Below are positions 1 through 63,333 of a stretch of 63,333 nucleotides of DNA, in pieces. Numbering within the stretch: the first letter of the stretch is position 1; the number at the start of each line of letters is the position of its first letter. Both the position numbers and the translations under genes were made by a program. The DNA lies in contig SVPR01000013.1 of the NCBI GenBank assembly GCA_015065785.1, positions 1 through 63,333 on the forward strand, written 5' to 3'. The notes beneath the pieces are model-generated. The model did no database searches. It saw only the letters and a program-made list of their open reading frames with translations, and was not told the DNA's origin. The stretch is from Oscillospiraceae bacterium (lineage in GTDB: Bacteria > Bacillota > Clostridia > Oscillospirales > Acutalibacteraceae).

Positions 1-1
1 T

Positions 2-268
2 TGGGTTATGCACGAGCAACATATAATTGATTCAATTATTAACAATCTTGATATTGGAAATTGTGAAGTGAAATGTATTTCTCTTATGACTGATGAAGCG
101 ACACTTCGCAACAGACTTGAGTCAGATGTTAATGCTGGCATACGCGCAGAAGATGTTATTGAAAGAAGTCTTGCTCGGATTTCAAAGTATCAGAGTTTAA
201 ACACAATCAAAATTGATACAGTAAATAAAACTATAAAGCAAGTTGCGGATGAAATTGAAAATCTTTAA
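2..268 (+). CDS. Nucleoside/nucleotide kinase-like P-loop protein, C-terminal part (truncated by window edge)
   Basis: The reading frame is open from the first bases, so this is the 3' end of a longer gene; the ATG at position 8 is probably internal. The visible ~88 residues resemble the C-terminal half of small AAA/P-loop kinases of the chloramphenicol-phosphotransferase/shikimate-kinase-like type: a region giving 'ISLMTDEATLRNRLESD' (helix and strand after the active site), a basic lid-like helix with two arginines (ERSLARI), and a final 'NTIKIDTVNKT' strand where such kinases specify the nucleotide. The Walker A part lies outside the window, so substrate cannot be assigned. It is followed after 17 bp by the next gene of a one-strand cluster. 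Confidence 0.5.
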   Translation, partial: WVMHEQHIIDSIINNLDIGNCEVKCISLMTDEATLRNRLESDVNAGIRAEDVIERSLARISKYQSLNTIKIDTVNKTIKQVADEIENL

Positions 269-285
269 ATAAAGATGGTGATTAT

Positions 286-981
286 ATGGCATCAAGAGTT
301 ATGCATTTGGCGGTTGCCAACGAGATTATGAAACAAGTTAATATAAAAGATGTTGAACGCTTCCGACTTGGTGTTATTATGCCTGATGCCTATAAACACA
401 ACATTCAATCAGCTACGGACAGTCATTTGAAATACACTACTGAAGATGGTACTAAAAAGACATATAAATTAGCTTGGTTTCGTGAAAATTACAACAACCA
501 ATTAAAAACTGATGATTTGTATCTGGGGTATTACTTGCATTTGATTCAAGATACAATATTCAGATATTTTGTTTATTCATTACATAGCTGGGACCCATAT
601 CCAAAAGGCAATATAGAGCGTTTACATAATGATTATAAATTGCTAAACAATTATGTAGTTGATAAATATAATATTTCTGACTGTTTGATAATTCCCGATG
701 ATATAAACCAAGAATCGATTTTTGATATTTATCCATTTGATTTGAAACAGTTGTCAACTGACTTTAAATCTGATTTTGAAAAGTATGATAATGGCACAGC
801 GTTTTTCTTTACACAACAAATGGCAGATGAATATATTAAAATGGCAACAGAAAAATGTACTGAAGAAATTAAAGCACTGGAAAGCGATACATCAACAATA
901 GATGAATTAGAATGGGCTTGGGATAAGAACCCACCAAAACAAAGTGTATTTAAAAAGTTAAAAAACAAATTAATCAAGTGA
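286..981 (+). CDS. Zn-dependent phospholipase C-like hydrolase (uncharacterised)
   Basis: A 231-residue soluble protein. The spacing of polar residues is typical of the zinc-dependent phospholipase C / S1-P1 nuclease-like all-helical fold: His7 near the N-terminus, Asp34 and His38 in 'MPDAYKH', Asp45/His47, and His85-x3-Asp89 in 'YYLHLIQD'. These are candidate metal ligands. No signal peptide is visible, so it probably acts in the cytoplasm, unlike secreted phospholipases. It sits 17 bp after a kinase-like gene and 13 bp before a NUDIX gene, which suggests co-transcription with nucleotide-processing enzymes. The family assignment is from motif pattern only; it could instead be an HD-like phosphohydrolase. 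The natural substrate is unknown. Confidence 0.5.
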   Translation: MASRVMHLAVANEIMKQVNIKDVERFRLGVIMPDAYKHNIQSATDSHLKYTTEDGTKKTYKLAWFRENYNNQLKTDDLYLGYYLHLIQDTIFRYFVYSLHSWDPYPKGNIERLHNDYKLLNNYVVDKYNISDCLIIPDDINQESIFDIYPFDLKQLSTDFKSDFEKYDNGTAFFFTQQMADEYIKMATEKCTEEIKALESDTSTIDELEWAWDKNPPKQSVFKKLKNKLIK

Positions 982-994
982 TAGGAGAATTGCT

Positions 995-1438
995 ATGAGC
1001 TACATTGGTGATATGAGAAAATTTGTAGGACACGCACCTATTATGGCAGTTGCAGCAATGGGTATTCTTTATAACGAAGAAAAAGGCTTACTTTTAGAAA
1101 AAAGAACAGACACAGGCGAATGGTGTGTTCCTGGTGGTGCAATTGAATTAAAAGAAAGTTTAGAAGAAGCATTAGCAAGAGAAATTAAAGAAGAAACTAA
1201 TTTAGATATTGCAAATCCAAAATTATTTGATATTAAAGCCAATGTACACATGGTTTACCCTAATAAAGATGAAGTTTACTATACAGATGTTGTGTATATA
1301 ATAAATGAATTTTGGGGTGAATTAAAACCAGATGGTGAAAGTACTGAGTTGAAATTCTTTGATTTGAATAATCTTCCTGAAAATATAATGCCTACACAAA
1401 TAGGTTATATTGAAAGATTTATTAAAGAAAAAGAATGA
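995..1438 (+). CDS. NUDIX hydrolase
   Basis: A 147-residue NUDIX protein that should hydrolyse a nucleoside diphosphate linked to another moiety. The NUDIX box spans residues 48-70: Gly48, Glu54, Arg62-Glu63 and Glu66-Glu67 are all present, giving the Mg2+-binding helix. The usual Gly near the end of the box is Asn69. The N-terminal extension before the first strand ('MRKFVGHAPIMAVAA') is typical of the family members annotated as ADP-ribose or (d)NTP pyrophosphatases, but the substrate cannot be read from the box. An AGGAG-like site ('aggagaattgct') precedes the ATG. It belongs to the one-strand cluster at the window start, 13 bp after the phospholipase-like gene and 21 bp before a MazG-like gene. 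Confidence 0.9.
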   Translation: MSYIGDMRKFVGHAPIMAVAAMGILYNEEKGLLLEKRTDTGEWCVPGGAIELKESLEEALAREIKEETNLDIANPKLFDIKANVHMVYPNKDEVYYTDVVYIINEFWGELKPDGESTELKFFDLNNLPENIMPTQIGYIERFIKEKE

Positions 1439-1459
1439 GGATTTGGCGAGGTAAAATTT

Positions 1460-1777
1460 ATGGATGGCAAAACAACTATTAAATACCTGCAGACTTATAT
1501 TAAAGAAAAGGATTTTCAACCTGAACTGCTGAAAGATTATTTTTTGAAATTATCCGAAGAAGTTGGCGAATTATCTCGTGCTATGAGAAAAGGATTGAAA
1601 GCACAAAATGATACTGAAATTTCTGGCACGATAGATGAGGAACTGTGGGATGTGATTTATTACGCTTTAGCAATTGCAAATATATATGATATTGATATAG
1701 AGCAAGTAGCAAAAGTTAAGTCAGAACTTAATGAAAGTAAATACCCATCTGGTGTAAAGTTTGAAGAAAATAGATAA
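1460..1777 (+). CDS. MazG-like nucleotide pyrophosphohydrolase
   Basis: A 105-residue all-alpha protein of the MazG/dUTPase superfamily, which cleaves NTPs to NMP and pyrophosphate. The Mg2+-binding signature is visible as Glu34-x2-Glu37 (in 'SEEVGELSRAM') and, after a loop, Glu61-x2-Asp64 (in 'DEELWDVIYYALAIAN'). One MazG domain fills the whole length, so it is a single-domain 'house-cleaning' type rather than the two-domain MazG. It follows the NUDIX gene by 21 bp, and the pairing of two different NTP-hydrolysing folds suggests a role in sanitising modified or excess nucleotides. The specific nucleotide is not known. Confidence 0.85.
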   Translation: MDGKTTIKYLQTYIKEKDFQPELLKDYFLKLSEEVGELSRAMRKGLKAQNDTEISGTIDEELWDVIYYALAIANIYDIDIEQVAKVKSELNESKYPSGVKFEENR

Positions 1778-1824
1778 CTAACTTTTGTATTATAGTGAGA
1801 GTTTAGTAAAAAGGAATTCGTAAA

Positions 1825-2397
1825 ATGAAACTAATATTATCGTCTTGTGATTTCAGGAATGAAAAGTCGCAAAAAGTTATTATTGATAATTTACCTTGTC
1901 CAATAGATAAGTGCAAATTGCTTTTTATACCTAATGAAAAAGCAACAACAGAAACTATTTCAAGTGATTTATATTATTCAAGAATGCAAGAGTTCGGATT
2001 CAAAAAAGAAAATGTTTATGTGTTCGAGCATAACAATGCGGAAAAATTCAGAAACCTTGATATTGATGTTATCTATATAAGTGGTGGTAATACTTTCGGT
2101 ACCCTTGATAAAATTAGAAAATGCAACTTTGATAAAGATATAATAAATTATGTGAAATCAGGTGTTATTTATATCGGTGGTAGTGCAGGTGCTCATGTTG
2201 TTTCAAAAGATATTAAACATGTAGAAAAGTACGATGAAAACAATGTAGGTATAACCGATTATTCTGGTTTAGGTTTGTTCAATGGAATTTTTATCTGTCA
2301 TTATACAGATGAACGAAAAGCAGATTTTGAGAGATTATCAGTAAATAGCGAATATAACGTATATGCTTTGTCGGATGAGGAATCTGTTGTGTTTTAA
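1825..2397 (+). CDS. Peptidase S51 (dipeptidase E)-like protein
   Basis: A 190-residue class I glutamine-amidotransferase-fold protein of the S51 family, which includes aspartyl dipeptidase E and cyanophycinase. The strand 'VIYISGGNTF' (83-91) forms the substrate-side loop, the nucleophile elbow is 'GGSAGAH' with Ser120, and a downstream 'CHYTDER' supplies a candidate His. At 190 residues it is shorter than typical PepE (~230). A second, clearly different S51 protein follows 26 bp later, so two members are encoded in tandem. Start is the ATG after an AAGGAATTCG site. Function could be cleavage of Asp-X dipeptides or hydrolysis of another small amide. Confidence 0.75.
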   Translation: MKLILSSCDFRNEKSQKVIIDNLPCPIDKCKLLFIPNEKATTETISSDLYYSRMQEFGFKKENVYVFEHNNAEKFRNLDIDVIYISGGNTFGTLDKIRKCNFDKDIINYVKSGVIYIGGSAGAHVVSKDIKHVEKYDENNVGITDYSGLGLFNGIFICHYTDERKADFERLSVNSEYNVYALSDEESVVF

Positions 2398-2423
2398 ATT
2401 ACATAAATGAAAGTGTGAAATAA

Positions 2424-3212
2424 ATGAGTAGAAAAATAGTTGCAATAGGTGGTGGCGAGAACGGAAGAAAACGTTCAAATGGAACACGCCATCCATATGA
2501 ACTTGCAAATCAGGATAAAGAAATAATAAGACTTACTGGTAAAGAACACCCTAACTTTCTTTTAATTGCACACGCTCAACCATTAGAAAGACAAGAAAGT
2601 TATTTTCAAGTAATGGTAGATATTTATAGCGAGATGTATGGTTGTTCTTGTAAGGATTTAAAAAGCAATCAATTAACTGATACCGAGCTTGTGAAAAGTC
2701 TTGTTGACTGGGCTGACATCATATTTGAGGGTGGTGGGAATACTCTTGATATGATTAAACTCTGGAAAGAAACAGAGTTTGACAAAATATTGAAACAAGC
2801 GTGGATTGATGGCAAGGTATTGTGTGGTGTTTCTGCTGGTGCAAACTGTTGGTTTAAAGAATGCTCTTCAGACTCACTTAAAATAAAATTTGGTGGTGAC
2901 CAACCCTTAATTGGTGTGGATTGTTTAGGTTTTGTAGACGGTTTATTTGTACCGCATTGTGATGAAAAGGGCAGACGTGATAATTTAAAAGATTTGCTGA
3001 AAACAAGTGAGCAAGTAGGTCTTTCAATATCAAATTGTACTGCACTTGAAATAATAGATGATGAATACAGATTGATTACAAGTGATGCTTCTTATCACGG
3101 AATTGAAGCATACGGTTTGAAATCGTATTGGAAAGACAATGAATATATCGAAGAATATATTGATATATCGTTAGAATTTAAACCATTAAGTGAATTATTG
3201 AAAAAGAGATGA
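2424..3212 (+). CDS. Peptidase S51-like protein, second copy
   Basis: A 262-residue S51-family protein with the same fold as its upstream neighbour but low visible similarity outside motifs. Residues 101-107 give 'FEGGGNT', the nucleophile elbow is 'GVSAGAN' with Ser137, and 'VPHCDEKGRRD' carries the likely catalytic His178. The N-terminal 'VAIGGGENG' is typical of the peptidase E branch. It overlaps no gene but is only 4 bp from the following nucleosidase-like gene, so translation coupling is likely. Members of this branch are commonly annotated peptidase E; no biochemical specificity can be read here. Confidence 0.8.
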   Translation: MSRKIVAIGGGENGRKRSNGTRHPYELANQDKEIIRLTGKEHPNFLLIAHAQPLERQESYFQVMVDIYSEMYGCSCKDLKSNQLTDTELVKSLVDWADIIFEGGGNTLDMIKLWKETEFDKILKQAWIDGKVLCGVSAGANCWFKECSSDSLKIKFGGDQPLIGVDCLGFVDGLFVPHCDEKGRRDNLKDLLKTSEQVGLSISNCTALEIIDDEYRLITSDASYHGIEAYGLKSYWKDNEYIEEYIDISLEFKPLSELLKKR

Positions 3213-3216
3213 TATT

Positions 3217-3900
3217 ATGACAGGCATAAGCATAGCAGCTAAAAGAGAATGGAATGCTGTTTTAGATAAATTCCAAATGAATATAGCGAGTTGTACCAAA
3301 TATCCATTTGGTGAGTATTTTACTACTGACATAAATGGTGAAAGTATAATTTTTTATAGGTGTGGCGTTAGAAAAATGAATAGTTCGGCGGCTACTCAAT
3401 ATATGATAGACCATTTTGATTTGGAAAAGATTATAGTTGCAGGATCTTGTGCAGGAATAGATGATAAATATAAAACCTTGGATATATTTATTCCGAATAA
3501 AGCAGTGCAATATGATTGTACTGTAAAAGAGCAAGAACCGTTGATTAAAGATTCTTTTACAGTTAATTTCAATTTGGATTCATTAGGTTTTGATGTGTTA
3601 ACAGGGACTATCGGAACTGCTGATAAAGCGGTGGTTATGTGGAAAGATTATTTAGAATTAAAAGAAAATAATATAGCTGTTGCAGATACAGAATCTGCAG
3701 CAATAGCATATATTTGTAAAGCAAACAATGTTGAATGTACCATAATTAAAGGTATATCAGATTTCCCGATTAATGAACAAGAAACCTCAAACAAAGAACA
3801 GATGAATGCATTTTCAACCAATGTTCCAATTATAATGAATAAAATTATTGATGATTATTTGCCTCTCGCTTTGCAATTATCTGTAAAATATAACGATTAA
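3217..3900 (+). CDS. MTA/SAH nucleosidase-like (purine/uridine phosphorylase family) protein
   Basis: A 227-residue protein of the PNP/UDP family, which cleaves the N-glycosidic bond of nucleosides. Motifs match the 5'-methylthioadenosine/S-adenosylhomocysteine nucleosidase branch: 'VAGSCAGID' (74-82) for the ribose/phosphate loop, 'VADTESAAIA' with Glu159 in the position of the substrate-binding MExxA motif, and 'GISD' with Ser181-Asp182, the usual catalytic Asp position. The MET of MExxA is replaced (DTESAA), which points to an altered substrate compared with housekeeping Pfs. It is the last gene of the cluster, followed by a terminator at 3948-3984. Confidence 0.75.
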   Translation: MTGISIAAKREWNAVLDKFQMNIASCTKYPFGEYFTTDINGESIIFYRCGVRKMNSSAATQYMIDHFDLEKIIVAGSCAGIDDKYKTLDIFIPNKAVQYDCTVKEQEPLIKDSFTVNFNLDSLGFDVLTGTIGTADKAVVMWKDYLELKENNIAVADTESAAIAYICKANNVECTIIKGISDFPINEQETSNKEQMNAFSTNVPIIMNKIIDDYLPLALQLSVKYND

Positions 3901-3947
3901 ATTATGAATCGAAATTGAACTATATGTATGAGAATATAACAGAAAAT

Positions 3948-3984
3948 CCCACTCGCTGCAAAACCGTAGTGAGTGGGTTTTTTA
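3948..3984 (+). terminator. Rho-independent terminator after the 5' cluster
   Basis: Inverted repeat CCCACTC (3948-3954) and GAGTGGG (3971-3977), extendable by inner pairs, followed by a run of T. It ends the plus-strand cluster and lies just before the 3' end of the convergent cotJC, so it may also work in reverse (A-rich on the other side). Confidence 0.8.
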
Positions 3985-3990
3985 TTTATA

Positions 3991-4602
3991 TTATCTCTTA
4001 TTACAATGCTTATCAAAGCTTGGGTTAAATGCATAAAAATTCTTTGAATCCAACTTGTCAGTAGCGATTCTCAAGCCTTCACCAAAGCGTTGAAAATGCA
4101 CAACCTCGCGTTCGCGTAAGAATTTAATTGGGTCGCGAACATCAGGGTCATCTATGAGTCTTAAAAGATTGTCATAGGTGACTCTTGCTTTTTGCTCTGC
4201 GGCAAGGTCTTCGTGAAGATCGGCAATAACATCGCCCTTAACCTGCATTGAAAATGCACTGTAAGGCGCACCGCTTGCAGCAGTAGGGTAAACGCCTGTT
4301 GTGTGGTCTGTGAAATATGCATCAAAGCCAGCTTTTTTAATTTCATCAATTGAAAGATTTCTTGTGAGCTGGTACACAATCGCACCAATCATCTCAAGGT
4401 GCCCTAACTCTTCCACGCCCACATCCGTCAAAAGCCCTTTAAGTTCAGGGTAAGGCATTGAAAATCTTTGAGAAAGGTATCTTAAAGATGCACCGAGTTC
4501 GCCATCGGGGCCACCATACTGGCTGATTATTACCTTTGCTAATGCCGGATTAGGATTTTTAATATTTACCGGATATTGAAGCTTTTTCTCATAACTGAAC
4601 AT
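3991..4602 (-). CDS. cotJC: Spore coat protein CotJC, manganese catalase family
   Basis: A 203-residue ferritin-like protein matching CotJC over its full length. The start 'MFSYEKKLQYPV' and the helices carrying 'ASLRYLSQRF', 'GVEELGHLEMIG' (Glu, Glu, His ligands) and 'EDLAAEQKARVTYDNLL' plus 'EREVVHFQRFGEGL' are the di-metal carboxylate signature of Mn catalases. CotJC is known in Bacillus and Clostridium as an inner coat protein with predicted catalase activity. It is the last gene of cotJA-cotJB-cotJC, 3 bp after cotJB, and is expected to be expressed in the mother cell under SigE; no SigE promoter was convincingly found here. Confidence 0.93.
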   Translation of the reverse strand: MFSYEKKLQYPVNIKNPNPALAKVIISQYGGPDGELGASLRYLSQRFSMPYPELKGLLTDVGVEELGHLEMIGAIVYQLTRNLSIDEIKKAGFDAYFTDHTTGVYPTAASGAPYSAFSMQVKGDVIADLHEDLAAEQKARVTYDNLLRLIDDPDVRDPIKFLREREVVHFQRFGEGLRIATDKLDSKNFYAFNPSFDKHCNKR

Positions 4603-4605
4603 AAA

Positions 4606-4863
4606 TTAACAATCACTCCCTGTAATATCCCATGGCCAAGGGTCGCTAAGCCATTCTGCAGTATTGTAGCAGTCAACCTTAAGTGCGCCGTATTTTTGTG
4701 TATATTCCTGACGCAACATTTCTGCTTCCTCTGAATGTTTTTTGCAAAGTGCAACTGCGTTCTGGTCGCAAGGGTGTGTGTCGAGGTACAAGTGGAGCTC
4801 CCAAACGGCAAATTGCGCAGCCGAAAGCTTTTTGAGTAATTTTTCTCTTTCATTCATCTGCAT
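4606..4863 (-). CDS. cotJB: Spore coat protein CotJB
   Basis: An 85-residue protein matching CotJB: N-terminal amphipathic helix ('LLKKLSAAQFAVWELHLYLDTHP'), the 'DTHPCDQNA' turn typical of the family and a C-terminal aromatic patch ('WLSDPWPWD'). CotJB is a small component of the CotJ coat complex and has no known enzymatic role. Its ATG lies inside the last codons of cotJA (10 bp overlap), which implies translational coupling. A longer frame on the same strand in another phase is only a shadow. Confidence 0.9.
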   Translation of the reverse strand: MQMNEREKLLKKLSAAQFAVWELHLYLDTHPCDQNAVALCKKHSEEAEMLRQEYTQKYGALKVDCYNTAEWLSDPWPWDITGSDC

Positions 4864-5063
4864 TTACCTCCAAAAAACGGTTTATCTAAAGACGGGAAAA
4901 GTGTGCCGTTTTGTAAGGCAACTTCAGGACAATAAACATTCATATCTGTCTGATATGGTACATAAGCCATTGTAACAGCCGTGTCGCTTGGTAACGCTGT
5001 TTTTGGGCAAGCAGGTTGCCAGAGCGGACTGTTAACATTATAAATATTGTATCTGTTATTCAT
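4854..5063 (-). CDS. cotJA: Spore coat-associated protein CotJA
   Basis: A 69-residue protein, first gene of the cotJ operon. The ATG at 5063 is chosen because a strong site AAAGGAGATATTTG precedes it; an upstream in-frame ATG would add 25 residues unlike the family. The sequence has the CotJA hallmarks: proline-rich 'WQPACPKTALPSDTAVTMAYVP' and the C-terminal 'GTLFPSLDKPFFGG', which is strongly conserved in CotJA. Expected location is the spore coat, needed for CotJC assembly. Confidence 0.9.
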   Translation of the reverse strand: MNNRYNIYNVNSPLWQPACPKTALPSDTAVTMAYVPYQTDMNVYCPEVALQNGTLFPSLDKPFFGGKCR

Positions 5064-5199
5064 CAAATATCTCCTTTTTTGTTTAATTACCGCCTTGTAC
5101 ATAATATGTTGTTTAATAAAATATGTGAGTATGTGCAAAATGTCAAAAAAAGAAAAATAAAATCGTTTTTTTGCACAAAAAGAATTTTAAGAAAGAATG

Positions 5200-5228
5200 T
5201 TGACTATATTTGTCCAAAATTATATAAT
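5200..5228 (+). promoter_or_regulatory. SigA-type promoter of the chemoreceptor gene
   Basis: TTGACT (5200-5205), a 17 nt spacer and TATAAT (5223-5228). It lies ~130 bp before the chemoreceptor start. The 296 bp between cotJA and this gene otherwise hold only A/T-rich sequence; no convincing riboswitch was seen. Confidence 0.75.
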
Positions 5229-5359
5229 ACTTTTATGCAATTTGCACTTTAGTAATTTAAATTAAACAGAGGTGATTTTGGGGCAAAATTTTTCTTAAAG
5301 ACAAAAGAAGCGAAAAATGTCTAAAAGATAAAATTTAAAGGATTATAGGAGAAATTAAA

Positions 5360-7153
5360 ATGTATAAGAAAATGCAATCTATTAAGGGCAGAGTTGTGTC
5401 TGCTTTTATTCTCGTAGGTGTTTTTTGTATTATCGGTGGGTTAGCTGCATCTTATTTTATGGGCAGATCTACAAAAGAATATGGTGAGCTTATTACAAAT
5501 TACGGCTTCGCACAAGGTGATTGTGGTAGAGCAATTCAGGATTTTTGTTTAGTTGATGAGTACATACACGACTATGTTTCTTATTACGATGAAGAAAGAC
5601 GCGAGTTCTGTCGCTCACAGTTAGCAATGTATCAGGGTTCATTTCTTGAAAACTTTGAGCTTGTAAAAGCAACATTGCAAACAAAAGAAGAAATGGCTCT
5701 TTACGAAGAAGCTGTTGTTGCCTTTGAAAATTATAACAAGGTTGCTGAAGATATTATGGCAGCTCGTGATGCAGGCGATGGTAGCAAAGAGTTAATTATG
5801 GAGCTTCAGGGCAGATTTATTGACGAGCTCGATGTTGAATATGATAAAATTGATGTCGCTTTGAATGGAATTATGGAATTAAAGGTTGCCGGTGGTGATG
5901 CAGGTCATCAGAGTATGGAAAAGCAATCTAATACAATCATTATTTTCATAATGTCATTTATAACTCTTGCAGTTCTTGCTTCAAATGGTATGGGCTATAA
6001 ATTGGCAAATGATATTTCAAAGCCAGTTAAAGCTTGTGCTGAAAGACTTAATAAATTAGGTCAGGGTGACTTGGCTTCTGAGGTTGCATCAGTTACAAGA
6101 TATGACGATGAAACTAAGATTTTAGCAGATGCTACAAAGGGTATTGTTAGTGATTTCAATACTATTATAAATGACCAGAGCTATATGTTAAATGAAATAG
6201 CACAAGGTAATTTTGATATTGAGTCACAAAATGAAGAAGCATACAAGGGAGATTTCAGACCACTTCTTGATTCTCTCAATAAAATTGTTGTTGATTTAAC
6301 CGATACAATGTATCAGATTTATCAGGGCTCAGACCAGGTTGCAAATGGCTCAGACCAGGTTGCAAGCGGTGCTCAGGCTCTTTCTCAGGGTGCTACACAG
6401 CAAGCAAGTAGTGTACAACAGCTTTCTGCTACAATTGTTGAGATTTCAGAGCATATTAACCATACTGCACAAAATGCAATTGAAGCAACAGAACAGGCAA
6501 ATGTAGCTTCCAGTGGTATTAACGAAAGTAATGCAAAAATGCAGGAAATGGTACTTGCAATGAATGATATTACTGATACCTCAAACGAAATCAGTAAAAT
6601 TATCAAAACTATTGATGATATTGCATTCCAGACAAACATCTTGGCACTTAATGCGGCAGTTGAGGCGGCAAGAGCAGGTGCCGCAGGTAAGGGCTTTGCG
6701 GTTGTTGCTGATGAAGTAAGAAACCTTGCGGGTAAATCTGCCGAAGCGGCAAAGAGCACAACTGTTCTTATTGAGAATGCTATAGGTGCTATTGACAATG
6801 GCACAAAGATTGCAGACGAAACTGCAAATGCACTTTTAGAGGTTGTTGAAAAGGTTAATTCCGTAACTTCTAAAATTGACGAAATTGCAACTGCTTCAGA
6901 AGAGCAGGCAACAGCAGTTACACAGCTTAAAGGCGGTATTGAGCAAATCTCTGCAGTTGTTCAGACAAACTCTGCAACAAGTGAACAAAGTGCTTCTGCT
7001 TCTGAAGAGCTTTCAGGTCAGGCACAGATGCTCAAACAAATTGTTGGTGCATTCAAGCTTAAAAATGTTGAAACATCTGCTTCAAAGGCTTTGGGATACA
7101 CGGTAGAAGAACCCGTAACAGAAGACTTTGATTTGTATGATGATAAATATTGA
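5360..7153 (+). CDS. Methyl-accepting chemotaxis protein
   Basis: A 597-residue membrane chemoreceptor. TM helix 1 (~12-33) and TM helix 2 (~191-211) bracket an extracytoplasmic helical domain of ~155 residues of the four-helix-bundle type. A HAMP domain follows ('[24 protein letters not shown]'), then a second HAMP-like stretch and the long coiled-coil signalling domain. The hairpin tip is around residue 440-460 with the conserved '[20 protein letters not shown]'. No C-terminal CheR-tethering pentapeptide is visible (ends in acidic YDDKY). It should relay ligand binding to CheA/CheW; no other che genes are nearby. Start supported by AGGAGAAATTAAA before ATG. Confidence 0.92.
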
Positions 7154-7155
7154 TT

Positions 7156-7190
7156 AAAAAACAGCACTCTTTCGGGAGTGCTGTTTTTTA
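7156..7190 (+). terminator. Rho-independent terminator of the chemoreceptor gene
   Basis: ACAGCACTC (7161-7169), loop TTTCGG, GAGTGCTGT (7176-7184), A-run before and T-run after. Could act in both directions. Confidence 0.85.
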
Positions 7191-7468
7191 GTGAAGAGGT
7201 AAGAGTGAATAGTGAAGAGGTTCGGAACTGCGTTGCTATTATAAGAGTGCAGAATGCAGAGTGCAGAATGCAGAATTTCGGAACTGCGTTGGCTATTATA
7301 TATTTACTAAAAATAAAAAGTTCTATCATTTAAAGTCTTTCGTAAACTAAAAATGATAGAACTTTTTCTGCTACCTGCTACCTGCTACCTGTTTCCTGTT
7401 TCCTATTTCCTGTTTCCTGCATTCTGCACTCTGCACTCTGCATTCTGCATTTTCCTGCCCACTAACCA
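7191..7468. repeat. Composite heptamer/hairpin repeat element E1
   Basis: Fills the gene-free stretch between the chemoreceptor and sigG. From left to right: degenerate 7-nt units of GTGAAGA type (7191-7211); micro-hairpin AAC-TGC-GTT (7226-7234) followed by a CTATTATA tail; 7-nt units TGCAGAA/TGCAGAG (7248-7276); a second AAC-TGC-GTT (7282-7290); a central hairpin (7316-7367; stem AAGTTCTATCATTT with AAATGATAGAACTT); then 7-nt units CTACCTG x3, TTTCCTG-type and CATTCTG/CACTCTG (7369-7452). The right-hand CATTCTG/CACTCTG array is the reverse complement of the left TGCAGAA array. Related elements occur at nine other places in the window. Confidence 0.8.
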
Positions 7469-7469
7469 A

Positions 7470-8237
7470 CTACTTATGCTTCAGACTATCAAGCGCATTC
7501 TTTTCTAATCTCGACACCTGTGCTTGCGAAATTCCAATTTCATTTGCAACCTCTGTCTGCGTCATACCTCTCATAAATCTCATTGAGAGAATTTTCTTTT
7601 CTCTTTGTGGCAGATTTTTAATTGATTCTTTTAAAAGTATTTCATCAACCCAATCTCCGTCAGTTTCGTTTGAGCCTATCTGGTCCATCAAAAATATTGT
7701 GTCGCCACCATTTGAATAAACAGGCTCGTAAAATGAAACAGGGTCAACTACCGCTTCGAGTGCGATTACAACATCTTCTTTTTTCAAGTCCATTTCTTTT
7801 GCAATTTCTTCAACTGTCGGCTCGTAACCCTTTTCGTTAGAAATTCTTTCTTTAATCTGCATAGCGTGGTAGGCGGTGTCTCTTAACGAACGCGAAACTC
7901 TTATGGGGTTGTTATCTCTTAAATATCTTCGCACTTCGCCAATAATCATCGGCACAGCGTAGGTTGAAAAGCGGACATCGTGACCAGTGTCAAAATTATC
8001 AATAGCCTTAATCAAGCCAATGCAACCTACCTGGAATAAATCATCTAAATTTTCACCGCGATTTGTAAAACGCTGAATAACGCTTAAAACGAGTCTTAAA
8101 TTACCGTTTATTAAATCTTCTCTGGCTTTCTTATTTCCGTTTTTTGCTTCCTTTAAAAGCGCCTGCTTTTCTTTTTCCGGTAATATTTTTAATGTGGAGG
8201 TGTTAATTCCACAGATTTCAACTTTATTGTAAATCAT
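7470..8237 (-). CDS. sigG: RNA polymerase sigma-G factor (late forespore)
   Basis: A 255-residue sigma-70 family protein that matches SigG: N-terminal 'NKVEICGI' (the SigG-specific start that precedes region 1.2/2.1), 'NGNLRLVLSVIQRF', core-binding 'DDLFQVGCIGLIKAIDNFD', the -10 recognition stretch 'RFSTYAVPMIIGEVRRYLRDNNPIRVSRSLRD', a region 3 helix pair and region 4 'MTQTEVANEIGISQAQVSRLEKNAL'. SigG drives late forespore genes such as spoVA and sspA homologues. In Bacillus sigG follows sigE and spoIIGA; here it stands alone, with the 3' end abutting a repeat element. Start supported by AAAAGGAGTTTTTT before ATG. Confidence 0.92.
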   Translation of the reverse strand: MIYNKVEICGINTSTLKILPEKEKQALLKEAKNGNKKAREDLINGNLRLVLSVIQRFTNRGENLDDLFQVGCIGLIKAIDNFDTGHDVRFSTYAVPMIIGEVRRYLRDNNPIRVSRSLRDTAYHAMQIKERISNEKGYEPTVEEIAKEMDLKKEDVVIALEAVVDPVSFYEPVYSNGGDTIFLMDQIGSNETDGDWVDEILLKESIKNLPQREKKILSMRFMRGMTQTEVANEIGISQAQVSRLEKNALDSLKHK

Positions 8238-8395
8238 AAAAAACTCCTTTTCATAGGTGCGAAAAAAGCTTTCGCTATGTAAAGAGTTTTTTGCTTTTCA
8301 AACCACAAAAAATATTATTTGCCCTTTGTAAAAATTTAATCAAAAATTTACTAAAAAAGTTAAAAATTTTTACGCTTATTTTACAGTAAAAAATG

Positions 8396-8423
8396 TTGAC
8401 ATTTTAGTTGTGTATGATATAAT
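8396..8423 (+). promoter_or_regulatory. Consensus SigA promoter for the 59-aa ORF and pyr operon
   Basis: Perfect TTGACA (8396-8401), 16 nt spacer and perfect TATAAT (8418-8423). It is the only strong promoter seen before the pyr genes, so the transcript should contain the small ORF, the attenuator and then pyrC onward. The 158 bp upstream (8238-8395) is A/T-rich with nothing else recognised. Confidence 0.85.
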
Positions 8424-8464
8424 AATAAAAAGAAAAAACAATGTTGTCAGGGAGTGTTTATTAA

Positions 8465-8644
8465 ATGAAAAAGTTTTTTAAATTTTTAGGTATTTTAGCG
8501 GCTATCGCAGCGGCTGCAGCAGCAGTTTATGTTGTACTTCAAAAAGTTAAAGCGAAAAATGCTCCTGAAAGCTATGATGAAGACAATTATGTTTCATGCT
8601 CTTGCCTTGAGGATGATTTCATCTCAGAAACAGTTGCTGAATAA
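8465..8644 (+). CDS. Small single-span membrane protein (59 aa), unknown
   Basis: Unrecognised 59-residue ORF. N-terminal basic-aromatic start (MKKFFKF) leads into one alanine-rich membrane segment at about residues 7-25, then a basic KVKAK patch (stop-transfer, cytoplasmic side) and an acidic tail with Cys44 and Cys46 (S-C-S-C). A GGGAG site lies ~11 bp upstream, and a consensus promoter lies 41 bp upstream. It is the first ORF of the pyr transcript, separated from pyrC by the attenuator-like leader. The coding pattern (start, TM, charged tail) argues that it is a real gene; whether it relates to pyrimidine synthesis is unknown. Confidence 0.65.
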   Translation: MKKFFKFLGILAAIAAAAAAVYVVLQKVKAKNAPESYDEDNYVSCSCLEDDFISETVAE

Positions 8645-8677
8645 TTAAAATAAAACGACAATTACTTAGAGTCTTTA

Positions 8678-8777
8678 ATTCGATACGAGATATCGGCAAG
8701 ATTTGAGTTTTAAAAGTGGGCGAAGTGTGCCCTGATATAACTACTCAAGCCTTTGCCGTTTTGGCAAGGGCTTTTTT
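8678..8777 (+). promoter_or_regulatory. Putative transcription attenuator before pyrC (antiterminator/terminator)
   Basis: A terminator (AGCCTTTGCC 8748-8757, loop GTTTT, GGCAAGGGCT 8763-8772, T6) is preceded by a segment able to pair with its 5' arm: CGGCAA (8694-8699) plus TTGAGT (8703-8708) match ACTCAA (8743-8748) plus TTGCCG (8753-8758). The two folds exclude each other. Inside the antiterminator loop is a small hairpin GGGC-GAAGTGT-GCCC, and a CGATA-CGAGA-TATCG hairpin lies just upstream. No PyrR-binding consensus or known riboswitch was recognised, and pyrR is not in the operon. It could alternatively be a plain terminator of the small ORF. Confidence 0.6.
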
Positions 8778-8816
8778 ATAAGATTATTTGTATATTTATA
8801 GAAGGATTGGTTTTAA

Positions 8817-10064
8817 ATGGAATTTGCATTAAAAAATGCACATGTTTATAAAAATCAAAAAGTTGCATTTGTTCCTGAATATACCTGTGAGGTAAAAGTT
8901 CAGGGCGGTGTGGCTATTTCTTCTCTTTTACAGGATATGTTATCTTCAAATGTTTCTGAATATGGTATTTTTCCCGGTTTCTGTGATGTTCACGTTCATC
9001 TCAGAGAGCCGGGTTTTTCTTATAAAGAAACGATTAAAACCGGTACAATGGCTTCTGCAAGAGGTGGTTATACTGATGTTTTGTCAATGCCTAACTTAAA
9101 CCCTGTGCCACACAGTGTGGATAATATGAATATCCAGAGAGATATAATTAAAAAAGATGCAGTAATTGGTGTTCACCCGTTTGCTTCACTCACAGTTGAT
9201 GAAAAAGGCGAGAAGCTTTCAGATATGGAAGACTTAGCACCAATTTCAATAGGTTACTCTGATGATGGCAGAGGAGTTCAGAGCGAGTCTTTAATGCGTT
9301 CAGCAATGGAAAAGGCAAAAGCTTTAAACAAAATAATCTCTGCCCATTGTGAAGATAATTCTTTATTAAACGGCGGTTACATTCATAAAGGCGAATATGC
9401 TGAAAAGAATAATCACCGTGGAATATGTAGCGAAAGTGAATGGGGACCAATAAAGCGTGACCTTAAATTAGCTAAGGAAACAGGCTGTAAATATCATGTC
9501 TGCCACATTTCAACAAAAGAAAGCGTTGAGCTTATAAGACAAGCTAAAAAAGATGGTGTGGATGTCACCTGCGAAACCGCACCGCATTATTTGGTTTTAA
9601 ATGATATGAATTTGCAGGAGGACGGAAGATTTAAAATGAATCCGCCTATCCGTTCTGAAAATGACAGGTTAGCTTTAATAGAGGGCGTGCTTGACGGCAC
9701 AATTGATATGTTGGCAACCGACCACGCACCACATTCGTTTGAAGAAAAATCAAAAGGCTTAGAAAAGAGCTTAATGGGAATAACAGGAATAGAAACTGCT
9801 TTCCCGATAGTTTACACAAAGCTCATAAAAACCGGTGTTCTACCGCTTGAATTAGTTATTAAAATGCTTACCGATAATCCAAGAAACCGTTTCGGTATTA
9901 AAGACGACGGCTCTTTGACTATCTGGGATTTAAGCAATCAATATAAAATTGACAGTAACGAATTTCTTTCTTTAGGAAAGGCAACACCTTTCCAGGATGA
10001 AAGTGTTTTCGGAAAATGTCTTATGACTGTATATGGAGGTAATGTAGTATGGCAAGCGAAGTAA
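8817..10064 (+). CDS. pyrC: Dihydroorotase
   Basis: A 415-residue type I amidohydrolase that closes N-carbamoyl-L-aspartate to dihydroorotate, third step of UMP synthesis. The metal-binding 'DVHVHLREPGF' (His59, His61), a substrate-binding 'SMPNLNPVP' loop, 'SAHCED', 'HVCHIST' and the late catalytic 'ATDHAPHS' (about 300-305) are all intact. Length fits the class I family (~425). First enzyme gene of the pyr operon, behind the attenuator-like leader; start preceded by AGAAGGATTGG. Its 3' end overlaps carA by 16 bp, indicating coupled translation. Confidence 0.95.
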   Translation: MEFALKNAHVYKNQKVAFVPEYTCEVKVQGGVAISSLLQDMLSSNVSEYGIFPGFCDVHVHLREPGFSYKETIKTGTMASARGGYTDVLSMPNLNPVPHSVDNMNIQRDIIKKDAVIGVHPFASLTVDEKGEKLSDMEDLAPISIGYSDDGRGVQSESLMRSAMEKAKALNKIISAHCEDNSLLNGGYIHKGEYAEKNNHRGICSESEWGPIKRDLKLAKETGCKYHVCHISTKESVELIRQAKKDGVDVTCETAPHYLVLNDMNLQEDGRFKMNPPIRSENDRLALIEGVLDGTIDMLATDHAPHSFEEKSKGLEKSLMGITGIETAFPIVYTKLIKTGVLPLELVIKMLTDNPRNRFGIKDDGSLTIWDLSNQYKIDSNEFLSLGKATPFQDESVFGKCLMTVYGGNVVWQAK

Positions 10065-11134
10065 GAAAAAAGATTGTCTTTGAAGATGGTAGCGAGTATT
10101 CAGGCTACGGCTTCGGAGCTGATTGTGAAAGGGTTTGTGAAATAGTGTTTAACACCGCTATGGCAGGTTATCAGGAAATGATGTCTGACCTTTCATTCAC
10201 AAATAAAATTGTAGTTATGACTTATCCACTTATCGGTAACTACGGTGTTGCTGATGAGGATTTTGAGGCAAAGGCTTCAACTCTCGGTGGTCTTGTAGTT
10301 AGAGAATATAACGATATTCCTTCAAACTTCCGTTACACAAAAACACTTTCAGAAGAAATGGAAGAAAATCACATTCCTGGTATCTGGGGTGTTGACACAA
10401 GAGAAATCACAAGAAAAATCCGTGATAACGGCAGTCAGAGAGTAATTCTCACCAATGCAGATGTTCCAACAGAAAAAGCAATTGAGATTATCAAAAACAC
10501 ACCTGTTGAAACAAATGCAGTAGAAAAGGTCAGCTGTAAAAAACGCTGGTATTCAAGAACAACTAACGCTAAATATAATGTTGTTGCAATTGACTGTGGT
10601 GTTAAATTAAATATCATTCGTCTTTTAAATGCCCGTGGTTGCAATGTAACTGTTGTACCATTCAACACTTCAGCAAAAGAAATTATCAAAATGAATCCTG
10701 ACGGTGTTGTTATTTCAAACGGACCTGGTAGTCCTCTCGATGTAGCATCAATTGTTGATGTAGTTAAAGAGCTTAAAGGCAAATTCCCGCTTTTCGGTAT
10801 TGGCTTAGGCAACCTTTTAATTGGTGCAGCTTACGGTGCTAAGGCAGAAAAATTAAAATTCGGTCACCACGGTGGAAACCACCCTGTAATGAATGTTGAA
10901 ACAGGTAAGGTAATTACAGTTTCACAAAGTGAAGATTACACACTTAACGAAGCTTCATTAAATAGCACAGAATTAAAAATTACACACCGCGATATCCTCG
11001 ATAAATCAGTTGCGGGTGTAGAAAACGAAAAGGATAAGGTCTTTGGTGTTCAGTTTAATCCTGAAGGTGCACCTGGTGCAGTTAATGAGGCATTATTCGA
11101 TAAATTTGTTACTATTATGAAGGAGGGCAAGTAA
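10049..11134 (+). CDS. carA: Carbamoyl-phosphate synthase small subunit with degenerate glutaminase site
   Basis: A 361-residue CarA homologue with full domain structure: N-terminal domain (1-~150; '[17 protein letters not shown]', '[20 protein letters not shown]') and C-terminal class I amidotransferase domain. The active site is not intact: the nucleophile-elbow sequence reads '[11 protein letters not shown]', with Gly252 where the catalytic Cys belongs and Asn255 where the usual GHQ His belongs. The later '[10 protein letters not shown]' has Asn337 in place of the catalytic His, while Glu339 remains. The glutamine-binding stretch is also altered (SQSEDYTL). The frame is otherwise uninterrupted and conserved, so this looks like a selected structural subunit without glutaminase activity; the synthase would then use free ammonia (inference). 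Overlaps pyrC by 16 bp; carB follows directly. Confidence 0.93.
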
Positions 11135-11135
11135 G

Positions 11136-14100
11136 ATGCCAAAGAGAACTGATATAAAGAAAATACTTGTTATAGGCTCAGGCCCTATCGTAATAGGACA
11201 AGCAGCTGAATTCGACTATGCAGGTACACAAGCTTGTCTTGCACTTAAAGAAGAGGGTTATGAAGTAATTCTTTGTAACTCAAACCCTGCAACAATTATG
11301 ACAGATACTTCAATGGCTGACAAGGTTTATATGGAGCCACTTACTTTAGAATATATTGCAAAGGTTATCCGTTACGAAAGACCTGACGCTATTGTTCCTG
11401 GTATCGGCGGTCAGACTGGTCTTAACCTTGCAATGCAGCTTGAGAAAAAAGGTATTTTAGAGGAGTGCGAGGTTGAGCTTTTAGGTACAAAGAGCGAAAG
11501 CATCGAAAGAGCAGAGGACAGAGAGCTCTTTAAACAGCTTTGCCTTGATTTAGGTGAGCCTGTTCTTCCGTCAGAAATTGCAAACACAGTTGAAGAGGGT
11601 CTTGCTGCTTGTGAAAGAATTGGTTATCCAGTTGTTCTTCGTCCTGCATTCACATTAGGTGGTACAGGCGGTGGCTTTGCAGATAATGAGCAGGAATGCC
11701 GTGAGCTTCTTAAAAATGGTCTTAAGCTTTCACCTGTTCATCAGGTTCTTGTTGAAAAGAGCATTAAGGGCTACAAAGAAATTGAGTTCGAAGTAATGCG
11801 TGACTCAAACGACACAGCAATTGCTATTTGTAATATGGAAAATGTTGACCCTGTTGGTATCCACACAGGTGACTCAATCGTTGTTTGTCCTTGCCAGACT
11901 CTTACAAATAAAGAAGCAGGTATGCTTCGTGACAGTGCTTTAAGAATTATCAAAGCATTAGAAATTGAGGGTGGTTGTAATGTTCAGTTTGCACTTGACC
12001 CACTTTCATTTGATTATTATGTTATCGAGGTTAACCCTCGTGTTTCCCGTTCATCAGCTTTAGCTTCAAAAGCAAGTGGTTACCCAATAGCAAGAGTTAC
12101 TGCAAAAATCGCAGTTGGTATGCATCTTGAAGAAATTCAGCTTGCAAACATTCCTGCTGCTTGTGAGCCTGCACTTGACTATGTTGTTGCAAAAATGCCT
12201 CGTTTCCCATTCGATAAATTTGCAACTGCTAACAATAAGCTTTCAACTCAGATGAAAGCAACAGGTGAGGTTATGAGCCTTGGCAGAACAATTGAAGAAT
12301 GTCTTTTAAAGGCTGCCCGTTCACTTGAAATTGGTGTTTGTCACCTTTATATGAAGAAGTTTGACAGCTACACAGAGGCAGAGCTTCTCGAATATATCAA
12401 AGACGGTACAGATGACAGAATCTTTGCTATTGCTGAGCTTTTAAGCCACGGCACAGACATCGGTATGATTTACGATGCTACAAAGATAGATATTCTCTTC
12501 CTTGAAAAAGTAAGAAATATTATTCGTATGGAAGAAAAACTCAAAGCAAATAAGAACGATTTAACAGTTCTGTACGAAGCAAAGAGAATGGGCTTCTGCG
12601 ACCAATATATCGCTCGTCTTTGGGAATGTAAAGAAATTGATGTTTACAACATCCGTGTCCAGAACAAAATGTTCCCTGTATATAAAATGATTGATACCTG
12701 TGCAGCAGAATTTGAGGGTACAGTTCCTTATTTCTACTCAACCTATGAAGCAGAAAACGAATCAATCGTTTCAGATAAAGAAAAAATTATTGTTCTCGGT
12801 TCAGGTCCTATCAGAATCGGTCAGGGTGTTGAATTTGACTATTCAACAGTTCACGCAGTTCAGACAATCAAGGCTGCAGGTTATGAAGCAATTATCATAA
12901 ACAACAACCCTGAAACAGTTTCAACTGACTACACTTGCTCAGATAAGCTTTATTTCGAGCCACTTACAGTTGAAGATGTTATGAATATCATCCACCTTGA
13001 AAAGCCAATGGGTGTTATTGCTTCACTCGGTGGTCAGACTGCTATCAACTTAGCAGAGCCACTCAAAAACCGTGGCGTTAAAATTATCGGTACTGACTGT
13101 GACGCTATTGAAAAGGCAGAAAACCGTGATTCATTTGAAAAGCTTCTTAAAGAATTAGATATTCCTCAACCGGAGGGTAAAGCAGTTACAAAGATTGAAG
13201 ATGGTCTTGAGGCTGCAAAGAAAATCGGTTACCCTGTATTAGTTCGTCCATCATTCGTTTTAGGTGGCCGCGCAATGCAGATTGTTGCTGATGAAGAGCA
13301 ATTAAAGCACTACCTTAAAACAGCCGTTGAAATTGATGAAGACAAGCCTGTTCTTGTTGATAAATATATTTCAGGTAAAGAGGTTGAGGTTGACGCTATC
13401 TGTGACGGTAAAGATGTTTTTGTTCCCGGTATTATGGAGCTTGTTGAAAGAACAGGTATCCACAGCGGTGACTCAACAAGTGTTTACCCGACTTACAGCA
13501 TTTCACAAAAGGTAAGAGAAACAATTCTTGATTACACAAAGAAATTAGGTCTTGGTATCGGTATTGTTGGTCTTTACAACATTCAATTTATCGTTGATAA
13601 GGATGAAAATGTGTTCATCATTGAAGTTAACCCTCGTTCTTCAAGAACAGTTCCATTCCTTTCAAAAGCAACTTCTTATAGTTTAGCAGATATCGCAACT
13701 CTTACAATTTTAGGTAAGAGCCTTAAAGAACAAGGTATTGACTATGTTTACCCTGAAGACAAAAAGCGTTGGTATGTCAAAGCACCTGCTTTCTCATTCT
13801 CAAAGCTTCGTGGTCTTGACGCTTACCTTTCACCGGAAATGAAGTCAACAGGTGAAGCAATCGGTTACGATAATAAGCTTACCCGTGCTCTTTACAAAGC
13901 ATTACAGGCTTCTGGTATGAATGTTATGAACTACGGTACAGTTCTTGCTACTATTGCCGACGAAGACAAAGAAGAAGCATTGCCAATTATCCGTCGCTTC
14001 TACAATATGGGCTTCAACATTCAGGCAACAGAGGGTACTGCAAACTTCCTTAAAGAAAACGGCATCAGAACTCACGCAGTTAAGAAAATCAGCGAAGGCA

Positions 14101-14315
14101 GTGAAGAAATTCTTAACAATATGCGTCAGGGCTATATCAACTATGTAATTAATACCCGTGACATTAACCAGACAGGTTTCTTGTCAGACGGTCACGAAAT
14201 TCGTCAATGTGCAGTTGAAAACAATGTAACACTCTTCACTTCACTTGATACTGTTGCAGTATTACTTGATGTTCTTGAAGAAACAACACTCTGCATTTCT
14301 ACTATTGATGAATAA
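11136..14315 (+). CDS. carB: Carbamoyl-phosphate synthase large subunit
   Basis: A 1059-residue CarB, close to the usual ~1070. Two homologous ATP-grasp halves are visible: carboxyphosphate half with '[20 protein letters not shown]' and '[12 protein letters not shown]', and carbamoyl-phosphate half with '[20 protein letters not shown]' and '[14 protein letters not shown]', each with '[16 protein letters not shown]' / '[16 protein letters not shown]' ATP-binding ends. A C-terminal ~140-residue MGS-like allosteric domain follows. It makes carbamoyl phosphate from bicarbonate, 2 ATP and ammonia. Since CarA here lacks the catalytic Cys and His, ammonia may come from solution rather than the tunnel from CarA. 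Start is one base after the carA stop. Confidence 0.96.
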
Positions 14316-14337
14316 AAAATTGGAGTTTTAATTTAAA

Positions 14338-15069
14338 ATGTATCAAGGAATTTATACAATTACTGAAAATAAAAAAATCGCTAAAGATGTTTACAGAATG
14401 ATTGTTGAGGGTGATACTTCTGCTCTCACCGCAACAGGTCAGTTTGTTAATATCAAGATTGATGGTTTATATCTCAGACGACCAATTTCAGTTTGCGATT
14501 ATGACGACAGCACAATAACACTTATCTACAAGGTGGTAGGTGCAGGTACAGAAATTATGTCAACTAAAGCTGTGGGCGAAAAGCTCGACATTTTAGTAGG
14601 ACTCGGCAACGGCTACAATACCGATAAAAGCGGAGAAAATCCGCTTTTAATCGGCGGTGGCGTTGGTGTTCCGCCAATGTACGGACTTTGCAGAAAGCTT
14701 GTAGCTGAAGGCAAAAACCCAACTGTAATTTTAGGCTTTAATACTGCTGACGAAATCTTCTACAAAGAAGAGTTTGAAGCTTTAGGTGTTAAGGTTTATG
14801 TTACAACTGTTGACGGTAGCGTAGGTACTAAGGGCTTTGTAACAGATGTTATGAAAGACCTTACATATTCCTACTTCTTCACTTGTGGCCCGATGCCAAT
14901 GTTTAAGGCTATTGAAAATACTGCAGTAACAAGCGGTCAATATAGCTTTGAAGAAAGAATGGGCTGTGGCTTTGGTGCTTGTATGGGTTGCTCCTGCAAA
15001 ACAAAATACGGCAACAAGCGTATCTGTAAAGACGGTCCTGTTTTAGAAAGGGAGGAGATTATATGGTAA
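14338..15069 (+). CDS. pyrK: Dihydroorotate dehydrogenase electron-transfer subunit
   Basis: A 243-residue ferredoxin-reductase-like protein carrying FAD and one [2Fe-2S] cluster, partner of PyrDB. FAD-binding 'YLRRPISVCDYD' sits in the N-terminal barrel, the NAD-binding 'LLIGGGVGVPPMYGL' in the middle, and the cluster cysteines in 'MGCGFGACMGCSCKT...RICKDGPV' near residues 215-235. It passes electrons from dihydroorotate to NAD+. Overlaps pyrD by 7 bp, as in Bacillus. Confidence 0.94.
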   Translation: MYQGIYTITENKKIAKDVYRMIVEGDTSALTATGQFVNIKIDGLYLRRPISVCDYDDSTITLIYKVVGAGTEIMSTKAVGEKLDILVGLGNGYNTDKSGENPLLIGGGVGVPPMYGLCRKLVAEGKNPTVILGFNTADEIFYKEEFEALGVKVYVTTVDGSVGTKGFVTDVMKDLTYSYFFTCGPMPMFKAIENTAVTSGQYSFEERMGCGFGACMGCSCKTKYGNKRICKDGPVLEREEIIW

Positions 15070-15974
15070 ATCTTGAAACATCACTTTGTGGTTTAAATCT
15101 CTCAAATCCCTTGATTCCTGCAAGCGGTACTTTTGGCTATGGCTATGAATTCGCTGAACTTTACGACATTAACATTTTAGGCACTTTTTCATTTAAAGGT
15201 ACAACTAAAGACGCTCGTTTCGGTAACCCTACACCAAGAATTGCAGAATGCGAAGCAGGTATGATAAATGCTGTAGGACTTCAGAATCCGGGTGTAGAAA
15301 AGGTTATTTCTGAAGAATTACCAAAGCTTAAAGAAGTTTTTAATAAAAAGGTTATGGCAAATGTAAGCGGATTTTCTGTTGAAGATTATGTTTACACTTG
15401 CGCGCAACTTGATAAAGAAGAACAAGTAGGCTGGCTTGAGGTTAATGTAAGCTGTCCTAATGTTCACGGTGGCGGAATGAGCTTCGGCACATCACCTGAA
15501 GCGGCGGCAGAGGTTACACGAGAAGTTAAAAAGGTAACCAAAAAGCCTGTAATTATAAAGCTTTCACCAAATGTTACTGACATCGTTTCAATTGCAAAGG
15601 CTTGTGAAGAAGCAGGTGCAGATGGTATCAGTCTTATAAATACACTTTTAGGTATGCGAATTGACTTAAAAACTAAAAAGCCTGTAATCGCAAACAAAAT
15701 GGGCGGTTTTTCAGGTAATGCAATTAAGCCTGTTGCAGTGAGAATGGTTTATCAGGTTTACGATGCAGTTAATATTCCTATTGTCGGAATGGGCGGTGTA
15801 TCTACTGCCGAAGATGTAATTGAGTTTATGTTAGCAGGTGCTTCTGCTGTTGAGGTAGGTGCCGCAAACTTAATTAATCCTTATGCTTGTAAGGATATTA
15901 TTGAAGATTTACCACGCGTAATGGAAAAATATGGTATTACTGAGTTAAAAGATATTATAGGAGGCGCACACTAA
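15063..15974 (+). CDS. pyrD: Dihydroorotate dehydrogenase B, catalytic subunit
   Basis: A 303-residue FMN-dependent class 1B DHODH, oxidising dihydroorotate to orotate with NAD+ through PyrK. Diagnostic features are '[16 protein letters not shown]' with the class 1 catalytic Cys, '[11 protein letters not shown]', the FMN phosphate loop '[30 protein letters not shown]'. Overlaps both neighbours slightly (pyrK by 7 bp, pyrF by 1 bp), consistent with one operon. Start supported by AGGGAGGAG a few bases before ATG. Confidence 0.95.
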
Positions 15975-16672
15975 TGGGTAAGGATGTAATCATTGCTTGC
16001 GATTTCAGCAGTAAAAAAGCTTGTATGGACTTTTTAGATAAGTTCACAGACGAAAAGCCATTTGTAAAAATCGGTATGGAGCTTTTCTATGCTGAGGGTC
16101 CGCAAATCGTTCGTGAAATCAAAGAAAGAGGTCACAAAATTTTCCTCGACTTAAAGCTTCACGATATTCCTAATACAGTAAAAAAATCAATGTCTGTTTT
16201 AAGAAATTTAGATGTTGATATGACAAACCTTCACGCTGCAGGTACTGCTGCTATGATGGAGGGTGCTTTAGAGGGTTTAACACGCGAAGATGGCACAAGA
16301 CCAATTCTTATTGCAGTTACTCAGCTTACTTCAACAAGTGAAGAAAGAATGAAAAATGAGCTTCTTATAAATGAGCCAATTGATAAGGTTGTAATGCACT
16401 ACGCAAAGAATGCAAAAACTGCAGGTCTTGACGGTGTAGTTTGCTCACCACTTGAAGCAGGTAAGGTGCACGACCTTTGCGGTAAAGAGTTTTTAACAAT
16501 TACACCGGGTGTTCGTTTTGCTGATGGCGACATTGGCGACCAGGTTCGTGTTATGACACCTGCTGAAGCTAAAAAAATCGGCTCTGACTACATTGTTGTA
16601 GGCAGACCTATTACAGCAGCCGAAGACCCTGTTGCAGCATACAGAAGATGCGTAAATGAATTTTGCGATTAA
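15974..16672 (+). CDS. pyrF: Orotidine 5'-phosphate decarboxylase
   Basis: A 232-residue TIM-barrel enzyme catalysing OMP to UMP. The catalytic '[12 protein letters not shown]' (Asp-x-Lys-x2-Asp) is intact, as are the N-terminal 'IACDFSS' strand, the 'TNLHAAG' strand and the C-terminal phosphate-binding '[14 protein letters not shown]'. Length and motifs fit the group of ~230-residue bacterial PyrF. Its ATG overlaps the pyrD stop (TAATG). Confidence 0.95.
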
Positions 16673-16684
16673 GGAGAAATTATA

Positions 16685-17341
16685 ATGGAAAGCTACAAAA
16701 GAGAATTTATTCAATTTTTAGAAGGTGCAGGCGTTCTTAAATTCGGCGATTTTACTGCAAAAAGTGGTAGAAAAATCCCTTATTTCATTAACGCAGGCGA
16801 TATTAAAACAGGTGAACAAATCTGTAAATTAGGCGAATTTTACGCAAAAGCATATTTTGAAAAGGTGGGCAACAAAAAAACTGTTCTTTATGGTCCTGCT
16901 TACAAGGGTATTCCGATTGCAGTTTCTGTTGCAGTGGCACTTGCTAAAAACGGTCTTGATGTTCCATTCTTCTTTAACCGTAAAGAAGAAAAGGACCACG
17001 GCGAAGGTGGCGTTTTCGTAGGCTATAAGCCACAAGAGGGCGAAGAAATCGTTATTGTAGAGGATGTTATTACTGCAGGTACTGCAATAAGAGAAAGTAT
17101 GTCTATTCTTTCAGGCCTTAAAGGCACAAAGGTTGCAGCAACATTCGTTATGGTTGACCGTAAAGAAAAAGGTCAGACTGAAAAATCTGCAATGGCAGAG
17201 GTTGGCGAAGAATACGGCTTCCCTGTATATTCAGTAGTTGATGTTTACGATATTATTGAATATCTTGAAGAAGACGAAAAGAACAAAGAAAATGTTGAAA
17301 GAATCAAGAAATATCTTGAAGTAAACGGCGCAAAAGAATAA
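16685..17341 (+). CDS. pyrE: Orotate phosphoribosyltransferase
   Basis: A 218-residue type I PRTase that joins orotate to PRPP. The PRPP loop 'IVIVEDVITAGTAIRES' is intact, and 'YGPAYKGIPIAVSVAVAL' plus the flexible-loop lysines in 'NRKEEKDHGEGG' mark OPRT. AAGGAGAAATTATA gives a strong ribosome site. A 79 bp gap to pyrB, the largest in the operon, holds a possible hairpin. Confidence 0.95.
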   Translation: MESYKREFIQFLEGAGVLKFGDFTAKSGRKIPYFINAGDIKTGEQICKLGEFYAKAYFEKVGNKKTVLYGPAYKGIPIAVSVAVALAKNGLDVPFFFNRKEEKDHGEGGVFVGYKPQEGEEIVIVEDVITAGTAIRESMSILSGLKGTKVAATFVMVDRKEKGQTEKSAMAEVGEEYGFPVYSVVDVYDIIEYLEEDEKNKENVERIKKYLEVNGAKE

Positions 17342-17350
17342 ATTAAAATA

Positions 17351-17397
17351 ATCAAGGGGCTACGATTCAATCACAGAACCGTCCCCTGATTTTTAGA
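17351..17397 (+). terminator. Possible hairpin between pyrE and pyrB
   Basis: ATCAAGGGG pairs imperfectly with CCCCTGAT across a ~23 nt arm that contains further weak pairing, followed by TTTTTAGATTTTT. It could be a partial terminator or mRNA-processing hairpin lowering or separating pyrBI expression. The pairing has one bulged A, so strength is moderate. Confidence 0.4.
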
Positions 17398-17420
17398 TTT
17401 TTGAAAAGGATAAATTAACT

Positions 17421-18335
17421 ATGAGAAGTGTTATAGATATTCTCGACCTTACAGTTGAAGAATTAGACGGGCTTGTTAAGGTTGCAGATGATATTATAGA
17501 AAATCCCAATAAATACAGCGAAAAGTGTAAGGGTAAAAAATTAGCAACACTTTTCTTTGAGCCATCAACCCGTACTCGTTTAAGCTTCGAGGCTGCTATG
17601 TATGAATTAGGTGGTAATGTTTTAGGCTTTTCAGAGGCTCAGAGCTCATCTGCCGCAAAGGGCGAAAGCGTTGCAGACACTGCAAAAACAGTTTCTTGCT
17701 ATGCAGATATTATTGCAATGCGTCATCCAAAAGAGGGTGCACCGCTTGTGGCTTCTTATAATGCTACAATTCCTGTAATAAATGCAGGTGACGGCGGTCA
17801 CAACCACCCAACACAAACACTCGCGGACCTTTTAACTATTCATAGAGAAAAGGGCAGATTTGATAATTTAACTGTTGGTTTTTGTGGCGACCTCAAATTC
17901 GGCAGAACTGTTCATTCACTCATAAATGCTCTTTCCCGTTACAGCGGAATTAAATTCGTTTTAATTTCACCTGACGAATTAAAGCTTCCAAGCTATATTA
18001 AAAAAGAAGTTCTTGAAAAGAATAATTTAGAGTATGTGCAGACTACAAATCTTGAAGAGGTTATGCCACAACTCGATATTCTTTATATGACAAGAGTTCA
18101 GAGAGAGCGTTTCTTCAATGAGGAAGATTATTTAAGACTCAAAGATAGTTATATTCTCACACCTGAAAAGCTCACAAATGCAAAGAAAGATTTATCAATT
18201 ATGCATCCGCTTCCGAGAGTAAACGAAATAAGTGTTGCAATTGACGAAGACCCAAGAGCTTGCTACTTTAAACAAGTTCTTTACGGTAAATATATGCGTA
18301 TGGCACTTATTCTTAAACTTTTGGAGATTGAGTAA
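17421..18335 (+). CDS. pyrB: Aspartate carbamoyltransferase catalytic subunit
   Basis: A 304-residue transcarbamoylase making carbamoyl aspartate. The carbamoyl-phosphate motif '[13 protein letters not shown]', '[12 protein letters not shown]' and the C-terminal '[10 protein letters not shown]' are intact, and the 80s-loop Ser/Lys region 'SSSAAKGES' is present. Followed 15 bp later by the regulatory chain gene pyrI, so the enzyme is probably the allosteric dodecamer type. Confidence 0.95.
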
Positions 18336-18350
18336 TTAGGAGGCAGAAGT

Positions 18351-18767
18351 ATGAGAGTAGATTCTATTAAAAACGGCTTTGTAATTGACCATATCACCGC
18401 AGGTAACGGTATGAAAATTTATGATTTACTTAAGCTCGGCGAGCTTTCTTGTCCTGTTGCACTTATGACAAATGTAAAAAGTGCAAAAATGGGCGTTAAG
18501 GATATCATAAAAATTGATGCCGATGTAAAAATTGATATGGATATTTTAGGCTATGTTGACCCTAATGTAACTATTGATATTATAAAAAATGAAAAGCTTG
18601 TTGAGAAGAGAAATGTAGATTTACCGGAGAAACTCACAAATGTAATCTATTGCAAAAATCCCCGTTGCATTTCTTCAACTGAACAAGAATTACCACATAT
18701 CTTTAATTTGACCGATAAAGAAAACAGAGTTTATCGTTGTCACTATTGTGAGACGAAAGCGAAGTAG
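18351..18767 (+). CDS. pyrI: Aspartate carbamoyltransferase regulatory subunit
   Basis: A 138-residue PyrI. N-terminal nucleotide-binding domain ('GFVIDHITAGNGMKIYDLL') and C-terminal zinc domain with Cys-x4-Cys ('CKNPRC') and Cys-x2-Cys ('CHYC'). It would confer CTP/ATP control on PyrB. Last gene of the pyr operon. AGGAGGCAGAAGT precedes ATG. A repeat element begins at the stop codon itself. Confidence 0.94.
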   Translation: MRVDSIKNGFVIDHITAGNGMKIYDLLKLGELSCPVALMTNVKSAKMGVKDIIKIDADVKIDMDILGYVDPNVTIDIIKNEKLVEKRNVDLPEKLTNVIYCKNPRCISSTEQELPHIFNLTDKENRVYRCHYCETKAK

Positions 18768-18985
18768 GAAACAGGAAACAGGTTCCTCCTGATTGCTAAT
18801 GAAAAAGTTAATAATTTTAATAGAAAAATGACTTGTCGCTTATAGTTCAAAATGAACTAAAAGTGATAAGTCATCATTTTTTTAGTTTTGCTTATTTTAT
18901 TAGTGGAATGATTTTGTTTTGATAACGAGTTAAAGTAGTTATGTTTCCTGCTTTCTGCTTCCTGCTTCCTGTTTTTTGAATGATT
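18768..18985. repeat. Composite heptamer/hairpin repeat element E2
   Basis: Between pyrI and spoVAE. Left: GAAACAG-type 7-nt units from 18768. Centre: hairpin 18826-18880, outer stem ATGACTTGTCGCTT with AAGTGATAAGTCAT (two G-U pairs on the plus-strand RNA), inner stem TAGTTCA with TGAACTA. Right: TTTCCTG/CTTTCTG/CTTCCTG 7-nt units (18942-18974), inverted relative to the left array. The outer stem sequence differs from the other copies but the two-stem layout and the inner AGTTY/RAACT core are the same. May also terminate pyr transcription. Confidence 0.7.
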
Positions 18986-19046
18986 AAATGCATAAAACAA
19001 ATCTAATTACACAAACTAATGTTAAAAATTACAAAAGAGTGATATT

Positions 19047-19400
19047 ATGATATTCTTAAAAGCATTTTTAGTTGGTGGATTAATTTGCGTTATAGGTCAG
19101 CTTTTGTTGGATTTAACAAAGCTTACACCCGCAAAAATTCTTGTGGGATTTGTAGTAGTGGGTGTAATTTTAGGCGGTATTGGCGTTTATAAATATGTTG
19201 AAGAATTTGCAGGGGCAGGAGCAACCGTGCCACTTGTGGGCTTTGGTGCACTTCTTGCAGAGGGCACTAAAGATGCAATAGATAAAGATGGCTTAGTCGG
19301 TGTGCTGACAGGTCCATTAACCGCAGGCTCTGCAGGGATTATGGCGGCAGTAATATGTGGCATTGTTGCCAGCTTTTTCGGAAAGCCGAAGGCGAAGTAG
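19047..19400 (+). CDS. spoVAE: Stage V sporulation protein AE
   Basis: A 117-residue membrane protein matching SpoVAE (the SpoVAEB chain): 'FLVGGLICVIGQLLLDLTKLTPAKILVGFVVVGVILGGIGVYK', 'FAGAGATVPLVGFG' and 'GLVGVLTGPLTAGSAGI'. Three to four membrane segments. SpoVA proteins form the channel for Ca2+-dipicolinate entry into the forespore and release at germination; expression normally depends on SigG. SpoVAC and SpoVAD are not next to it, so the rest of the complex is encoded elsewhere. The stop codon lies in a hairpin that starts the following repeat cluster. Confidence 0.9.
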   Translation: MIFLKAFLVGGLICVIGQLLLDLTKLTPAKILVGFVVVGVILGGIGVYKYVEEFAGAGATVPLVGFGALLAEGTKDAIDKDGLVGVLTGPLTAGSAGIMAAVICGIVASFFGKPKAK

Positions 19401-19770
19401 TTGCAAGTATGCAACTAAATTCAGAATGCAGAATTCTATTTTAAATTGAAAATTGAAAATGGAAAATTGAAAATTGTGGGACCTGCGGTCGGCGATTATA
19501 ATAGTTATCCATAAAAACAAGAAATTCTATTATTTGAAGCTTTATATAAACTTAAAATGATAGAATTTTTATATTTAAATCTTAATATTTGTAATTTAGT
19601 ATAAATGAAAAAGTCGGTTTACCATTATAACTAATTATTATAATTACGGTGTAGCCCCGAAATTTTCAATTTTCAACTTTCAATTTTCAATTATATTTGC
19701 CAACGCAGTTCCGAAATTATTCATTCTTCATCATTCATCAGCGTCAGCGATTTCATTATTCATTAAAAGT
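19398..19770. repeat. Nested composite repeat elements E3 (includes a ~245 bp unit)
   Basis: Fills the 380 bp between spoVAE and the next gene. It begins with hairpin TAGTTGCA-AGTA-TGCAACTA (19398-19417) that includes the spoVAE stop, then TGCAGAA-type bases. The inner unit (19444-19693) is bounded by inverted 7-nt arrays of ATTGAAA and TTTTCAA type, with micro-hairpins GACC-TGC-GGTC (19480-19490) and GGT-GTA-GCC (~19649-19657) and a central hairpin at 19522-19568. Outside it comes micro-hairpin AAC-GCA-GTT (19702-19710) and 7-nt units of ATTCATC type up to ~19770. The inner unit is nearly the exact reverse complement of 63070-63333. Confidence 0.85.
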
Positions 19771-19771
19771 G

Positions 19772-19800
19772 GAAGTGGCATCAAGATGCCACTTCTACTT
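19772..19800 (-). terminator. Hairpin at the 3' end of the EEP-family gene
   Basis: Perfect 11 bp stem GAAGTGGCATC (19772-19782) with GATGCCACTTC (19785-19795), overlapping the minus-strand stop codon; on the minus strand it is followed by CACTTTTAATG, a weak U-tract. Probable terminator. Confidence 0.55.
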
Positions 19801-20695
19801 TTGCAACCACCGCGTGGTGGTCCGAAATATATCTGAAATCATATCTTTTCTTAACCACTTCATATTTCAAAGCCTTAAAGCCGTCATTTATCAGAATGTA
19901 ATCTAAAACGAAATCTTTATAAGCATTCGGGTCGGCGTTGTGGAAAGTCGATGAATGCATTGTGTCCTTTGCAAGAGCTTTGGTGTCTTTTAAAACATCA
20001 GAAGTAATATCTTTATACCCCATACTTTTTTCAAGAAAATTCAGGTCACCGGTGAACACAACGGGTAAATCTTTGAATTCTTTAACCTTTTCTAAAATCA
20101 TACCAATACTGTTTCTTCTTGCCTCACTGCTTGCGTTGTCAAAGTGAGCGTTAATGTGAACATATTGCGTCTTTGTGTGCTTGTTTTCTAAAATAACCCA
20201 GGTGCAGATTCTTCTGTATGCAGAGCCCCAGCCGTAAGAAATTTCCTCAGGTGTTTCAGAAAGCCAGAAATAACCGGAGTCAACAACATTAAATTTATTC
20301 TTTAAATAAAATATTGCGGTGAATTCATCCTCTGCATCTTCACTGCTTTTGTAATCCAATGCAGTGTTAGAGCCAACACCAACAAAGCTGTAGCTTTCGC
20401 TTAACTTCTCATTTAATGCGTTCATCCAATAAGGTGTTGCTTCCTGAACACCTAAAGAGTCAATCTCATTATTTAATATTGCTTTTGAGATGTTCTTTAC
20501 TCTTGTTTCTAAATCCTTGCCGTCAAAGCTCCACGAGCAAACATTAAGTGTCATAATGTTAAGCTTTTCTGACGGCTTTGTGTAAGCATGTTCTTTGTTA
20601 TATCTGTTTTGTGTGCTACCGATTAAAAAGCCTGTACCGTAAGAAACTAACCCAAAAACCAATATAATTGCAATATATTTTATTAAATTTTTCAA
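19781..20695 (-). CDS. Membrane-anchored endonuclease/exonuclease/phosphatase (EEP) family protein
   Basis: A 304-residue protein with an N-terminal signal anchor (about 5-27) and an extracytoplasmic EEP (DNase I/sphingomyelinase-like) domain. Metal and catalytic residues can be followed: 'IMTLNVCSW' (Asn), 'DSLGVQEATPYW' (Glu), 'YVHINAHFDN' (His), 'VVFTGDLNF' (Asp-x-Asn), 'DYILINDG' and the final 'ISDHHAV' (Asp-His). The substrate could be nucleic acid, a phospholipid headgroup or inositol phosphate; the anchor argues for a surface role. Ends within a hairpin that is likely its terminator. Confidence 0.8.
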   Translation of the reverse strand: MKNLIKYIAIILVFGLVSYGTGFLIGSTQNRYNKEHAYTKPSEKLNIMTLNVCSWSFDGKDLETRVKNISKAILNNEIDSLGVQEATPYWMNALNEKLSESYSFVGVGSNTALDYKSSEDAEDEFTAIFYLKNKFNVVDSGYFWLSETPEEISYGWGSAYRRICTWVILENKHTKTQYVHINAHFDNASSEARRNSIGMILEKVKEFKDLPVVFTGDLNFLEKSMGYKDITSDVLKDTKALAKDTMHSSTFHNADPNAYKDFVLDYILINDGFKALKYEVVKKRYDFRYISDHHAVVAKVEVAS

Positions 20696-20758
20696 GTTAA
20701 ATACCCCTTAATTCAAGTGAGTAAATAATATCATAATATTGGTTTTTGGTCAATAATT

Positions 20759-20798
20759 GAGTCCCTTTAAATATCTCAAAAGATATTTAAAGGGACTC
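20759..20798 (-). terminator. Long hairpin after the P-type ATPase gene
   Basis: Perfect 17 bp inverted repeat (GAGTCCCTTTAAATATC with GATATTTAAAGGGACTC) just after the ATPase stop at 20805. The T-tract on the minus strand is poor (CAATTATTG), so it may act by stabilising the 3' end as well as terminating. Confidence 0.6.
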
Positions 20799-20804
20799 AT
20801 ATTC

Positions 20805-23477
20805 TTAGTTTTTAGCTGTCTTTCTTTGAATAAACTTAACAATTTCAACAATCGGAATAATGAGGAATGCAAGACCGAGTGAAATAAGGTAAGCCTGTAA
20901 ATCAAGGTGTTGGAAGCCAAAGAGATTTGAAAGGAAGTCAATCTCAACAACTGCAGTTGTAAGGAGGAATGAAGCAACCATTGCAACATAAAGTACAGGG
21001 TTGTGGTGCCCTTTAAATACCAATGCAACAGAAGAGCCTCTTTGTGAACGCATATTGAATGAGTGGAAAATCTCACACATAGCCATTGTAAAGAATGCCA
21101 TTGTCATACCCTCAGAGCTGTCAGCAATGTGGTGGAATACGAGGTGACCTGTTTCTAAAAATTCACCAATATAGAAAGCAATTACTGTAAGAATACTAAC
21201 TAAAATACCCTGGTAAGCACAGTCAAAGCCTAAACCACCTGAGAAAATACCGTCGTTTTTGCTTCTTGGTTTTCTCTTCATAATATTTGCTTCCGGTTTT
21301 TCAAGACCTAATGCAAGTGCCGGAATACTGTCAGTAACTAAGTTAATGAAGAGGAGGTGAGGAGCCTTGAGAATTGTAAAGCTCATAATTGTCGCAAAGA
21401 AGATAGAAACAACTTCTGAAAGGTTTGAGCCTAAAAGGAATTGAATTGCTTTACGGATGTTGTCGTAAATTCTTCTGCCTTCGCCAACTGCTGAAACAAT
21501 AGTTGCAAAGTTGTCGTCTGTAAGAACCATATCAGCAACATTCTTTGTAACATCAGTACCGGTAATACCCATACCAACACCAATGTCAGCACTCTTAATT
21601 GACGGTGCATCGTTAACACCGTCACCTGTCATAGCAGTAACATAACCCTTACTACGCCAAGCGTTAACAATTCTTGTTTTGTGTTCAGGCTGAACACGGG
21701 CATAAACGAAAATGTTTTCAACTATTTTCTCGAATTCTTCATCAGAATATTTATCAATATCGCTACCCATCATAGCCTGACTGTCGTCTGTTAAAATGCC
21801 TAATTCTCTCGCGATAGCCTTTGCTGTGTTGATGTGGTCACCTGTAATCATAATAGGTGTAATGCCTGCACTTCTGCATTCAACAATAGCGTCCTGAACC
21901 TCCGGACGAACAGGGTCAATCATACCTGTAAGACCAATGAAAATCATTTCGTTTTCAAGTGCTTCACTTGAATATTCTGCAGGTTCAAGTGAGTATTCCT
22001 TAAATGCTACTGCAAATACACGAAGAGCCTTGTTACCCATTCTTGTGTTTTCTTCTGCAATTTTAGCAATTATTTCGTCTGTAATTGCAACAACCTGACC
22101 ACCGATATAGGCTTTTGTACATTTCTTGAGAATTTCGTCAGGAGCACCTTTGGTGTATTGTATGAAGTTACCGTTGTAGCTGTGAACCGTACTCATCATC
22201 TTTCTGCCTGAGTCAAATGGAACTTCACCAACACGAGGTTTTTCGGTAACCAATACATTTTTATCTAAATCTAATGTTTTAGCGTAGTTTATAAGCGCAA
22301 CCTCGTCAGGCTCGCCTGTGCCTTTGCCGTTTTCGTCAACATCTGCATTTGTACAAAGAGCCATAGCAGTTGCTAAAAGCTTTTCATCCTCTGCGTAGTG
22401 GTCAACAACAGTCATAACATTCTGTGTTAATGTACCTGTTTTATCTGAACAGATAATCTGTGTACAGCCAAGAGTTTCAACCGCATTCATTTTTCTGATA
22501 ATCGCATTTTTCTTTGACATATTTGTAACGCCGATTGAAAGCACGATTGTCATAACAGCAACAAGACCCTCAGGAATTGCCGCAACTGCCAACGCAATAG
22601 CAGTAATAAATGAGTTAAGAGCAACATTATAAAGAGGTGCGTCGCTACCTGAAATAAAGTGCATTGCTATATTGTAACCAAAAATAACAACACAAACACC
22701 AATAACAAGCTTTGTGAGAATTTTTGAAAGCTGTTCAAGCTTTATTTCAAGAGGTGTTTTACCGTCTTCTGCGAGGGTAATAGCGTTAGCAATTTTACCC
22801 ATTTCGGTATCCATACCGGTTGCAACAACAACTGCCTTACCACGACCATAAACAAGTGTTGAGCCCATATAAGCCATATTTTTACGGTCGCCTAACGGAA
22901 CCTCTTCATCACCTTTACCCATTAAAGCTTTTATGAGCTTATTAACGGGAACAGATTCACCTGTAAGAGCCGCTTCTTCAATTTTCATACTTGCACATTC
23001 AAAAATACGGCAGTCAGCAGGAATTGCATCACCTGCATCAAGAAGAATAACATCACCAACAACTAAATCTTCACTCTTAATAGTAACAATTTTACCATCA
23101 CGGAGAGTTTTTGTTGTAGCGGCAGACATTTTCTGAAGAGCTTCTACGGCTTTTTCTGCCTTGTTTTCCTGAATAACACCTAATATTGCGTTGATAAGAA
23201 CAACTGTGATAATAATAAGTGCGTCAGTCGGAACGCCAATACCATGCTCAATGAATTCTGTTACAGTTGAAATAACAGCCGCAACAATGAGAATGATAAT
23301 CATCGGGTCTTTCATCTGGTCGAAGAATTTTTTAAGTGTAGAGTCCTTTTTTGCTTCGGCAAGCTTATTTTTGCCGTTGGCTTCAAGTCTTTTTCCGGCT
23401 TCTTCGCTTGTAAGACCTTGTTCTGAAGATTTTACTTCTTCAAAAACCGCTTCGGCAGTTTCAAGATAATACTTCAT
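20805..23477 (-). CDS. P-type cation ATPase, PMCA/SERCA-like, likely Mn2+/Ca2+ exporter
   Basis: An 890-residue P2-type ATPase. N-terminal cation ATPase domain ('YLETAEAVFEEVKSSEQGLTSEEA'), 'LTGESVPVNK' actuator loop, 'VAAIPEGLVAVMTIVLSIG' M4 ion site (PEGL), phosphorylation motif 'CSDKTGTLTQ' with Asp345, 'KGAPD' nucleotide site, 'MTGDGVNDAPSIKSADIG' hinge and six C-terminal TM helices. Sequence alone says calcium type. Directly upstream is a yybP-ykoY riboswitch with terminator, a Mn2+ sensor that in Lactococcus and Streptococcus controls similar ATPases used for Mn2+ efflux. I therefore infer a Mn2+ (perhaps also Ca2+) efflux role. The start has GAGGGAAGAAA before ATG. Confidence 0.9.
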   Translation of the reverse strand: MKYYLETAEAVFEEVKSSEQGLTSEEAGKRLEANGKNKLAEAKKDSTLKKFFDQMKDPMIIILIVAAVISTVTEFIEHGIGVPTDALIIITVVLINAILGVIQENKAEKAVEALQKMSAATTKTLRDGKIVTIKSEDLVVGDVILLDAGDAIPADCRIFECASMKIEEAALTGESVPVNKLIKALMGKGDEEVPLGDRKNMAYMGSTLVYGRGKAVVVATGMDTEMGKIANAITLAEDGKTPLEIKLEQLSKILTKLVIGVCVVIFGYNIAMHFISGSDAPLYNVALNSFITAIALAVAAIPEGLVAVMTIVLSIGVTNMSKKNAIIRKMNAVETLGCTQIICSDKTGTLTQNVMTVVDHYAEDEKLLATAMALCTNADVDENGKGTGEPDEVALINYAKTLDLDKNVLVTEKPRVGEVPFDSGRKMMSTVHSYNGNFIQYTKGAPDEILKKCTKAYIGGQVVAITDEIIAKIAEENTRMGNKALRVFAVAFKEYSLEPAEYSSEALENEMIFIGLTGMIDPVRPEVQDAIVECRSAGITPIMITGDHINTAKAIARELGILTDDSQAMMGSDIDKYSDEEFEKIVENIFVYARVQPEHKTRIVNAWRSKGYVTAMTGDGVNDAPSIKSADIGVGMGITGTDVTKNVADMVLTDDNFATIVSAVGEGRRIYDNIRKAIQFLLGSNLSEVVSIFFATIMSFTILKAPHLLFINLVTDSIPALALGLEKPEANIMKRKPRSKNDGIFSGGLGFDCAYQGILVSILTVIAFYIGEFLETGHLVFHHIADSSEGMTMAFFTMAMCEIFHSFNMRSQRGSSVALVFKGHHNPVLYVAMVASFLLTTAVVEIDFLSNLFGFQHLDLQAYLISLGLAFLIIPIVEIVKFIQRKTAKN

Positions 23478-23528
23478 TTTCTTCCCTCGTTTTCAATAAA
23501 ATTAACATTAAAAGGAATAACAGATACT

Positions 23529-23635
23529 AAAAAAGACTTTTACCTCTTGGGTAAAAGTCTCACTCTTTAAGATATTAGCGGGTTATTAACCGAATTGACG
23601 CCGATATCATGCTTTTGCACGAGTTACTCCCTTTT
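23529..23635 (-). promoter_or_regulatory. yybP-ykoY (Mn2+) riboswitch with expression-platform terminator
   Basis: On the minus strand the leader starts AAAAGGGAGTAACTC (ends 23635) and closes with GAGTGAGACTTTT, the conserved ends of the yybP-ykoY aptamer (P1 plus the GAGAC-type loop). Between them lies GGCGTCAATTCGG, like the conserved L1. The P1 3' strand is shared with a terminator: GACTTTTACC pairs with GGTAAAAGTC (23535-23558 on the plus strand), then six T on the minus strand. Metal binding would favour P1 and prevent termination, an ON switch, ~50 nt before the ATPase gene. Confidence 0.85.
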
Positions 23636-23753
23636 GTTGTAATTTATTATACAGTAAATTCCAGATTTTGTAAATAGAAAAATGATAAAATTTACCAAAA
23701 TTACATAATTGCCCAAGTCATTTATAATATATGTTTGGCAGAGAGTAAATGTT

Positions 23754-24332
23754 TTATTCAACAGGTATTTCTAAAATTGGTTGAAGCTGTATTCCTTTTA
23801 ATGCATTTTCAACTGTTTTTGGTAAAAGTGTAAAGTCTGCAACACAGGAGCAGGGCTTGTTAGAAAAGCTGTCTTGTCTGAATGGTACGAAAAAAGTGTT
23901 TTTGTAATTCAGAAGATTGCCTATGTTTTTTCCTGCACCAGAAAGAGCATCGTTTGTAGAAACCGCAATTACGAGAGGTCTTGCGTTTCTTAAATGAGCT
24001 TTTGTTGCAAGTGTTACCGACGTGTCAGAAATACCATTGCTCAGCTTTGCTAATGTGTTTCCTGTGCAAGGGGCAATAACTAAAAGGTCTAAAAGCTTTT
24101 TAGGGCCAATTGGCTCAGCATCCTTAATTGTGTGTATAATCTCTTTTTTTGTAATACGCTTTAATTCGTCTTGCCAGAACTTAGCTTCACCAAATCTCGT
24201 GTCAAAGGAATAAGCATTTTCTGACATAATCGGAATGACTTCATATCCTAGTTTAACGAGATTTTCAATTTCCTTGAATACGCTTTTAAAAGTGCAAAAC
24301 GAACCACAAATTGCGAAACCGATTGTCGTCAT
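23754..24332 (-). CDS. dpaB: Dipicolinate synthase subunit B
   Basis: A 192-residue flavoprotein-like (Dfp/SpoVFB family) protein. 'IGFAICGSFCTFKSVFKEIENL' is the typical N-terminal nucleotide fold, 'LLVIAPCTGNTLAKLSNGISDTSVTLATKAHL' the conserved centre and 'RPLVIAVSTNDALSG' the next strand; ends as in SpoVFB. With DpaA it makes dipicolinic acid from dihydrodipicolinate for the spore core. Only 4 bp after dpaA. Mother-cell (SigK) expression is known for Bacillus; no such promoter was resolved here. Confidence 0.92.
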   Translation of the reverse strand: MTTIGFAICGSFCTFKSVFKEIENLVKLGYEVIPIMSENAYSFDTRFGEAKFWQDELKRITKKEIIHTIKDAEPIGPKKLLDLLVIAPCTGNTLAKLSNGISDTSVTLATKAHLRNARPLVIAVSTNDALSGAGKNIGNLLNYKNTFFVPFRQDSFSNKPCSCVADFTLLPKTVENALKGIQLQPILEIPVE

Positions 24333-24336
24333 AAAA

Positions 24337-25188
24337 TCATTCCTTTTTCTCTATAATCGGAAGAATAGAACGCCCTATAATTTCACCGGCGGTTTTAGGT
24401 GCAACCTTTCCCGGTAAGGAGTTCGCTTTAATTACATCAAAGGCGAATTCCTTTGCAGCCTGAAAATCAATTCCAAACGGAGCAGAAGCAATTTCAATAA
24501 AAAGACAATCGGAAGATATGTTTTTCATTTCTTCTCTGCCTAAAACCTTTTGTGGAACAGTGTTAATAAGGGCATCAAATTTGTATTCGTTGTTTTTGAG
24601 AGAGGCGAAAGATTCAAATTTATAACCTTTGGTGAAGGCATCGGCTTTGTCACGCTCTTTTCTTGCAAAAACAGTAACCTCAGCACCAAGTGCTTTTAAT
24701 GTTGCTGCAAGAACCTTGCTGACTCTGCCGTAGCCTAAAATGGCACATTTCATTGAATGAATGGTGATAGGCAGGTTTTTAATAAGAATTTCAACAACTC
24801 CTTCAGCAGTTGGAATAGCATTAAAAATTGCTAATTCGTCTAAAATAAAATAATCATAATATTCTATTTCAGCCTCTTGCAATGTTTCCTTAAAGCTTTC
24901 GGGTAATTGTCCGCCTATTACAATGTTTTCTTTTTTTAAAAGTGTGCAGATATCTTTTATTTCTACCTTTCCATCAAACAAAGGTGTGTTAAGTGTTAAT
25001 CTGTCTTTTGTAAAGGGGAGTGGTAATATAATGTATTCAGCACTATTTATAGCTTCATTGAGTGTGTTGAAGCAGTTGGTTTCTGAAAAAGCATAATAAC
25101 AGACCTGTAATTTTTGTTTTTCGAGATATTCACCTAAATAGAGTGAGCGTTCATCGCCACCTAAAATTAAAAAAATATTCTCTTTCAT
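24337..25188 (-). CDS. dpaA: Dipicolinate synthase subunit A
   Basis: A 283-residue SpoVFA-type protein. N-terminal 'LGGDERSLYLGEYL' is the family hallmark, 'LPLPFTKDRLTLNTP' follows, and a central NAD(P)-binding 'CAILGYGRVSKVLAATLKALGAEVTVFAR' Rossmann motif gives the dehydrogenase half. C-terminal 'SLPGKVAPKTAGEIIG' is also characteristic. Forms the dipicolinate synthase with DpaB. GAGGAC precedes the ATG. Confidence 0.92.
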   Translation of the reverse strand: MKENIFLILGGDERSLYLGEYLEKQKLQVCYYAFSETNCFNTLNEAINSAEYIILPLPFTKDRLTLNTPLFDGKVEIKDICTLLKKENIVIGGQLPESFKETLQEAEIEYYDYFILDELAIFNAIPTAEGVVEILIKNLPITIHSMKCAILGYGRVSKVLAATLKALGAEVTVFARKERDKADAFTKGYKFESFASLKNNEYKFDALINTVPQKVLGREEMKNISSDCLFIEIASAPFGIDFQAAKEFAFDVIKANSLPGKVAPKTAGEIIGRSILPIIEKKE

Positions 25189-25242
25189 TAAATATCAGTC
25201 CTCTCGTTATTATTGTATTCAGAAAAAACCTGGTGGTTACAA

Positions 25243-25279
25243 ATAAAAAGAACAAGACTGCCAAAGACAGCCTTGCTCT
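25243..25279 (-). terminator. Terminator after the HTH gene
   Basis: On the minus strand AGAGCAAGGCTG pairs with CAGTCTTGTTCT (12 bp, two G-U pairs, loop TCTTTGG), followed by TTTTTATTTG. Separates the HTH regulator from dpaAB. Confidence 0.85.
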
Positions 25280-25317
25280 TTTATGAGGGATATTTAAAGG
25301 GGGAGAAATAATACTAA

Positions 25318-25563
25318 TTATTCAACATCAAGAAGCCAACTAACATTTGTGTTAAGTACTTCAGCTAAAGCAACAACTTCAAAATCTGAAACTGAGCGAA
25401 GCTGACCTTCTAATTTTGAAAGACCTGACGCATTAAGGTCAACGCCACGGATTTGTAATTGTGTAAGCAAATCCTTTTGCTTCATACCGATTTCCTTGCG
25501 TCTTGCTTCAACTTTTTTTCCGCAGATATTGCGGTCGCCGAGTGGTTGTTTTCTGATTCTCAT
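25318..25563 (-). CDS. Small XRE-family HTH transcriptional regulator
   Basis: An 81-residue single-domain HTH_3/XRE protein: helices 'VEARRKEIGMKQKDLLTQL' and 'ASGLSKLEGQLRSVSDFEVVALAEVLNTNVSWLL' with the recognition helix around residues 45-55. No ligand domain. GAGGAAATCTCA precedes ATG. A perfect palindrome ATGAGTGA-GTAA-TCACTCAT at 25624-25643, about 60 bp upstream of its start, may be its own operator (inference). Similar small regulators are widespread in gut Clostridia; target unknown. Confidence 0.82.
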   Translation of the reverse strand: MRIRKQPLGDRNICGKKVEARRKEIGMKQKDLLTQLQIRGVDLNASGLSKLEGQLRSVSDFEVVALAEVLNTNVSWLLDVE

Positions 25564-25623
25564 TGAGATTTCCTCACTTTCACTATTTATAAATTCTTTT
25601 AATTTGTGTGCGTGGGTAAAACT

Positions 25624-25643
25624 ATGAGTGAGTAATCACTCAT
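25624..25643. promoter_or_regulatory. Palindrome upstream of the HTH gene, candidate operator
   Basis: ATGAGTGA, 4 nt, TCACTCAT: perfect 8 bp arms. Directly followed by another inverted repeat, CGTAAAAA (25649-25656) with TTTTTACG (25666-25673). Both lie in the 351 bp gene-free stretch 25564-25914 between divergent genes. Confidence 0.45.
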
Positions 25644-25661
25644 AACCTCGTAAAAAATTTA

Positions 25662-25712
25662 TTGCTTTTTACGAAGCAACAATCATCAATCACCAATCAA
25701 TTTATCATCCTG
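25662..25712. repeat. Partial heptamer element E4
   Basis: Micro-hairpin TTGCTT-TTTACG-AAGCAA (25662-25679) followed by 7-nt units CAATCAT, CAATCAC, CAATCAA and TTTATCA (from 25679). Same micro-hairpin-plus-heptamer order as in the larger elements, with another unit sequence. The rest of the stretch to 25914 is A/T-rich; no clear promoter was resolved. Confidence 0.5.
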
Positions 25713-25914
25713 GGGTCATAATATCACACAATTTTAATTCTGTAAAGATATTTTAATAAGAAAAAATAAATTTATGAATATTGTGAAAATAAAACAAAAA
25801 ATAATCCATATTTTTTATTATCTTAAATGTGAAAATGTTTGATAAGAGTAAAATTGTATGGTAAAATATGTTGTAGAAAATACTATTATTATATAAAAGT
25901 GATGGTGAGCAGAA

Positions 25915-27351
25915 GTGAATAAAAAAACAAGCTTTTTTGTTGATTATAGCTGTCTTAATATGGCGGAGGGGTTACTTTCTGCAGGAGCCCATAACACCCA
26001 TGTTGTTTTTGATGTCTTTTTTAGAGAGATTCCCGATAACGGTGGTTTTGTAGTTATGGCGGGTCTGAGTCAGCTTATTGAGGAGCTTAAAAATATTGAA
26101 TTTTCAGAGGAAGCATTAGAAGAATTAAAAGAAAATGGTTTTTCAAAAGCACTCATTGATTACTTGAGAAACTTTAAATTTTCTTGTGATATTTATGCGG
26201 TTCCTGAGGGCACACCCGTTTTCCCGAATGAGCCGATTGTGAAAATTTGCGGACCTGTTATAGAAGCACAGCTTATTGAAACATTGGTTTTGAATATTAT
26301 AAATCATCAGACTCTTGTTGCTACAAAGGCAAATCGTATTGTAAGAGCTGCACAGGGTAAGCGGGTAATAGAAATGGGTGCAAGGCGTGCTCACGGCTTC
26401 GACTCTGCTGTTCTTGGTGCAAGGGCGGCTTACATCGGTGGCGTTTCTGCAACAACGCTTTATAATGCTTCAAAAGAATTTGAAATACCGTCTGCTTCAC
26501 CAATGAGTCATAGCTGGGTTCAGCTTTTTGATGATGAATTAGAGGCATTTAAAATTTATCTTGATGAGCACGGCGAAGATGGTATGCTTTTGGTTGATAC
26601 TTACGATACTTTGGAAAGCGGTGTAAAAAACGCTGTTGAAGCATTTAATTCTGTTCTTGTGCCTAAAGGGATGCGTCCTGCCGGTATTATAATTGATAGT
26701 GGCGATATGACATATCTTTCAAAACGAGCAAGACGAATTTTAGACGAAGCAGGCTTTCCGGATTGTGATATTTATGCTTCTAATTCACTTGACGAAATTC
26801 TCATTAAAGATATGATTAATCAGGGTGCCAAAATAGATGGCTTTATCGTAGGCGAAAAGTTAATTACATCTGAGTCCTCACCTGTGTTAGATGGTGTTTA
26901 TAAGCTTTGCGAAACCGAGAAAAATGGTGAGAGAATACCTGCAATTATGGTAAGTAACAATGTCAATAAAATTACTACACCTTGTTCAAAACGCGTTTGG
27001 CGTCTTTTTGATATGGAATCAGGAAAAGCTATTGCCGATGTTTTAACATTAGCAGAAGAAAGCATTGACAATGAAAAAACTTATTCTCTTTTTGACCCTG
27101 ATTTCACATGGAAAAGAAAAACAGTTGATAATTTCGTAGCAAGAGAATTGCTCGTTACTGTTTTTAAAGATGGTGAGTGTGTATATAATTCACCGTCGCT
27201 TGATGAAATTCGCTCTTATTGTATCGAGCAGGTTTCAACTCTTTGGGATGAAGTTACAAGATTTGAAAATCCGCATAAATATTATGTTGACTTTTCGGGC
27301 AAGCTCTGGGGAATCAAGCAGAGCTTAATTGAGAAAAATTCTAAGTTTTAA
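25915..27351 (+). CDS. pncB: Nicotinate phosphoribosyltransferase
   Basis: A 478-residue type II PRTase of the NAPRTase family, converting nicotinate and PRPP to nicotinate mononucleotide for NAD salvage. Conserved 'SCLNMAEGLL' N-terminus, 'GARRAHGFDSAVLGARAAYIGGVSATT', catalytic-loop 'SPMSHSWVQLF' with the conserved His, 'LLVDTYDTLESGVKNAV', 'GIIIDSGDM' and 'SNSLDE' are visible. The gene begins with GTG at 25915 in a weak GGTGAGC context; no ATG fits. Followed 11 bp later by an uncharacterised gene, so the two form one operon ending in a strong terminator. Confidence 0.93.
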   Translation: MNKKTSFFVDYSCLNMAEGLLSAGAHNTHVVFDVFFREIPDNGGFVVMAGLSQLIEELKNIEFSEEALEELKENGFSKALIDYLRNFKFSCDIYAVPEGTPVFPNEPIVKICGPVIEAQLIETLVLNIINHQTLVATKANRIVRAAQGKRVIEMGARRAHGFDSAVLGARAAYIGGVSATTLYNASKEFEIPSASPMSHSWVQLFDDELEAFKIYLDEHGEDGMLLVDTYDTLESGVKNAVEAFNSVLVPKGMRPAGIIIDSGDMTYLSKRARRILDEAGFPDCDIYASNSLDEILIKDMINQGAKIDGFIVGEKLITSESSPVLDGVYKLCETEKNGERIPAIMVSNNVNKITTPCSKRVWRLFDMESGKAIADVLTLAEESIDNEKTYSLFDPDFTWKRKTVDNFVARELLVTVFKDGECVYNSPSLDEIRSYCIEQVSTLWDEVTRFENPHKYYVDFSGKLWGIKQSLIEKNSKF

Positions 27352-27362
27352 GGATATATATA

Positions 27363-28649
27363 ATGAGTATTGATTATAAAATTGGTCTTTCAAGATGTCG
27401 TCTGTTTGATTTTCAAAATTGTGTAAGCTTTGTTGGTGAATATTCAGAAGAATTTTCTGAAAAGGAGCTCTCGAAAGCAATAAAAATGCTTGGTGTTAAG
27501 AAGCCGATAATTACTTCTGTAATCGAATTAGCAGAAAATGCTGAGGCGTTTTTACAGCCTGAAAGGGTAGAGCCCAAAATTCATTTTATAGAAGCAGATG
27601 TCAACACATTTGTTAATGAGTACAAAAGAGATGGCTTGAATTTTACTGAAAAGCTATTTGAATTTTTTGTTCTTAATAAAAATACTCTTGCGATTTTTTC
27701 TCACACAGTCGTTTCAGATGCAAAATCACTTCTTATCCTGGCGAAAGAATTGCTGTCATACTATAATAAAGAAAGTGTTTCTGTTGAGCCCGATGAAATC
27801 AAGCTTTTTTCAAATGAGGCAGAAATACCGTCTGAAGCGGAATCTTTTGTTGCTGACAGGGTAACAGAAGTGTTAAATAACGAGTGGCTTATGAAACCAA
27901 AAGCATTTTCTTTTGGCGACTACAAAGCTGCCAAACAGAAATTTTCTGAAAATAATTCAGAGGTTAAATGTAAGGATTTTTATTTTGATGATGAATTATC
28001 TGCTTTATTGAATGAGAAATGCCAAAAATTAAAAATTGATTTTTCGTCAATGGTAGCATTCGCGTTGTTAAAAGCGTTTAGCGAGAATACAAAATCAGAT
28101 AAAAAGATACATAAAATGAATGCTCAGCTTGACAGAAGACCTTTTTTTGTCGATAGAGAGGCTTATTCCGTTGGCGCGTTTAATGGTACTGTTTCTCTTG
28201 AGTTGCCTAAAAAAACTTCTGATTTAACAGAGCAGGCAAAAGAATTTCATAAGGTGTATTATAAAAAGTTTTCTGAGTGCTTCAATGCGTTTTATAATGA
28301 ATTGTTTCTAAGCAAATTAGAGCCATCATTTTTAGATTCAGCATTTATTTATAAAGCAAAGCAATATAAAAGTAAGGCAACTAAAAAGCTTGCTACACTT
28401 TATGGCTGTGAGCAGAAATTCCTCTTGGGTTTTGCTTCTTTTAACCTGAATCAGAAATCGTGGGAAAAGCTCTCCACTTTTAACCACATTTTAGTAAATG
28501 AGCCCCACAAATCGAATGAAAGTGTTTCAGCAACCCTTATTTTAAGCAGTAAAAATGTGTTGCATTTGGAGTGGGAAAGTGAAGCTTATAACGATGAAAA
28601 AATAACTGAAATCTCCGAAGCTTTTGTGTCTGTTTTAAAGCAGCTTTAA
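27363..28649 (+). CDS. Condensation-domain-like (CAT fold) protein with altered HHxxxDG motif, function unknown
   Basis: A 428-residue soluble protein I could not name. At residues 114-122 it reads 'HTVVSDAKS', which lines up with the HHxVSDGxS active-site motif of NRPS condensation and related CoA-dependent acyltransferases. The first His and the Asp (119) are kept, but the second, catalytic His is Thr115 and Gly is Ala120. A later 'DFSSMVAFALLKAF' and 'NAQLDRRPFF' resemble the second half of the fold (the N-Q-D-R type floor segment). It lacks carrier or adenylation domains. It may be a binding or scaffold protein rather than a transferase. Co-transcribed with pncB. Alternative: unrelated fold with a chance motif. 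Confidence 0.5.
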   Translation: MSIDYKIGLSRCRLFDFQNCVSFVGEYSEEFSEKELSKAIKMLGVKKPIITSVIELAENAEAFLQPERVEPKIHFIEADVNTFVNEYKRDGLNFTEKLFEFFVLNKNTLAIFSHTVVSDAKSLLILAKELLSYYNKESVSVEPDEIKLFSNEAEIPSEAESFVADRVTEVLNNEWLMKPKAFSFGDYKAAKQKFSENNSEVKCKDFYFDDELSALLNEKCQKLKIDFSSMVAFALLKAFSENTKSDKKIHKMNAQLDRRPFFVDREAYSVGAFNGTVSLELPKKTSDLTEQAKEFHKVYYKKFSECFNAFYNELFLSKLEPSFLDSAFIYKAKQYKSKATKKLATLYGCEQKFLLGFASFNLNQKSWEKLSTFNHILVNEPHKSNESVSATLILSSKNVLHLEWESEAYNDEKITEISEAFVSVLKQL

Positions 28650-28689
28650 AATTTAAAAACCTAATAAAATCAATAGTTTTATAGCTTTT

Positions 28690-28730
28690 GACCGAATTGG
28701 ACTTTTAAAAGTTCAATTCGGTCTTTTTTT
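28690..28730 (+). terminator. Terminator of pncB operon
   Basis: 17 bp stem GACCGAATTGGACTTTT with AAAAGTTCAATTCGGTC (one G-U pair), followed by eight T. Very strong. Confidence 0.92.
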
Positions 28731-28753
28731 ATTAAAAAAGTTTTAAAAATCTA

Positions 28754-28836
28754 TTGACAAATGGGGGGCTGTGGGTATATAATGGGAGCACGGTGGAGCA
28801 AATTCCCATAAAGTGACGCGAAAAACCCATAAAGTG
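28754..28836 (+). promoter_or_regulatory. mraZ promoter with MraZ operator repeats
   Basis: Promoter TTGACA (28754-28759), 18 nt, TATAAT (28778-28783). TGGG/TGGA units begin at 28762, 28772, 28783 and 28794, i.e. every 10-11 bp on one helix face, the arrangement known for MraZ binding (TGGGN repeats). Downstream, CCCATAAAGTG occurs twice (28805-28815 and 28826-28836), giving two more TGGG on the opposite strand 21 bp apart. The operator overlaps the -35/-10 spacer, so MraZ should repress its own cluster (inference from known MraZ autoregulation). Confidence 0.8.
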
Positions 28837-28870
28837 GGGAATTTTAAGTTCAGAAAGGTAGGTGTCGGAA

Positions 28871-29293
28871 ATGAGCTTCGGTATGTACAATCATAGTGTT
28901 GATTCTAAAAACCGTTTTATTATTCCGGCACAGCTTCGTTCTGAGCTTGGCGACAGAATTATTCTTTTTCGTTCACCAGATGAATCTAAATGTATTTATG
29001 TTTATACAGAAGAGCGTTGGGATGAGATTTGCAGAGAGATTGACAATCTCCCACCATCATCAAATTCAAGACATTTACAAAGAGCACTTCTTCACGCAGC
29101 TATTCCGGTTGAGCTTGACAAAACAGGTAGAGTTACTCTCAACCAATCTTTTAAAGAATATGCTAACATCGTAAAGGATATCGTTATCGTTGGCGTTTCA
29201 AGCAGAATTGAAGTCTGGGCACAAGAAGAGTGGGATAAAGAGGCTGAAAACTTCAACGAGTGTCTTGCTAATGAAATTGAAATCAGATTCTAA
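28871..29293 (+). CDS. mraZ: Transcriptional regulator MraZ
   Basis: A 140-residue protein with two SpoVT-AbrB-like swapped-hairpin domains: 'GMYNHSVDSKNRFIIPAQLR' and 'AIPVELDKTGRVTLNQSFKEYA'. MraZ forms a ring that binds TGGG repeats and controls the dcw cluster. The ATG at 28871 is preferred over an upstream GTG (28862) because AGGTAGGTG lies 6-7 bp before it and the family begins with M-F/S-x-G-x-Y-x-H. First gene of the division/cell-wall cluster; rsmH follows after 12 bp. Confidence 0.94.
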   Translation: MSFGMYNHSVDSKNRFIIPAQLRSELGDRIILFRSPDESKCIYVYTEERWDEICREIDNLPPSSNSRHLQRALLHAAIPVELDKTGRVTLNQSFKEYANIVKDIVIVGVSSRIEVWAQEEWDKEAENFNECLANEIEIRF

Positions 29294-29305
29294 GGAGAAG
29301 AGGAT

Positions 29306-30229
29306 ATGGAATTCAATCATATTTCGGTTCTTCTTAAAGAATCTGTTGATGCACTGAATATAAAACCTGATGGTATTTATGTTGACTGCACCGCAGGTGG
29401 CGGTGGTCACTCAGCAGAAATTCTTTCACATCTTAATGAAAACGGTAAAATGTATTTGTTTGACCGTGACCCTGATGCAATTTCAGTTTTAACTGAACGC
29501 TTCAAGGCTGATAAGAGAGTTACAATTATTCACGATAATTACAATAATATTAAATATCAGTTAGAAGCACTCGGTGTTTTTAAGGTTGACGGAATTGTTG
29601 TTGATTTAGGTGTCAGCAGTTTTCAGTTGGATACTGCTGAAAGGGGCTTTTCGTTTCATAACGATGCAGTTCTCGATATGAGAATGAGTAAAGCGGGTAA
29701 AAGCGCTAAAGATGTTGTTAATACTTATTCTGAAAACGAGCTTTATCGTGTTATTACAGAATACGGTGAAGAAAAATTCGCAAAAAAAATCGCTTCAAAC
29801 ATTGTTAAAGCGAGAGAAAAAGAAGAAATTAAAACAACATTCGAGTTGAGCGAAATAATTTCTGCTTCAATTCCTGCAAAGTTCAAGCGTGACGGTCATC
29901 CTGCACGAAAGACCTTTCAGGCTATAAGAATTGAAGTCAATAATGAATTAGATGGGTTAAAATCAGTTTTGCCTGATATGTTTGAGTTGCTGAATAAAGA
30001 TGGTGTACTCGCAATAATAACCTTCCATTCGTTAGAGGATAAAATTGTAAAAGATTATTTTGCAACCCTTAAACAAGGTTGTACCTGCCCTAAGGATTTT
30101 CCGGTGTGTGTATGCGGAAAAACACCAAAAGCAATTGTTAAAAGTGGCGGTGTAAAAGCAGGGCAAAAGGAATTGGATAATAACAAAAGAAGTCGCAGTG
30201 CAAAGCTTCGCACAGCGTTAAAAATATAA
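29306..30229 (+). CDS. rsmH: 16S rRNA (cytosine1402-N4)-methyltransferase
   Basis: A 307-residue SAM-dependent methyltransferase (MraW). SAM site 'VDCTAGGGGHSAEIL', 'DLGVSSFQLDTAERGFSF', 'RKTFQAIRIEVNNEL' and the 'ITFHSLEDKIVKDYF' motif are all present, plus a Cys-rich 'CTCPKDFPVCVCG' insertion common in Firmicutes. Methylates C1402 in the ribosomal decoding centre. Standard second gene of the dcw cluster. Confidence 0.95.
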   Translation: MEFNHISVLLKESVDALNIKPDGIYVDCTAGGGGHSAEILSHLNENGKMYLFDRDPDAISVLTERFKADKRVTIIHDNYNNIKYQLEALGVFKVDGIVVDLGVSSFQLDTAERGFSFHNDAVLDMRMSKAGKSAKDVVNTYSENELYRVITEYGEEKFAKKIASNIVKAREKEEIKTTFELSEIISASIPAKFKRDGHPARKTFQAIRIEVNNELDGLKSVLPDMFELLNKDGVLAIITFHSLEDKIVKDYFATLKQGCTCPKDFPVCVCGKTPKAIVKSGGVKAGQKELDNNKRSRSAKLRTALKI

Positions 30230-30257
30230 GGTGTTAATCACTTAAGGGGATAAAGAA

Positions 30258-30896
30258 ATGACTAATTACAGAGAAACTTCGGCTTACGATTTATCATTGT
30301 TTGAGCCGCAAGTTGTTGAACCAAGAAGGGTTCGCGAAACAGAGCCTGTAAGAAAACAGCAGGTTAAAAAGACACCTGCTAAAAAGGCAAGTCATAATAA
30401 AACTACAAAAAAATCAAATAAAAAACCAAGCGTTAATTATACAAGAGCAACAAGTAATACTGTAAGAAGAGCGGTAGAAACAGTTGATTCACATCAACAT
30501 ACTGTAGTGAGAAATAGCAAGAAAGCAGCAGTTTCACCTCTTCTTGTAAAAGTAATGGCAATAGTTTTGTGCCTTTTTTCAGCAGTTGTTATAAGACTTT
30601 TTATGTTTGCTGAAAGTGACAAGCTTGATGTTCAGATTGCAGCAGTTCAGAACGAGATTTCAATTGCAGAGGGTGAAACAGTAAGACTTAATGCGGAATT
30701 AAACAGTATGATTGATTCACAAAAGGCAATTGAGTATGCAGAAACAAAATTAGGAATGGTGAAAGCGGAAAGCTATCAGATTACATATATTGATTTGTCA
30801 GAGGGTGACGAATTCGTAGTAGCAGGCGAAAAAGAAGTTGACGGTAAAGGTGAATTTGCGAGCGAAATAAAGTCATTGTTTGCATATATTTTTTAA
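30258..30896 (+). CDS. ftsL: Cell division protein FtsL-like
   Basis: A 212-residue bitopic membrane protein in the FtsL position. A long basic cytoplasmic N-terminus (~1-92, Lys-rich 'VKKTPAKKASHNKTTKKSNKKP') precedes one TM helix (~94-117) and an extracytoplasmic leucine-zipper-like coiled coil ('LDVQIAAVQNEISIAEGETVRLNAELNSM'), followed by the 'AIEYAETKLGM' septation motif. Longer than Bacillus FtsL (117) because of the N-terminal extension. It should form the FtsL-DivIB-FtsB type complex. A terminator follows, so transcription may partly stop here. Confidence 0.82.
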   Translation: MTNYRETSAYDLSLFEPQVVEPRRVRETEPVRKQQVKKTPAKKASHNKTTKKSNKKPSVNYTRATSNTVRRAVETVDSHQHTVVRNSKKAAVSPLLVKVMAIVLCLFSAVVIRLFMFAESDKLDVQIAAVQNEISIAEGETVRLNAELNSMIDSQKAIEYAETKLGMVKAESYQITYIDLSEGDEFVVAGEKEVDGKGEFASEIKSLFAYIF

Positions 30897-30916
30897 TTCG
30901 TAAATACATTATATGG

Positions 30917-30946
30917 GGAGTTGAGATAACCTCGACTCCTTTTTTA
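30917..30946 (+). terminator. Terminator inside the dcw cluster, after ftsL
   Basis: GGAGTTGAG (30917-30925), loop ATAAC, CTCGACTCC (30931-30939), then six T. Splits mraZ-rsmH-ftsL from spoVD onward. Confidence 0.85.
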
Positions 30947-30989
30947 TTGAAAAAATAAATATTAAAGTTCAAAACTGTCGCGTATTTCC

Positions 30990-31018
30990 TTTACATATTG
31001 CATTATATATGGTATAAT
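30990..31018 (+). promoter_or_regulatory. Promoter for spoVD-murE and following genes
   Basis: TTTACA (30990-30995), 17 nt, TATAAT (31013-31018), 75 bp before the spoVD start and just after the terminator. Indicates a second transcription unit of the dcw cluster under SigA. Confidence 0.78.
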
Positions 31019-31092
31019 AATTATACTTATGCGACGAATTATCTGAGTTTAAATATATGATTGATTTTTTACAGAGTGGGAGGCTGTTTTAG

Positions 31093-33306
31093 TTGGCACG
31101 AACTACAAGAAAACTTAAAAGTCGCGGCTTGATTGCTGTGGCTATTCTCCTTATTTTAGGCTTTGGTACAGATATTTGCCGATTGTTTTATATTCAGGTA
31201 GTCAAAGGTGAAGAATATAAGACAAAGGCAGAGGCACAACAGCTGAGCGATACTGAAATTTCAGCCGACAGAGGTATTATTTACGATTGCAATTACAATG
31301 TGTTGGCAGAAAGTGCATCTGCGTGGCTCGTTTATGTTAATCCATCTAAAATTAAAGATGATTCCCAGAGAAAGCTTATTTCAACAACACTTGCAAATAT
31401 ATTAGAGCTTGACGAAGCTCGGATTTATGAAAAAATATCAAATTCTGATTATAGCTATGTAAAAATTCAGGGTAAGGTTGAATATACGGAAAAAACGCTT
31501 ATTTCAGATTTTATAGATGACAGCGATTTGTATGATATTGTAAACATTGACCCCGACACAAAGCGTTATTATCCATATTCAAATTTTGCTTCAACAATTA
31601 TCGGCTTTACAGGTTCAGAGGACTCAGGCAGAGCAGGCTTAGAGCTTATGTATAACGATAGCTTGTCAGGTGTCGCAGGTAGAGTTATTACTGCCAAAAA
31701 TGCAAGAAATGATGCTATGTCAAGTAATTTTGAAACTACCTACGATGCAAAGCAGGGCACAAGCTTGGTCCTCACTCTTGATAAAACAATTCAGCACTAT
31801 TTAGAAAAAGGTCTTAGCCAGGCGGTTATTGATAATGATGCTGCATCAGCTTACGGAATTGTTATGGAAGTAGAAACAGGTGCAATTCTTGCAATGGCAA
31901 CACTTCCGGATTATGACCTTAATTTGCCTACTGTTATAACAGATGAAGAGGTTTTAAAAGAACTTTCAAAAATAAAAGATGAAGAAAAGTATGATTTAGC
32001 ATATAACGAAAAAATCTATTCAATGTGGAGAAACAAATCGGTAAGTGATACTTACGAGCCGGGCTCAGTTTTCAAGATTTTCGTTGCTGCCGCTGCTCTT
32101 GAAGAAGGGCTTGTAACTCCCGATTTCTGCTTTAATTGCTCCGGTTCAATAAAGGTTGCAGATAATGTGCTTCACTGTCATAAAGACGGTGGCCACGGCA
32201 ATCAGACATTAGCAGAGGGTTTAATGAATTCGTGCAACCCGTTTTTTGTTACAATCGGTCAGAAGTTAGGTACAAAAAGCTTCTACAAATATTTTGATGC
32301 ATTCGGCTTCACTCAGGAAACTGAGGTCGATTTGCCCGGTGAAGCAACACCTGTAAAGGATGTTACATACCACTCATTAGAGAATATGGGTATTTCACAG
32401 GTTTCCTCCTCATCATTCGGTCAGACCTTCCAGGTCAGTGCAATTCAGATGATTACAGGCGTTTCAGCAGTTGCTAATGGCGGTAGCTTAATGCAGCCTT
32501 ATATTGTTCAGGCAATGCTCGATGAAGATGGTAACACAGTTTTTGAAGCAGAGCCTACAGTAAAACGAAGTGTAATTTCTGAAACTACAAGCGAATCTGT
32601 TTTAGCAATGATGGAAAAGGTTGTTTCTGAAGGTACAGGTAGAAACGCTTATGTTCCAGGTTATCGTGTTGCAGGTAAAACAGGTACATCAGAAAAGCTT
32701 ACAGTAGATGGCGAATATATCGCTTCTTTCGTTGGTTGTGCTCCTGCAGATGACCCTAAAATTGCAGTTCTTATAGTTATTGATGAACCGCAGGGGGCAG
32801 TTCACGGTGGTGGTGCTATTGCAGCACCTGTTGCAGGTACAGTAATTGAAGAAACACTGAAGTATATGAATATAGACCCCGTTTATTCTGCGAAAGAATT
32901 GGCACAGCTTAACGGTGTAACACCTGATGTTAACTCAATGAGTGTTGATAAGGCTAAAGCAACTCTTAAAAATAAGGGCTTTAGTGCAAGAGTTGTTGGC
33001 GACGGCAAAACAGTCGTTTCCCAGTATCCGTTAAAGGGTCAGAATATTCCGCTTGACGGTGTTGTAATTCTTTACACAGAAAAAGAAGCATCAAATACTA
33101 CAGCAACTGTTCCTGATTTAACAGGACTCAGCATAAGCTCTGCTAATGAAAGAGCAGTAAATGCAGGCTTTAATATAAAAATTTCAGGTGCATCGCTTGA
33201 CAGTGAGGTTGTGTCTTATCGTCAGAGTATTGATTCGGGAACACAGGCTGAGCTTGGTGCAACTATAACAGTATATTTCAAAACAAATAAAGGTGTTGAA
33301 GACTAA
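31093..33306 (+). CDS. spoVD: Class B penicillin-binding protein (SpoVD/FtsI) with PASTA domains
   Basis: A 737-residue transpeptidase. One N-terminal TM helix (~13-33), PBP dimerisation domain ('SADRGIIYDCNYNVLAESA'), transpeptidase domain with Ser325-x2-Lys328 ('PGSVFK'), 'SCN' (MNSCNPF) and Lys529-Thr-Gly, then two C-terminal PASTA domains (~610-670 and ~675-735). PASTA domains in this position are typical of SpoVD and of Gram-positive septal PBPs. As only one class B PBP is in the cluster it may serve vegetative division, sporulation or both. The start is TTG at 31093, with GGGAGG about 10 bp upstream. Confidence 0.88.
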   Translation: MARTTRKLKSRGLIAVAILLILGFGTDICRLFYIQVVKGEEYKTKAEAQQLSDTEISADRGIIYDCNYNVLAESASAWLVYVNPSKIKDDSQRKLISTTLANILELDEARIYEKISNSDYSYVKIQGKVEYTEKTLISDFIDDSDLYDIVNIDPDTKRYYPYSNFASTIIGFTGSEDSGRAGLELMYNDSLSGVAGRVITAKNARNDAMSSNFETTYDAKQGTSLVLTLDKTIQHYLEKGLSQAVIDNDAASAYGIVMEVETGAILAMATLPDYDLNLPTVITDEEVLKELSKIKDEEKYDLAYNEKIYSMWRNKSVSDTYEPGSVFKIFVAAAALEEGLVTPDFCFNCSGSIKVADNVLHCHKDGGHGNQTLAEGLMNSCNPFFVTIGQKLGTKSFYKYFDAFGFTQETEVDLPGEATPVKDVTYHSLENMGISQVSSSSFGQTFQVSAIQMITGVSAVANGGSLMQPYIVQAMLDEDGNTVFEAEPTVKRSVISETTSESVLAMMEKVVSEGTGRNAYVPGYRVAGKTGTSEKLTVDGEYIASFVGCAPADDPKIAVLIVIDEPQGAVHGGGAIAAPVAGTVIEETLKYMNIDPVYSAKELAQLNGVTPDVNSMSVDKAKATLKNKGFSARVVGDGKTVVSQYPLKGQNIPLDGVVILYTEKEASNTTATVPDLTGLSISSANERAVNAGFNIKISGASLDSEVVSYRQSIDSGTQAELGATITVYFKTNKGVED

Positions 33307-34727
33307 TGCTTTTATCAGAATTGTTAAAAGGCGTAAATGTAAAATCAGAGTATATTGACAGAGAAATCTGCGATGTTACAGATAACACAAAAAAAGTGAC
33401 AAAGGGCTGTGCTTTCGTTTGTGTTGCGGGTGCTCGCTTTGATGGTCATAGCTTTGCAAAAGAGGTTATGGAAAACGGTGCAGTAACAGTAATTGTTTCA
33501 AAGGATTTAGGGCTTACGGAACAGGTGCTTGTTGATAATACCCGTGAGGCTTATGCAATTATGTGTAAAAATCTCTTTGGTGCAGAATGCGATAAAATGA
33601 CACTTATCGGAATAACAGGCACCAACGGTAAAACTACTACCGCATTTATAATTAAAGATATTCTTAATGAATTTAATGTTAAATCCGGTCTTATCGGTAC
33701 TGTTAAAAATATGGTGGGTGACAAGGAGTTTCACACTGAGCTTACAACACCCGACCCTTATGATATGCACAAGCTCTTTAAAATGATGGCAGATGACGGA
33801 ATTAAGCATTGTGTTATGGAAACCTCATCACAGGCATTCCACCAGATGCGTCTTGCAGGTATTCATTTTAAGGTTGGTGTATTTACAAATCTTACTCAGG
33901 ACCATTTAGATTATCACGGTACTATTGAAGAATATAAAAAATGCAAAAAAGAACTCTTCAAGGCTTGCGAAACAGCGGTTGTTAATGCTGATGATGAATC
34001 AACACCATATATGACAGATGGAGTTGACTGTGAAAAGATAAGCTATGGTGTTAATAATGAGGCAACATTAAAAGCAAGTGAAATTGAGCTTTATGATAAT
34101 AAAGTGGTTTACACTGTAAACGATATTTTAAAAGTTGATTTTCATATTCCAGGTGATTTTTCCGTATATAACTCATTATCAGCAATTGGTGCGGTTAATG
34201 CGTTAGGGTATTCATTGGAAGATACAATAAATGCTATCAGCAGTGCAAAGTCGGTAAAGGGTAGATTAGAGTTAGTAGAAACAAATACACCATTCGGCGT
34301 TATTATTGACTATGCTCATACACCTGACGGACTTGAAAAAGCAATAAATGCAGTAAGAAGCTTTACAAAGGGTAGAGTTATTACTCTCTTTGGTTGCGGT
34401 GGTGACCGAGATAAAACAAAACGCCCTAAAATGGGAAGAATGGCAACAGAGCTTTCTGACATAGTAGTTATCACAACTGACAATCCTCGTACTGAGGACC
34501 CTGACGAAATTATCAAAGAAATTTTAATTGGTACAGTAGGCTCAAAGGCAGAGGTAATTACAATTACTGACAGAAGCGAGGCTATTGCGGAAGCTATGAA
34601 AATAGCGAAACAAGGTGATACAGTGCTTCTTGCCGGTAAAGGTCACGAAACTTATCAGGTTATAGGAACTGAACGCGTTCATTACGATGAAAGAGAAATA
34701 ATCAAAAAAGCATTAAGCTTAATTTGA
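33306..34727 (+). CDS. murE: UDP-MurNAc-L-Ala-D-Glu:meso-diaminopimelate ligase
   Basis: A 473-residue Mur ligase. ATP site 'TGTNGKTTT' (104-112), carbamylated-Lys region, 'HTPDGLEKAI' and the substrate-deciding 'DNPR' at 392-395, which selects meso-DAP rather than lysine. This indicates a meso-DAP (A1gamma) peptidoglycan. The start overlaps the spoVD stop by one base. Confidence 0.95.
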   Translation: MLLSELLKGVNVKSEYIDREICDVTDNTKKVTKGCAFVCVAGARFDGHSFAKEVMENGAVTVIVSKDLGLTEQVLVDNTREAYAIMCKNLFGAECDKMTLIGITGTNGKTTTAFIIKDILNEFNVKSGLIGTVKNMVGDKEFHTELTTPDPYDMHKLFKMMADDGIKHCVMETSSQAFHQMRLAGIHFKVGVFTNLTQDHLDYHGTIEEYKKCKKELFKACETAVVNADDESTPYMTDGVDCEKISYGVNNEATLKASEIELYDNKVVYTVNDILKVDFHIPGDFSVYNSLSAIGAVNALGYSLEDTINAISSAKSVKGRLELVETNTPFGVIIDYAHTPDGLEKAINAVRSFTKGRVITLFGCGGDRDKTKRPKMGRMATELSDIVVITTDNPRTEDPDEIIKEILIGTVGSKAEVITITDRSEAIAEAMKIAKQGDTVLLAGKGHETYQVIGTERVHYDEREIIKKALSLI

Positions 34728-34745
34728 TTTTGAACAGGTGATTTT

Positions 34746-36101
34746 TTGGAAGAAATATATTTAAGCGAAATTGCTGCATGGTGTAATGCTGAAGCATCGT
34801 CAGACGGGAAAATCAGAACAATTTCAACAGATAGCAGAGTAATTGATGAAAACACTCTTTTTATCGCTTTAAAGGGTGAGCGTTTTGATGCCAACGATTT
34901 TGTAGATGATGTTTTAGAAAAAAATGCAAAAGCAGTTATTTGCAGTCGTTATAATGGTAAGAGTGACAGGGTCTTGCTTGTAGAAGATACAGGCAAAGCG
35001 CTTTTAGATATCGCAAAAGGGTACAGAGAAAAATTTAATATTCCTTTTGTTGCTCTTACAGGTAGTGTTGGTAAAACAACTACAAAGGGAATGGTTCACG
35101 CCGTTCTCTCTGAAAAATTCAATACATTAAAAACCCAGGGTAATTTAAACAATGAAATAGGTGTTCCCAAAACATTGTTTTGCATAGATAATTCTCACGA
35201 AGCCGCAGTAATAGAAATGGGAATGAATCATTTTAATGAGATTTCCCGTTTAACCAATGCTGTGAAGCCGGATATCGGAATAATAACAAATGTCGGCACT
35301 GCTCATATTGAGAATTTAGGCTCCCGTGAAGGTATTTTAAAAGCAAAATATGAAATTACTGAGGGAATGGAAAAAGGTGCACCGCTTATCATAAATGGTG
35401 ATAACGATATGCTTGCGACTATCAATACCGATGATTTTGAAGTGATTAAATTCGGTGTTGAGCAAGATGACCTTTATATGAAAGCGGAAAATATAAGGTT
35501 TTTACCTGATGGCAGTGAGTTTACTGCAATATGTGAGTCGGAACAGGTAGAAGCGTTTGTACCTGCTGTTGGTATTCATAATGTTTACAATGCACTTTGT
35601 GCTATGTGCGTTGGTAAAAAATTAGGATTTACCTTGCAGGAAGCATCAAACGCGCTTAAAAATTTTGCACCTGAGGGAATGCGACAAAATGTGCGACAAG
35701 TAATGGATTATACTTTTATTGAAGATTGCTACAATGCAAATCCTGATAGTATGAAAGCTTCCCTCGTTACACTTAATACTATCAAGAAAACAAGAAGCAT
35801 TGCGGTTTTAGGCGATATGCTTGAGCTTGGCTCTTTCAGTGACGAGGCTCATTTTACTGTCGGCAAATTTGCGGCTGAGCAAAAGACAGATATTGTTTTA
35901 ACCTTTGGCGAAGCATCAAAGTTTACTGAAAAGGGTGCTAAGGAAAACGGTGCTTTAACAAAAGCCTTTATGGATAAGGATGAATTGACAAATTACTTGA
36001 AGTCAATTTTAAAAGAAAATGATACGGTGTTATTTAAAGGTAGCCGTTCAATGAAAATGGAAGAAATTTTTCAAGCGTTATATAAGGAGTGGGAAGTATG
36101 A
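34746..36101 (+). CDS. murF: UDP-MurNAc-tripeptide:D-Ala-D-Ala ligase
   Basis: A 451-residue Mur ligase adding D-Ala-D-Ala. 'TGSVGKTTTKGM' (105-116), 'GNLNNEIGVPKTL' and 'EMGMNHFNEISRL' with 'DCYNANPDSMKASL' are the MurF hallmarks. Begins with TTG at 34746, preceded by AACAGGTGA. Stop overlaps the mraY start (ATGA). Confidence 0.95.
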   Translation: MEEIYLSEIAAWCNAEASSDGKIRTISTDSRVIDENTLFIALKGERFDANDFVDDVLEKNAKAVICSRYNGKSDRVLLVEDTGKALLDIAKGYREKFNIPFVALTGSVGKTTTKGMVHAVLSEKFNTLKTQGNLNNEIGVPKTLFCIDNSHEAAVIEMGMNHFNEISRLTNAVKPDIGIITNVGTAHIENLGSREGILKAKYEITEGMEKGAPLIINGDNDMLATINTDDFEVIKFGVEQDDLYMKAENIRFLPDGSEFTAICESEQVEAFVPAVGIHNVYNALCAMCVGKKLGFTLQEASNALKNFAPEGMRQNVRQVMDYTFIEDCYNANPDSMKASLVTLNTIKKTRSIAVLGDMLELGSFSDEAHFTVGKFAAEQKTDIVLTFGEASKFTEKGAKENGALTKAFMDKDELTNYLKSILKENDTVLFKGSRSMKMEEIFQALYKEWEV

Positions 36102-37129
36102 ATTTATATTTAGCATTAGGTTTAGCAGCCGTTTTGAGCTTTGGTATTGCTTTCGGCTTAGGGTATGTGGTAATTCCGTTTTTACATAAATTAAGCTTCG
36201 GTCAGACAATTCTCGACATCGGTCCGAAATGGCACAAGGACAAACAAGGTACACCTATTATGGGTGGTATTATGTTTATTGTTTCAACGCTTATTTCTTT
36301 TGGCTTAATTGCTTTAATTGACCATCTTTGTGATGGTAAAATTATTGTTGTAAACGATATTCTATCAACATCAATGAAGGTTAAAATCTTCAGTGGTATT
36401 GTAATGGCTTTAGGCTTTGCTTTCATCGGTTTTCTCGATGACTACATCAAAGCTGTTAAAAAGCGTAATATGGGACTTTCCATCAAACAAAAATCTGTAC
36501 TTCAGATAATCGTAATGCTTGGTTATTTATTAACTCTTTATTTAGATAACCCGACAGGTGCTATGTTTATTCCATTTGTAGGTATGGTGGAAACAAAAAT
36601 TTTCTTCTGGGTTATTGGTATTGCAGTTATTTATTGCACAACAAATGCTGTTAATTTTACTGATGGTGTTGACGGACTTTGTGCGTCTGTTACAGCGGCA
36701 GCGGCAGCCTGCTTTATAGTTATTGCAGGGCTTCGCAACTGCTTTGGTGCAAGTCTTTTATCCGCTTCGTTAATGGGTGGTCTTGTTGGTTATGTAATCT
36801 GGAACTGGCATCCTGCAAAGGTTATGATGGGCGACTTAGGCTCAATGTTTTTAGGCGGTATGATTGTCGCTCTTGCATACGCAGTAGATTGTCCGTTCAT
36901 AATACTTTTAGTAGGTATTATTTATGTAGCAGAATTCGGCTCAGATATAATTCAGATTGGTTACTTCAAAATGACACACGGCAAACGCTTCTTCAAGATG
37001 GCACCAATTCACCATCATTTTGAGCTTTGCGGTTGGAAAGAAACAAAAATCGTTAAGATTTTTACACTCGTAACATTTATCGGTGGTGCCGCAGCAATAG
37101 CACTTTTCTATTTTGGTAATTTAAAATAA
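36098..37129 (+). CDS. mraY: Phospho-MurNAc-pentapeptide transferase
   Basis: A 343-residue integral membrane enzyme (10 TM helices) making lipid I. 'GTPIMGGIMF', 'FLDDYIKAVKKRNMGLSIKQK' (catalytic DD), 'NAVNFTDGVDGLCA', 'MGDLGSMFLGG' and the C-terminal 'APIHHHFELCGWKE' are intact. ATG at 36098 (4 bp overlap with murF, AAGGAG 9 bp upstream) is preferred over the GTG at 36089. murD, which usually follows mraY, is missing. Confidence 0.95.
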   Translation: MNLYLALGLAAVLSFGIAFGLGYVVIPFLHKLSFGQTILDIGPKWHKDKQGTPIMGGIMFIVSTLISFGLIALIDHLCDGKIIVVNDILSTSMKVKIFSGIVMALGFAFIGFLDDYIKAVKKRNMGLSIKQKSVLQIIVMLGYLLTLYLDNPTGAMFIPFVGMVETKIFFWVIGIAVIYCTTNAVNFTDGVDGLCASVTAAAAACFIVIAGLRNCFGASLLSASLMGGLVGYVIWNWHPAKVMMGDLGSMFLGGMIVALAYAVDCPFIILLVGIIYVAEFGSDIIQIGYFKMTHGKRFFKMAPIHHHFELCGWKETKIVKIFTLVTFIGGAAAIALFYFGNLK

Positions 37130-37164
37130 AAATTAAATTTATTATAAAGTAAGGAGGAAAGTAA

Positions 37165-38448
37165 ATGAATCTGACAAAAATTAAGTCTATGTTAAAAGAT
37201 TCCTGGATTAAAAACAGTATGGATTTGCCATTCTTTTTAATTCTCTTACTCGTTCTCTCAATAGGACTTGTAATGTTGCTTTCTTCAAGTTATTTTTACG
37301 CATTTTATAATACTTCAAATAATAACAGTCTTCACTATTTTACCCGTCAGTTTGGTTTTGCAATACTTGGTCTTGTGGTTATGTATGCTATATCAAAATT
37401 TGATTACCATCAGCTTAAATTTTTAAGCACTTTGGGTATGGGTATTTCGGTGTTGCTTCTTGTATTAGTGTTACTTATGCCATCAGAAGACGGAATCAGA
37501 AGATGGATTAGCATAGGCCCTGTACAATTCCAGCCATCAGAGGTCGCCAAATTTATGCTGATTTTGTATCTGGCACGAGGGCTTGATAAGGATTACAGAA
37601 AGCTGACGAGCAGTAAGCTTTCTGAGGAAACCTTTGCACAAAGACTCTACGAAATGTCCGGTAAAAAGATTTTATTAACTCAGGGAACAACAACTCTTTT
37701 TTATTATCTCTTTATAGTAGTAGTAATTGCAGGTCTTGTTGCACTCGAAAGCCATTTATCAGGTACTATTCTTGTTATGGGCATCGGCGTTATTATGCTG
37801 TGGCTCGGCGAGGGTAGGGCAAGATGGTTTATAATAGGTGCAATAGTTGCAGTCTTAGCAGTTACCATAGTGGTATTGGAATATGAAAATATCCCGTTGT
37901 TAAGAGATTATATGGCAGAAAGAATTCAAGCCTGGTTAGATAAGGATTTTGAACCTATGGGTGCTCGTTGGCAAACAAACCAATCTCTTTATGCAATAGG
38001 CTCAGGCGGATTTTTCGGAGCAGGTCTTGGTAATTCTAAAGAAAAATATCTTTATGTGTCCGAGCCTCAGAATGACTTTATTTTTGCTATTGTCTGTGAG
38101 GAATTAGGCTTTATAGGTGCAGCAGGAATTCTTATTTTGTTTGGTGTGCTTATCTGGCGTGGTATTATAATTGGTATGCGTGCAAAAGACCGTTTCGGTA
38201 CACTTATTGCTTTTGGTATGGTGTTGCATTTAGGTCTTCAGGTAGCACTCAATGTAGCAGTTGTTACTGATACACTTCCTAATACAGGTATTGGCTTACC
38301 GTTCTTCAGCTATGGTGGTTCGTCAATGCTTATCTGTTTAGCAGAAATGGGCGTTGTGCTTTCGGTTTCCCGACAAGCTAATATGCCTAAGGTATATACA
38401 TTCAGAAATTCTAAAAAAAGAAAAGCTACAAGAAGTAGTGAAGCATAA
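37165..38448 (+). CDS. ftsW: Lipid II polymerase of the FtsW/SpoVE (SEDS) family
   Basis: A 427-residue polytopic SEDS glycosyltransferase. Typical 'RRWISIGPVQFQPSEVAKF' (with the conserved catalytic-Asp region further on), 'YQTNQS'-like 'RWQTNQSLYAIGSGGFFGAGLGNS', 'PEAQND'-like 'YVSEPQNDFIFAIVCEELG' and 'NTGIGLPFFSYGGSSML'. A ~40-residue extra loop lies in the middle ('SKLSEETFAQRLYEMSGKK'). Position next to murG suggests FtsW/SpoVE rather than RodA. AAGGAGGAAAGTAA gives a strong start. Confidence 0.9.
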   Translation: MNLTKIKSMLKDSWIKNSMDLPFFLILLLVLSIGLVMLLSSSYFYAFYNTSNNNSLHYFTRQFGFAILGLVVMYAISKFDYHQLKFLSTLGMGISVLLLVLVLLMPSEDGIRRWISIGPVQFQPSEVAKFMLILYLARGLDKDYRKLTSSKLSEETFAQRLYEMSGKKILLTQGTTTLFYYLFIVVVIAGLVALESHLSGTILVMGIGVIMLWLGEGRARWFIIGAIVAVLAVTIVVLEYENIPLLRDYMAERIQAWLDKDFEPMGARWQTNQSLYAIGSGGFFGAGLGNSKEKYLYVSEPQNDFIFAIVCEELGFIGAAGILILFGVLIWRGIIIGMRAKDRFGTLIAFGMVLHLGLQVALNVAVVTDTLPNTGIGLPFFSYGGSSMLICLAEMGVVLSVSRQANMPKVYTFRNSKKRKATRSSEA

Positions 38449-38468
38449 AAAATATAGTGGTGAGTCAG

Positions 38469-39587
38469 ATGAAAGTATTAATAGCAGCAGGTGGTACAGG
38501 TGGTCATGTGAACCCTGCATTAGCCGTTGCAGGTGAAATAAAAAAAAGGCATCCTGAAGCAGAAATCTGCTTTGTAGGTACACCTGACAGAATTGAAGCA
38601 AAAATTGTTCCGGAAGCAGGTTATCCTTTAAAAACTATTGAAATCAGTGGTTTTAAAAGAAGCTTTTCACCGGATGCAATAAAAGCAAATGTAAAAACAG
38701 TTACAAGACTTTTAAAAAGCTCTGGTGCTGTTAAAAAGATAATCAACGAATTTAAAGCCGATGTAGTTGTTGGTTTTGGTGGATATGTAAGCGGTCCTGT
38801 TGTGAGAATGGCAGCAAAAATGGGTATTCCTACTGCTATTCACGAACAAAATGCTTACCCTGGTATCACTAATAAAGCGTTGGCTGAAAAAGTAGATGTA
38901 GTTATGCTTACTGCTGAAGAAGCCAAAAAGCATATGAATATTAAAAACAAAATGGTTGTAACAGGTCTTCCTGTTAGAGGTGAGCTCTTAGAGGCTGACG
39001 GCGAAATTTCAAGAGCAGAATTAGGCTTTGACAGTAAGCCTCTAATTCTTTCAATGGGTGGCTCATTAGGTGCAAGAGCAATAAATGAAGCTGTTACAGA
39101 TGTCGTTTCAAAAATCTGGAGAGATAACACTTGTAACTTCCTTATTGCTACTGGTCAATATGGTCTTTGGGTGCCCGATTTAATGAAAGAAAAGGGAGTA
39201 GATTTAGAGAATGCTAAAAATATTGAAATCAGAGAATATATAAACGATATGGCTCGTTGCCTTTCTGCTTCGGACCTTGTAATCTGCCGTGCAGGTGCTT
39301 CATCGCTTTCAGAATTTCAAGCGTTAGGTAAAGCATCAATTTTAATTCCATCACCAAATGTTACTGAAAATCATCAGTTCCATAACGCAATGGCACTTGT
39401 TAATAATAACGCGGCAGTTATTATTGAAGAAAAAGATTTAACAGGTGACAAGCTTTTAGAAGAAATCAATAAGTTAATTAACGATAAATCTAAGCTTAAG
39501 GAAATAGGCGATAATGCAAAGAAAATGGCAACCTTAAATGCTAAGGAGCAAATCGCAGATATTGTTTTAGGCTTAATAAAAAATTAA
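38469..39587 (+). CDS. murG: UDP-GlcNAc:lipid I N-acetylglucosaminyltransferase
   Basis: A 372-residue GT-B glycosyltransferase making lipid II at the membrane surface. N-terminal glycine loop 'AAGGTGGHVNPAL' (6-18), 'GFGGYVSGPV', 'HEQNAYPGITNK' and UDP-binding 'CRAGASSLSEFQALGKASILIPSPN' are intact. The ATG at 38469 with GGTGAG just upstream is preferred over GTG at 38457. Confidence 0.95.
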   Translation: MKVLIAAGGTGGHVNPALAVAGEIKKRHPEAEICFVGTPDRIEAKIVPEAGYPLKTIEISGFKRSFSPDAIKANVKTVTRLLKSSGAVKKIINEFKADVVVGFGGYVSGPVVRMAAKMGIPTAIHEQNAYPGITNKALAEKVDVVMLTAEEAKKHMNIKNKMVVTGLPVRGELLEADGEISRAELGFDSKPLILSMGGSLGARAINEAVTDVVSKIWRDNTCNFLIATGQYGLWVPDLMKEKGVDLENAKNIEIREYINDMARCLSASDLVICRAGASSLSEFQALGKASILIPSPNVTENHQFHNAMALVNNNAAVIIEEKDLTGDKLLEEINKLINDKSKLKEIGDNAKKMATLNAKEQIADIVLGLIKN

Positions 39588-39660
39588 ATAGTAACCAAAA
39601 ACACTTTTATCACATAATATGAAGCATAGGTTTAACAGCACTTTTGAAAGGGGCGGCTGT

Positions 39661-40944
39661 ATGGCTTCATTTGTAATTAACGGTGGTAGAAGATTAAGCG
39701 GAAGTTTAGTTGCACAAGGCTCAAAAAACAGTGCCTTGCCGATTCTTGCTGCAACTTATTTAGTAAGTGGCAAATCAGTAATACATAATTGCCCCCGTCT
39801 TTCAGATGTTGAAAGCACTATTAAAATATTAGAAAATCTGGGATGTAAAATTGAAAGACGCGGAACAGATTTAGTAATTGACAGTTCATCTGCCTTCGGT
39901 TTTGAAATTCCTGAAGACTTAATGCGTGAAATGCGTTCATCTGTTATATTTTTAGGTGCAATTCTTGCAAAAACCGGCAGAGCTGTTATATCAACACCGG
40001 GCGGGTGTGAAATAGGCTTAAGACCGATTGATTTACACCTTTTTGCAATGAGAAAATTAGGTGTAACAATCCGTGAAGAGCACGGCAGACTTGAGTGCTC
40101 AGTAAATAAAAGATTAAAGGGGACAAAAATTACCTTAACATTCCCAAGTGTCGGAGCAACTGAAAATGCAATTTTAGCTTCAAGTGTTTCAGAGGGCACT
40201 ACAACAATAATAAATGCGGCTCGTGAGCCTGAAATTATAGATTTATGTAATTTTTTAAATAAATGCGGTGCAAAAATTCACGGCGGTGGCGAAAGCATAA
40301 TTGTAATTGAGGGTGTAAAAAAGCTTACAGCAACCGAGCATTCTGTAATATGTGACAGAATTGCCGCTGCAACATATCTTTTTGCAGGTGCTTTAACAGG
40401 TGGCGATATTTCTGTAAAAAACACCGTTCCTGCTCATTTAGGCGGAATTTTGCCTATATTGGAGGAAACGGGTTGCGAGGTATCTGTAAGATGCAATGAA
40501 ATAAGACTTAAAGCCCCGTTAAAGCTTAATAGAATTGATAAACTCATTACACAACCATATCCCGGTTTCCCGACTGATGCTCAGGCACCTATAATGACAC
40601 TTGCAACAGTAGCAAGGGGAACAAGTGTAATTGTTGAAAATATTTTTGAAAGCCGTTTCAAGCATGTTCCCGAACTTTTGCGAATGGGTGCAAGAATTCG
40701 CACAGAGGGTAGAGTGGCAGTGGTTGACGGTGTTGAAAGGTTATACGGTGCAAGCGTTGTTTCACCTGATTTACGAGGTGGCTCAGCACTGGTTTTAGCA
40801 GGACTTACAGCAATTGGCGTAACCGAGGTAAGTGGAATTAAGCACATTGACCGCGGTTATGAGGAATTTGAGAAAAATCTTTGTATGTTAAATGCAGATA
40901 TAGTTAGGACGAAAAAAAGTTATGGCAACACAAAAGAAAAATAA
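39661..40944 (+). CDS. murA: UDP-GlcNAc 1-carboxyvinyltransferase (MurA)
   Basis: A 427-residue EPSP-synthase-fold enzyme, first committed step of peptidoglycan synthesis. 'GSKNSALPILAATYL' near the N-terminus binds UDP-GlcNAc; the catalytic Cys116 lies in 'PGGCEIGLRPIDLH', so fosfomycin sensitivity is predicted. The ATG at 39661 with AAAGGGGCGG upstream is chosen over an earlier in-frame start. It overlaps ftsQ by 23 bp. Its place in the dcw cluster replaces the murB seen in Bacillus. Confidence 0.94.
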   Translation: MASFVINGGRRLSGSLVAQGSKNSALPILAATYLVSGKSVIHNCPRLSDVESTIKILENLGCKIERRGTDLVIDSSSAFGFEIPEDLMREMRSSVIFLGAILAKTGRAVISTPGGCEIGLRPIDLHLFAMRKLGVTIREEHGRLECSVNKRLKGTKITLTFPSVGATENAILASSVSEGTTTIINAAREPEIIDLCNFLNKCGAKIHGGGESIIVIEGVKKLTATEHSVICDRIAAATYLFAGALTGGDISVKNTVPAHLGGILPILEETGCEVSVRCNEIRLKAPLKLNRIDKLITQPYPGFPTDAQAPIMTLATVARGTSVIVENIFESRFKHVPELLRMGARIRTEGRVAVVDGVERLYGASVVSPDLRGGSALVLAGLTAIGVTEVSGIKHIDRGYEEFEKNLCMLNADIVRTKKSYGNTKEK

Positions 40945-41878
40945 TTCAACAAAAATAATCAAATTGCCTACTGACTTCACAGGAATCAGTGGGCAACAGT
41001 TGTCGCGTGACGAGGTTCGCTCAAGAAAGAAGAAAAGGTTAAAAAGACGCAGAGCAATAAGAAAAGCAATTTTTTCATTTGTAATGCTTCTAATTGTTGG
41101 GGTTATAGGGTTAGTTCTCGCTTTGACTGTATTTTTTAAAATTGATACTATTAAGGCGAAAGGCTCCACTGCATACCCACCAAAAATAATAATAGAAAAT
41201 TGTGGTGTTTCTGTTGGCGACAGTATTTTGCTTTCAGGTGAAGAGCAAATAGCAAAAGCACTTATGTCGGCACTTCCGTTTGTTGGTTCAGTGACAATAG
41301 AACGGGAATTACCATCTACGCTCATAATCAATGTAACCGACACAAGCACTGCAGCGGCAATATCCAACAAGGGTACATATATATTGATAAATGAAAACGG
41401 TAAGGTTTTGGACTCGGATTCTGATATTTTAACAGAGGGAATACCGCTTGTAGTTGGTGTTGAAGTAGAAAGTTTCAAAGAAGGGGAAACAATTACTTTT
41501 AAAACTGAAGAAAATGGGGATATTTTAATTGAGGTGTTAAAAGCTGTAACTAAGGCAGGTATTATCAGCTTAAGCGAAATTGATGTTACCGATACTTCAG
41601 AAATTTTTATGAAATATGACAATCGTATTAAGATTCTTGTTGGCTCATCAGTAAATTTAGAAACTAAAATTTTAAGAGCCGCTTCGGCAATTGAGCGTGA
41701 AAATGAAATCAATCAATATGAAATCGGTGTGCTTGATTTGAGAACCGAGCCAAAGGTATATTTTAAAGCAGGTGAAGAGGAATCTACTACTGCATTAACA
41801 GATGAGCAGAAAACCGATAAAAATGAAGATTCAACAGAAACTATTAACAAAACAAGCGAAAAAACCACAGAAGAATAG
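40922..41878 (+). CDS. ftsQ: Cell division protein FtsQ/DivIB-like
   Basis: A 318-residue bitopic protein: basic N-terminus ('SRKKKRLKRRRAIRKA'), one TM helix (~51-74), a POTRA-like domain ('FFKIDTIKAKGSTAYPPKIIIENCGV' and 'PFVGSVTIERELPSTLIINVTD') and the FtsQ beta domain. The last ~40 residues are Thr/Glu-rich low complexity. It bridges FtsL and other divisome parts outside the membrane. Starts within the 3' end of murA. Confidence 0.88.
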   Translation: MATQKKNNSTKIIKLPTDFTGISGQQLSRDEVRSRKKKRLKRRRAIRKAIFSFVMLLIVGVIGLVLALTVFFKIDTIKAKGSTAYPPKIIIENCGVSVGDSILLSGEEQIAKALMSALPFVGSVTIERELPSTLIINVTDTSTAAAISNKGTYILINENGKVLDSDSDILTEGIPLVVGVEVESFKEGETITFKTEENGDILIEVLKAVTKAGIISLSEIDVTDTSEIFMKYDNRIKILVGSSVNLETKILRAASAIERENEINQYEIGVLDLRTEPKVYFKAGEEESTTALTDEQKTDKNEDSTETINKTSEKTTEE

Positions 41879-42079
41879 TAATATTTTGGTTATTTTTCAA
41901 AAAAATTACAATTTTGTAATAAAAAAACAAAAAACATCTTGCTATTCTCAAATTTGTGTGGTAACATTATAGGGCTAGTTTAGAAATTTTTTGTACAAGC
42001 ATTTTTTTAGGACAGTGGTTGTCCGCATTGCTTGATATTATAAAGCTATAAAGTTTTATATGATTAGGAGGAAGTTCAA

Positions 42080-43186
42080 ATGGCATTTGAAAATGTTACA
42101 ACTGAATTCGCAGAAAATACTCAAATTAAAGTTATCGGTGTCGGTGGCGGCGGCGGTAACGCTATTAACCGTATGGTAACTTCAGGTGTTCAAGGTGTTG
42201 AGTTCGTTGCTATAAATACAGACAGACAAGCTCTCGAATCATCAAAAGCAACTCACAAGATTGTAATTGGTGATAAGGTTACAGGCGGTCGTGGTGCTGG
42301 TGCTCGTCCTGAAATCGGTCTTAAAGCTGCTGAAGAAAGCAGAGATATGATTGTTGATACATTAAACGATACTAATATGGTATTTATTACTGCTGGTATG
42401 GGCGGTGGTACAGGTACAGGTGCTGCACCTGCTATTGCTCAGATTGCAAAAGAACGCGGAGTTCTTACTGTTGGTATTGTTACAAAGCCTTTCCAATTTG
42501 AAGGCAGAAGAAGAATGCAACAGGCTGAAGCTGGTATTGCTGAGCTTGCACAGCATGTTGACAGTCTTATTGTTATTCCAAACGAAAGACTCAAATATGT
42601 TACAGATCAAAAAATTACATTTGTAAATGCTTTCGCAATTGCTGATGATGTTCTTCGTCAGGGTGTTAAGAGTATTTCAGATCTTATTAAGGTTGAAAGC
42701 CTTATTAACTTAGACTTTGCTGATGTCAGTGCAGTTATGAAAGACGCTGGTTATGCACATATGGGTGTTGGTCGTGCTTCTGGTAAAGAAAAGGCTACTG
42801 CAGCTGCAAACGAAGCTATTTCAAGTCCTCTTCTTGAAACAACAATTCAAGGTGCAAAAGGTCTTATTATCAGTATTACAGCTTCTCCTGACATTACACT
42901 TGAAGAAGTTGAAGATGCTGCAACAATCGTTTCAAGTGCGGCAGATGCAGATGCTAATATCATCTTCGGTGTTACATTAAATGAATCTCTTGATGATGAG
43001 TTAATCGTAACAGTTATTGCAACCGGTTTTGGTACTGATACTAACGGCTTCCCAAATAAAGCAGGTGCTGCTTCAACTGTAGCAAGTACTGCTACTGGTG
43101 CTACTTCAGAATCAGATGTTATCTCATCTTCAACAATTGATGATGACGATATTGACGGTATCCTCAATCTTTTCAAAAACAGATAA
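42080..43186 (+). CDS. ftsZ: Cell division GTPase FtsZ
   Basis: A 368-residue tubulin homologue. N-terminal '[18 protein letters not shown]', tubulin signature '[12 protein letters not shown]' (106-117), 'NFADV'-type T7 loop '[11 protein letters not shown]' for GTP hydrolysis and a C-terminal tail ending '[13 protein letters not shown]', the peptide that binds FtsA/SepF/ZapA-type partners. ftsA is not upstream, so SepF or a distant FtsA must anchor it. Starts after AGGAGGAAGTTCAA. The 201 bp upstream contain a GGACA-TGTCC hairpin and A/T tracts; a promoter is likely but not clearly resolved. Confidence 0.97.
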
Positions 43187-43203
43187 TTTAATGAAAGTAA
43201 ATA

Positions 43204-43233
43204 ATGCCGATTGATTATTCAGTCGGCATTTTT
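43204..43233 (+). terminator. Terminator of ftsZ
   Basis: ATGCCGATTGA (43204-43214) pairs with TCAGTCGGCAT (one G-U), followed by a T-run. Ends the dcw cluster; the next gene starts only 12 bp later. Confidence 0.85.
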
Positions 43234-43244
43234 GTTTATATACT

Positions 43245-44009
43245 ATGAAAATTAAGTTAAATAAATACGAAAAGCAAACCTTTCGGGATTTACTTGTTTT
43301 AATCCCTATGATTATGGTAATAATAATCCTCTCACGCAGTATTCCTGACGGAACCTTGCGTTATCAGTTGCCTGCAAGTGATGTGGGAGAAAAGGCAATT
43401 GCCCTGACCTTTGACGATGGGCCGGGTGATTATACAGAAGAATTACTTGATGGTTTAAAACAGTATAATGCAAAAGCAAGCTTTTTTGTGATTGGCAGTA
43501 AGGCTGAAAAAAATCCTGAAATTGTAAGCAGAGCCTTCAACGAGGGTCATTTAATAGGTAACCATACCTATGACCATATAAGATTACCTCTTCATAGTGT
43601 AAAAGCTTGTGAAGAGAGTATAGGTAAAACCTTTAATATAATCGAAAATATAACAGGCGAAAGGTCTTTGTATCTTCGTGCTCCTTACGGCGATGTTTCA
43701 GCGTACCAATTAAAAAAGCTCGATGTTGTATTCGTAAGCTGGACTTTCTCAACTTACGATTGGCAAGGGAAAGATGCTGATTATATCTATGAAAGAATTA
43801 TGAAAAAAGCAAGTGACGGTGATATTATACTTCTTCACGACACTAAAAAAGAAACTGTCGAAGCAGTTTTACGAGCAATCCCCGAATTACAGGAGCAAGG
43901 CTACGAGTTTGTAAGAGTAGATGAATTACTTTCCCGTAATGGCGAAAAAATTAAAATGGGAACGCCGTATAGATGGTGTAAACACGAACGCAATGCGTTT
44001 TCGTTTTAG
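43245..44009 (+). CDS. Membrane-anchored polysaccharide deacetylase
   Basis: A 254-residue NodB-domain protein with an N-terminal TM anchor (~15-31). Catalytic features: 'IALTFDDGPGDYTEELL' (Asp-Asp), 'GNHTYDHIRL' (His-x3-His), 'LRAPYGDVS' and 'ILLHDTK'. Probably deacetylates peptidoglycan GlcNAc/MurNAc outside the membrane; position next to dcw fits. No ribosome site is visible before the ATG, which directly follows the ftsZ terminator. The 3' end ('HERNAFSF') is encoded over a micro-hairpin AACGCA-A-TGCGTT and abuts a GGAAACA array, so its C-terminus may have been altered by repeat insertion. Confidence 0.85.
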   Translation: MKIKLNKYEKQTFRDLLVLIPMIMVIIILSRSIPDGTLRYQLPASDVGEKAIALTFDDGPGDYTEELLDGLKQYNAKASFFVIGSKAEKNPEIVSRAFNEGHLIGNHTYDHIRLPLHSVKACEESIGKTFNIIENITGERSLYLRAPYGDVSAYQLKKLDVVFVSWTFSTYDWQGKDADYIYERIMKKASDGDIILLHDTKKETVEAVLRAIPELQEQGYEFVRVDELLSRNGEKIKMGTPYRWCKHERNAFSF

Positions 44010-44053
44010 CTTTTAGGAAACAGGAAACAGGAAACAGGAAACAGGAAACAGGT
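43991..44053. repeat. Heptamer array E5 (GGAAACA x5)
   Basis: Micro-hairpin AACGCA-A-TGCGTT inside the end of the deacetylase gene, then five perfect AGGAAAC 7-nt units (44015-44053). No central hairpin is present, so this is a half element or an array alone. Confidence 0.65.
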
Positions 44054-44114
44054 CTTCTTTAGTTTACTTAGTGATATTGATTAACATTTAATTTTATAGT
44101 AGGATTGAGCGATT

Positions 44115-44513
44115 ATGAAAAAAATGATAGTTTGGAATGATAATCTTCTGATTTTTGTTCCTGTTATATTCGTTTTTAGTTTGCTTTTTGGGATAGCAGT
44201 CGAATATCTTCGTAGGAAGAGAGTCGAACAATATTTAAAATTTTTATCAATTATAAATACAGTTAGTTACTGTTTGTTTATATTTATATCCGCTGTATGT
44301 TTTGCTACCAGGTTTTCGCTGATGTGCACAATAATATTAGTTTTTACTTTCTTTTTTACTTTTGAACCTGCAGAAATACATAGAACACTTAAGCGGCTTG
44401 GAAAAGATGTTGAAGATATTACATCTTATAAAATTAAACCATTTATTTTTGTTTTATCAAGTTGTCTGTCTTTTGTAGCAGGTATTGTATTACAATATTT
44501 TTTAAATAAATAA
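44115..44513 (+). CDS. Small integral membrane protein, unknown
   Basis: A 132-residue protein with about four membrane segments (roughly 11-29, 42-62, 64-82 and 110-129) and a charged cytoplasmic loop ('EIHRTLKRLGKDVEDITSYKIK'). No family was recognised. AGGATTGAG precedes ATG. It lies alone in the accessory patch and ends 4 bp before a central-hairpin repeat. Confidence 0.6.
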   Translation: MKKMIVWNDNLLIFVPVIFVFSLLFGIAVEYLRRKRVEQYLKFLSIINTVSYCLFIFISAVCFATRFSLMCTIILVFTFFFTFEPAEIHRTLKRLGKDVEDITSYKIKPFIFVLSSCLSFVAGIVLQYFLNK

Positions 44514-44516
44514 ATT

Positions 44517-44565
44517 AAAAGTTCTACCATTTCAGTTTACTACAAACTAAGATGATAGAACTTTT
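44517..44565. repeat. Central hairpin repeat E6
   Basis: AAAAGTTCTACCATTT with AAGATGATAGAACTTTT as outer stem and AGTTT-ACTAC-AAACT as inner stem. One C opposite A on the plus strand is a G-U pair on the minus-strand RNA. No heptamer arrays flank it. It lies immediately downstream of a decayed small gene on the minus strand. Confidence 0.7.
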
Positions 44566-44645
44566 TACTTGCTTTGGGGAAAGATTTTTTCTATTGGTTT
44601 TTCTAATTCCTTATCCTGCAAATTCGTAAATAATTTATGGATAAT
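44565..44645 (-). pseudogene. Deleted copy of the small gene at 46111-46302
   Basis: Minus-strand frame reads LQDKELEKPIEK then IFPQSK and a stop. The intact protein encoded at 46111-46302 reads IQDKELEKPIEK, about 35 further residues, then IFPKRK. The copy here therefore lacks the middle, joined at a repeated Glu-Lys, and has no good start. Both copies are followed by the same type of hairpin repeat (E6 here, E7 there), so gene and repeat were probably duplicated together. Confidence 0.6.
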
Positions 44646-44647
44646 CA

Positions 44648-44690
44648 AAAACAAGCACTCTCACTTTTTTAGCGAGAGTGCTTGTTTTTT
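44648..44690. terminator. Strong bidirectional terminator
   Basis: AACAAGCACTCTC pairs with GAGAGTGCTTGTT, loop ACTTTTTTAGC, A-run on the left and T6 on the right. Ends the minus-strand gene at 44707-45669 and could insulate the decayed gene. Confidence 0.85.
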
Positions 44691-44706
44691 ATTGTATTTG
44701 ATACGT

Positions 44707-45669
44707 TTAATTTGCTTTACCTTTAGGGGGCATCACAATAGTAAAATCGGTTTTAGTATACTCATCTCCGGATAGATATGTAATTTTGATGTCTCCTTTT
44801 CTGTTAAAACCACCTTCAATTACAAAATCCGCTGCAACAGGTGAAACATTTTCTAACTTGTACTCTTTGTAGTATTGTTCTTTATCAAATATCTCCTGAA
44901 CAATTACTATATGTTCGCCATTTCTATAATCAGCATATACCACATAATCATCTTTTGCATCTAGTACATAATGAAATGTCTCTGAGATTTTGCTGTTTTC
45001 CAAATCGAAAAATCTCGCATAGTTTGTTGACAAGCCAGTTCCTGCCTGAATAGATATACCAACAACATCCGTACTTACGCATAATCTTTTGGGTTCGCTT
45101 GTCAAATTATCTTCAAAATCTAAAATTCTATCTTTATAATCAGTGACTTCGTATGAATAATTGTTAGCTTTTTCCTGCGTAATTATTGAATGGCAAATTA
45201 AGTTGACATCCCATAATTCGTATCTGCTGATATTTTTGATAGAACCACAATGCATGTCCAGATGACCGCGGTCATCTTTATCAAAAATGCCTTCTACAAT
45301 AACGTATTCACCATTATACTGATTGGCTTCTTCGTAAGAAATCGTTCTTTCACCAAGTTCAATCCAGAGGGAATTACCTAAATGATACTTTAAATCTTCT
45401 TTGCTAAGCGATATACAATTACCTTCAAATTCAATATTACCAACACCATTTACTCTGACGAGTTCACCATCATATTTTTCAGGTGTTGCAATAAGTTGAA
45501 TCATTGTTACATCTTTAGCGTATTGATTGGCGGAATTAGGGGTTTCACCGTAGCCTGACTTTATAAGTTGTTTTTTGTATATATCTACGCCCAGAATAAT
45601 GGCAAAAACAACCAATACTGCAATAATAACAGAAATTAAAATAGTAAATATTCTTTTTTTGTTTTTCAT
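44707..45669 (-). CDS. Membrane-anchored protein with OB-like domain, unknown
   Basis: A 320-residue protein with one N-terminal TM anchor (~7-30) and a large extracytoplasmic part. Residues ~50-140 ('YDGELVRVNGVGNIEFEGNCISLS...EYVIVEGIFDKDDRGHLDMHCGSI') resemble small OB-fold (tRNA_anti-like) domains: two strands 'VRVNGVG' and 'VIVEGIF' separated by ~60 residues. The rest is beta-rich without a recognised family. Probably surface-exposed; function unknown. GGGTGGTGG precedes the ATG. Confidence 0.6.
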   Translation of the reverse strand: MKNKKRIFTILISVIIAVLVVFAIILGVDIYKKQLIKSGYGETPNSANQYAKDVTMIQLIATPEKYDGELVRVNGVGNIEFEGNCISLSKEDLKYHLGNSLWIELGERTISYEEANQYNGEYVIVEGIFDKDDRGHLDMHCGSIKNISRYELWDVNLICHSIITQEKANNYSYEVTDYKDRILDFEDNLTSEPKRLCVSTDVVGISIQAGTGLSTNYARFFDLENSKISETFHYVLDAKDDYVVYADYRNGEHIVIVQEIFDKEQYYKEYKLENVSPVAADFVIEGGFNRKGDIKITYLSGDEYTKTDFTIVMPPKGKAN

Positions 45670-45798
45670 AAAACCACCACCCGCAATTATTGTATCATAC
45701 TCCGGGAGAAAAGTAAATTCTGACAGTAATATTTCATATTGATTAAATCATTGTTTTATGATAAACTAATAGTAGTAAATTTGTGAGGTGAAGTTTAT

Positions 45799-45963
45799 AT
45801 GTCAATTGATAAAGCACTTGAGTTCGCTGTTGCTTCTGTTGAAATGGAAGGCTATAAAGCAGACGCGCAATGTCTTGAGTGGTCAAAAAAAGCACTCAAT
45901 GGTGAAATTTCAACTGAACAATATATTCAACTCGTTTTACAAAAAGCTGGTGTGAATGCTTAA
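45799..45963 (+). CDS. VbhA-like antitoxin of a Fic toxin module
   Basis: A 54-residue ORF. Residues 'ASVEMEGYKAD' contain Ser-x3-Glu-Gly, the inhibitory (S/T)xxxE(G/N) motif of class I Fic antitoxins, and 'LNGEISTEQYIQLVL' matches the following helix of VbhA-like proteins ('GEIS.dEai'). GAGGTGAAG lies 7 bp before the ATG. Known VbhA antitoxins are followed by a Fic AMP-transferase gene; here the next ORF starts by TAATG overlap but breaks after 20 residues. An orphan antitoxin therefore remains. Confidence 0.6.
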   Translation: MSIDKALEFAVASVEMEGYKADAQCLEWSKKALNGEISTEQYIQLVLQKAGVNA

Positions 45964-46059
45964 TGGCTTATTCTGTTGACGCTATTCCTGACAATTGCTG
46001 GAAAGGTATATTACTGTTAATTTAAAAAGAATTTTTGAAAATGCTTTATCTACTAAATA
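45963..46059 (+). pseudogene. Truncated remnant following the antitoxin, probable Fic toxin N-terminus
   Basis: Starts with ATG overlapping the antitoxin stop (TAATG) and reads MAYSVDAIPDNCWKGILLLI then stop (46023-46025). The 'PDNCWKG' stretch resembles the 'PnyCYPGT' opening of Fic proteins just before the conserved 'vLiNKl' segment. Shifting frame after Gly gives 16 more residues before a stop at about 46056-46058. The whole ~200-residue Fic domain with HPFxxGNG is absent; E7 follows immediately. Confidence 0.45.
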
Positions 46060-46061
46060 AT

Positions 46062-46110
46062 ATAAGTTCTACCATTTCAGTTTACTTTAAACTCAAATGA
46101 TAGAACTTAT
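46062..46110. repeat. Central hairpin repeat E7
   Basis: ATAAGTTCTACCATTT with AAATGATAGAACTTAT, inner stem AGTTT-ACTTT-AAACT. It lies where the toxin remnant ends and just beyond the stop of the convergent small gene. Confidence 0.7.
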
Positions 46111-46302
46111 TTATTTTCTTTTAGGAAAGATTTTTTCTACCCGCTCATTTATTTCTTCTTCGCTTAGATTTGAGTCAATACCACGAAGCTTTAAAATAAG
46201 TTTTGAACATCCAAGAATTAAATCGGTGTTCATTTTTTCTATTGGCTTTTCTAATTCTTTGTCCTGGATTTTATTAAGTATTTTTATAAGAAGTTTTTTC
46301 AT
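46111..46302 (-). CDS. Small basic protein, unknown
   Basis: A 63-residue basic protein starting MKKLLIKILNKI; the ATG at 46302 is chosen because AAGGGTGAT lies just upstream. Two amphipathic helices are likely, with a C-terminal 'SEEEINERVEKIFPKRK'. No family recognised. It is transcribed from a good promoter that overlaps a perfect palindrome shared with the divergent RHH gene. A deleted copy exists at 44565-44645, which supports it being a real, duplicated gene. Confidence 0.55.
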   Translation of the reverse strand: MKKLLIKILNKIQDKELEKPIEKMNTDLILGCSKLILKLRGIDSNLSEEEINERVEKIFPKRK

Positions 46303-46331
46303 TTTTATCACCCTTAAATTGAATTGAAAAT

Positions 46332-46367
46332 ATTATAACAGATATGCATTGCAAATGCAATGCATAT
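46332..46367 (-). promoter_or_regulatory. Promoter of the small gene overlapping a perfect 26 bp palindrome
   Basis: Minus strand TTGCAT (46360-46355), 17 nt, TATAAT (46337-46332). The palindrome 46342-46367 has 12 bp arms ATATGCATTGCA and TGCAATGCATAT around AA and covers the -35 and spacer. Likely operator, perhaps for the RHH protein encoded divergently. Confidence 0.6.
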
Positions 46368-46398
46368 TTTGTTGTATATATGGTATAAAATAATTGTA

Positions 46399-46410
46399 AT
46401 ACAATTGTAT
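46399..46410. promoter_or_regulatory. Palindrome ATACAATTGTAT before the RHH gene
   Basis: Perfect 12 bp palindrome 17 bp before the RHH start codon and 10 bp after a TATAAA (46384-46389) that may be its -10. Candidate autoregulatory site. Confidence 0.4.
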
Positions 46411-46427
46411 TGCGAGGTTTTTATAAT

Positions 46428-46598
46428 ATGGGTAAATTTAATATACCGTCTATACCACCAACGACGAACAAAACAATTCGTTTTCCGAATGATGTAATAG
46501 AAGAGGTTGAAAAAGCTATTCAAGGTAAAGAGTGTAATTTTTCAGCATTTGTAATTGCAGCAGTTCGCTCAGCGTTGGAAGATATAAATAATGATTAA
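46428..46598 (+). CDS. Ribbon-helix-helix protein (YlcI/YnfO-like)
   Basis: A 56-residue protein. 'NKTIRFPNDVIEEVEKAIQGKECNFSAFVIAAVRSALEDI' fits an RHH fold: strand with alternating residues (KTIRFP), helix A, a short turn with 'NFSAF', helix B. The ATG at 46428 with GCGAGG upstream is preferred to an earlier in-frame codon at 46410. Small RHH proteins are often antitoxins or copy-number/autoregulators; palindromes upstream support DNA binding. No toxin partner is adjacent unless the divergent 63-residue protein is one (inference). Confidence 0.65.
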   Translation: MGKFNIPSIPPTTNKTIRFPNDVIEEVEKAIQGKECNFSAFVIAAVRSALEDINND

Positions 46599-46603
46599 AA
46601 GTA

Positions 46604-46735
46604 AAAAAGTTCTACCATTTCAGTTACCACAAACTGTAAATGATAGAACTTATTTATTTTTATTCAATTAAAATAAAATCAAACGCGAAGCGTTTCCGAA
46701 ATTTTCAATTTTCAATTTTCAATTCTCAATTGAAA
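46604..46735. repeat. Composite repeat element E8
   Basis: Central hairpin 46607-46651 (AAGTTCTACCATTT with AAATGATAGAACTT, inner AGTT/AACT), spacer, micro-hairpin AAACGC-GAA-GCGTTT (46681-46695), then TTTTCAA 7-nt units to ~46733. It ends one or two bases before the ackA stop codon on the other strand. The left heptamer arm is missing. Confidence 0.75.
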
Positions 46736-47944
46736 TTAAAGTTTCTCAACAATCTCCTTAGTGTCCCTCGCAATAGCAAGCTCTTCGTTTGTAGGAACAA
46801 CAAATGCTCTTACAGGGCAACCAGGGAGTGTGAGTTCAACCTCGTCACCGTGAGTTGCATCGTTAACAGCCTTGTCAAGCTTAATGCCAAGATATGAGAG
46901 GTTAGATAAAACATCTTCTCTTAAATCTGTGCAGTTTTCACCGATACCGCCTGTGAAAGCAATAACATCAACACCGTCCATAGCAGCAATGTATGAACCA
47001 ATAACCTTTCTGATTTGGTACCATTGCATATCTCTTGCAAGCTTTGCTCTCTTGTTGCCATTGGTAGCAGCCTTTTTAACCTCACGGTCATCAGAGTGAA
47101 CACCTGAAATACCGAGAACACCACTTTTCTTATTCATAATTGTGTCCATATCTTTTGGTGAAATACCCTCTTTATCCATGATGTAAGTAATTGCAGATGG
47201 GTCAACAGCACCGCAACGAGTACCCATTACGAAACCATCAAGAGGTGTAAGCCCCATACTTGTGTCAAGAACTTTACCATCTTTAATTGCAGTGATTGAA
47301 CATCCGTTACCAAGGTGGCAAGTGATAAGCTTAATATCTTTTAAATCCTTACCAACAATTTCAGCAGTTCTGTATGCAACAAAACGGTGGGAAGTACCGT
47401 GAGCGCCATAACGACGAACGTGGTATTTTTCGTAATATTCATAAGGAAGTCCGAACATATAAGATGTTTCAGGCATTGTGCTGTGGAATGCGTTGTCAAA
47501 AACAGCAACCTGTGGAAGCTTTTCGCCAAATACTTCTGTACAAGCGTTAATACCAATAACGTGAGCAGGGTTGTGAAGAGGTGCAAGTGTACCGAGTTCA
47601 TCAATACCCTTAACAACAGAGTCATCAATAAGAATGCTTTCTGTGTAACGGTCACCGCCCTGAACAACTCTGTGACCTACAGCGTTGATTTCTGCAAGGT
47701 CATCAATTACTTTACATTCACCACTTGTGAGTGCATCTTTAACAATGTTAAATGCAACCTTGTGGTCAGGAATGTCAACATCAGGCATTTTAAATTCTCT
47801 GCCATCAGCAGTTGAGCCTTTAGCTGAGCTTGTGCTTGTACCAATTGCCTCACAAATACCTTTTGCGAGCCATTTTTCACTTTCCATATCAAAAAGCTGA
47901 TATTTAAGTGAAGAACTACCGCAGTTAATTACGAGAATTTTCAT
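46736..47944 (-). CDS. ackA: Acetate kinase
   Basis: A 402-residue acetate kinase: N-terminal 'ILVINCGSSSLKYQLFD', 'GHRVVQGG', 'VFDNAFHSTMPE', 'YGAHGTSHRFV', 'HLGNGCSITAI', 'DTSMGLTPLDGFVMGTRCG' and 'FTGGIGENC'. Makes ATP from acetyl phosphate in fermentation. pta is not adjacent. TTGGAGGTTCAAAA precedes the ATG, and a promoter is visible at 48023-48050. Confidence 0.96.
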   Translation of the reverse strand: MKILVINCGSSSLKYQLFDMESEKWLAKGICEAIGTSTSSAKGSTADGREFKMPDVDIPDHKVAFNIVKDALTSGECKVIDDLAEINAVGHRVVQGGDRYTESILIDDSVVKGIDELGTLAPLHNPAHVIGINACTEVFGEKLPQVAVFDNAFHSTMPETSYMFGLPYEYYEKYHVRRYGAHGTSHRFVAYRTAEIVGKDLKDIKLITCHLGNGCSITAIKDGKVLDTSMGLTPLDGFVMGTRCGAVDPSAITYIMDKEGISPKDMDTIMNKKSGVLGISGVHSDDREVKKAATNGNKRAKLARDMQWYQIRKVIGSYIAAMDGVDVIAFTGGIGENCTDLREDVLSNLSYLGIKLDKAVNDATHGDEVELTLPGCPVRAFVVPTNEELAIARDTKEIVEKL

Positions 47945-48022
47945 TTTTGAACCTCCAAAATACTTTTAATTCTTTTAAAGAATTTTATTTACATATTTAT
48001 TGTGTAAAATACTTACTATATA

Positions 48023-48050
48023 ATTATAGCATCTTTTTTACTTTTTTCAA
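48023..48050 (-). promoter_or_regulatory. ackA promoter
   Basis: Minus strand TTGAAA (48050-48045), 16 nt, TATAAT (48028-48023) with an extended-minus-10 TGC just before it. Confidence 0.75.
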
Positions 48051-48089
48051 GTGTAGATTGCATTATTTTAACAGAAAGGGTGGCTTAGG

Positions 48090-49277
48090 TTGAATTACGG
48101 AGTTGTAGCAGAATTCAATCCGTTTCATAACGGACATAAATATCTTATTGACTCATTAAAAAAAGACGGCAATTCTACTGTTACTGCAGTAATGTCAGGT
48201 AACTTCGTTCAACGCGGAGAGCCTGCCTTGATGAATGTTAATTTACGAACAGAAGCGGCACTTGATTCGGGAGTGGATTTAGTTCTCTCTTTACCTTTGC
48301 CTTTCTGTGTTTCTACTGCCGAAAAATTCGGACTTGCAGGAGTTACAGTTCTCGATTCCTTGAATTGCCTTGATTCTATTGCTTTCGGCTCTGAAAGTAA
48401 TAATAAAGATTTGCTCTTTGATTGTGCAAAAAATCTAAAATCACCTGAATTCAATACATTGGTTTCAAAATTTATAGAAAATGGTGTTTCGTATCCTGCT
48501 GCTCGTGAACAAGCAGTAAGAGAACTTTATGGAGAAACACAAGCACAACTTTTACAGAATTCAAACGATATTTTAGGGGTTGAATATGTAAAAGGTTTAA
48601 TGTCAATAAATTCAGATTTAGGTGTTACAACTATAAAAAGAATGGGTGCAGAGCACGATTCAGAAGTGGGTACAAAAAATATCCGTTCCGCATCACTTAT
48701 AAGAACATTTATAGATGATTTATCAGAAGTTGAAAATTTCGTGCCTGAAAAATCTTTTGAAATTATTTCAAAAGCAACAGAAAGCAAAAAAATTATAGAT
48801 TATAAAAAATATGAAATGTCTTTAATTTTTAAACTCCGTACATTGACTCCTGAAGATTTTAAAAAACTTCCCGATGTTTCAGAGGGGCTTGAATACAGAA
48901 TTTATGACGCAGTAAGAAATTCAAATAGTTATAACGAACTACTTGAAAAAATCAAGACAAAACGATATACTTTATCAAGGATAAGAAGAATACTTCTTTT
49001 TGCATATTTAGATATAACTAAAGAGCAGTTAGAAATCCCTGTTCCTTATATCAGAGTTTTAGGCTTTAATGAAAAAGGTGCGGCTCTTTTAAAGGAATGT
49101 AAAGAAAAAGCAACGCTACCAATAATAACTCGTTCTGCCGATTTTAAAAGCTTAACCGAAAATGGAAAAAGAATTTTCGATTTGGAGTGTAAAGCACGGG
49201 ATTTATATTCTTTGTGTCTTAAAAATCCCGATATCTGCGGTAAAGAAATGACAGAAAAGATAATTATAAAAAAATGA
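48090..49277 (+). CDS. tmcAL: tRNA(Met) cytidine acetate ligase
   Basis: A 395-residue protein of the TmcAL (YlbM) family, which forms N4-acetylcytidine at the wobble base of elongator tRNA-Met using acetate and ATP. The HIGH-type nucleotidyltransferase motif is 'GVVAEFNPFHNGHKYLIDSL' with His12 and His16 region, then 'AVMSGNFVQRGEPAL' and 'GVEYVKGL'. It begins with TTG at 48090 after AAAGGGTGG. Divergent from ackA, which is fitting as both use acetate. Confidence 0.9.
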   Translation: MNYGVVAEFNPFHNGHKYLIDSLKKDGNSTVTAVMSGNFVQRGEPALMNVNLRTEAALDSGVDLVLSLPLPFCVSTAEKFGLAGVTVLDSLNCLDSIAFGSESNNKDLLFDCAKNLKSPEFNTLVSKFIENGVSYPAAREQAVRELYGETQAQLLQNSNDILGVEYVKGLMSINSDLGVTTIKRMGAEHDSEVGTKNIRSASLIRTFIDDLSEVENFVPEKSFEIISKATESKKIIDYKKYEMSLIFKLRTLTPEDFKKLPDVSEGLEYRIYDAVRNSNSYNELLEKIKTKRYTLSRIRRILLFAYLDITKEQLEIPVPYIRVLGFNEKGAALLKECKEKATLPIITRSADFKSLTENGKRIFDLECKARDLYSLCLKNPDICGKEMTEKIIIKK

Positions 49278-49290
49278 GGTTTTTAATATA

Positions 49291-50523
49291 ATGGATGTAC
49301 TCGTAATAGGCGGTGGTGCCGCAGGTTTAATGGCGGCAGGTACAGCGGCAAAAAAAGGCTTAAAGGTTACACTACTTGAAAGAAATGATAAATTAGCCAG
49401 AAAGGTTGCAATAACAGGCAAGGGCAGATGTAATGTAACAAACGACTGTCCGCTTCTAAATGATTTAATTGCTAATATTCCCGTGAACGGCAGATTTTTA
49501 TTCGGCGCTTTTTCCCGATTTGATACTGCCGATACAATGGATTTTTTTGAAAATTTAGGCGTACCGCTTAAAATTGAGCGTGGTAACAGAGTTTTCCCTG
49601 TTTCTGATAAAGCACTCGATATTGTTGATGCACTAAATAAATACATAACAATAAACGGTGTTACAAGAAAACAAGGAAGAGCGACTGAGCTTATTATAGA
49701 AGATGGTAAAGTCGCTGGTTGCATTACAGAGGACGGAAAAAAATATTTTGCAAACAATGTAATCGTCGCAACAGGCGGTCTTTCTTACCCGAAAACAGGC
49801 TCAACAGGTGACGGCTACGAGTTAGCAAAGCAAGCAGGTCATAAAATAACCGACTTAAAGCCGTCTTTAGTTCCTTTGGAATGCCACGAGGGTTGGTGTA
49901 CCGAGGCTCAGGGGCTTTCTTTAAGAAATGTTAAAATAACTGTTGAAGATACAGTAAAGCATCGTGATATTTACGAGGATATGGGCGAAATGATTTTTAC
50001 TCATTACGGTATTTCCGGACCGATGGTGCTTTCTGCTTCATCACATATGAGAAATATGGAAAAGGGCAGATATAAAATTCATATTGACTTCAAACCGGCT
50101 CTTTCCTACGAACAGCTTGACAAACGAATTCAAAGAGATTTGTTGGAATGTTCAAACAAAAATCTTTATAATACATTGTCACTTTTATTACCAAGAAAAA
50201 TGATTCCGATAACTGTAAAGCTCACAAAGCTTAACGGCAATTTAAAATCAAATCAGGTAACAAAAGAAATGCGAAGTGAATTAGTTGATTTCTTAAAGGA
50301 TATAACACTCACCGTAACAGATTTCAGACCGATTGATGAAGCGGTTATTACATCTGGCGGTGTAGATATTTCAGAAGTAAATCCAAAAACAATGGAAAGT
50401 AAATTGTTAAAAGGTCTTTATTTTGCAGGTGAGGTTTTAGATGTTGACGCTTACACAGGTGGCTTCAACTTGCAAATAGCATTTTCAACCGGTCACCTCG
50501 CAGGTGATTCAGTAGAAATATAA
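49291..50523 (+). CDS. FAD-dependent oxidoreductase of the HI0933/BaiN family
   Basis: A 410-residue flavoprotein with N-terminal dinucleotide fold 'VLVIGGGAAGLMAAGTAAKKG' (3-23), 'ARKVAITGKGRCNVTND', 'NVIVATGGLSYPKTGSTGDGYELA' and C-terminal 'AGEVLDVDAYTGGFNLQIAFSTGHLAG'. Family members reduce bile-acid intermediates in one gut species, but the family is broad and the physiological substrate here is unknown. Lies 13 bp after tmcAL and 17 bp before cmk, a conserved clostridial neighbourhood. Confidence 0.88.
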   Translation: MDVLVIGGGAAGLMAAGTAAKKGLKVTLLERNDKLARKVAITGKGRCNVTNDCPLLNDLIANIPVNGRFLFGAFSRFDTADTMDFFENLGVPLKIERGNRVFPVSDKALDIVDALNKYITINGVTRKQGRATELIIEDGKVAGCITEDGKKYFANNVIVATGGLSYPKTGSTGDGYELAKQAGHKITDLKPSLVPLECHEGWCTEAQGLSLRNVKITVEDTVKHRDIYEDMGEMIFTHYGISGPMVLSASSHMRNMEKGRYKIHIDFKPALSYEQLDKRIQRDLLECSNKNLYNTLSLLLPRKMIPITVKLTKLNGNLKSNQVTKEMRSELVDFLKDITLTVTDFRPIDEAVITSGGVDISEVNPKTMESKLLKGLYFAGEVLDVDAYTGGFNLQIAFSTGHLAGDSVEI

Positions 50524-50540
50524 AACAGGAGAGAAAAGAT

Positions 50541-51206
50541 ATGATTAATGTAGCAATTGACGGACCTGCAGGTGCAGGCAAAAGCACAATAGCAAGAAAG
50601 GCAGCAGCAGAGCTTGGCTTTATTTATGTTGATACAGGTGCTTTGTATAGAACAGTAGCTTTAAATGCTTTAAGAAGCGGCGTTAAAGATACTAAAAATG
50701 CCGAGGAAGTAATCCCTACACTTAAAAATGCAGAGGTTTCACTTAAATTCATTGACGGTGAACAACATGTATTTTTAAGAGATGAGGATGTTTCAACCGC
50801 TATTCGTCAGAATGAGGTTTCAATGGCAGCTTCCAATGTTTCCTCAATTCCTGAGGTAAGAGCATTCCTTTTTGATTTACAGAGAAATATAGCAAAAAAT
50901 AACGATTGCATTATGGACGGCAGAGATATAGGCACAGTTGTTTTACCGGATGCTAAAATTAAAATTTTCTTAACTGCTTCAGCAGAAGCGAGAGCAGACA
51001 GACGCTTTAAAGAATTACAGGAAAAAGGTCAGGATGTAGCATACGAAGTAATCTTAAAGGAAATTAAAGAAAGGGATTACCAGGATATGAACAGAGCGAC
51101 TGCACCGTTAAAGCAAGCTGAAGATGCAGTTTTGGTAGATACAACAGAAATAAATTTAGAAGAGTCAATTGCACTTATGATTAGCACAATAAAGGAGCGT
51201 CTTTAA
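50541..51206 (+). CDS. cmk: Cytidylate kinase
   Basis: A 221-residue (d)CMP kinase: Walker A 'GPAGAGKSTIARKAA' (8-22), 'YVDTGALYRTVAL', 'DGRDIGTVVLPDA' and 'RDYQDMNRATAPL'. Recycles CMP to CDP. AGGAGAGAAAAGAT precedes the ATG. One-base overlap with the ispH-S1 gene; the acyltransferase gene often found between them in Clostridia is absent. Confidence 0.95.
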   Translation: MINVAIDGPAGAGKSTIARKAAAELGFIYVDTGALYRTVALNALRSGVKDTKNAEEVIPTLKNAEVSLKFIDGEQHVFLRDEDVSTAIRQNEVSMAASNVSSIPEVRAFLFDLQRNIAKNNDCIMDGRDIGTVVLPDAKIKIFLTASAEARADRRFKELQEKGQDVAYEVILKEIKERDYQDMNRATAPLKQAEDAVLVDTTEINLEESIALMISTIKERL

Positions 51207-53245
51207 TGGCAGAAATAACCCTTGCTAAAACAGCAGGCTTTTGCTTCGGTGTTGACAGAGCTATAAAGCTTATTGAACAACTTTTGCAAGAGGGCAAAAG
51301 TGTTGCAACCTTAGGACCTATTATTCACAACCCGCAGGTTATTGAAGATTTTAAAAATCGCGGAGTTTATATAGTAGAGCATCCTGACGAAGTAAAAGAA
51401 GGTACAATTTTAGTTTTAAGAACACACGGAGTTACTGAAGAGGTTTTAGAGGAAGTAAAAAAAAGTGGTGTGGAATTTATAGATGCTGCTTGTCCGTTTG
51501 TAAATAAAATTCATAAAATTGTCAGAGATAATTCAGGTGAAAATGTTGTTACTTTAATAGTAGGTGACCCAAGCCACCCTGAAGTGCATGGCATAAAAAG
51601 CTGTGCAAAAGGGGAAGCCTATGTTGTAAAAGATTCAACTGAATTAGAGGAAATTTTACAAAAAAACGCCTTATTTTCTAAAAAAGAATTAATTTTGGTC
51701 GCTCAGACGACATTTAGTGTCAAAGAATGGGAAAAAAGTTTAAAAAAAATAAAATTACTATGTACAAATGCAAAAATTTTTGATACAATATGTAGCGCGA
51801 CCGAAGAAAGACAAAAAGAAGCAGTTTCTCTTTCGCTTAAAAATGACGCTATGATAATTGTCGGTGGTAAGCACAGCTCTAACACACAGAAATTAAAAAG
51901 CGTTTGTGAAAAGAATTGCCCGTCATTTCTTGTTGAAACTAAAGATGAACTTTATGGTATTTCATTTTCCGGTTTTAACTCAATTGGTCTTACTGCGGGT
52001 GCATCCACTCCCGCCGGTATTATAAAGGAGGTACTTCAAACCATGTCCGAAATTGTAAACGAAAACAAAATGATTGAGGAGGAAAAAGTGCTGGACTCTG
52101 TATCAGCAGATGATTTTGATTTTGCTCAGGCATTAGAAGAATCACTTAACAGCCTTAACAGTAACCAAAAAGTAAAAGGTACTGTAATAAGCGTTAAATC
52201 TACTGAGATACAAGTTGATATCGGCAGGAAAGAAACCGGCTATATTCCATACAGTGAATACAGCAATGACCCTAATGCTAATCCGCAGACAGAGTTAAAA
52301 CCTGGCGACGAATTAGACCTCATCATCATGAAAACCAACAACGCAGAAGGCGTAATTATGCTTTCTAAGAAGCGTTATGATGCTGTTAAAGCATGGGATA
52401 ACATTCTTGCAGCAGAAGGTACAGATAAGGTATTCGAAGGCGTAGTAACAGATGTTGTTCGCGGCGGTATCCTTGTATTTTCAGAAAATGTTAAGGTATT
52501 CATTCCTGCATCTCTTGCAACAATGAACCGTAACGACAAATTAGAAGATTTATTAAAGACAACTGTTCAGTTCAAGATTATTGAAATCAATAAGCAAAGA
52601 AAACGCGCAGTTGGCTCAATCAAAGCAGTACTTAAAGGTGCTAAGAAAGAAGCTGAAGACAAGTTCTGGGCTGAGGTTCAGGAGGGTGAAACCCGTACAG
52701 GTACAGTTAAGTCACTCACAAACTACGGTGCATTCGTAGATATCGGTGGCGTTGACGGTATGATTCACATTTCTGAGCTTTCATGGAGCAGAATCAAGCA
52801 TCCATCAGAGGTTGTAAATGTAGGCGACAGCGTAGAAGTTACAATCAAAGCACTTGACCAGGAAAAGAGAAAAATCTCTTTAGGCTTCAAAAAAGTTGAA
52901 GACAATCCATGGGAAATTCTCAAGAGAGATTATCCGGTTGATACTGTTGCTGATGTTAAAATTGTCAGCTTCACATCATTCGGTGCATTCGCTCAGATTA
53001 TTCCGGGCGTTGATGGTCTTATTCACATTTCTCAGATTGCAAATAAACATATTGCAAATCCTGCAGAAGTACTTAAGGTTGGCGAAGTAGTAAAAGCAAA
53101 AATTACTGAAATCGACTTTGACCTTAAGAGAGTTGGGCTTTCAATTCGTGCTCTTCTTCCTGAAGAACCAAAGGAAGAATCAGTTGAAGAAGCAACTGAA
53201 GCAGTAGCAGAAGCTGCTGAAGCAACAGAAGAAGTAGCTGAATAA
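51206..53245 (+). CDS. ispH: Fusion of 4-hydroxy-3-methylbut-2-enyl diphosphate reductase and ribosomal protein S1
   Basis: A 679-residue fusion. Residues ~1-280 are IspH, last step of the MEP isoprenoid pathway, with the three [4Fe-4S] cysteines in 'AGFCFGVDRA' (Cys13), 'DAACPFV' and 'TICSATEERQ'. Residues ~310-650 hold four S1 domains ('GTVISVKSTEIQVDIGRKETGYIP', 'GVVTDVVRGGILVFSENVKVFIP', 'GTVKSLTNYGAFVDIGGVDGMIHISE', 'ADVKIVSFTSFGAFAQIIPGVDGLIHIS'). The tail is Glu/Ala-rich. This fusion is known in Clostridia. The linker carries an internal strong GGAGG plus ATG that could allow separate S1 synthesis (inference). Confidence 0.93.
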   Translation: MAEITLAKTAGFCFGVDRAIKLIEQLLQEGKSVATLGPIIHNPQVIEDFKNRGVYIVEHPDEVKEGTILVLRTHGVTEEVLEEVKKSGVEFIDAACPFVNKIHKIVRDNSGENVVTLIVGDPSHPEVHGIKSCAKGEAYVVKDSTELEEILQKNALFSKKELILVAQTTFSVKEWEKSLKKIKLLCTNAKIFDTICSATEERQKEAVSLSLKNDAMIIVGGKHSSNTQKLKSVCEKNCPSFLVETKDELYGISFSGFNSIGLTAGASTPAGIIKEVLQTMSEIVNENKMIEEEKVLDSVSADDFDFAQALEESLNSLNSNQKVKGTVISVKSTEIQVDIGRKETGYIPYSEYSNDPNANPQTELKPGDELDLIIMKTNNAEGVIMLSKKRYDAVKAWDNILAAEGTDKVFEGVVTDVVRGGILVFSENVKVFIPASLATMNRNDKLEDLLKTTVQFKIIEINKQRKRAVGSIKAVLKGAKKEAEDKFWAEVQEGETRTGTVKSLTNYGAFVDIGGVDGMIHISELSWSRIKHPSEVVNVGDSVEVTIKALDQEKRKISLGFKKVEDNPWEILKRDYPVDTVADVKIVSFTSFGAFAQIIPGVDGLIHISQIANKHIANPAEVLKVGEVVKAKITEIDFDLKRVGLSIRALLPEEPKEESVEEATEAVAEAAEATEEVAE

Positions 53246-53253
53246 TAAAAAAT

Positions 53254-53294
53254 AATACTACCCGAAAAAACACTTTTTCGGGTAGTATTTTATT
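53254..53294 (+). terminator. Terminator of the cmk-ispH operon
   Basis: Perfect 16 bp stem: AATACTACCCGAAAAA with TTTTTCGGGTAGTATT, loop ACAC, T-rich tail. Confidence 0.9.
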
Positions 53295-53311
53295 AGAACG
53301 GAGTGAGAAAA

Positions 53312-53971
53312 TTGTACTGCGAAAAGTGTAACAAGCAAAGCCCCGATAATTTCAAGCACTGTGCTTATTGCGGTGCTGTTTTCCACAAAAAGAAAAAAGA
53401 GCGCAAGGAAAATGTGCTTATCCAAAAAATAAAGGCATACAGAATGCCCACAATGAAAAGCAGAGTTTTAAGCCTTATAACAATAGCAGTTGTGTTAGCA
53501 ATTGCAGCAATTGTTACAGGTGTGCTTACAGGCAGTAAGCCTGACAGCTTAGTCAAAACCTTTGTTAATGCCATTGAAGCAAACGACGAGGAATTGTTTT
53601 TCACTCTTTTTGATGAACACATAAAATCTTATAATAAAGAATACCTTTATTTTGATGACGAGGTTGTTTTAACTGAAATGACCCACGCTATGCGTCGTAG
53701 TAATGAGTTTTATAAAATTCGTTGCGGTGAGGATTTTAAGCTTTCATACAAAGTGAATTCTGTTGTGTATTTAGAAGAAACAGAGCTTGAAGAGATTAAC
53801 GAATTATTACTAGAAACCTACGGCTATGAAAAATCTGTGAATAAAGGTGCAAAATTATCCTTTACTGTTGATGCAAAAGGTGATTTTGGAGAATACCAGA
53901 GCATTTATAATGATATATATGCAATCCGTATTGGCGGTAAATGGTACTTAACTGAAAAGACTAAAGGTTGA
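53312..53971 (+). CDS. Zinc-ribbon membrane protein, unknown
   Basis: A 219-residue protein. Two Cys-x2-Cys pairs ('YCEKCNKQSPDNFKHCAYCG') form an N-terminal zinc ribbon, followed by a basic stretch, one TM helix (~49-70) and an extracytoplasmic domain of ~130 residues resembling DUF-type NTF2-like tails ('FVNAIEANDEELFFTLFDE'). TTG at 53312 is chosen because GGAG lies 8 bp upstream; the GTG at 53303 overlaps that site. Zinc-ribbon plus TM plus NTF2-like domain architecture is common in Firmicutes (YvbJ-like) but of unknown role. Confidence 0.7.
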   Translation: MYCEKCNKQSPDNFKHCAYCGAVFHKKKKERKENVLIQKIKAYRMPTMKSRVLSLITIAVVLAIAAIVTGVLTGSKPDSLVKTFVNAIEANDEELFFTLFDEHIKSYNKEYLYFDDEVVLTEMTHAMRRSNEFYKIRCGEDFKLSYKVNSVVYLEETELEEINELLLETYGYEKSVNKGAKLSFTVDAKGDFGEYQSIYNDIYAIRIGGKWYLTEKTKG

Positions 53972-54000
53972 TGAGTAAAAAAATCAACCTTTTATTTTTT
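53963..54000 (+). terminator. Terminator overlapping the stop of the zinc-ribbon membrane protein gene
   Basis: AAAGGTTGAT (53963-53972, includes the stop codon) pairs with ATCAACCTTT (53983-53992), T-rich tail. Confidence 0.8.
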
Positions 54001-54057
54001 GCGAAAAATGTCATTTTTTAGGTTTTGCACAAAAATTATGAACTATGAAAATAATAT

Positions 54058-54086
54058 TTGACAAATTTTAATAAATGTGTTATTAT
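54058..54086 (+). promoter_or_regulatory. Promoter of the sigma factor / zinc-ribbon operon
   Basis: TTGACA (54058-54063), 17 nt, TATTAT (54081-54086), 41 bp before the sigma-factor start. Confidence 0.75.
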
Positions 54087-54126
54087 TGCTCTAAGAATTC
54101 GTATTTCAAATGGTTGAGGTGGTATT

Positions 54127-54687
54127 TTGAGCGAGCAGTTAACATCTTGTTACGATGACTTTACTGATGAAGAATTAGTAAAGCTTTCACAAGAGGGTAA
54201 CAGTCTTGCTTTAGATGCTTTAGCTCGTAGGTTTTTGTCACATAAGCCGAAGCTGTATTCTGCAGGCTATTTAGATGTTGACGATTTACTTCAGGAGGGG
54301 ATGATTAGCTTCCTCTCTGCAGTTAGAACCTACCAGAGCGAAAAAGGTGTTCCTTTTTCAGCCTATGCTACTGTTTGTATGAACAACGGAATTTCTTCTG
54401 CAGCGAGAAAAACCAAGAACGATTTTCAGATTGACAGAGATGTTGACCCCGTAACAGTCAATGCTGAAGCTAAAAATCCACTTGATACAATAGTAGATAG
54501 TGAAAATCTTTCTTCTGTTCTCACTCTTTGTGAAAATGTTCTTTCAGATGTAGAAAAATCAGTTGTTTACAGTCAGATGAGTGGCCTTTCTTATACAGAA
54601 ACTGCTGAAAAATTAGGTCTTACACCCAAGGCTGTTGATAATGCACTTCAACGCGCCAGAAAAAAGTTGAAAAACGTATTCGCATAA
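54127..54687 (+). CDS. Sigma-70 family RNA polymerase sigma factor, SigH-like
   Basis: A 186-residue sigma factor with region 2 ('YLDVDDLLQEGMISFLSAVRTYQSEKGVPFSAYATVCMNNGISSAARK') and region 4 ('LSDVEKSVVYSQMSGLSYTETAEKLGLTPKAVDNALQRARKKL'). The spacing and the short region 2-4 linker resemble Spo0H/SigH and related small factors rather than ECF. It is plausibly a sporulation-entry or stress sigma factor; the exact identity is uncertain. Starts with TTG at 54127 after GAGGTGG. The tRNA-like leader of the next gene begins 3 bp after its stop. Confidence 0.75.
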   Translation: MSEQLTSCYDDFTDEELVKLSQEGNSLALDALARRFLSHKPKLYSAGYLDVDDLLQEGMISFLSAVRTYQSEKGVPFSAYATVCMNNGISSAARKTKNDFQIDRDVDPVTVNAEAKNPLDTIVDSENLSSVLTLCENVLSDVEKSVVYSQMSGLSYTETAEKLGLTPKAVDNALQRARKKLKNVFA

Positions 54688-54689
54688 AT

Positions 54690-54782
54690 GTCCTTTTAGC
54701 TTAAAAAGGAGAGCGTTATTTTAAAGGTGACGGTGCAATTCCGTCGGAGGACACATCATTATAAAAAGCGAGGAAGCTAAAA
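54690..54782 (+). ncRNA. tRNA-like leader RNA with alternative start-site pairing
   Basis: Bases 54690-54753 fold like a tRNA: acceptor GTCCTTT (54690-54696) with GGAGGAC (54746-54752); T and A at positions 8 and 9; D-stem GCTT (54699-54702) with GAGC (54711-54714) and a loop ending GGA; T-arm GACGG-TGCAATT-CCGTC (54729-54745) placed exactly one base-pair stack before the acceptor. The anticodon arm is reduced to 13 nt including the variable bases (mini-hairpin TTA-TTT-TAA). No CCA follows. TTTTAGCTT (54694-54702) is perfectly complementary to AAGCTAAAA (54774-54782), which sits between the GAGGA ribosome site and the ATG, so a second, exclusive fold would hide the start. Confidence 0.6.
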
Positions 54783-55061
54783 ATGTACGAAGACAAAACT
54801 CTCATCTGCAAAGAATGTGGTAAAGAATTCACTTTCACAGCAGGCGAACAAGAATTCTATGCTGAAAAAGGATTTGTAAACGAACCACAACGTTGCAAAG
54901 AGTGCCGTGATGCTCGTAAACAAGCAATTAAGGGAGAACGCGAAAAGTTCAAAGCAACTTGTGCAGCTTGCGGTGGCGAAGCAGAGGTTCCATTCAAGCC
55001 ACGCGAAGACAGACCTGTTTATTGCAGTGCATGTTTTGCAAAAATGAAAGAAGAGGCATAA
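54783..55061 (+). CDS. Zinc-ribbon domain protein, unknown
   Basis: A 92-residue protein with four Cys-x2-Cys knuckles: 'CKECGKEFTF', 'CKECRDARKQ', 'CAACGGEAEVPF' and 'CSACFAKM'. They suit two zinc ribbons. The N-terminal half ('LICKECGKEFTFTAGEQEFYAEKGFVNEPQRCKECR') matches the widespread 'probable zinc-ribbon' family of Firmicutes, Chloroflexi and others, with no assigned function. Very basic-acidic mixed surface suggests nucleic-acid or ribosome contact (inference). Its leader contains a tRNA-like fold, and the GAGGA site lies 8 bp before the ATG. Confidence 0.82.
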   Translation: MYEDKTLICKECGKEFTFTAGEQEFYAEKGFVNEPQRCKECRDARKQAIKGEREKFKATCAACGGEAEVPFKPREDRPVYCSACFAKMKEEA

Positions 55062-55104
55062 GTTTTACATAAAAATTAGTTTAATTTAATGAAAAAAGTT
55101 TGCC

Positions 55105-55142
55105 TGCCTTGTCACGAAAGTGGCAAGGCATTTCTTTTTTCA
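55105..55142 (+). terminator. Terminator of the zinc-ribbon gene
   Basis: TGCCTTGTCAC with GTGGCAAGGCA (one G-U), GAAA tetraloop, then TTTCTTTTTT. Confidence 0.88.
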
Positions 55143-55144
55143 GT

Positions 55145-55380
55145 GATAAAAATTCTTGGGGAATTTTTATCATATCGCATACAGGAACTGTATATATCGT
55201 AACTGCAATGGCAGTTATATCGCATTTGTTGCGTTTTACGAAACAAATATATCGCTTGTTAAATAACTTTTTAAAAAGATTTTACTTAGTTTATATTCGC
55301 GATATAAATTCCTTGAATTTGCGATATGTCATTGACGCGATATACTTCGTGCGATATGTTTGCTAAAGCAAACGCAAATT
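55145..55380. repeat. Tandem hairpin array with ATATCGC / GCGATAT spacers
   Basis: Fills most of the gene-free stretch 55062-55386. Left half: hairpin GATAAAAATTC/GAATTTTTATC (55145-55171), spacer ATATCGC, hairpin ATACAG-GAA-CTGTAT, spacer ATATCGT, hairpin AACTGC-AATG-GCAGTT, spacer ATATCGC, hairpin 55224-55248, spacer ATATCGC. Middle: 55256-55298, A/T-rich. Right half: GCGATAT spacers at 55299, 55321, 55337 and 55351 separating AAATTC-CTT-GAATTT, GTCA-T-TGAC, AC-TTC-GT and GTTTGC-TAAA-GCAAAC. The spacers invert at the middle, so the entire element is also one large inverted repeat. No ORF. Confidence 0.85.
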
Positions 55381-55386
55381 GGCTCT

Positions 55387-56706
55387 TTATTTTAAATGAG
55401 TTTTATGTTTAGGGAATTCTACCTCTTTTCTTAAAATAAACAAAGCAAATAAATTCGGCACTGCCATAAGTCCGTTGAAAATATCAGCAATTGACCATAT
55501 AATTTGCGGTGAAACAATACAGCCGATTAACGCGAGTATTAAATATAACGCCTTGTAGGGCTTGATTGCTCTGTGAGTGAAAAGATATTCGGCACTTTTT
55601 TCACCATAAAACGAACAACCTGTAAGTGAAGCAAATGAAAAAACAGCAGTTAAAATGGCAATGCCTTTTTTACCAAATTCACCTAAAACACCATAAGAAG
55701 CAACAGAAAGCTCCGCACCATATAATTCGCCATCCGGAATAAATGAGCCACTGACTAAAATTACAAGTGCCATAATCGAGCAAAGAAGCACTGTGTCGCA
55801 AAATACCTCAAACATTGCCCAGATGCCTTGATTTTCAGGTGTTGTGTTATCTGTTTCAGAATGAATAATAGTAGATGAGCCAAGCCCTGCCTCGTTAGAA
55901 AATACTCCTCGTGAAATTCCGTAACGCATAGCTTTAAACATACCAAATCCGCTAAGAGCCTTTAAAGAAAAAGCTTCTTTAAATATAAGGCAAATAGTCG
56001 GCATTATTCTGTCCTTAAAAATAAAAAGTACGCCAAAGGATAATAATAAATAAGAAACAGTCATTAAGGGTACTATAAATTCACTGAGCCTTGAAATTCC
56101 CTTAACACCTTTTCTTATAACAAAAAAGCAAATTACAACTGCCACAATTGCTGTTATATAGGTTGGCACATTAAAACCGCTTTTAAGAGATGCACTGACA
56201 GAATTCGCCTGTGCCATATTGCCCATACCTAAAGTAGATAAAAGACAGAAAACAGCATATACTTTTGCAAGACCTTTCATATTAAGACCTTTTTCTATGT
56301 ATTGAAAAGCACCACCCGATATTTTTTCGTATTTATTGCGAAAGCGATATTTAATACCTAAATAGTTTTCACTGTATGCGGTCATCATAGAAATAAAAGC
56401 AGAAATGCACATCCAGAAAACACTACCCGGTCCACCTGAATAAATAGCCGTTGCAACCCCTACAATGTTTCCGGTACCAATACACGCAGCAAGTACTGAG
56501 CAAAAAGCACCAAATTGCGAAATTCCGTTTTCGGTATCCTCTTGTTTTTTGAATAGTGTTTTTACAGTTGTGTTAAAGATTTTTTTTGCACCGCGAATCT
56601 GAAAAAAACGGCTTTTTAAAGTGAACCAGATACCCACAAAAAGAAAAAAAGTAAGCATCGGTGCGCCCCAGATTACGCCACCAATTGCGTTTATCAACCC
56701 GCTCAT
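55387..56706 (-). CDS. Sodium:alanine symporter (AGCS family)
   Basis: A 439-residue transporter with ~11 TM helices. Family signatures are 'GSVFWMCISAFISMMTAYSENYLGIKYR', 'GTGNIVGVATAIYSGGPG' and 'VFSNEAGLGSSTIIHSETDNTTPENQG'. AGCS proteins import alanine or glycine with Na+. The gene stands alone; a repeat array borders its 3' end, and the next gene is divergent 86 bp away. Confidence 0.92.
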   Translation of the reverse strand: MSGLINAIGGVIWGAPMLTFFLFVGIWFTLKSRFFQIRGAKKIFNTTVKTLFKKQEDTENGISQFGAFCSVLAACIGTGNIVGVATAIYSGGPGSVFWMCISAFISMMTAYSENYLGIKYRFRNKYEKISGGAFQYIEKGLNMKGLAKVYAVFCLLSTLGMGNMAQANSVSASLKSGFNVPTYITAIVAVVICFFVIRKGVKGISRLSEFIVPLMTVSYLLLSFGVLFIFKDRIMPTICLIFKEAFSLKALSGFGMFKAMRYGISRGVFSNEAGLGSSTIIHSETDNTTPENQGIWAMFEVFCDTVLLCSIMALVILVSGSFIPDGELYGAELSVASYGVLGEFGKKGIAILTAVFSFASLTGCSFYGEKSAEYLFTHRAIKPYKALYLILALIGCIVSPQIIWSIADIFNGLMAVPNLFALFILRKEVEFPKHKTHLK

Positions 56707-56792
56707 TTTTGCATCTCCTTTACTTGAAAATAAAAAGAATTTGCAGTATAATTATATAGCTTTAAAATCCTTAATATAACAAGGTGTGAAAA

Positions 56793-58130
56793 ATGGTAAA
56801 TGATTTAACCAAAGGAAAGACAAGCAGGGTTATTTTTAATTTCAGTATTCCCTTGTTTATAAGCGTTGTCTTTCAACAAATGTATAACATTGCAGATAGT
56901 GTAATTGCAGGTCGCTTCGCAGGTGAGGCGGCTTTAGCGGCAGTTGGTGCTTCTTACCCGATTACTAATATTTTTAATGCTATTGCAGTTGGTTGTAACA
57001 TAGGATGTGGCGTTGTTATTTCTCAGCTTTTCGGTGCAGGGAAGTATAGAAAAGTCAAAACCGCAGTTTCTACTTCAATTATTACTTCAATCGTTATATC
57101 TGCTGTATTGACAGCAAGCGGAATTTTGTTGACACCGGCTCTTATGAAGCTTATAAATACACCGGATGATATTTTTAATGATTCTGCATTATACCTTGAA
57201 ATTTATATAGGCGGATTTACCTTTTTGTTTCTTTATAATATCGCAAACGGTGTTTTTGCATCCTTAGGCAATTCCAGAACACCACTCTATTTCTTGATTT
57301 TTTCTTCTGTGACTAATGTGCTGTTAGATTACATCTTTGTAGCAGAATTTAAAATGGGCGTCAGTGGTGTTGCGTGGGCTACCTTTATTGCACAAGGTGT
57401 TGCAGGTGTACTTGCTGTGTTTGCTCTGCTTTACCATTTAAAAGCTTTACAGACAGACGGCAAAGCAAAAGTATTTTCATTTGATATGCTCAAGAAAATT
57501 TCAAAAATTTCAATTCCAAGTGTATTACAGCAGAGCTTTGTGTCAGTTGGTAATGTATTTATTCAAGGCGAAATAAACAGCTACGGCTCTGCGGTTATTG
57601 CAGGTTATTCGGCGGCTATTAAGCTTAACACCTTTGCTGTTAATGCACTCGTTACCTTTGGTAATTCAGTTTCAAGCTTTACCGCACAAAATGTCGGTGC
57701 AAAAAAATATGAGCGAATTAAAGAGGGTCTTAAAAGCGGTGCAGTGCTTGCGGTAATTACTGCTGTTATATTTACTTTTGTTTATGTCATATTTTCAGAA
57801 ACACTTATCGGTGCATTTATGGAGGGTGACAAAAGCACATTAGCCTTAGAAACAGGCAAACAGTTTTTAATTATAGTTGAGCCGTTTTTGTGTGCAATTG
57901 CTTTTAAGGTTGTGTGCGATGGTGTTTTAAGGGGCACAGGAAATATGAATTATTTTATGACTGCAACCTTTGCCGATTTAGTGTTAAGAGTAATTTTAGC
58001 ATTTATTTTTTCAAACATTTTGGGTGCAGTGGGAATATGGCTCTCTTGGCCAATCGGCTGGCTTTTGGCGGTGGTGCTTTCTTTTGTTTTTTATAAAAAA
58101 GTAGTAAATAAATTGAAAATTGAAAGTTGA
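56793..58130 (+). CDS. MATE family efflux transporter
   Basis: A 445-residue 12-TM MATE exporter: 'GKTSRVIFNFSIPLFISVVFQQMYNIADSVIAGRFAGEAALAAVGASYP', 'GCNIGCGVVISQLFGAG', 'NGVFASLGNSRTPL' repeated as 'DGVLRGTGNMNYFM' in the second half. Exports drugs or metabolites with Na+/H+. The last codons (L-K-I-E-S-stop) are read from ATTGAAA-type 7-nt units of repeat E9, so the native C-terminus was probably replaced when the element inserted. Confidence 0.92.
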   Translation: MVNDLTKGKTSRVIFNFSIPLFISVVFQQMYNIADSVIAGRFAGEAALAAVGASYPITNIFNAIAVGCNIGCGVVISQLFGAGKYRKVKTAVSTSIITSIVISAVLTASGILLTPALMKLINTPDDIFNDSALYLEIYIGGFTFLFLYNIANGVFASLGNSRTPLYFLIFSSVTNVLLDYIFVAEFKMGVSGVAWATFIAQGVAGVLAVFALLYHLKALQTDGKAKVFSFDMLKKISKISIPSVLQQSFVSVGNVFIQGEINSYGSAVIAGYSAAIKLNTFAVNALVTFGNSVSSFTAQNVGAKKYERIKEGLKSGAVLAVITAVIFTFVYVIFSETLIGAFMEGDKSTLALETGKQFLIIVEPFLCAIAFKVVCDGVLRGTGNMNYFMTATFADLVLRVILAFIFSNILGAVGIWLSWPIGWLLAVVLSFVFYKKVVNKLKIES

Positions 58131-58313
58131 AAATTGAAAATTTTGGGACCTGCGGTCGGCAATTATAATTGAATTACAAGAATATAAGTTCTATCATTTA
58201 AAGTTTGTGTTAACTAAAAATGATAGAACTTGTTTATCTTTATTCAATTAAATATAATCAAGGCGAAGCCTTCCGAAATTTTCAATTTTCAACTTTCAAT
58301 TTTCAATTCAAAT
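58109..58313. repeat. Composite repeat element E9 (complete)
   Basis: The clearest full example: ATTGAAA units (58109-58143), micro-hairpin GACC-TGC-GGTC (58147-58157), AATTATAAT, central hairpin 58186-58231 (AAGTTCTATCATTT with AAATGATAGAACTT), spacer, micro-hairpin AAGGC-GAA-GCCTT (58260-58272), then TTTTCAA/CTTTCAA units (58278-58308). The two outer arrays are inverted copies. The element runs from inside the MATE gene to ~35 bp before the next start. Confidence 0.85.
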
Positions 58314-58347
58314 AAATTCATATTTTGGGGTTAAACTAATTAACGCT

Positions 58348-59853
58348 ATGAACGAGATAATTTTAGAAATGAAAAATATAGAAAAACGCTTTTCAGGTGT
58401 TCACGCTTTAAAGGGTGTGGACTTTGAGTTGCGTTCAGGTGAAATTCACGCACTTATGGGCGAAAATGGTGCCGGTAAATCTACCTTAATGAAGATTTTA
58501 ACCGGCATTTATAAGGCTGATAGTGGTGAGATTTTTTGCTTTAATGAAAAATGTAATTTCAACTCTGTGAAAGACAGTCAGGCAATTGGTATAAGCATAA
58601 TTCATCAGGAATTAAATCAGGTTCAGGATTTAACCGTTGCTCAAAATATATTTTTAGGTCGCGAAAAAATGATTTCGGGTGTTTTCATTGCTGACAAGAA
58701 AATGGAAGAGGACGCTAAAAAGCTTTTAGATTATGTTGGGGTGAATATAAAGCCCTACGAAAAGGTTGGCGAATTAACAGTAGGAAAGCAGCAAATGGTA
58801 GAAATTGCAAAAGCTATATCCTTTGATTCTAAAATCCTTATTTTAGATGAGCCAACTGCCGCTTTGACTGAAGTAGAGGTCGAAGAGCTTTTCAGAATAA
58901 TGAATGAATTAAAAGCTAAAGGCATAGGTATGATTTACATTTCTCACAGAATGGATGAAATCAAGAGAATTTCAGACCGAGTGACAGTAATGCGTGACGG
59001 AGAATATATCGGAACTGTAAATACTGATGAAACTACTAAAAACGATATTGTTAAAATGATGGTTGGTCGCGAGGTTTCGGGCGATAAAAAAGAGAAAAGC
59101 ACCTGCGAAAAAAATTCGCCAATTGTTTTAGAGGTTAAAAAACTGAATAGTGGTGAAAAAATTAAGAATGTCAGCTTCTCACTTCGTAAAGGTGAAATTT
59201 TAGGCTTTTCGGGTCTTATGGGTGCAGGGCGTACTGAGGTAGCTCGTGCCATTTGCGGTGCCGATAAATTGGGGAGTGGAGAAATTTTTATAAACGGTAA
59301 AAAAACTACAATTAAAAGTCCTGCCGATGCAGTGGAAAAAGGCATTTGCTATTTGTCAGAGGACAGAAAACGCTTCGGGCTTTTGCTTGATAAATCTGTT
59401 ACCGATAATTCTGTTTTAGCTTCGTTAGATGAATACACTAAATTCAGCTTTATAAACGATAAAAAAGCTACTCTGGATGCAAAAAAGAAAAATGAAATGT
59501 TAAAAACCAAAACACCGTCTATGTCACAAAAATTAAAAAATCTTTCAGGCGGTAATCAACAAAAAGTGATTATTGCCCGATGGCTTTTAAGGAATAGCGA
59601 CATTTTTATTTTTGATGAGCCAACCCGTGGAATTGATATAGGTGCAAAAAGCGAAATGTACGATTTAATAGAGAAGCTTAGTAAAAGCGGTAAATCTATT
59701 ATTATGATTTCTTCAGAGCTTTCTGAAATACAAAGAGTGTCCGACAGAGTAATTGTTATGTGCGAGGGTAGGGTAACAGGCGAACTACCAATTGAAGAAG
59801 CCACAAGTGAAAACATAATGAAATTATCAATGGAAAGAGAGGGTGCTGTATAG
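58348..59853 (+). CDS. Sugar ABC transporter ATP-binding protein (RbsA/MglA type)
   Basis: A 501-residue double ATPase. First cassette: 'GENGAGKSTLMKIL' Walker A, 'LTVGKQQMVEIAKAI' signature, 'LILDEPTAAL' Walker B. Second: degenerate 'GLMGAGRTEVARAI', 'LSGGNQQKVIIARWL', 'FIFDEPTRGIDIG'. This two-cassette layout is typical of CUT2 (ribose, galactose, xylose, autoinducer-2) importers. No ribosome site is obvious (the ATG follows TAATTAACGCT). Overlaps the permease gene by one base. Confidence 0.92.
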   Translation: MNEIILEMKNIEKRFSGVHALKGVDFELRSGEIHALMGENGAGKSTLMKILTGIYKADSGEIFCFNEKCNFNSVKDSQAIGISIIHQELNQVQDLTVAQNIFLGREKMISGVFIADKKMEEDAKKLLDYVGVNIKPYEKVGELTVGKQQMVEIAKAISFDSKILILDEPTAALTEVEVEELFRIMNELKAKGIGMIYISHRMDEIKRISDRVTVMRDGEYIGTVNTDETTKNDIVKMMVGREVSGDKKEKSTCEKNSPIVLEVKKLNSGEKIKNVSFSLRKGEILGFSGLMGAGRTEVARAICGADKLGSGEIFINGKKTTIKSPADAVEKGICYLSEDRKRFGLLLDKSVTDNSVLASLDEYTKFSFINDKKATLDAKKKNEMLKTKTPSMSQKLKNLSGGNQQKVIIARWLLRNSDIFIFDEPTRGIDIGAKSEMYDLIEKLSKSGKSIIMISSELSEIQRVSDRVIVMCEGRVTGELPIEEATSENIMKLSMEREGAV

Positions 59854-60866
59854 TGGAAAAACCAAAAATTATAAAAGACAAATTTGGTCAGAATGCAATT
59901 ATAGTTATCGCTTTAGTACTTCTCGTGTTTTTGTTTTATCTTTTAAATCCCAACTTTCTTAATAAATACAACATTATCAGTATGGCTCAGAGCTTTGCGC
60001 CTTACGCCATTATGGGTCTTGGCGTTACTTTCGCAATTGCCACAGGCGGAATCGACCTTTCAATTGGTACGGTGTGTATCGCTTCATCAGTAGTTGCCGG
60101 TAAATTATATACTGTTGGCTTAATTCCTTTGTGGGCAACAATTCCCGTTATGCTCGTAACAGGTAGCTTATTCGGTTTAATTAACGGACTTTTAATTGCT
60201 AAATGCAAGCTGCCGGCATTTATTGCCACATTGGGTACAATGATGGTGTCACGAGGGCTTTCTGCTATTATTGTTAACGCACCGAACATTTTTTACCCGA
60301 CAGGCACCTGGTTTAATAAAGCTTTTTCAAATAACAACGGTTTTCCTATAGGACTTTTGTGGGTTTTTGGGTTTATGATTATTTGTATGTACCTGATGTA
60401 TAAAAACAAGGTCGGACGATACATTCTTTCAATCGGTTCAAATGAAGAGGCAACAAGGCTTTCGGGCATTGATACCGATAAATATAAAATTATAGCCTAT
60501 GTAATTACAGGCTTAAGTGCAGGCATTGCGGCTGTTTTCTGGTCAGCGTCATTTGTGACTGTTGCAACAGCTACCGGTAACGGAATGGAGCTTGATGCAA
60601 TTGCAGGTGTCTATATAGGTGGTACCTCTGCCGCAGGTGGCGTAGCGTCAATTGGTGGCTCTGTAATTGGCGCTTTAATGCTCGTTGTTATTCGTTCAGG
60701 ACTTAATTTTGTGTTAGCGGTTTTCAATATCAGCGTAAATTCAACTTATGTAACCTATGTTTTAACAGGTGTTATAGTTGTAGTTTCAGTTTTGATAGAT
60801 GTATTAAAAGTCAAAAGCAGTGAGAAAATCAGGCGAATAAAAAATTCAAAGAAGCAGAATAATTAA
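59853..60866 (+). CDS. Sugar ABC transporter permease (RbsC type)
   Basis: A 337-residue membrane protein of ~9-10 TM helices, CUT2 permease family: 'LGVTFAIATGGIDLSIGTVCIASSVVAG', 'FIATLGTMMVSRGLSAI', 'IGSNEEATRLSGIDTDKYKIIAYVITGLSAGIA' (coupling helix) and 'ELDAIAGVYIGGTSAAGGVASIGGSVIGAL'. Begins with GTG at 59853. Forms the transport channel with the upstream ATPase and the lipoprotein downstream. Confidence 0.92.
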   Translation: MEKPKIIKDKFGQNAIIVIALVLLVFLFYLLNPNFLNKYNIISMAQSFAPYAIMGLGVTFAIATGGIDLSIGTVCIASSVVAGKLYTVGLIPLWATIPVMLVTGSLFGLINGLLIAKCKLPAFIATLGTMMVSRGLSAIIVNAPNIFYPTGTWFNKAFSNNNGFPIGLLWVFGFMIICMYLMYKNKVGRYILSIGSNEEATRLSGIDTDKYKIIAYVITGLSAGIAAVFWSASFVTVATATGNGMELDAIAGVYIGGTSAAGGVASIGGSVIGALMLVVIRSGLNFVLAVFNISVNSTYVTYVLTGVIVVVSVLIDVLKVKSSEKIRRIKNSKKQNN

Positions 60867-60912
60867 ATGTAAACTGCAAAAATTATAATTACTAATTATA
60901 GGAGTGTTAATT

Positions 60913-62001
60913 ATGAAATTTAAAAAGTTATTAGCAATAGTTCTTTCAATTTCATTGGTTGCCGCTGTACTTTACGGTTGTGGCGGTAACAGTGATAACG
61001 AAAATACAACGGGTAGTGGTGATAGTGGTACTCAGAGTAATAATGCAGACAAAACAATTTCGGTTGTTGCAAAGGGTGAATCTCACGCATTCTGGCAATC
61101 TGTAAAAAGAGGTGCAGAGGATGCAGGTAAAAAATATGGCTATAAAATAACTTTCCGTGGACCTACCTCAGAAAGCTCATCAGAATTACCATCACAAAAA
61201 GAAATGGTGCAGACAGCACTTTCAAATAATGTTTCAGGTCTTGTAATTGCTACAATTGGCGAGGGCTTTACTGATATGCTTGAACAAGCCTACGACCAGA
61301 AAATCCCTGTTGTTCAGTTTGATAGTGGTATCTGGGAAGCAGATATAAAAACGCTTGACGATAAAGGCAAAAATCCGATTGTTTCATCAGTTGCAACATC
61401 AAATGAAAAAGCCGCAGCCATTGCCGCTGAAAATTTCTTTGATGAAATAAAAGATGATATTAAAGAGTCCGATGGCGTTTATGTAATTGGTGTAATCCAA
61501 CACGACCAGACGGTAACAGGAATTGACAGAGCAAAAGGCTTTATAGACAGATTTACAGAGCTTGCTGACGAAGATGAAGAAACAAGCGGAAAATATAAAA
61601 TTGAAAAAGAAATTAAAGACGGCGACAGCAACAACGCTTATGTAGATGCTTTAAATGCACTTGTTGAAAAGAAAGCGAATGCAATATTTATGTCAAACGA
61701 GGGTGTTGTAAAGCAGGTGAGTGATGCAATTGCGGCTAACGCAGGTAAATATGATGATATTGAATTCTGTGGTTTCGATGCAGGAACAAAGCAAATAGAG
61801 TGGATTAAAGCGGAAAATGGTGCAGACCTCGTCGGCTCTGTTGCGCAGGATTCTTACCAGATTGGATTTGAAGCAGTTGAGCAGTGTGTTTTCGCTATTG
61901 AGGGCAAAACAATTGCACAAAATGTGCCGATTGCAGGTAAATGGTATGATGAAGATAATATTGATGAAATGATTAGAAACAACCTCGTGTACGAGGGTTA
62001 A
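60913..62001 (+). CDS. Sugar-binding lipoprotein of the CUT2 ABC transporter
   Basis: A 362-residue substrate-binding protein. Signal peptide MKFKKLLAIVLSISLVAAVL with lipobox ending at Cys23, a Ser/Gly/Asn-rich linker, then a two-lobe Peripla_BP_4 domain ('TISVVAKGESHAFWQSVKRGAEDAGKKYGY', 'GLVIATIGEGFTDML', 'IPVVQFDSGIW'). The ATG at 60913 after AGGAGTGTTAATT is preferred over GTG at 60904. The ligand is probably a pentose, hexose or related compound but cannot be read from the sequence. Gene order ATPase-permease-binding protein is reversed relative to many ribose operons, and no regulator or sugar kinase is nearby. Confidence 0.9.
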   Translation: MKFKKLLAIVLSISLVAAVLYGCGGNSDNENTTGSGDSGTQSNNADKTISVVAKGESHAFWQSVKRGAEDAGKKYGYKITFRGPTSESSSELPSQKEMVQTALSNNVSGLVIATIGEGFTDMLEQAYDQKIPVVQFDSGIWEADIKTLDDKGKNPIVSSVATSNEKAAAIAAENFFDEIKDDIKESDGVYVIGVIQHDQTVTGIDRAKGFIDRFTELADEDEETSGKYKIEKEIKDGDSNNAYVDALNALVEKKANAIFMSNEGVVKQVSDAIAANAGKYDDIEFCGFDAGTKQIEWIKAENGADLVGSVAQDSYQIGFEAVEQCVFAIEGKTIAQNVPIAGKWYDEDNIDEMIRNNLVYEG

Positions 62002-62007
62002 AGCATA

Positions 62008-62052
62008 AATATCCCCAATGCTTCTTTAGTGAAACATCGGGGATATTTTATT
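62008..62052. terminator. Bidirectional terminator between the ABC operon and the Cys-rich gene
   Basis: AATATCCCC plus ATG pairs with CAT plus CGGGGATATT around a ~14 nt loop; T-run on the plus strand and A/T-rich on the other. Confidence 0.8.
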
Positions 62053-62055
62053 GGT

Positions 62056-62907
62056 TTATTTACCGCAACCGCAAGAGCCTTTGCTGTATGGTATCGGGTC
62101 ATTGCAGGAATTGTTATCTCTTTGGTTTGGTGGGAAAAATTCATCGACAGGGAATGTGATTTTTCTGAAAATGTCGCAAGGGTCTTCTGTTTCACAACAG
62201 CATTCTTTTGTCGGTACGCAGAAATCATAAGCCGGAATAAGCATCTGAACATCGCGTTCAAGCTGAACAATTGTGAAAATACCAAGTGTAACTTTAATTG
62301 CTTTTTCGCATTCACAGTTGTTAAAGCTACCCTCGAAGCAACGGCAAATGTAATTAGGAATGTTGCCGTCACAGCAATCATTTATTGTGTTACAGCAGTC
62401 GCATACTCTGCAGATTTCTGCATTAAGGCAAATAGGCTCAACTGTCTGTACCTTTGCTCTTGGGTTAGCGTTGCAAATAGCGTTCTGGTCATCAAAACCA
62501 TTTTCTACATAGCTTGACGAGAAAACCTTGACATTTCCGTCACTACCGTAAAGAATACACTTTTTACCGAATGTAACAAGTCCCTCAATTAAATTCGGTT
62601 GTGCTGTAGGGCAGGTGTAAGCATCAAGCATAACCTTAACAAAGAATGTCAGATCAACTGAATAAAAGCCCTTGTTAAAAGGTACTTTTTCAACTTCTAC
62701 AAGGCAGTTTAAAATTTCTGCTCCTCTGCATTTTACTGATGATGCATTATCAAGAATGCATTGACCACGGTCTGTTAAGTAAACTCTTAAGTCTGCAAGG
62801 CAGTCTTTGTCTGCGCAAGAGTCATAAACACGGTTGGTGTCTATGCAAATTGCTTCTTTAATGTGATTAAGGTTAGTATCCGGGCAATTTCTGTTGTTAT
62901 CAGCCAT
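62056..62907 (-). CDS. Cysteine-rich protein, probable spore-surface or coat protein
   Basis: A 283-residue protein with 29 cysteines (about one in ten), in patterns such as 'CRVCDCCNTINDCCDG', 'CRCFEGSFNNCEC' and 'CCCETEDPC', ending in 'GSCGCGK'. No signal peptide or TM segment. N-terminal 'ICIDTNRVYDSCADKDCLADLRVYLTDRGQ' looks like a conserved folded domain. Cytoplasm-made, Cys-rich proteins without export signals in endospore formers are often coat or exosporium components cross-linked by disulphides; that role is inference. A very strong AAGGAGGAAAAT site precedes the ATG. I do not recognise a named family. Confidence 0.6.
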   Translation of the reverse strand: MADNNRNCPDTNLNHIKEAICIDTNRVYDSCADKDCLADLRVYLTDRGQCILDNASSVKCRGAEILNCLVEVEKVPFNKGFYSVDLTFFVKVMLDAYTCPTAQPNLIEGLVTFGKKCILYGSDGNVKVFSSSYVENGFDDQNAICNANPRAKVQTVEPICLNAEICRVCDCCNTINDCCDGNIPNYICRCFEGSFNNCECEKAIKVTLGIFTIVQLERDVQMLIPAYDFCVPTKECCCETEDPCDIFRKITFPVDEFFPPNQRDNNSCNDPIPYSKGSCGCGK

Positions 62908-62988
62908 ATATTTTCCTCCTTAATATGTTTGAAGATAAAACTTCAATAACAGTATATGAGTGAGGAGGGGAAATGTTACAGGTTAGTG

Positions 62989-63333
62989 AGTCAGGAAACA
63001 GGAAACAGGATTTCCTGAATGCAGAATGCAGAGTGCAGAATGCAGAATTAAGGGTCTGCGACGCAAATATAATTGAAAATTGAAAGTTGAAAATTGAAAA
63101 TTTCGGGGCTACGCCGTAATTATAATAATTAGTTATAATGGTAAACTGACTTTTTCATTTATACTAATTACAAACATTAAGATTTAAATATAAAATATAA
63201 AATATAAAATATAAAAATTCTATCATTTTTAGTTTACACAAACTTCAAATGATAGAATTTCTTGTTTTTATGGATAACTATTATAATTGCCGACCGCAGG
63301 TCCCACAATTTTCAATTTTCCATTTTCAATTTT
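62989..63333. repeat. Nested composite repeat elements E10 (runs off the window end)
   Basis: Outer element: AGGAAAC units (62993-63010), TTTCCTG, TGCAGAA/TGCAGAG units (63018-63048), micro-hairpin GTC-TGC-GAC (63054-63062). Inner unit from ~63070: ATTGAAA array, micro-hairpin GGC-TAC-GCC (63107-63115), spacer, four TAAAATA 7-nt units, central hairpin 63215-63260, micro-hairpin GACC-GCA-GGTC (63292-63302) and a TTTTCAA array cut by the window end. The inner unit is the near-exact reverse complement of 19444-19693 apart from the extra TAAAATA copies. Nothing else is seen in the 426 bp after the Cys-rich gene. Confidence 0.85.

Follow-up and report, generated by a model that had tools for sequence, protein, structure and literature searches.

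A conserved tRNA-like element without anticodon and CCA between a SigH-like sigma gene and a zinc-protein gene in Clostridia

The closest described counterpart of the element reported here is yjdF, a tRNA-homologous RNA that, according to the available text of PMC9142559, lies in bacterial mRNA leaders shortly 5' of the Shine-Dalgarno sequence and has an acceptor able to reach 8 bp. The element shares both properties; it was found in the window, by which we mean the whole 63,333-nt stretch of Oscillospiraceae DNA that was analysed. As far as the available description of yjdF goes, the two differ at the acceptor/D-stem junction, which in nearly all copies of the element is only U8A9 but in yjdF is A-rich and binds azaaromatics, and in the off state, which in yjdF is formed by T-arm/Shine-Dalgarno pairing, whereas the element has no such conserved pairing. 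They also precede different genes, derive from different parents (tRNA-Lys for yjdF, probably tRNA-Thr for the element) and, unlike yjdF as described there, the element sits inside an apparent operon and has an RNase P-like 5' flank. All-family Rfam scans of the window gave no match to the yjdF family model.

A structured RNA shortly 5' of the same zinc gene also occurs in other Clostridia, where it is raiA RNA/ModT (RF03072). In contrast to the element, this RNA has another fold and, in the accessible portions of PMC11706538 and PMC11751092, is about 210 nt long, abundant and reported to act in trans; an Rfam scan of the window found no match to it. RNase P cleaves bacterial mRNAs and polycistronic operons (available text of PMC11143913 and PMC4919922), and the same processing is what we infer for the element. 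With tRNA-Thr(GGU) the element has in common the cloverleaf, the core contacts and, in other orders, a place after sigH and tRNA-Gly(CCC), but it lacks the 5-bp anticodon arm with 7-nt loop and the CCA, and ARAGORN misses 136 of its 139 copies. To our knowledge, no conserved tRNA-derived element with covariation in the tRNA core is among the listed mRNA targets of RNase P. In organelle transcripts, tRNA structures between genes mark the cuts, as proposed here for the element; those tRNAs are functional. We found no prior description of the element in the open-licence literature searched, nor, under related terms, in the available text of the large RNA-discovery paper PMC11109978, and came upon no study of the zinc protein.

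The element and its flanking genes in the window

The element occupies positions 54690 to 54753 of the forward strand, on which all features given here lie. Upstream is a gene for a 186-aa SigH-like sigma-70 factor (54127–54687; Pfam Sigma70_r2 and r4_2), which ends in a TAA stop codon at 54685–54687 and whose best NCBIfam match is SigH at 92 bits, under that model's cut-off of 208. Base 1 of the element stands two bases past this stop codon. Downstream, 29 nt (54754–54782) separate the element from the ATG at 54783 of a gene for a 92-aa, two-domain treble-clef zinc protein (zf_Tbcl; 54783–55061; PF13451 at 85.9 bits, PF23477 at 69.5 bits; TIGR04272). Within this spacer, AAAG-C-GAGG at 54765–54773 may be read as a bulged Shine-Dalgarno sequence; among the spacers of the 139 distinct copies described below, AAGNGAGG occurs in 104 and GAGG in 133.

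A promoter-like site, TTGACA-17-TATTAT, was located 5' of the sigma gene at 54058–54086 by a scan based on consensus only (11/12 with TG), which returned 6 such sites in the stretch against 3.3 ± 1.9 expected. Between 53950 and 55250, the terminator scan found a single hairpin, 3' of the zinc gene at 55105–55130, likewise by consensus only and near the chance level of 0.9 ± 1.0, and no terminator-like site between the two genes. With a promoter-like site ahead of the sigma gene and the sole terminator-like site behind the zinc gene, the two genes look like one transcript, a two-gene operon with the element between them.

The preliminary description had recorded a 7-bp acceptor, U8/A9, a D-arm with GG in its loop and a T-arm, all in tRNA order, together with a reduced anticodon arm, and each of these features proved to be present and in place. 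The 5' strand of the acceptor (54690–54696) pairs with 54746–54752 and is followed by U8A9 (54697–54698), by the D-arm GCTT-AAAAAGGA-GAGC (54699–54714, GG within the loop), by a 9-nt, 3-bp remnant of the anticodon arm, TTA-TTT-TAA (54716–54724), and by the T-arm GACGG-TGCAATT-CCGTC (54729–54745), whose loop is UGCAAUU. The four bases before the element, AAAU at 54686–54689, form a predicted RNase P site, with the predicted cut between 54689 and 54690.

In a 301-bp scan, the Rfam tRNA model (RF00005) matched the element at 37.7 bits, above its cut-off of 29 (E 1.2e-6), while our covariance model R1 gave 79.4 bits to this copy, which was itself among the sequences used to build R1. The element was not called by ARAGORN on the window, not reported by an Rfam scan of the whole window with default filters and not among the matches of a tRNA search of the window's own genome. 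Its fold energy of -18.1 kcal/mol compares with -12.8 ± 2.5 kcal/mol for shuffled sequences, 8 of 200 of which folded as stably. The element is more than a chance arrangement, and the observation of a tRNA-like element in the window is confirmed.

Distribution and covariation of the tRNA fold

Of 60 genomes searched at the DNA level, among them that of the window, 53 gave a match. Among 29 fetched loci, R1 found the element in 26, 18 of which had gone into building the model; L005, a further locus, was cut at a contig end. The three loci without it were L022, L025 and L026, the first and last of these from the window's genus. Across the order, R1 matched at E 0.1 or better in 154 of 394 genomes, a figure that includes ordinary tRNAs. 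The 95 best-ranked matches, one of which is the window's own, stood just 5' of a zf_Tbcl zinc gene in 93 cases (all of the first 30 and 63 of the 65 after them), mostly within 45 nt and in a few cases at 70–90 nt, although at L034 only the first 15 residues of the zinc protein are on the contig. The two exceptions were L275, a tRNA-Arg, and L271, where a tRNA-like RNA lies within a phage-like region. Nine known loci below rank 95, which include 75- to 76-nt matches taken for tRNAs, were left out of this count. A second model, R2, was rejected as a gauge of spread, having matched 296 of 299 genomes of the phylum; the matches listed outside the window's genome were of ordinary tRNA length. No similar DNA was found in a phage collection.

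Named carriers include Oscillospiraceae and Ruminococcaceae, which makes Oscillospirales the probable order; gut isolates among the carriers are Anaeromassilibacillus sp. An200 (L132) and Ruminococcus sp. Marseille-P6503 (L106). Within 80 named loci there were 29 clear matches and 51 loci without one, of which L068 had a weak match and one had just 27 nt of upstream sequence. Inspection by eye of 50 named loci without a clear match showed that in many the interval from sigH to the zinc gene was eroded or contained another hairpin, and that in some no sigH was visible. Because the element is absent from many sigH-zinc gene pairs, those at L022 and L026 included, we judge from its distribution that it is dispensable. 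It extends beyond the order to several families of the same class (L156, L160, L197, L201, L176, L181, L182, L186, L187, L189, L192 and L196), the weakest of these being L192, at 15.7 bits with R1.

Removal of 10 matches without a recognised zinc-gene start, 12 duplicates and 3 neighbouring tRNA-Gly genes from 164 model matches left 139 distinct copies; the 10 include L040, L055, L236 and L251, which do have a zinc gene about 70–90 nt downstream. A SigH-like gene precedes 129 of the 139, its stop codon a median of 19 nt before base 1, and the distance from the element to the start codon is 23–45 nt in all 139. The covariance-model search upstream of zinc-gene homologues that the preliminary description had suggested thus recovered the element, which is real and conserved.

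Covariation was assessed in alignment A7, comprising 100 loci from a list of 110 that had itself been thinned by dissimilarity. In this alignment, which was fitted to the model and so favours structure somewhat, 92.5 % of cells were paired and two-sided changes occurred in 15 of the 19 cloverleaf pairs; cells with such changes numbered 162, against 48.9 ± 7.7 after shuffling and at most 35 with the partner slid. Covarying acceptor and T-stem pairs, which the preliminary description had expected of a genuine element, are among them, and the finding that it had said would count against one, leaders of homologues with no conserved tRNA-like pairing, was not observed. Bases of the tRNA core are nearly invariant (per 100 copies, U8 97, A9 99, A14 99, A21 96, U54 100 and A58 100), and the core contacts 8-14-21, 22-46, 19-56 and 54-58 are all represented.

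Positions 22 and 46 covary (GG 77, AA 12, GA 10 and AG 1 of 100; Fisher 7e-9), the majority combination in 35 clusters being GG in 19, AA in 10 and GA in 6. Of the 82 copies in which neither position 19 nor position 56 is a gap, 52 have a strict Watson-Crick pair there, where shuffling gives 31.3 ± 3.6, and 19-56 was the only one of ten D-loop/T-loop position pairs tried that no shuffle reached; at the level of the 35 clusters the two positions pair in 17, have a gap in 10 and mismatch in 8. Relatedness inflates the p-values for both contacts, and we therefore place weight on the specificity of the positions. No covariation was seen in the copies for the Levitt pair 15-48 or for the pair 18-55.

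What would be needed for decoding has been lost. Over the 139 copies the anticodon arm is anywhere between 5 and 42 nt long, and we did not find a 5-bp arm bearing a 7-nt loop and a readable anticodon; ARAGORN calls only three copies; and an encoded CCA, present in 38 of 38 real tRNAs of the window's genome, is missing from 138 of 139. Because the anticodon arm is eroded, the CCA is missing and ARAGORN calls so few copies, the element is, judged by these features, not a decoding tRNA.

Origin, RNase P model and alternatives

In other orders, sigH is followed by tRNA-Gly(CCC) and tRNA-Thr(GGU) in L146, L150, L152 and L155 and by tRNA-Thr(GGU) alone in L148, L154, L157 and L158, while L156, L160, L201, L176 and L192 have the order sigH, tRNA-Gly, tRNA-like element, zinc gene (the tRNA-Gly having been identified by ARAGORN in L156 and L160, by Rfam in L201 and by eye in L176 and L192). 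Since these gene orders match, the element occupies the place of the tRNA-Thr gene, and it is probably a converted tRNA-Thr. Sequence likeness leaves this origin insecure: in a mixed set tRNA-Thr(GGU) was nearest for 131 of 151 elements, but 18 of the 75 tRNAs in that set were tRNA-Thr(GGU), and when only the 38 tRNAs of the window's genome were compared, 79 of 139 copies were closest to tRNA-Phe and 3 to tRNA-Thr(GGU). For this reason the proposed parentage rests on gene order. An intact tRNA-Thr(GGU) persists elsewhere in the window's genome (L279).

The sequence conserved just outside the fold is AUAU at -4 to -1, with A, U, A and U in 87, 83, 83 and 86 % of the 139 copies and in 87, 88, 78 and 82 % of a thinned set of 67; beyond it a weaker A/T bias extends to about -7 (T 54, A 46 and T 52 % at -7 to -5). 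The window matches at A-4, A-2 and U-1 and has A rather than U at -3. The same motif, in weaker form, precedes the real tRNA genes of the window's genome (A 66, U 63, A 53 and U 74 % of 38), so that the element carries the leader bases of host pre-tRNAs, while nine real tRNAs of other loci, too few to judge, fit it partly and have G at -2 in 56 %. According to the available text of PMC4919922, U(-1) is preferred by the RNase P of both Escherichia coli and Bacillus subtilis and A(-2) by that of B. subtilis, preferences for particular leader bases peak at -1 to -4, and the D-loop/T-loop contact matters. Within the accessible part of PMC9433436, B. subtilis RNase P favours U or A at -4, bases farther out counting little, and complex formation is reported to be inhibited when the leader pairs so as to lengthen the acceptor; both papers, as far as available, describe leader preferences that differ between species.

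Two other readings of the flank were set aside. AUAU as part of a -10 promoter box was rejected by reasoning only, because the last position of the box would be G1 and transcription would start inside the acceptor, although the slight preference for T or A at -7 to -5 lends this reading some residual plausibility. Many copies show a three-codon frame that opens with NUG as start codon at -2 to +1 and ends with U8A9G10; it was judged a probable by-product of U-1 and G1 together with U8, A9 and G10 of the tRNA fold.

The resemblance of the conserved AUAU to a pre-tRNA leader is the main reason for the model that we favour, with a probability of roughly 0.55, in which a tRNA gene converted within an operon mRNA is cut by RNase P as a pre-tRNA between -1 and +1. 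Under this model, RNase P would take the degenerate tRNA between the sigma and zinc genes for a pre-tRNA, and the cut would separate the sigma message from the zinc-protein message, leaving the latter with a 5' end closed in the acceptor stem, which should shield it from 5' exonuclease. About one copy in three, the window's not among them, has a hairpin just before the cut that would cap the sigma message: an upstream hairpin with a score of 14 or more was found in 47 of 139 copies, 13 of these 47 showing the commonest gap to base 1, 6 nt, and the mean hairpin score was 10.6 against 6.3 in shuffles. The element itself would go back to an ancestral cluster of sigH, tRNA-Gly and tRNA-Thr, in which the tRNA-Thr(GGU) gene was converted where it stood. 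Several observations speak against the RNase P model. A 3' RCCA helps bacterial RNase P, and the element lacks one. In 114 of 139 copies, U-1 faces an A or G at position 73 with which it can pair, and in the window the pair of U-1 (54689) with A73 (54753) would extend the acceptor. The D-stem and variable-loop bases are stricter than cleavage requires, and the window's own copy departs from the motif at -3 and has no upstream hairpin that we could find.

The alternatives differ mainly in how they deal with this flank and with the fold. A decaying tRNA pseudogene without function would account for the lost anticodon and CCA and for the loss or erosion of the element in some relatives, but stems and core covary and AUAU is kept across 100 to 139 diverse copies, which refutes this reading; we give it almost no credence. 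Nearly as improbable is the switch put forward in the preliminary description, in which a strand of the acceptor and D-arm pairs with the start region and stops translation until the tRNA-like fold reopens it. The underlying 9-nt complementarity, between TTTTAGCTT at 54694–54702 and AAGCTAAAA at 54774–54782, is exact in the window, and two near relatives share it, but the expected conservation in homologues did not materialise: a run of 9 bp was found in 3 of 139 copies (L001–L003, all close relatives), with 7 bp in L004 and in five others through a different run, and a run of 9 or more arose somewhere between element and shuffled spacer in 64 of 5000 trials. Over the 139 copies, the first 18 nt of the element pair better with their own spacer than with shuffled ones (-7.37 versus -5.65 kcal/mol) but no better than with the real spacers of other loci (-7.43; p 0.70), and the excess over shuffles is therefore generic Shine-Dalgarno pairing. 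The whole element pairs slightly less well with its own spacer than with others' (-10.72 versus -11.05; p 0.014). The AAGC that is conserved ahead of GAGG is best taken as belonging to a Shine-Dalgarno sequence with one bulged base, AAAG-N-GAGG; the stretch was also seen by eye in homologues without the element, and since it is kept there, pairing of the D-stem GCUU with this AAGC was rejected. Thus a conserved tRNA-like leader before the zinc gene stands, while the start-codon switch, its pairing rare and its own-versus-swapped test null, is largely refuted as a property of the class. Among the agents that the preliminary description had proposed to stabilise the fold, RNase P best fits the AUAU flank.

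A minority possibility is that the folded element works in cis and uncleaved, as a tRNA mimic of the yjdF kind that raises translation of the zinc gene through contact with the ribosome or by binding a small ligand. The available text of PMC9142559 describes yjdF as a tRNA-Lys-like, translation-activating leader and reports that real tRNAs grafted 5' of a Shine-Dalgarno sequence raised expression 2- to 6.3-fold; the kept tRNA core and the narrow range of distances to the start codon would fit such a role. It would, however, leave the conserved AUAU outside the fold unexplained, no ligand pocket comparable to the A-rich junction of yjdF is apparent, and no conserved pairing of element and spacer was detected, the 3' half of the T-arm included (-4.43 with its own spacer versus -4.24 swapped; p 0.32). 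We consider it unlikely that the fold is instead an operator, bound by the zinc protein itself or by a tRNA-binding enzyme that would repress or protect the message in an autoregulatory manner. The product of the zinc gene is a two-domain treble-clef protein, and in L246, L265 and L266 the element accompanies the zinc gene with no SigH-like gene in the 545–603 bp upstream, but many genomes have the zinc gene in this same place and no element. Excision of the element as a small RNA that acts in trans, the mode of action reported for raiA RNA, strikes us as equally improbable: at 10 of the 37 loci scanned, raiA RNA (RF03072, 168–187 bits) lies within about 120 nt 5' of the zinc gene, but the element, unlike raiA RNA, is short, and with A at base 74 in 85 % of the thinned set and no CCA it has no clear 3' maturation signal.

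Returning to the RNase P model, we tentatively extend it to suggest that a working tRNA-Thr gene of the sigH-tRNA cluster became an mRNA element through which the expression of the zinc protein, in this reading a transition-phase protein, might be tied to tRNA-processing capacity, free RNase P at times of low tRNA synthesis favouring cleavage and a protected message. If true, yjdF would be joined by a second, independent class of mRNA leader derived from tRNA, RNase P would have a conserved natural target within an mRNA, and the loci would line up as a series that begins with a real tRNA gene, ends with the mRNA element and has an extant intermediate (sigH, tRNA-Gly, tRNA-Thr-like element, zinc gene). 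The element would tie the zinc protein to SigH, as other lineages tie it to raiA RNA and the raiA (hibernation-factor) gene.

Other zinc-gene leaders and tRNA-like RNAs

In other Clostridia, raiA RNA followed by the zinc gene was observed at L169, L173, L177, L178, L194, L195, L198, L204, L208 and L214. At L169, L177 and L194 the order is what we take to be a fliS-like gene, a further open reading frame, raiA RNA, the zinc gene and a raiA/HPF-like gene, a neighbourhood that suggests a link of the zinc protein to the stationary-phase ribosome. Many Oscillospiraceae without the element have, by eye, another short hairpin, GCGAUNUCAGC..GCUGANCGCAAUAUA, repeated between sigH and the zinc gene (L096, L099, L101, L103, L110, L113, L117, L122 and others). 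The zinc-gene leaders of L183 and L191 have a conserved sequence in common that is probably structured and has no Rfam match. One-domain zf_Tbcl paralogues of 54–69 aa at L188, L199, L200 and L209 likewise have a common leader, recognised by eye from TTTAATAT and a TCTCC/CCTC motif, and these leaders matched no Rfam family.

The tRNA-like RNA at L271 (579–651, reverse strand) is 73 nt long, has a long anticodon stem with a 4-nt loop and is not called by ARAGORN; it lies between what are presumably a Mom-like and a PAPS-reductase-like open reading frame. In the window's own genome, a second, damaged tRNA-Thr-like sequence lies beside tRNA-Thr(CGU) at L288 (144–209); it scores 25.5 bits, under the cut-off, and its anticodon-arm sequence is the same as that of tRNA-Thr(CGU).
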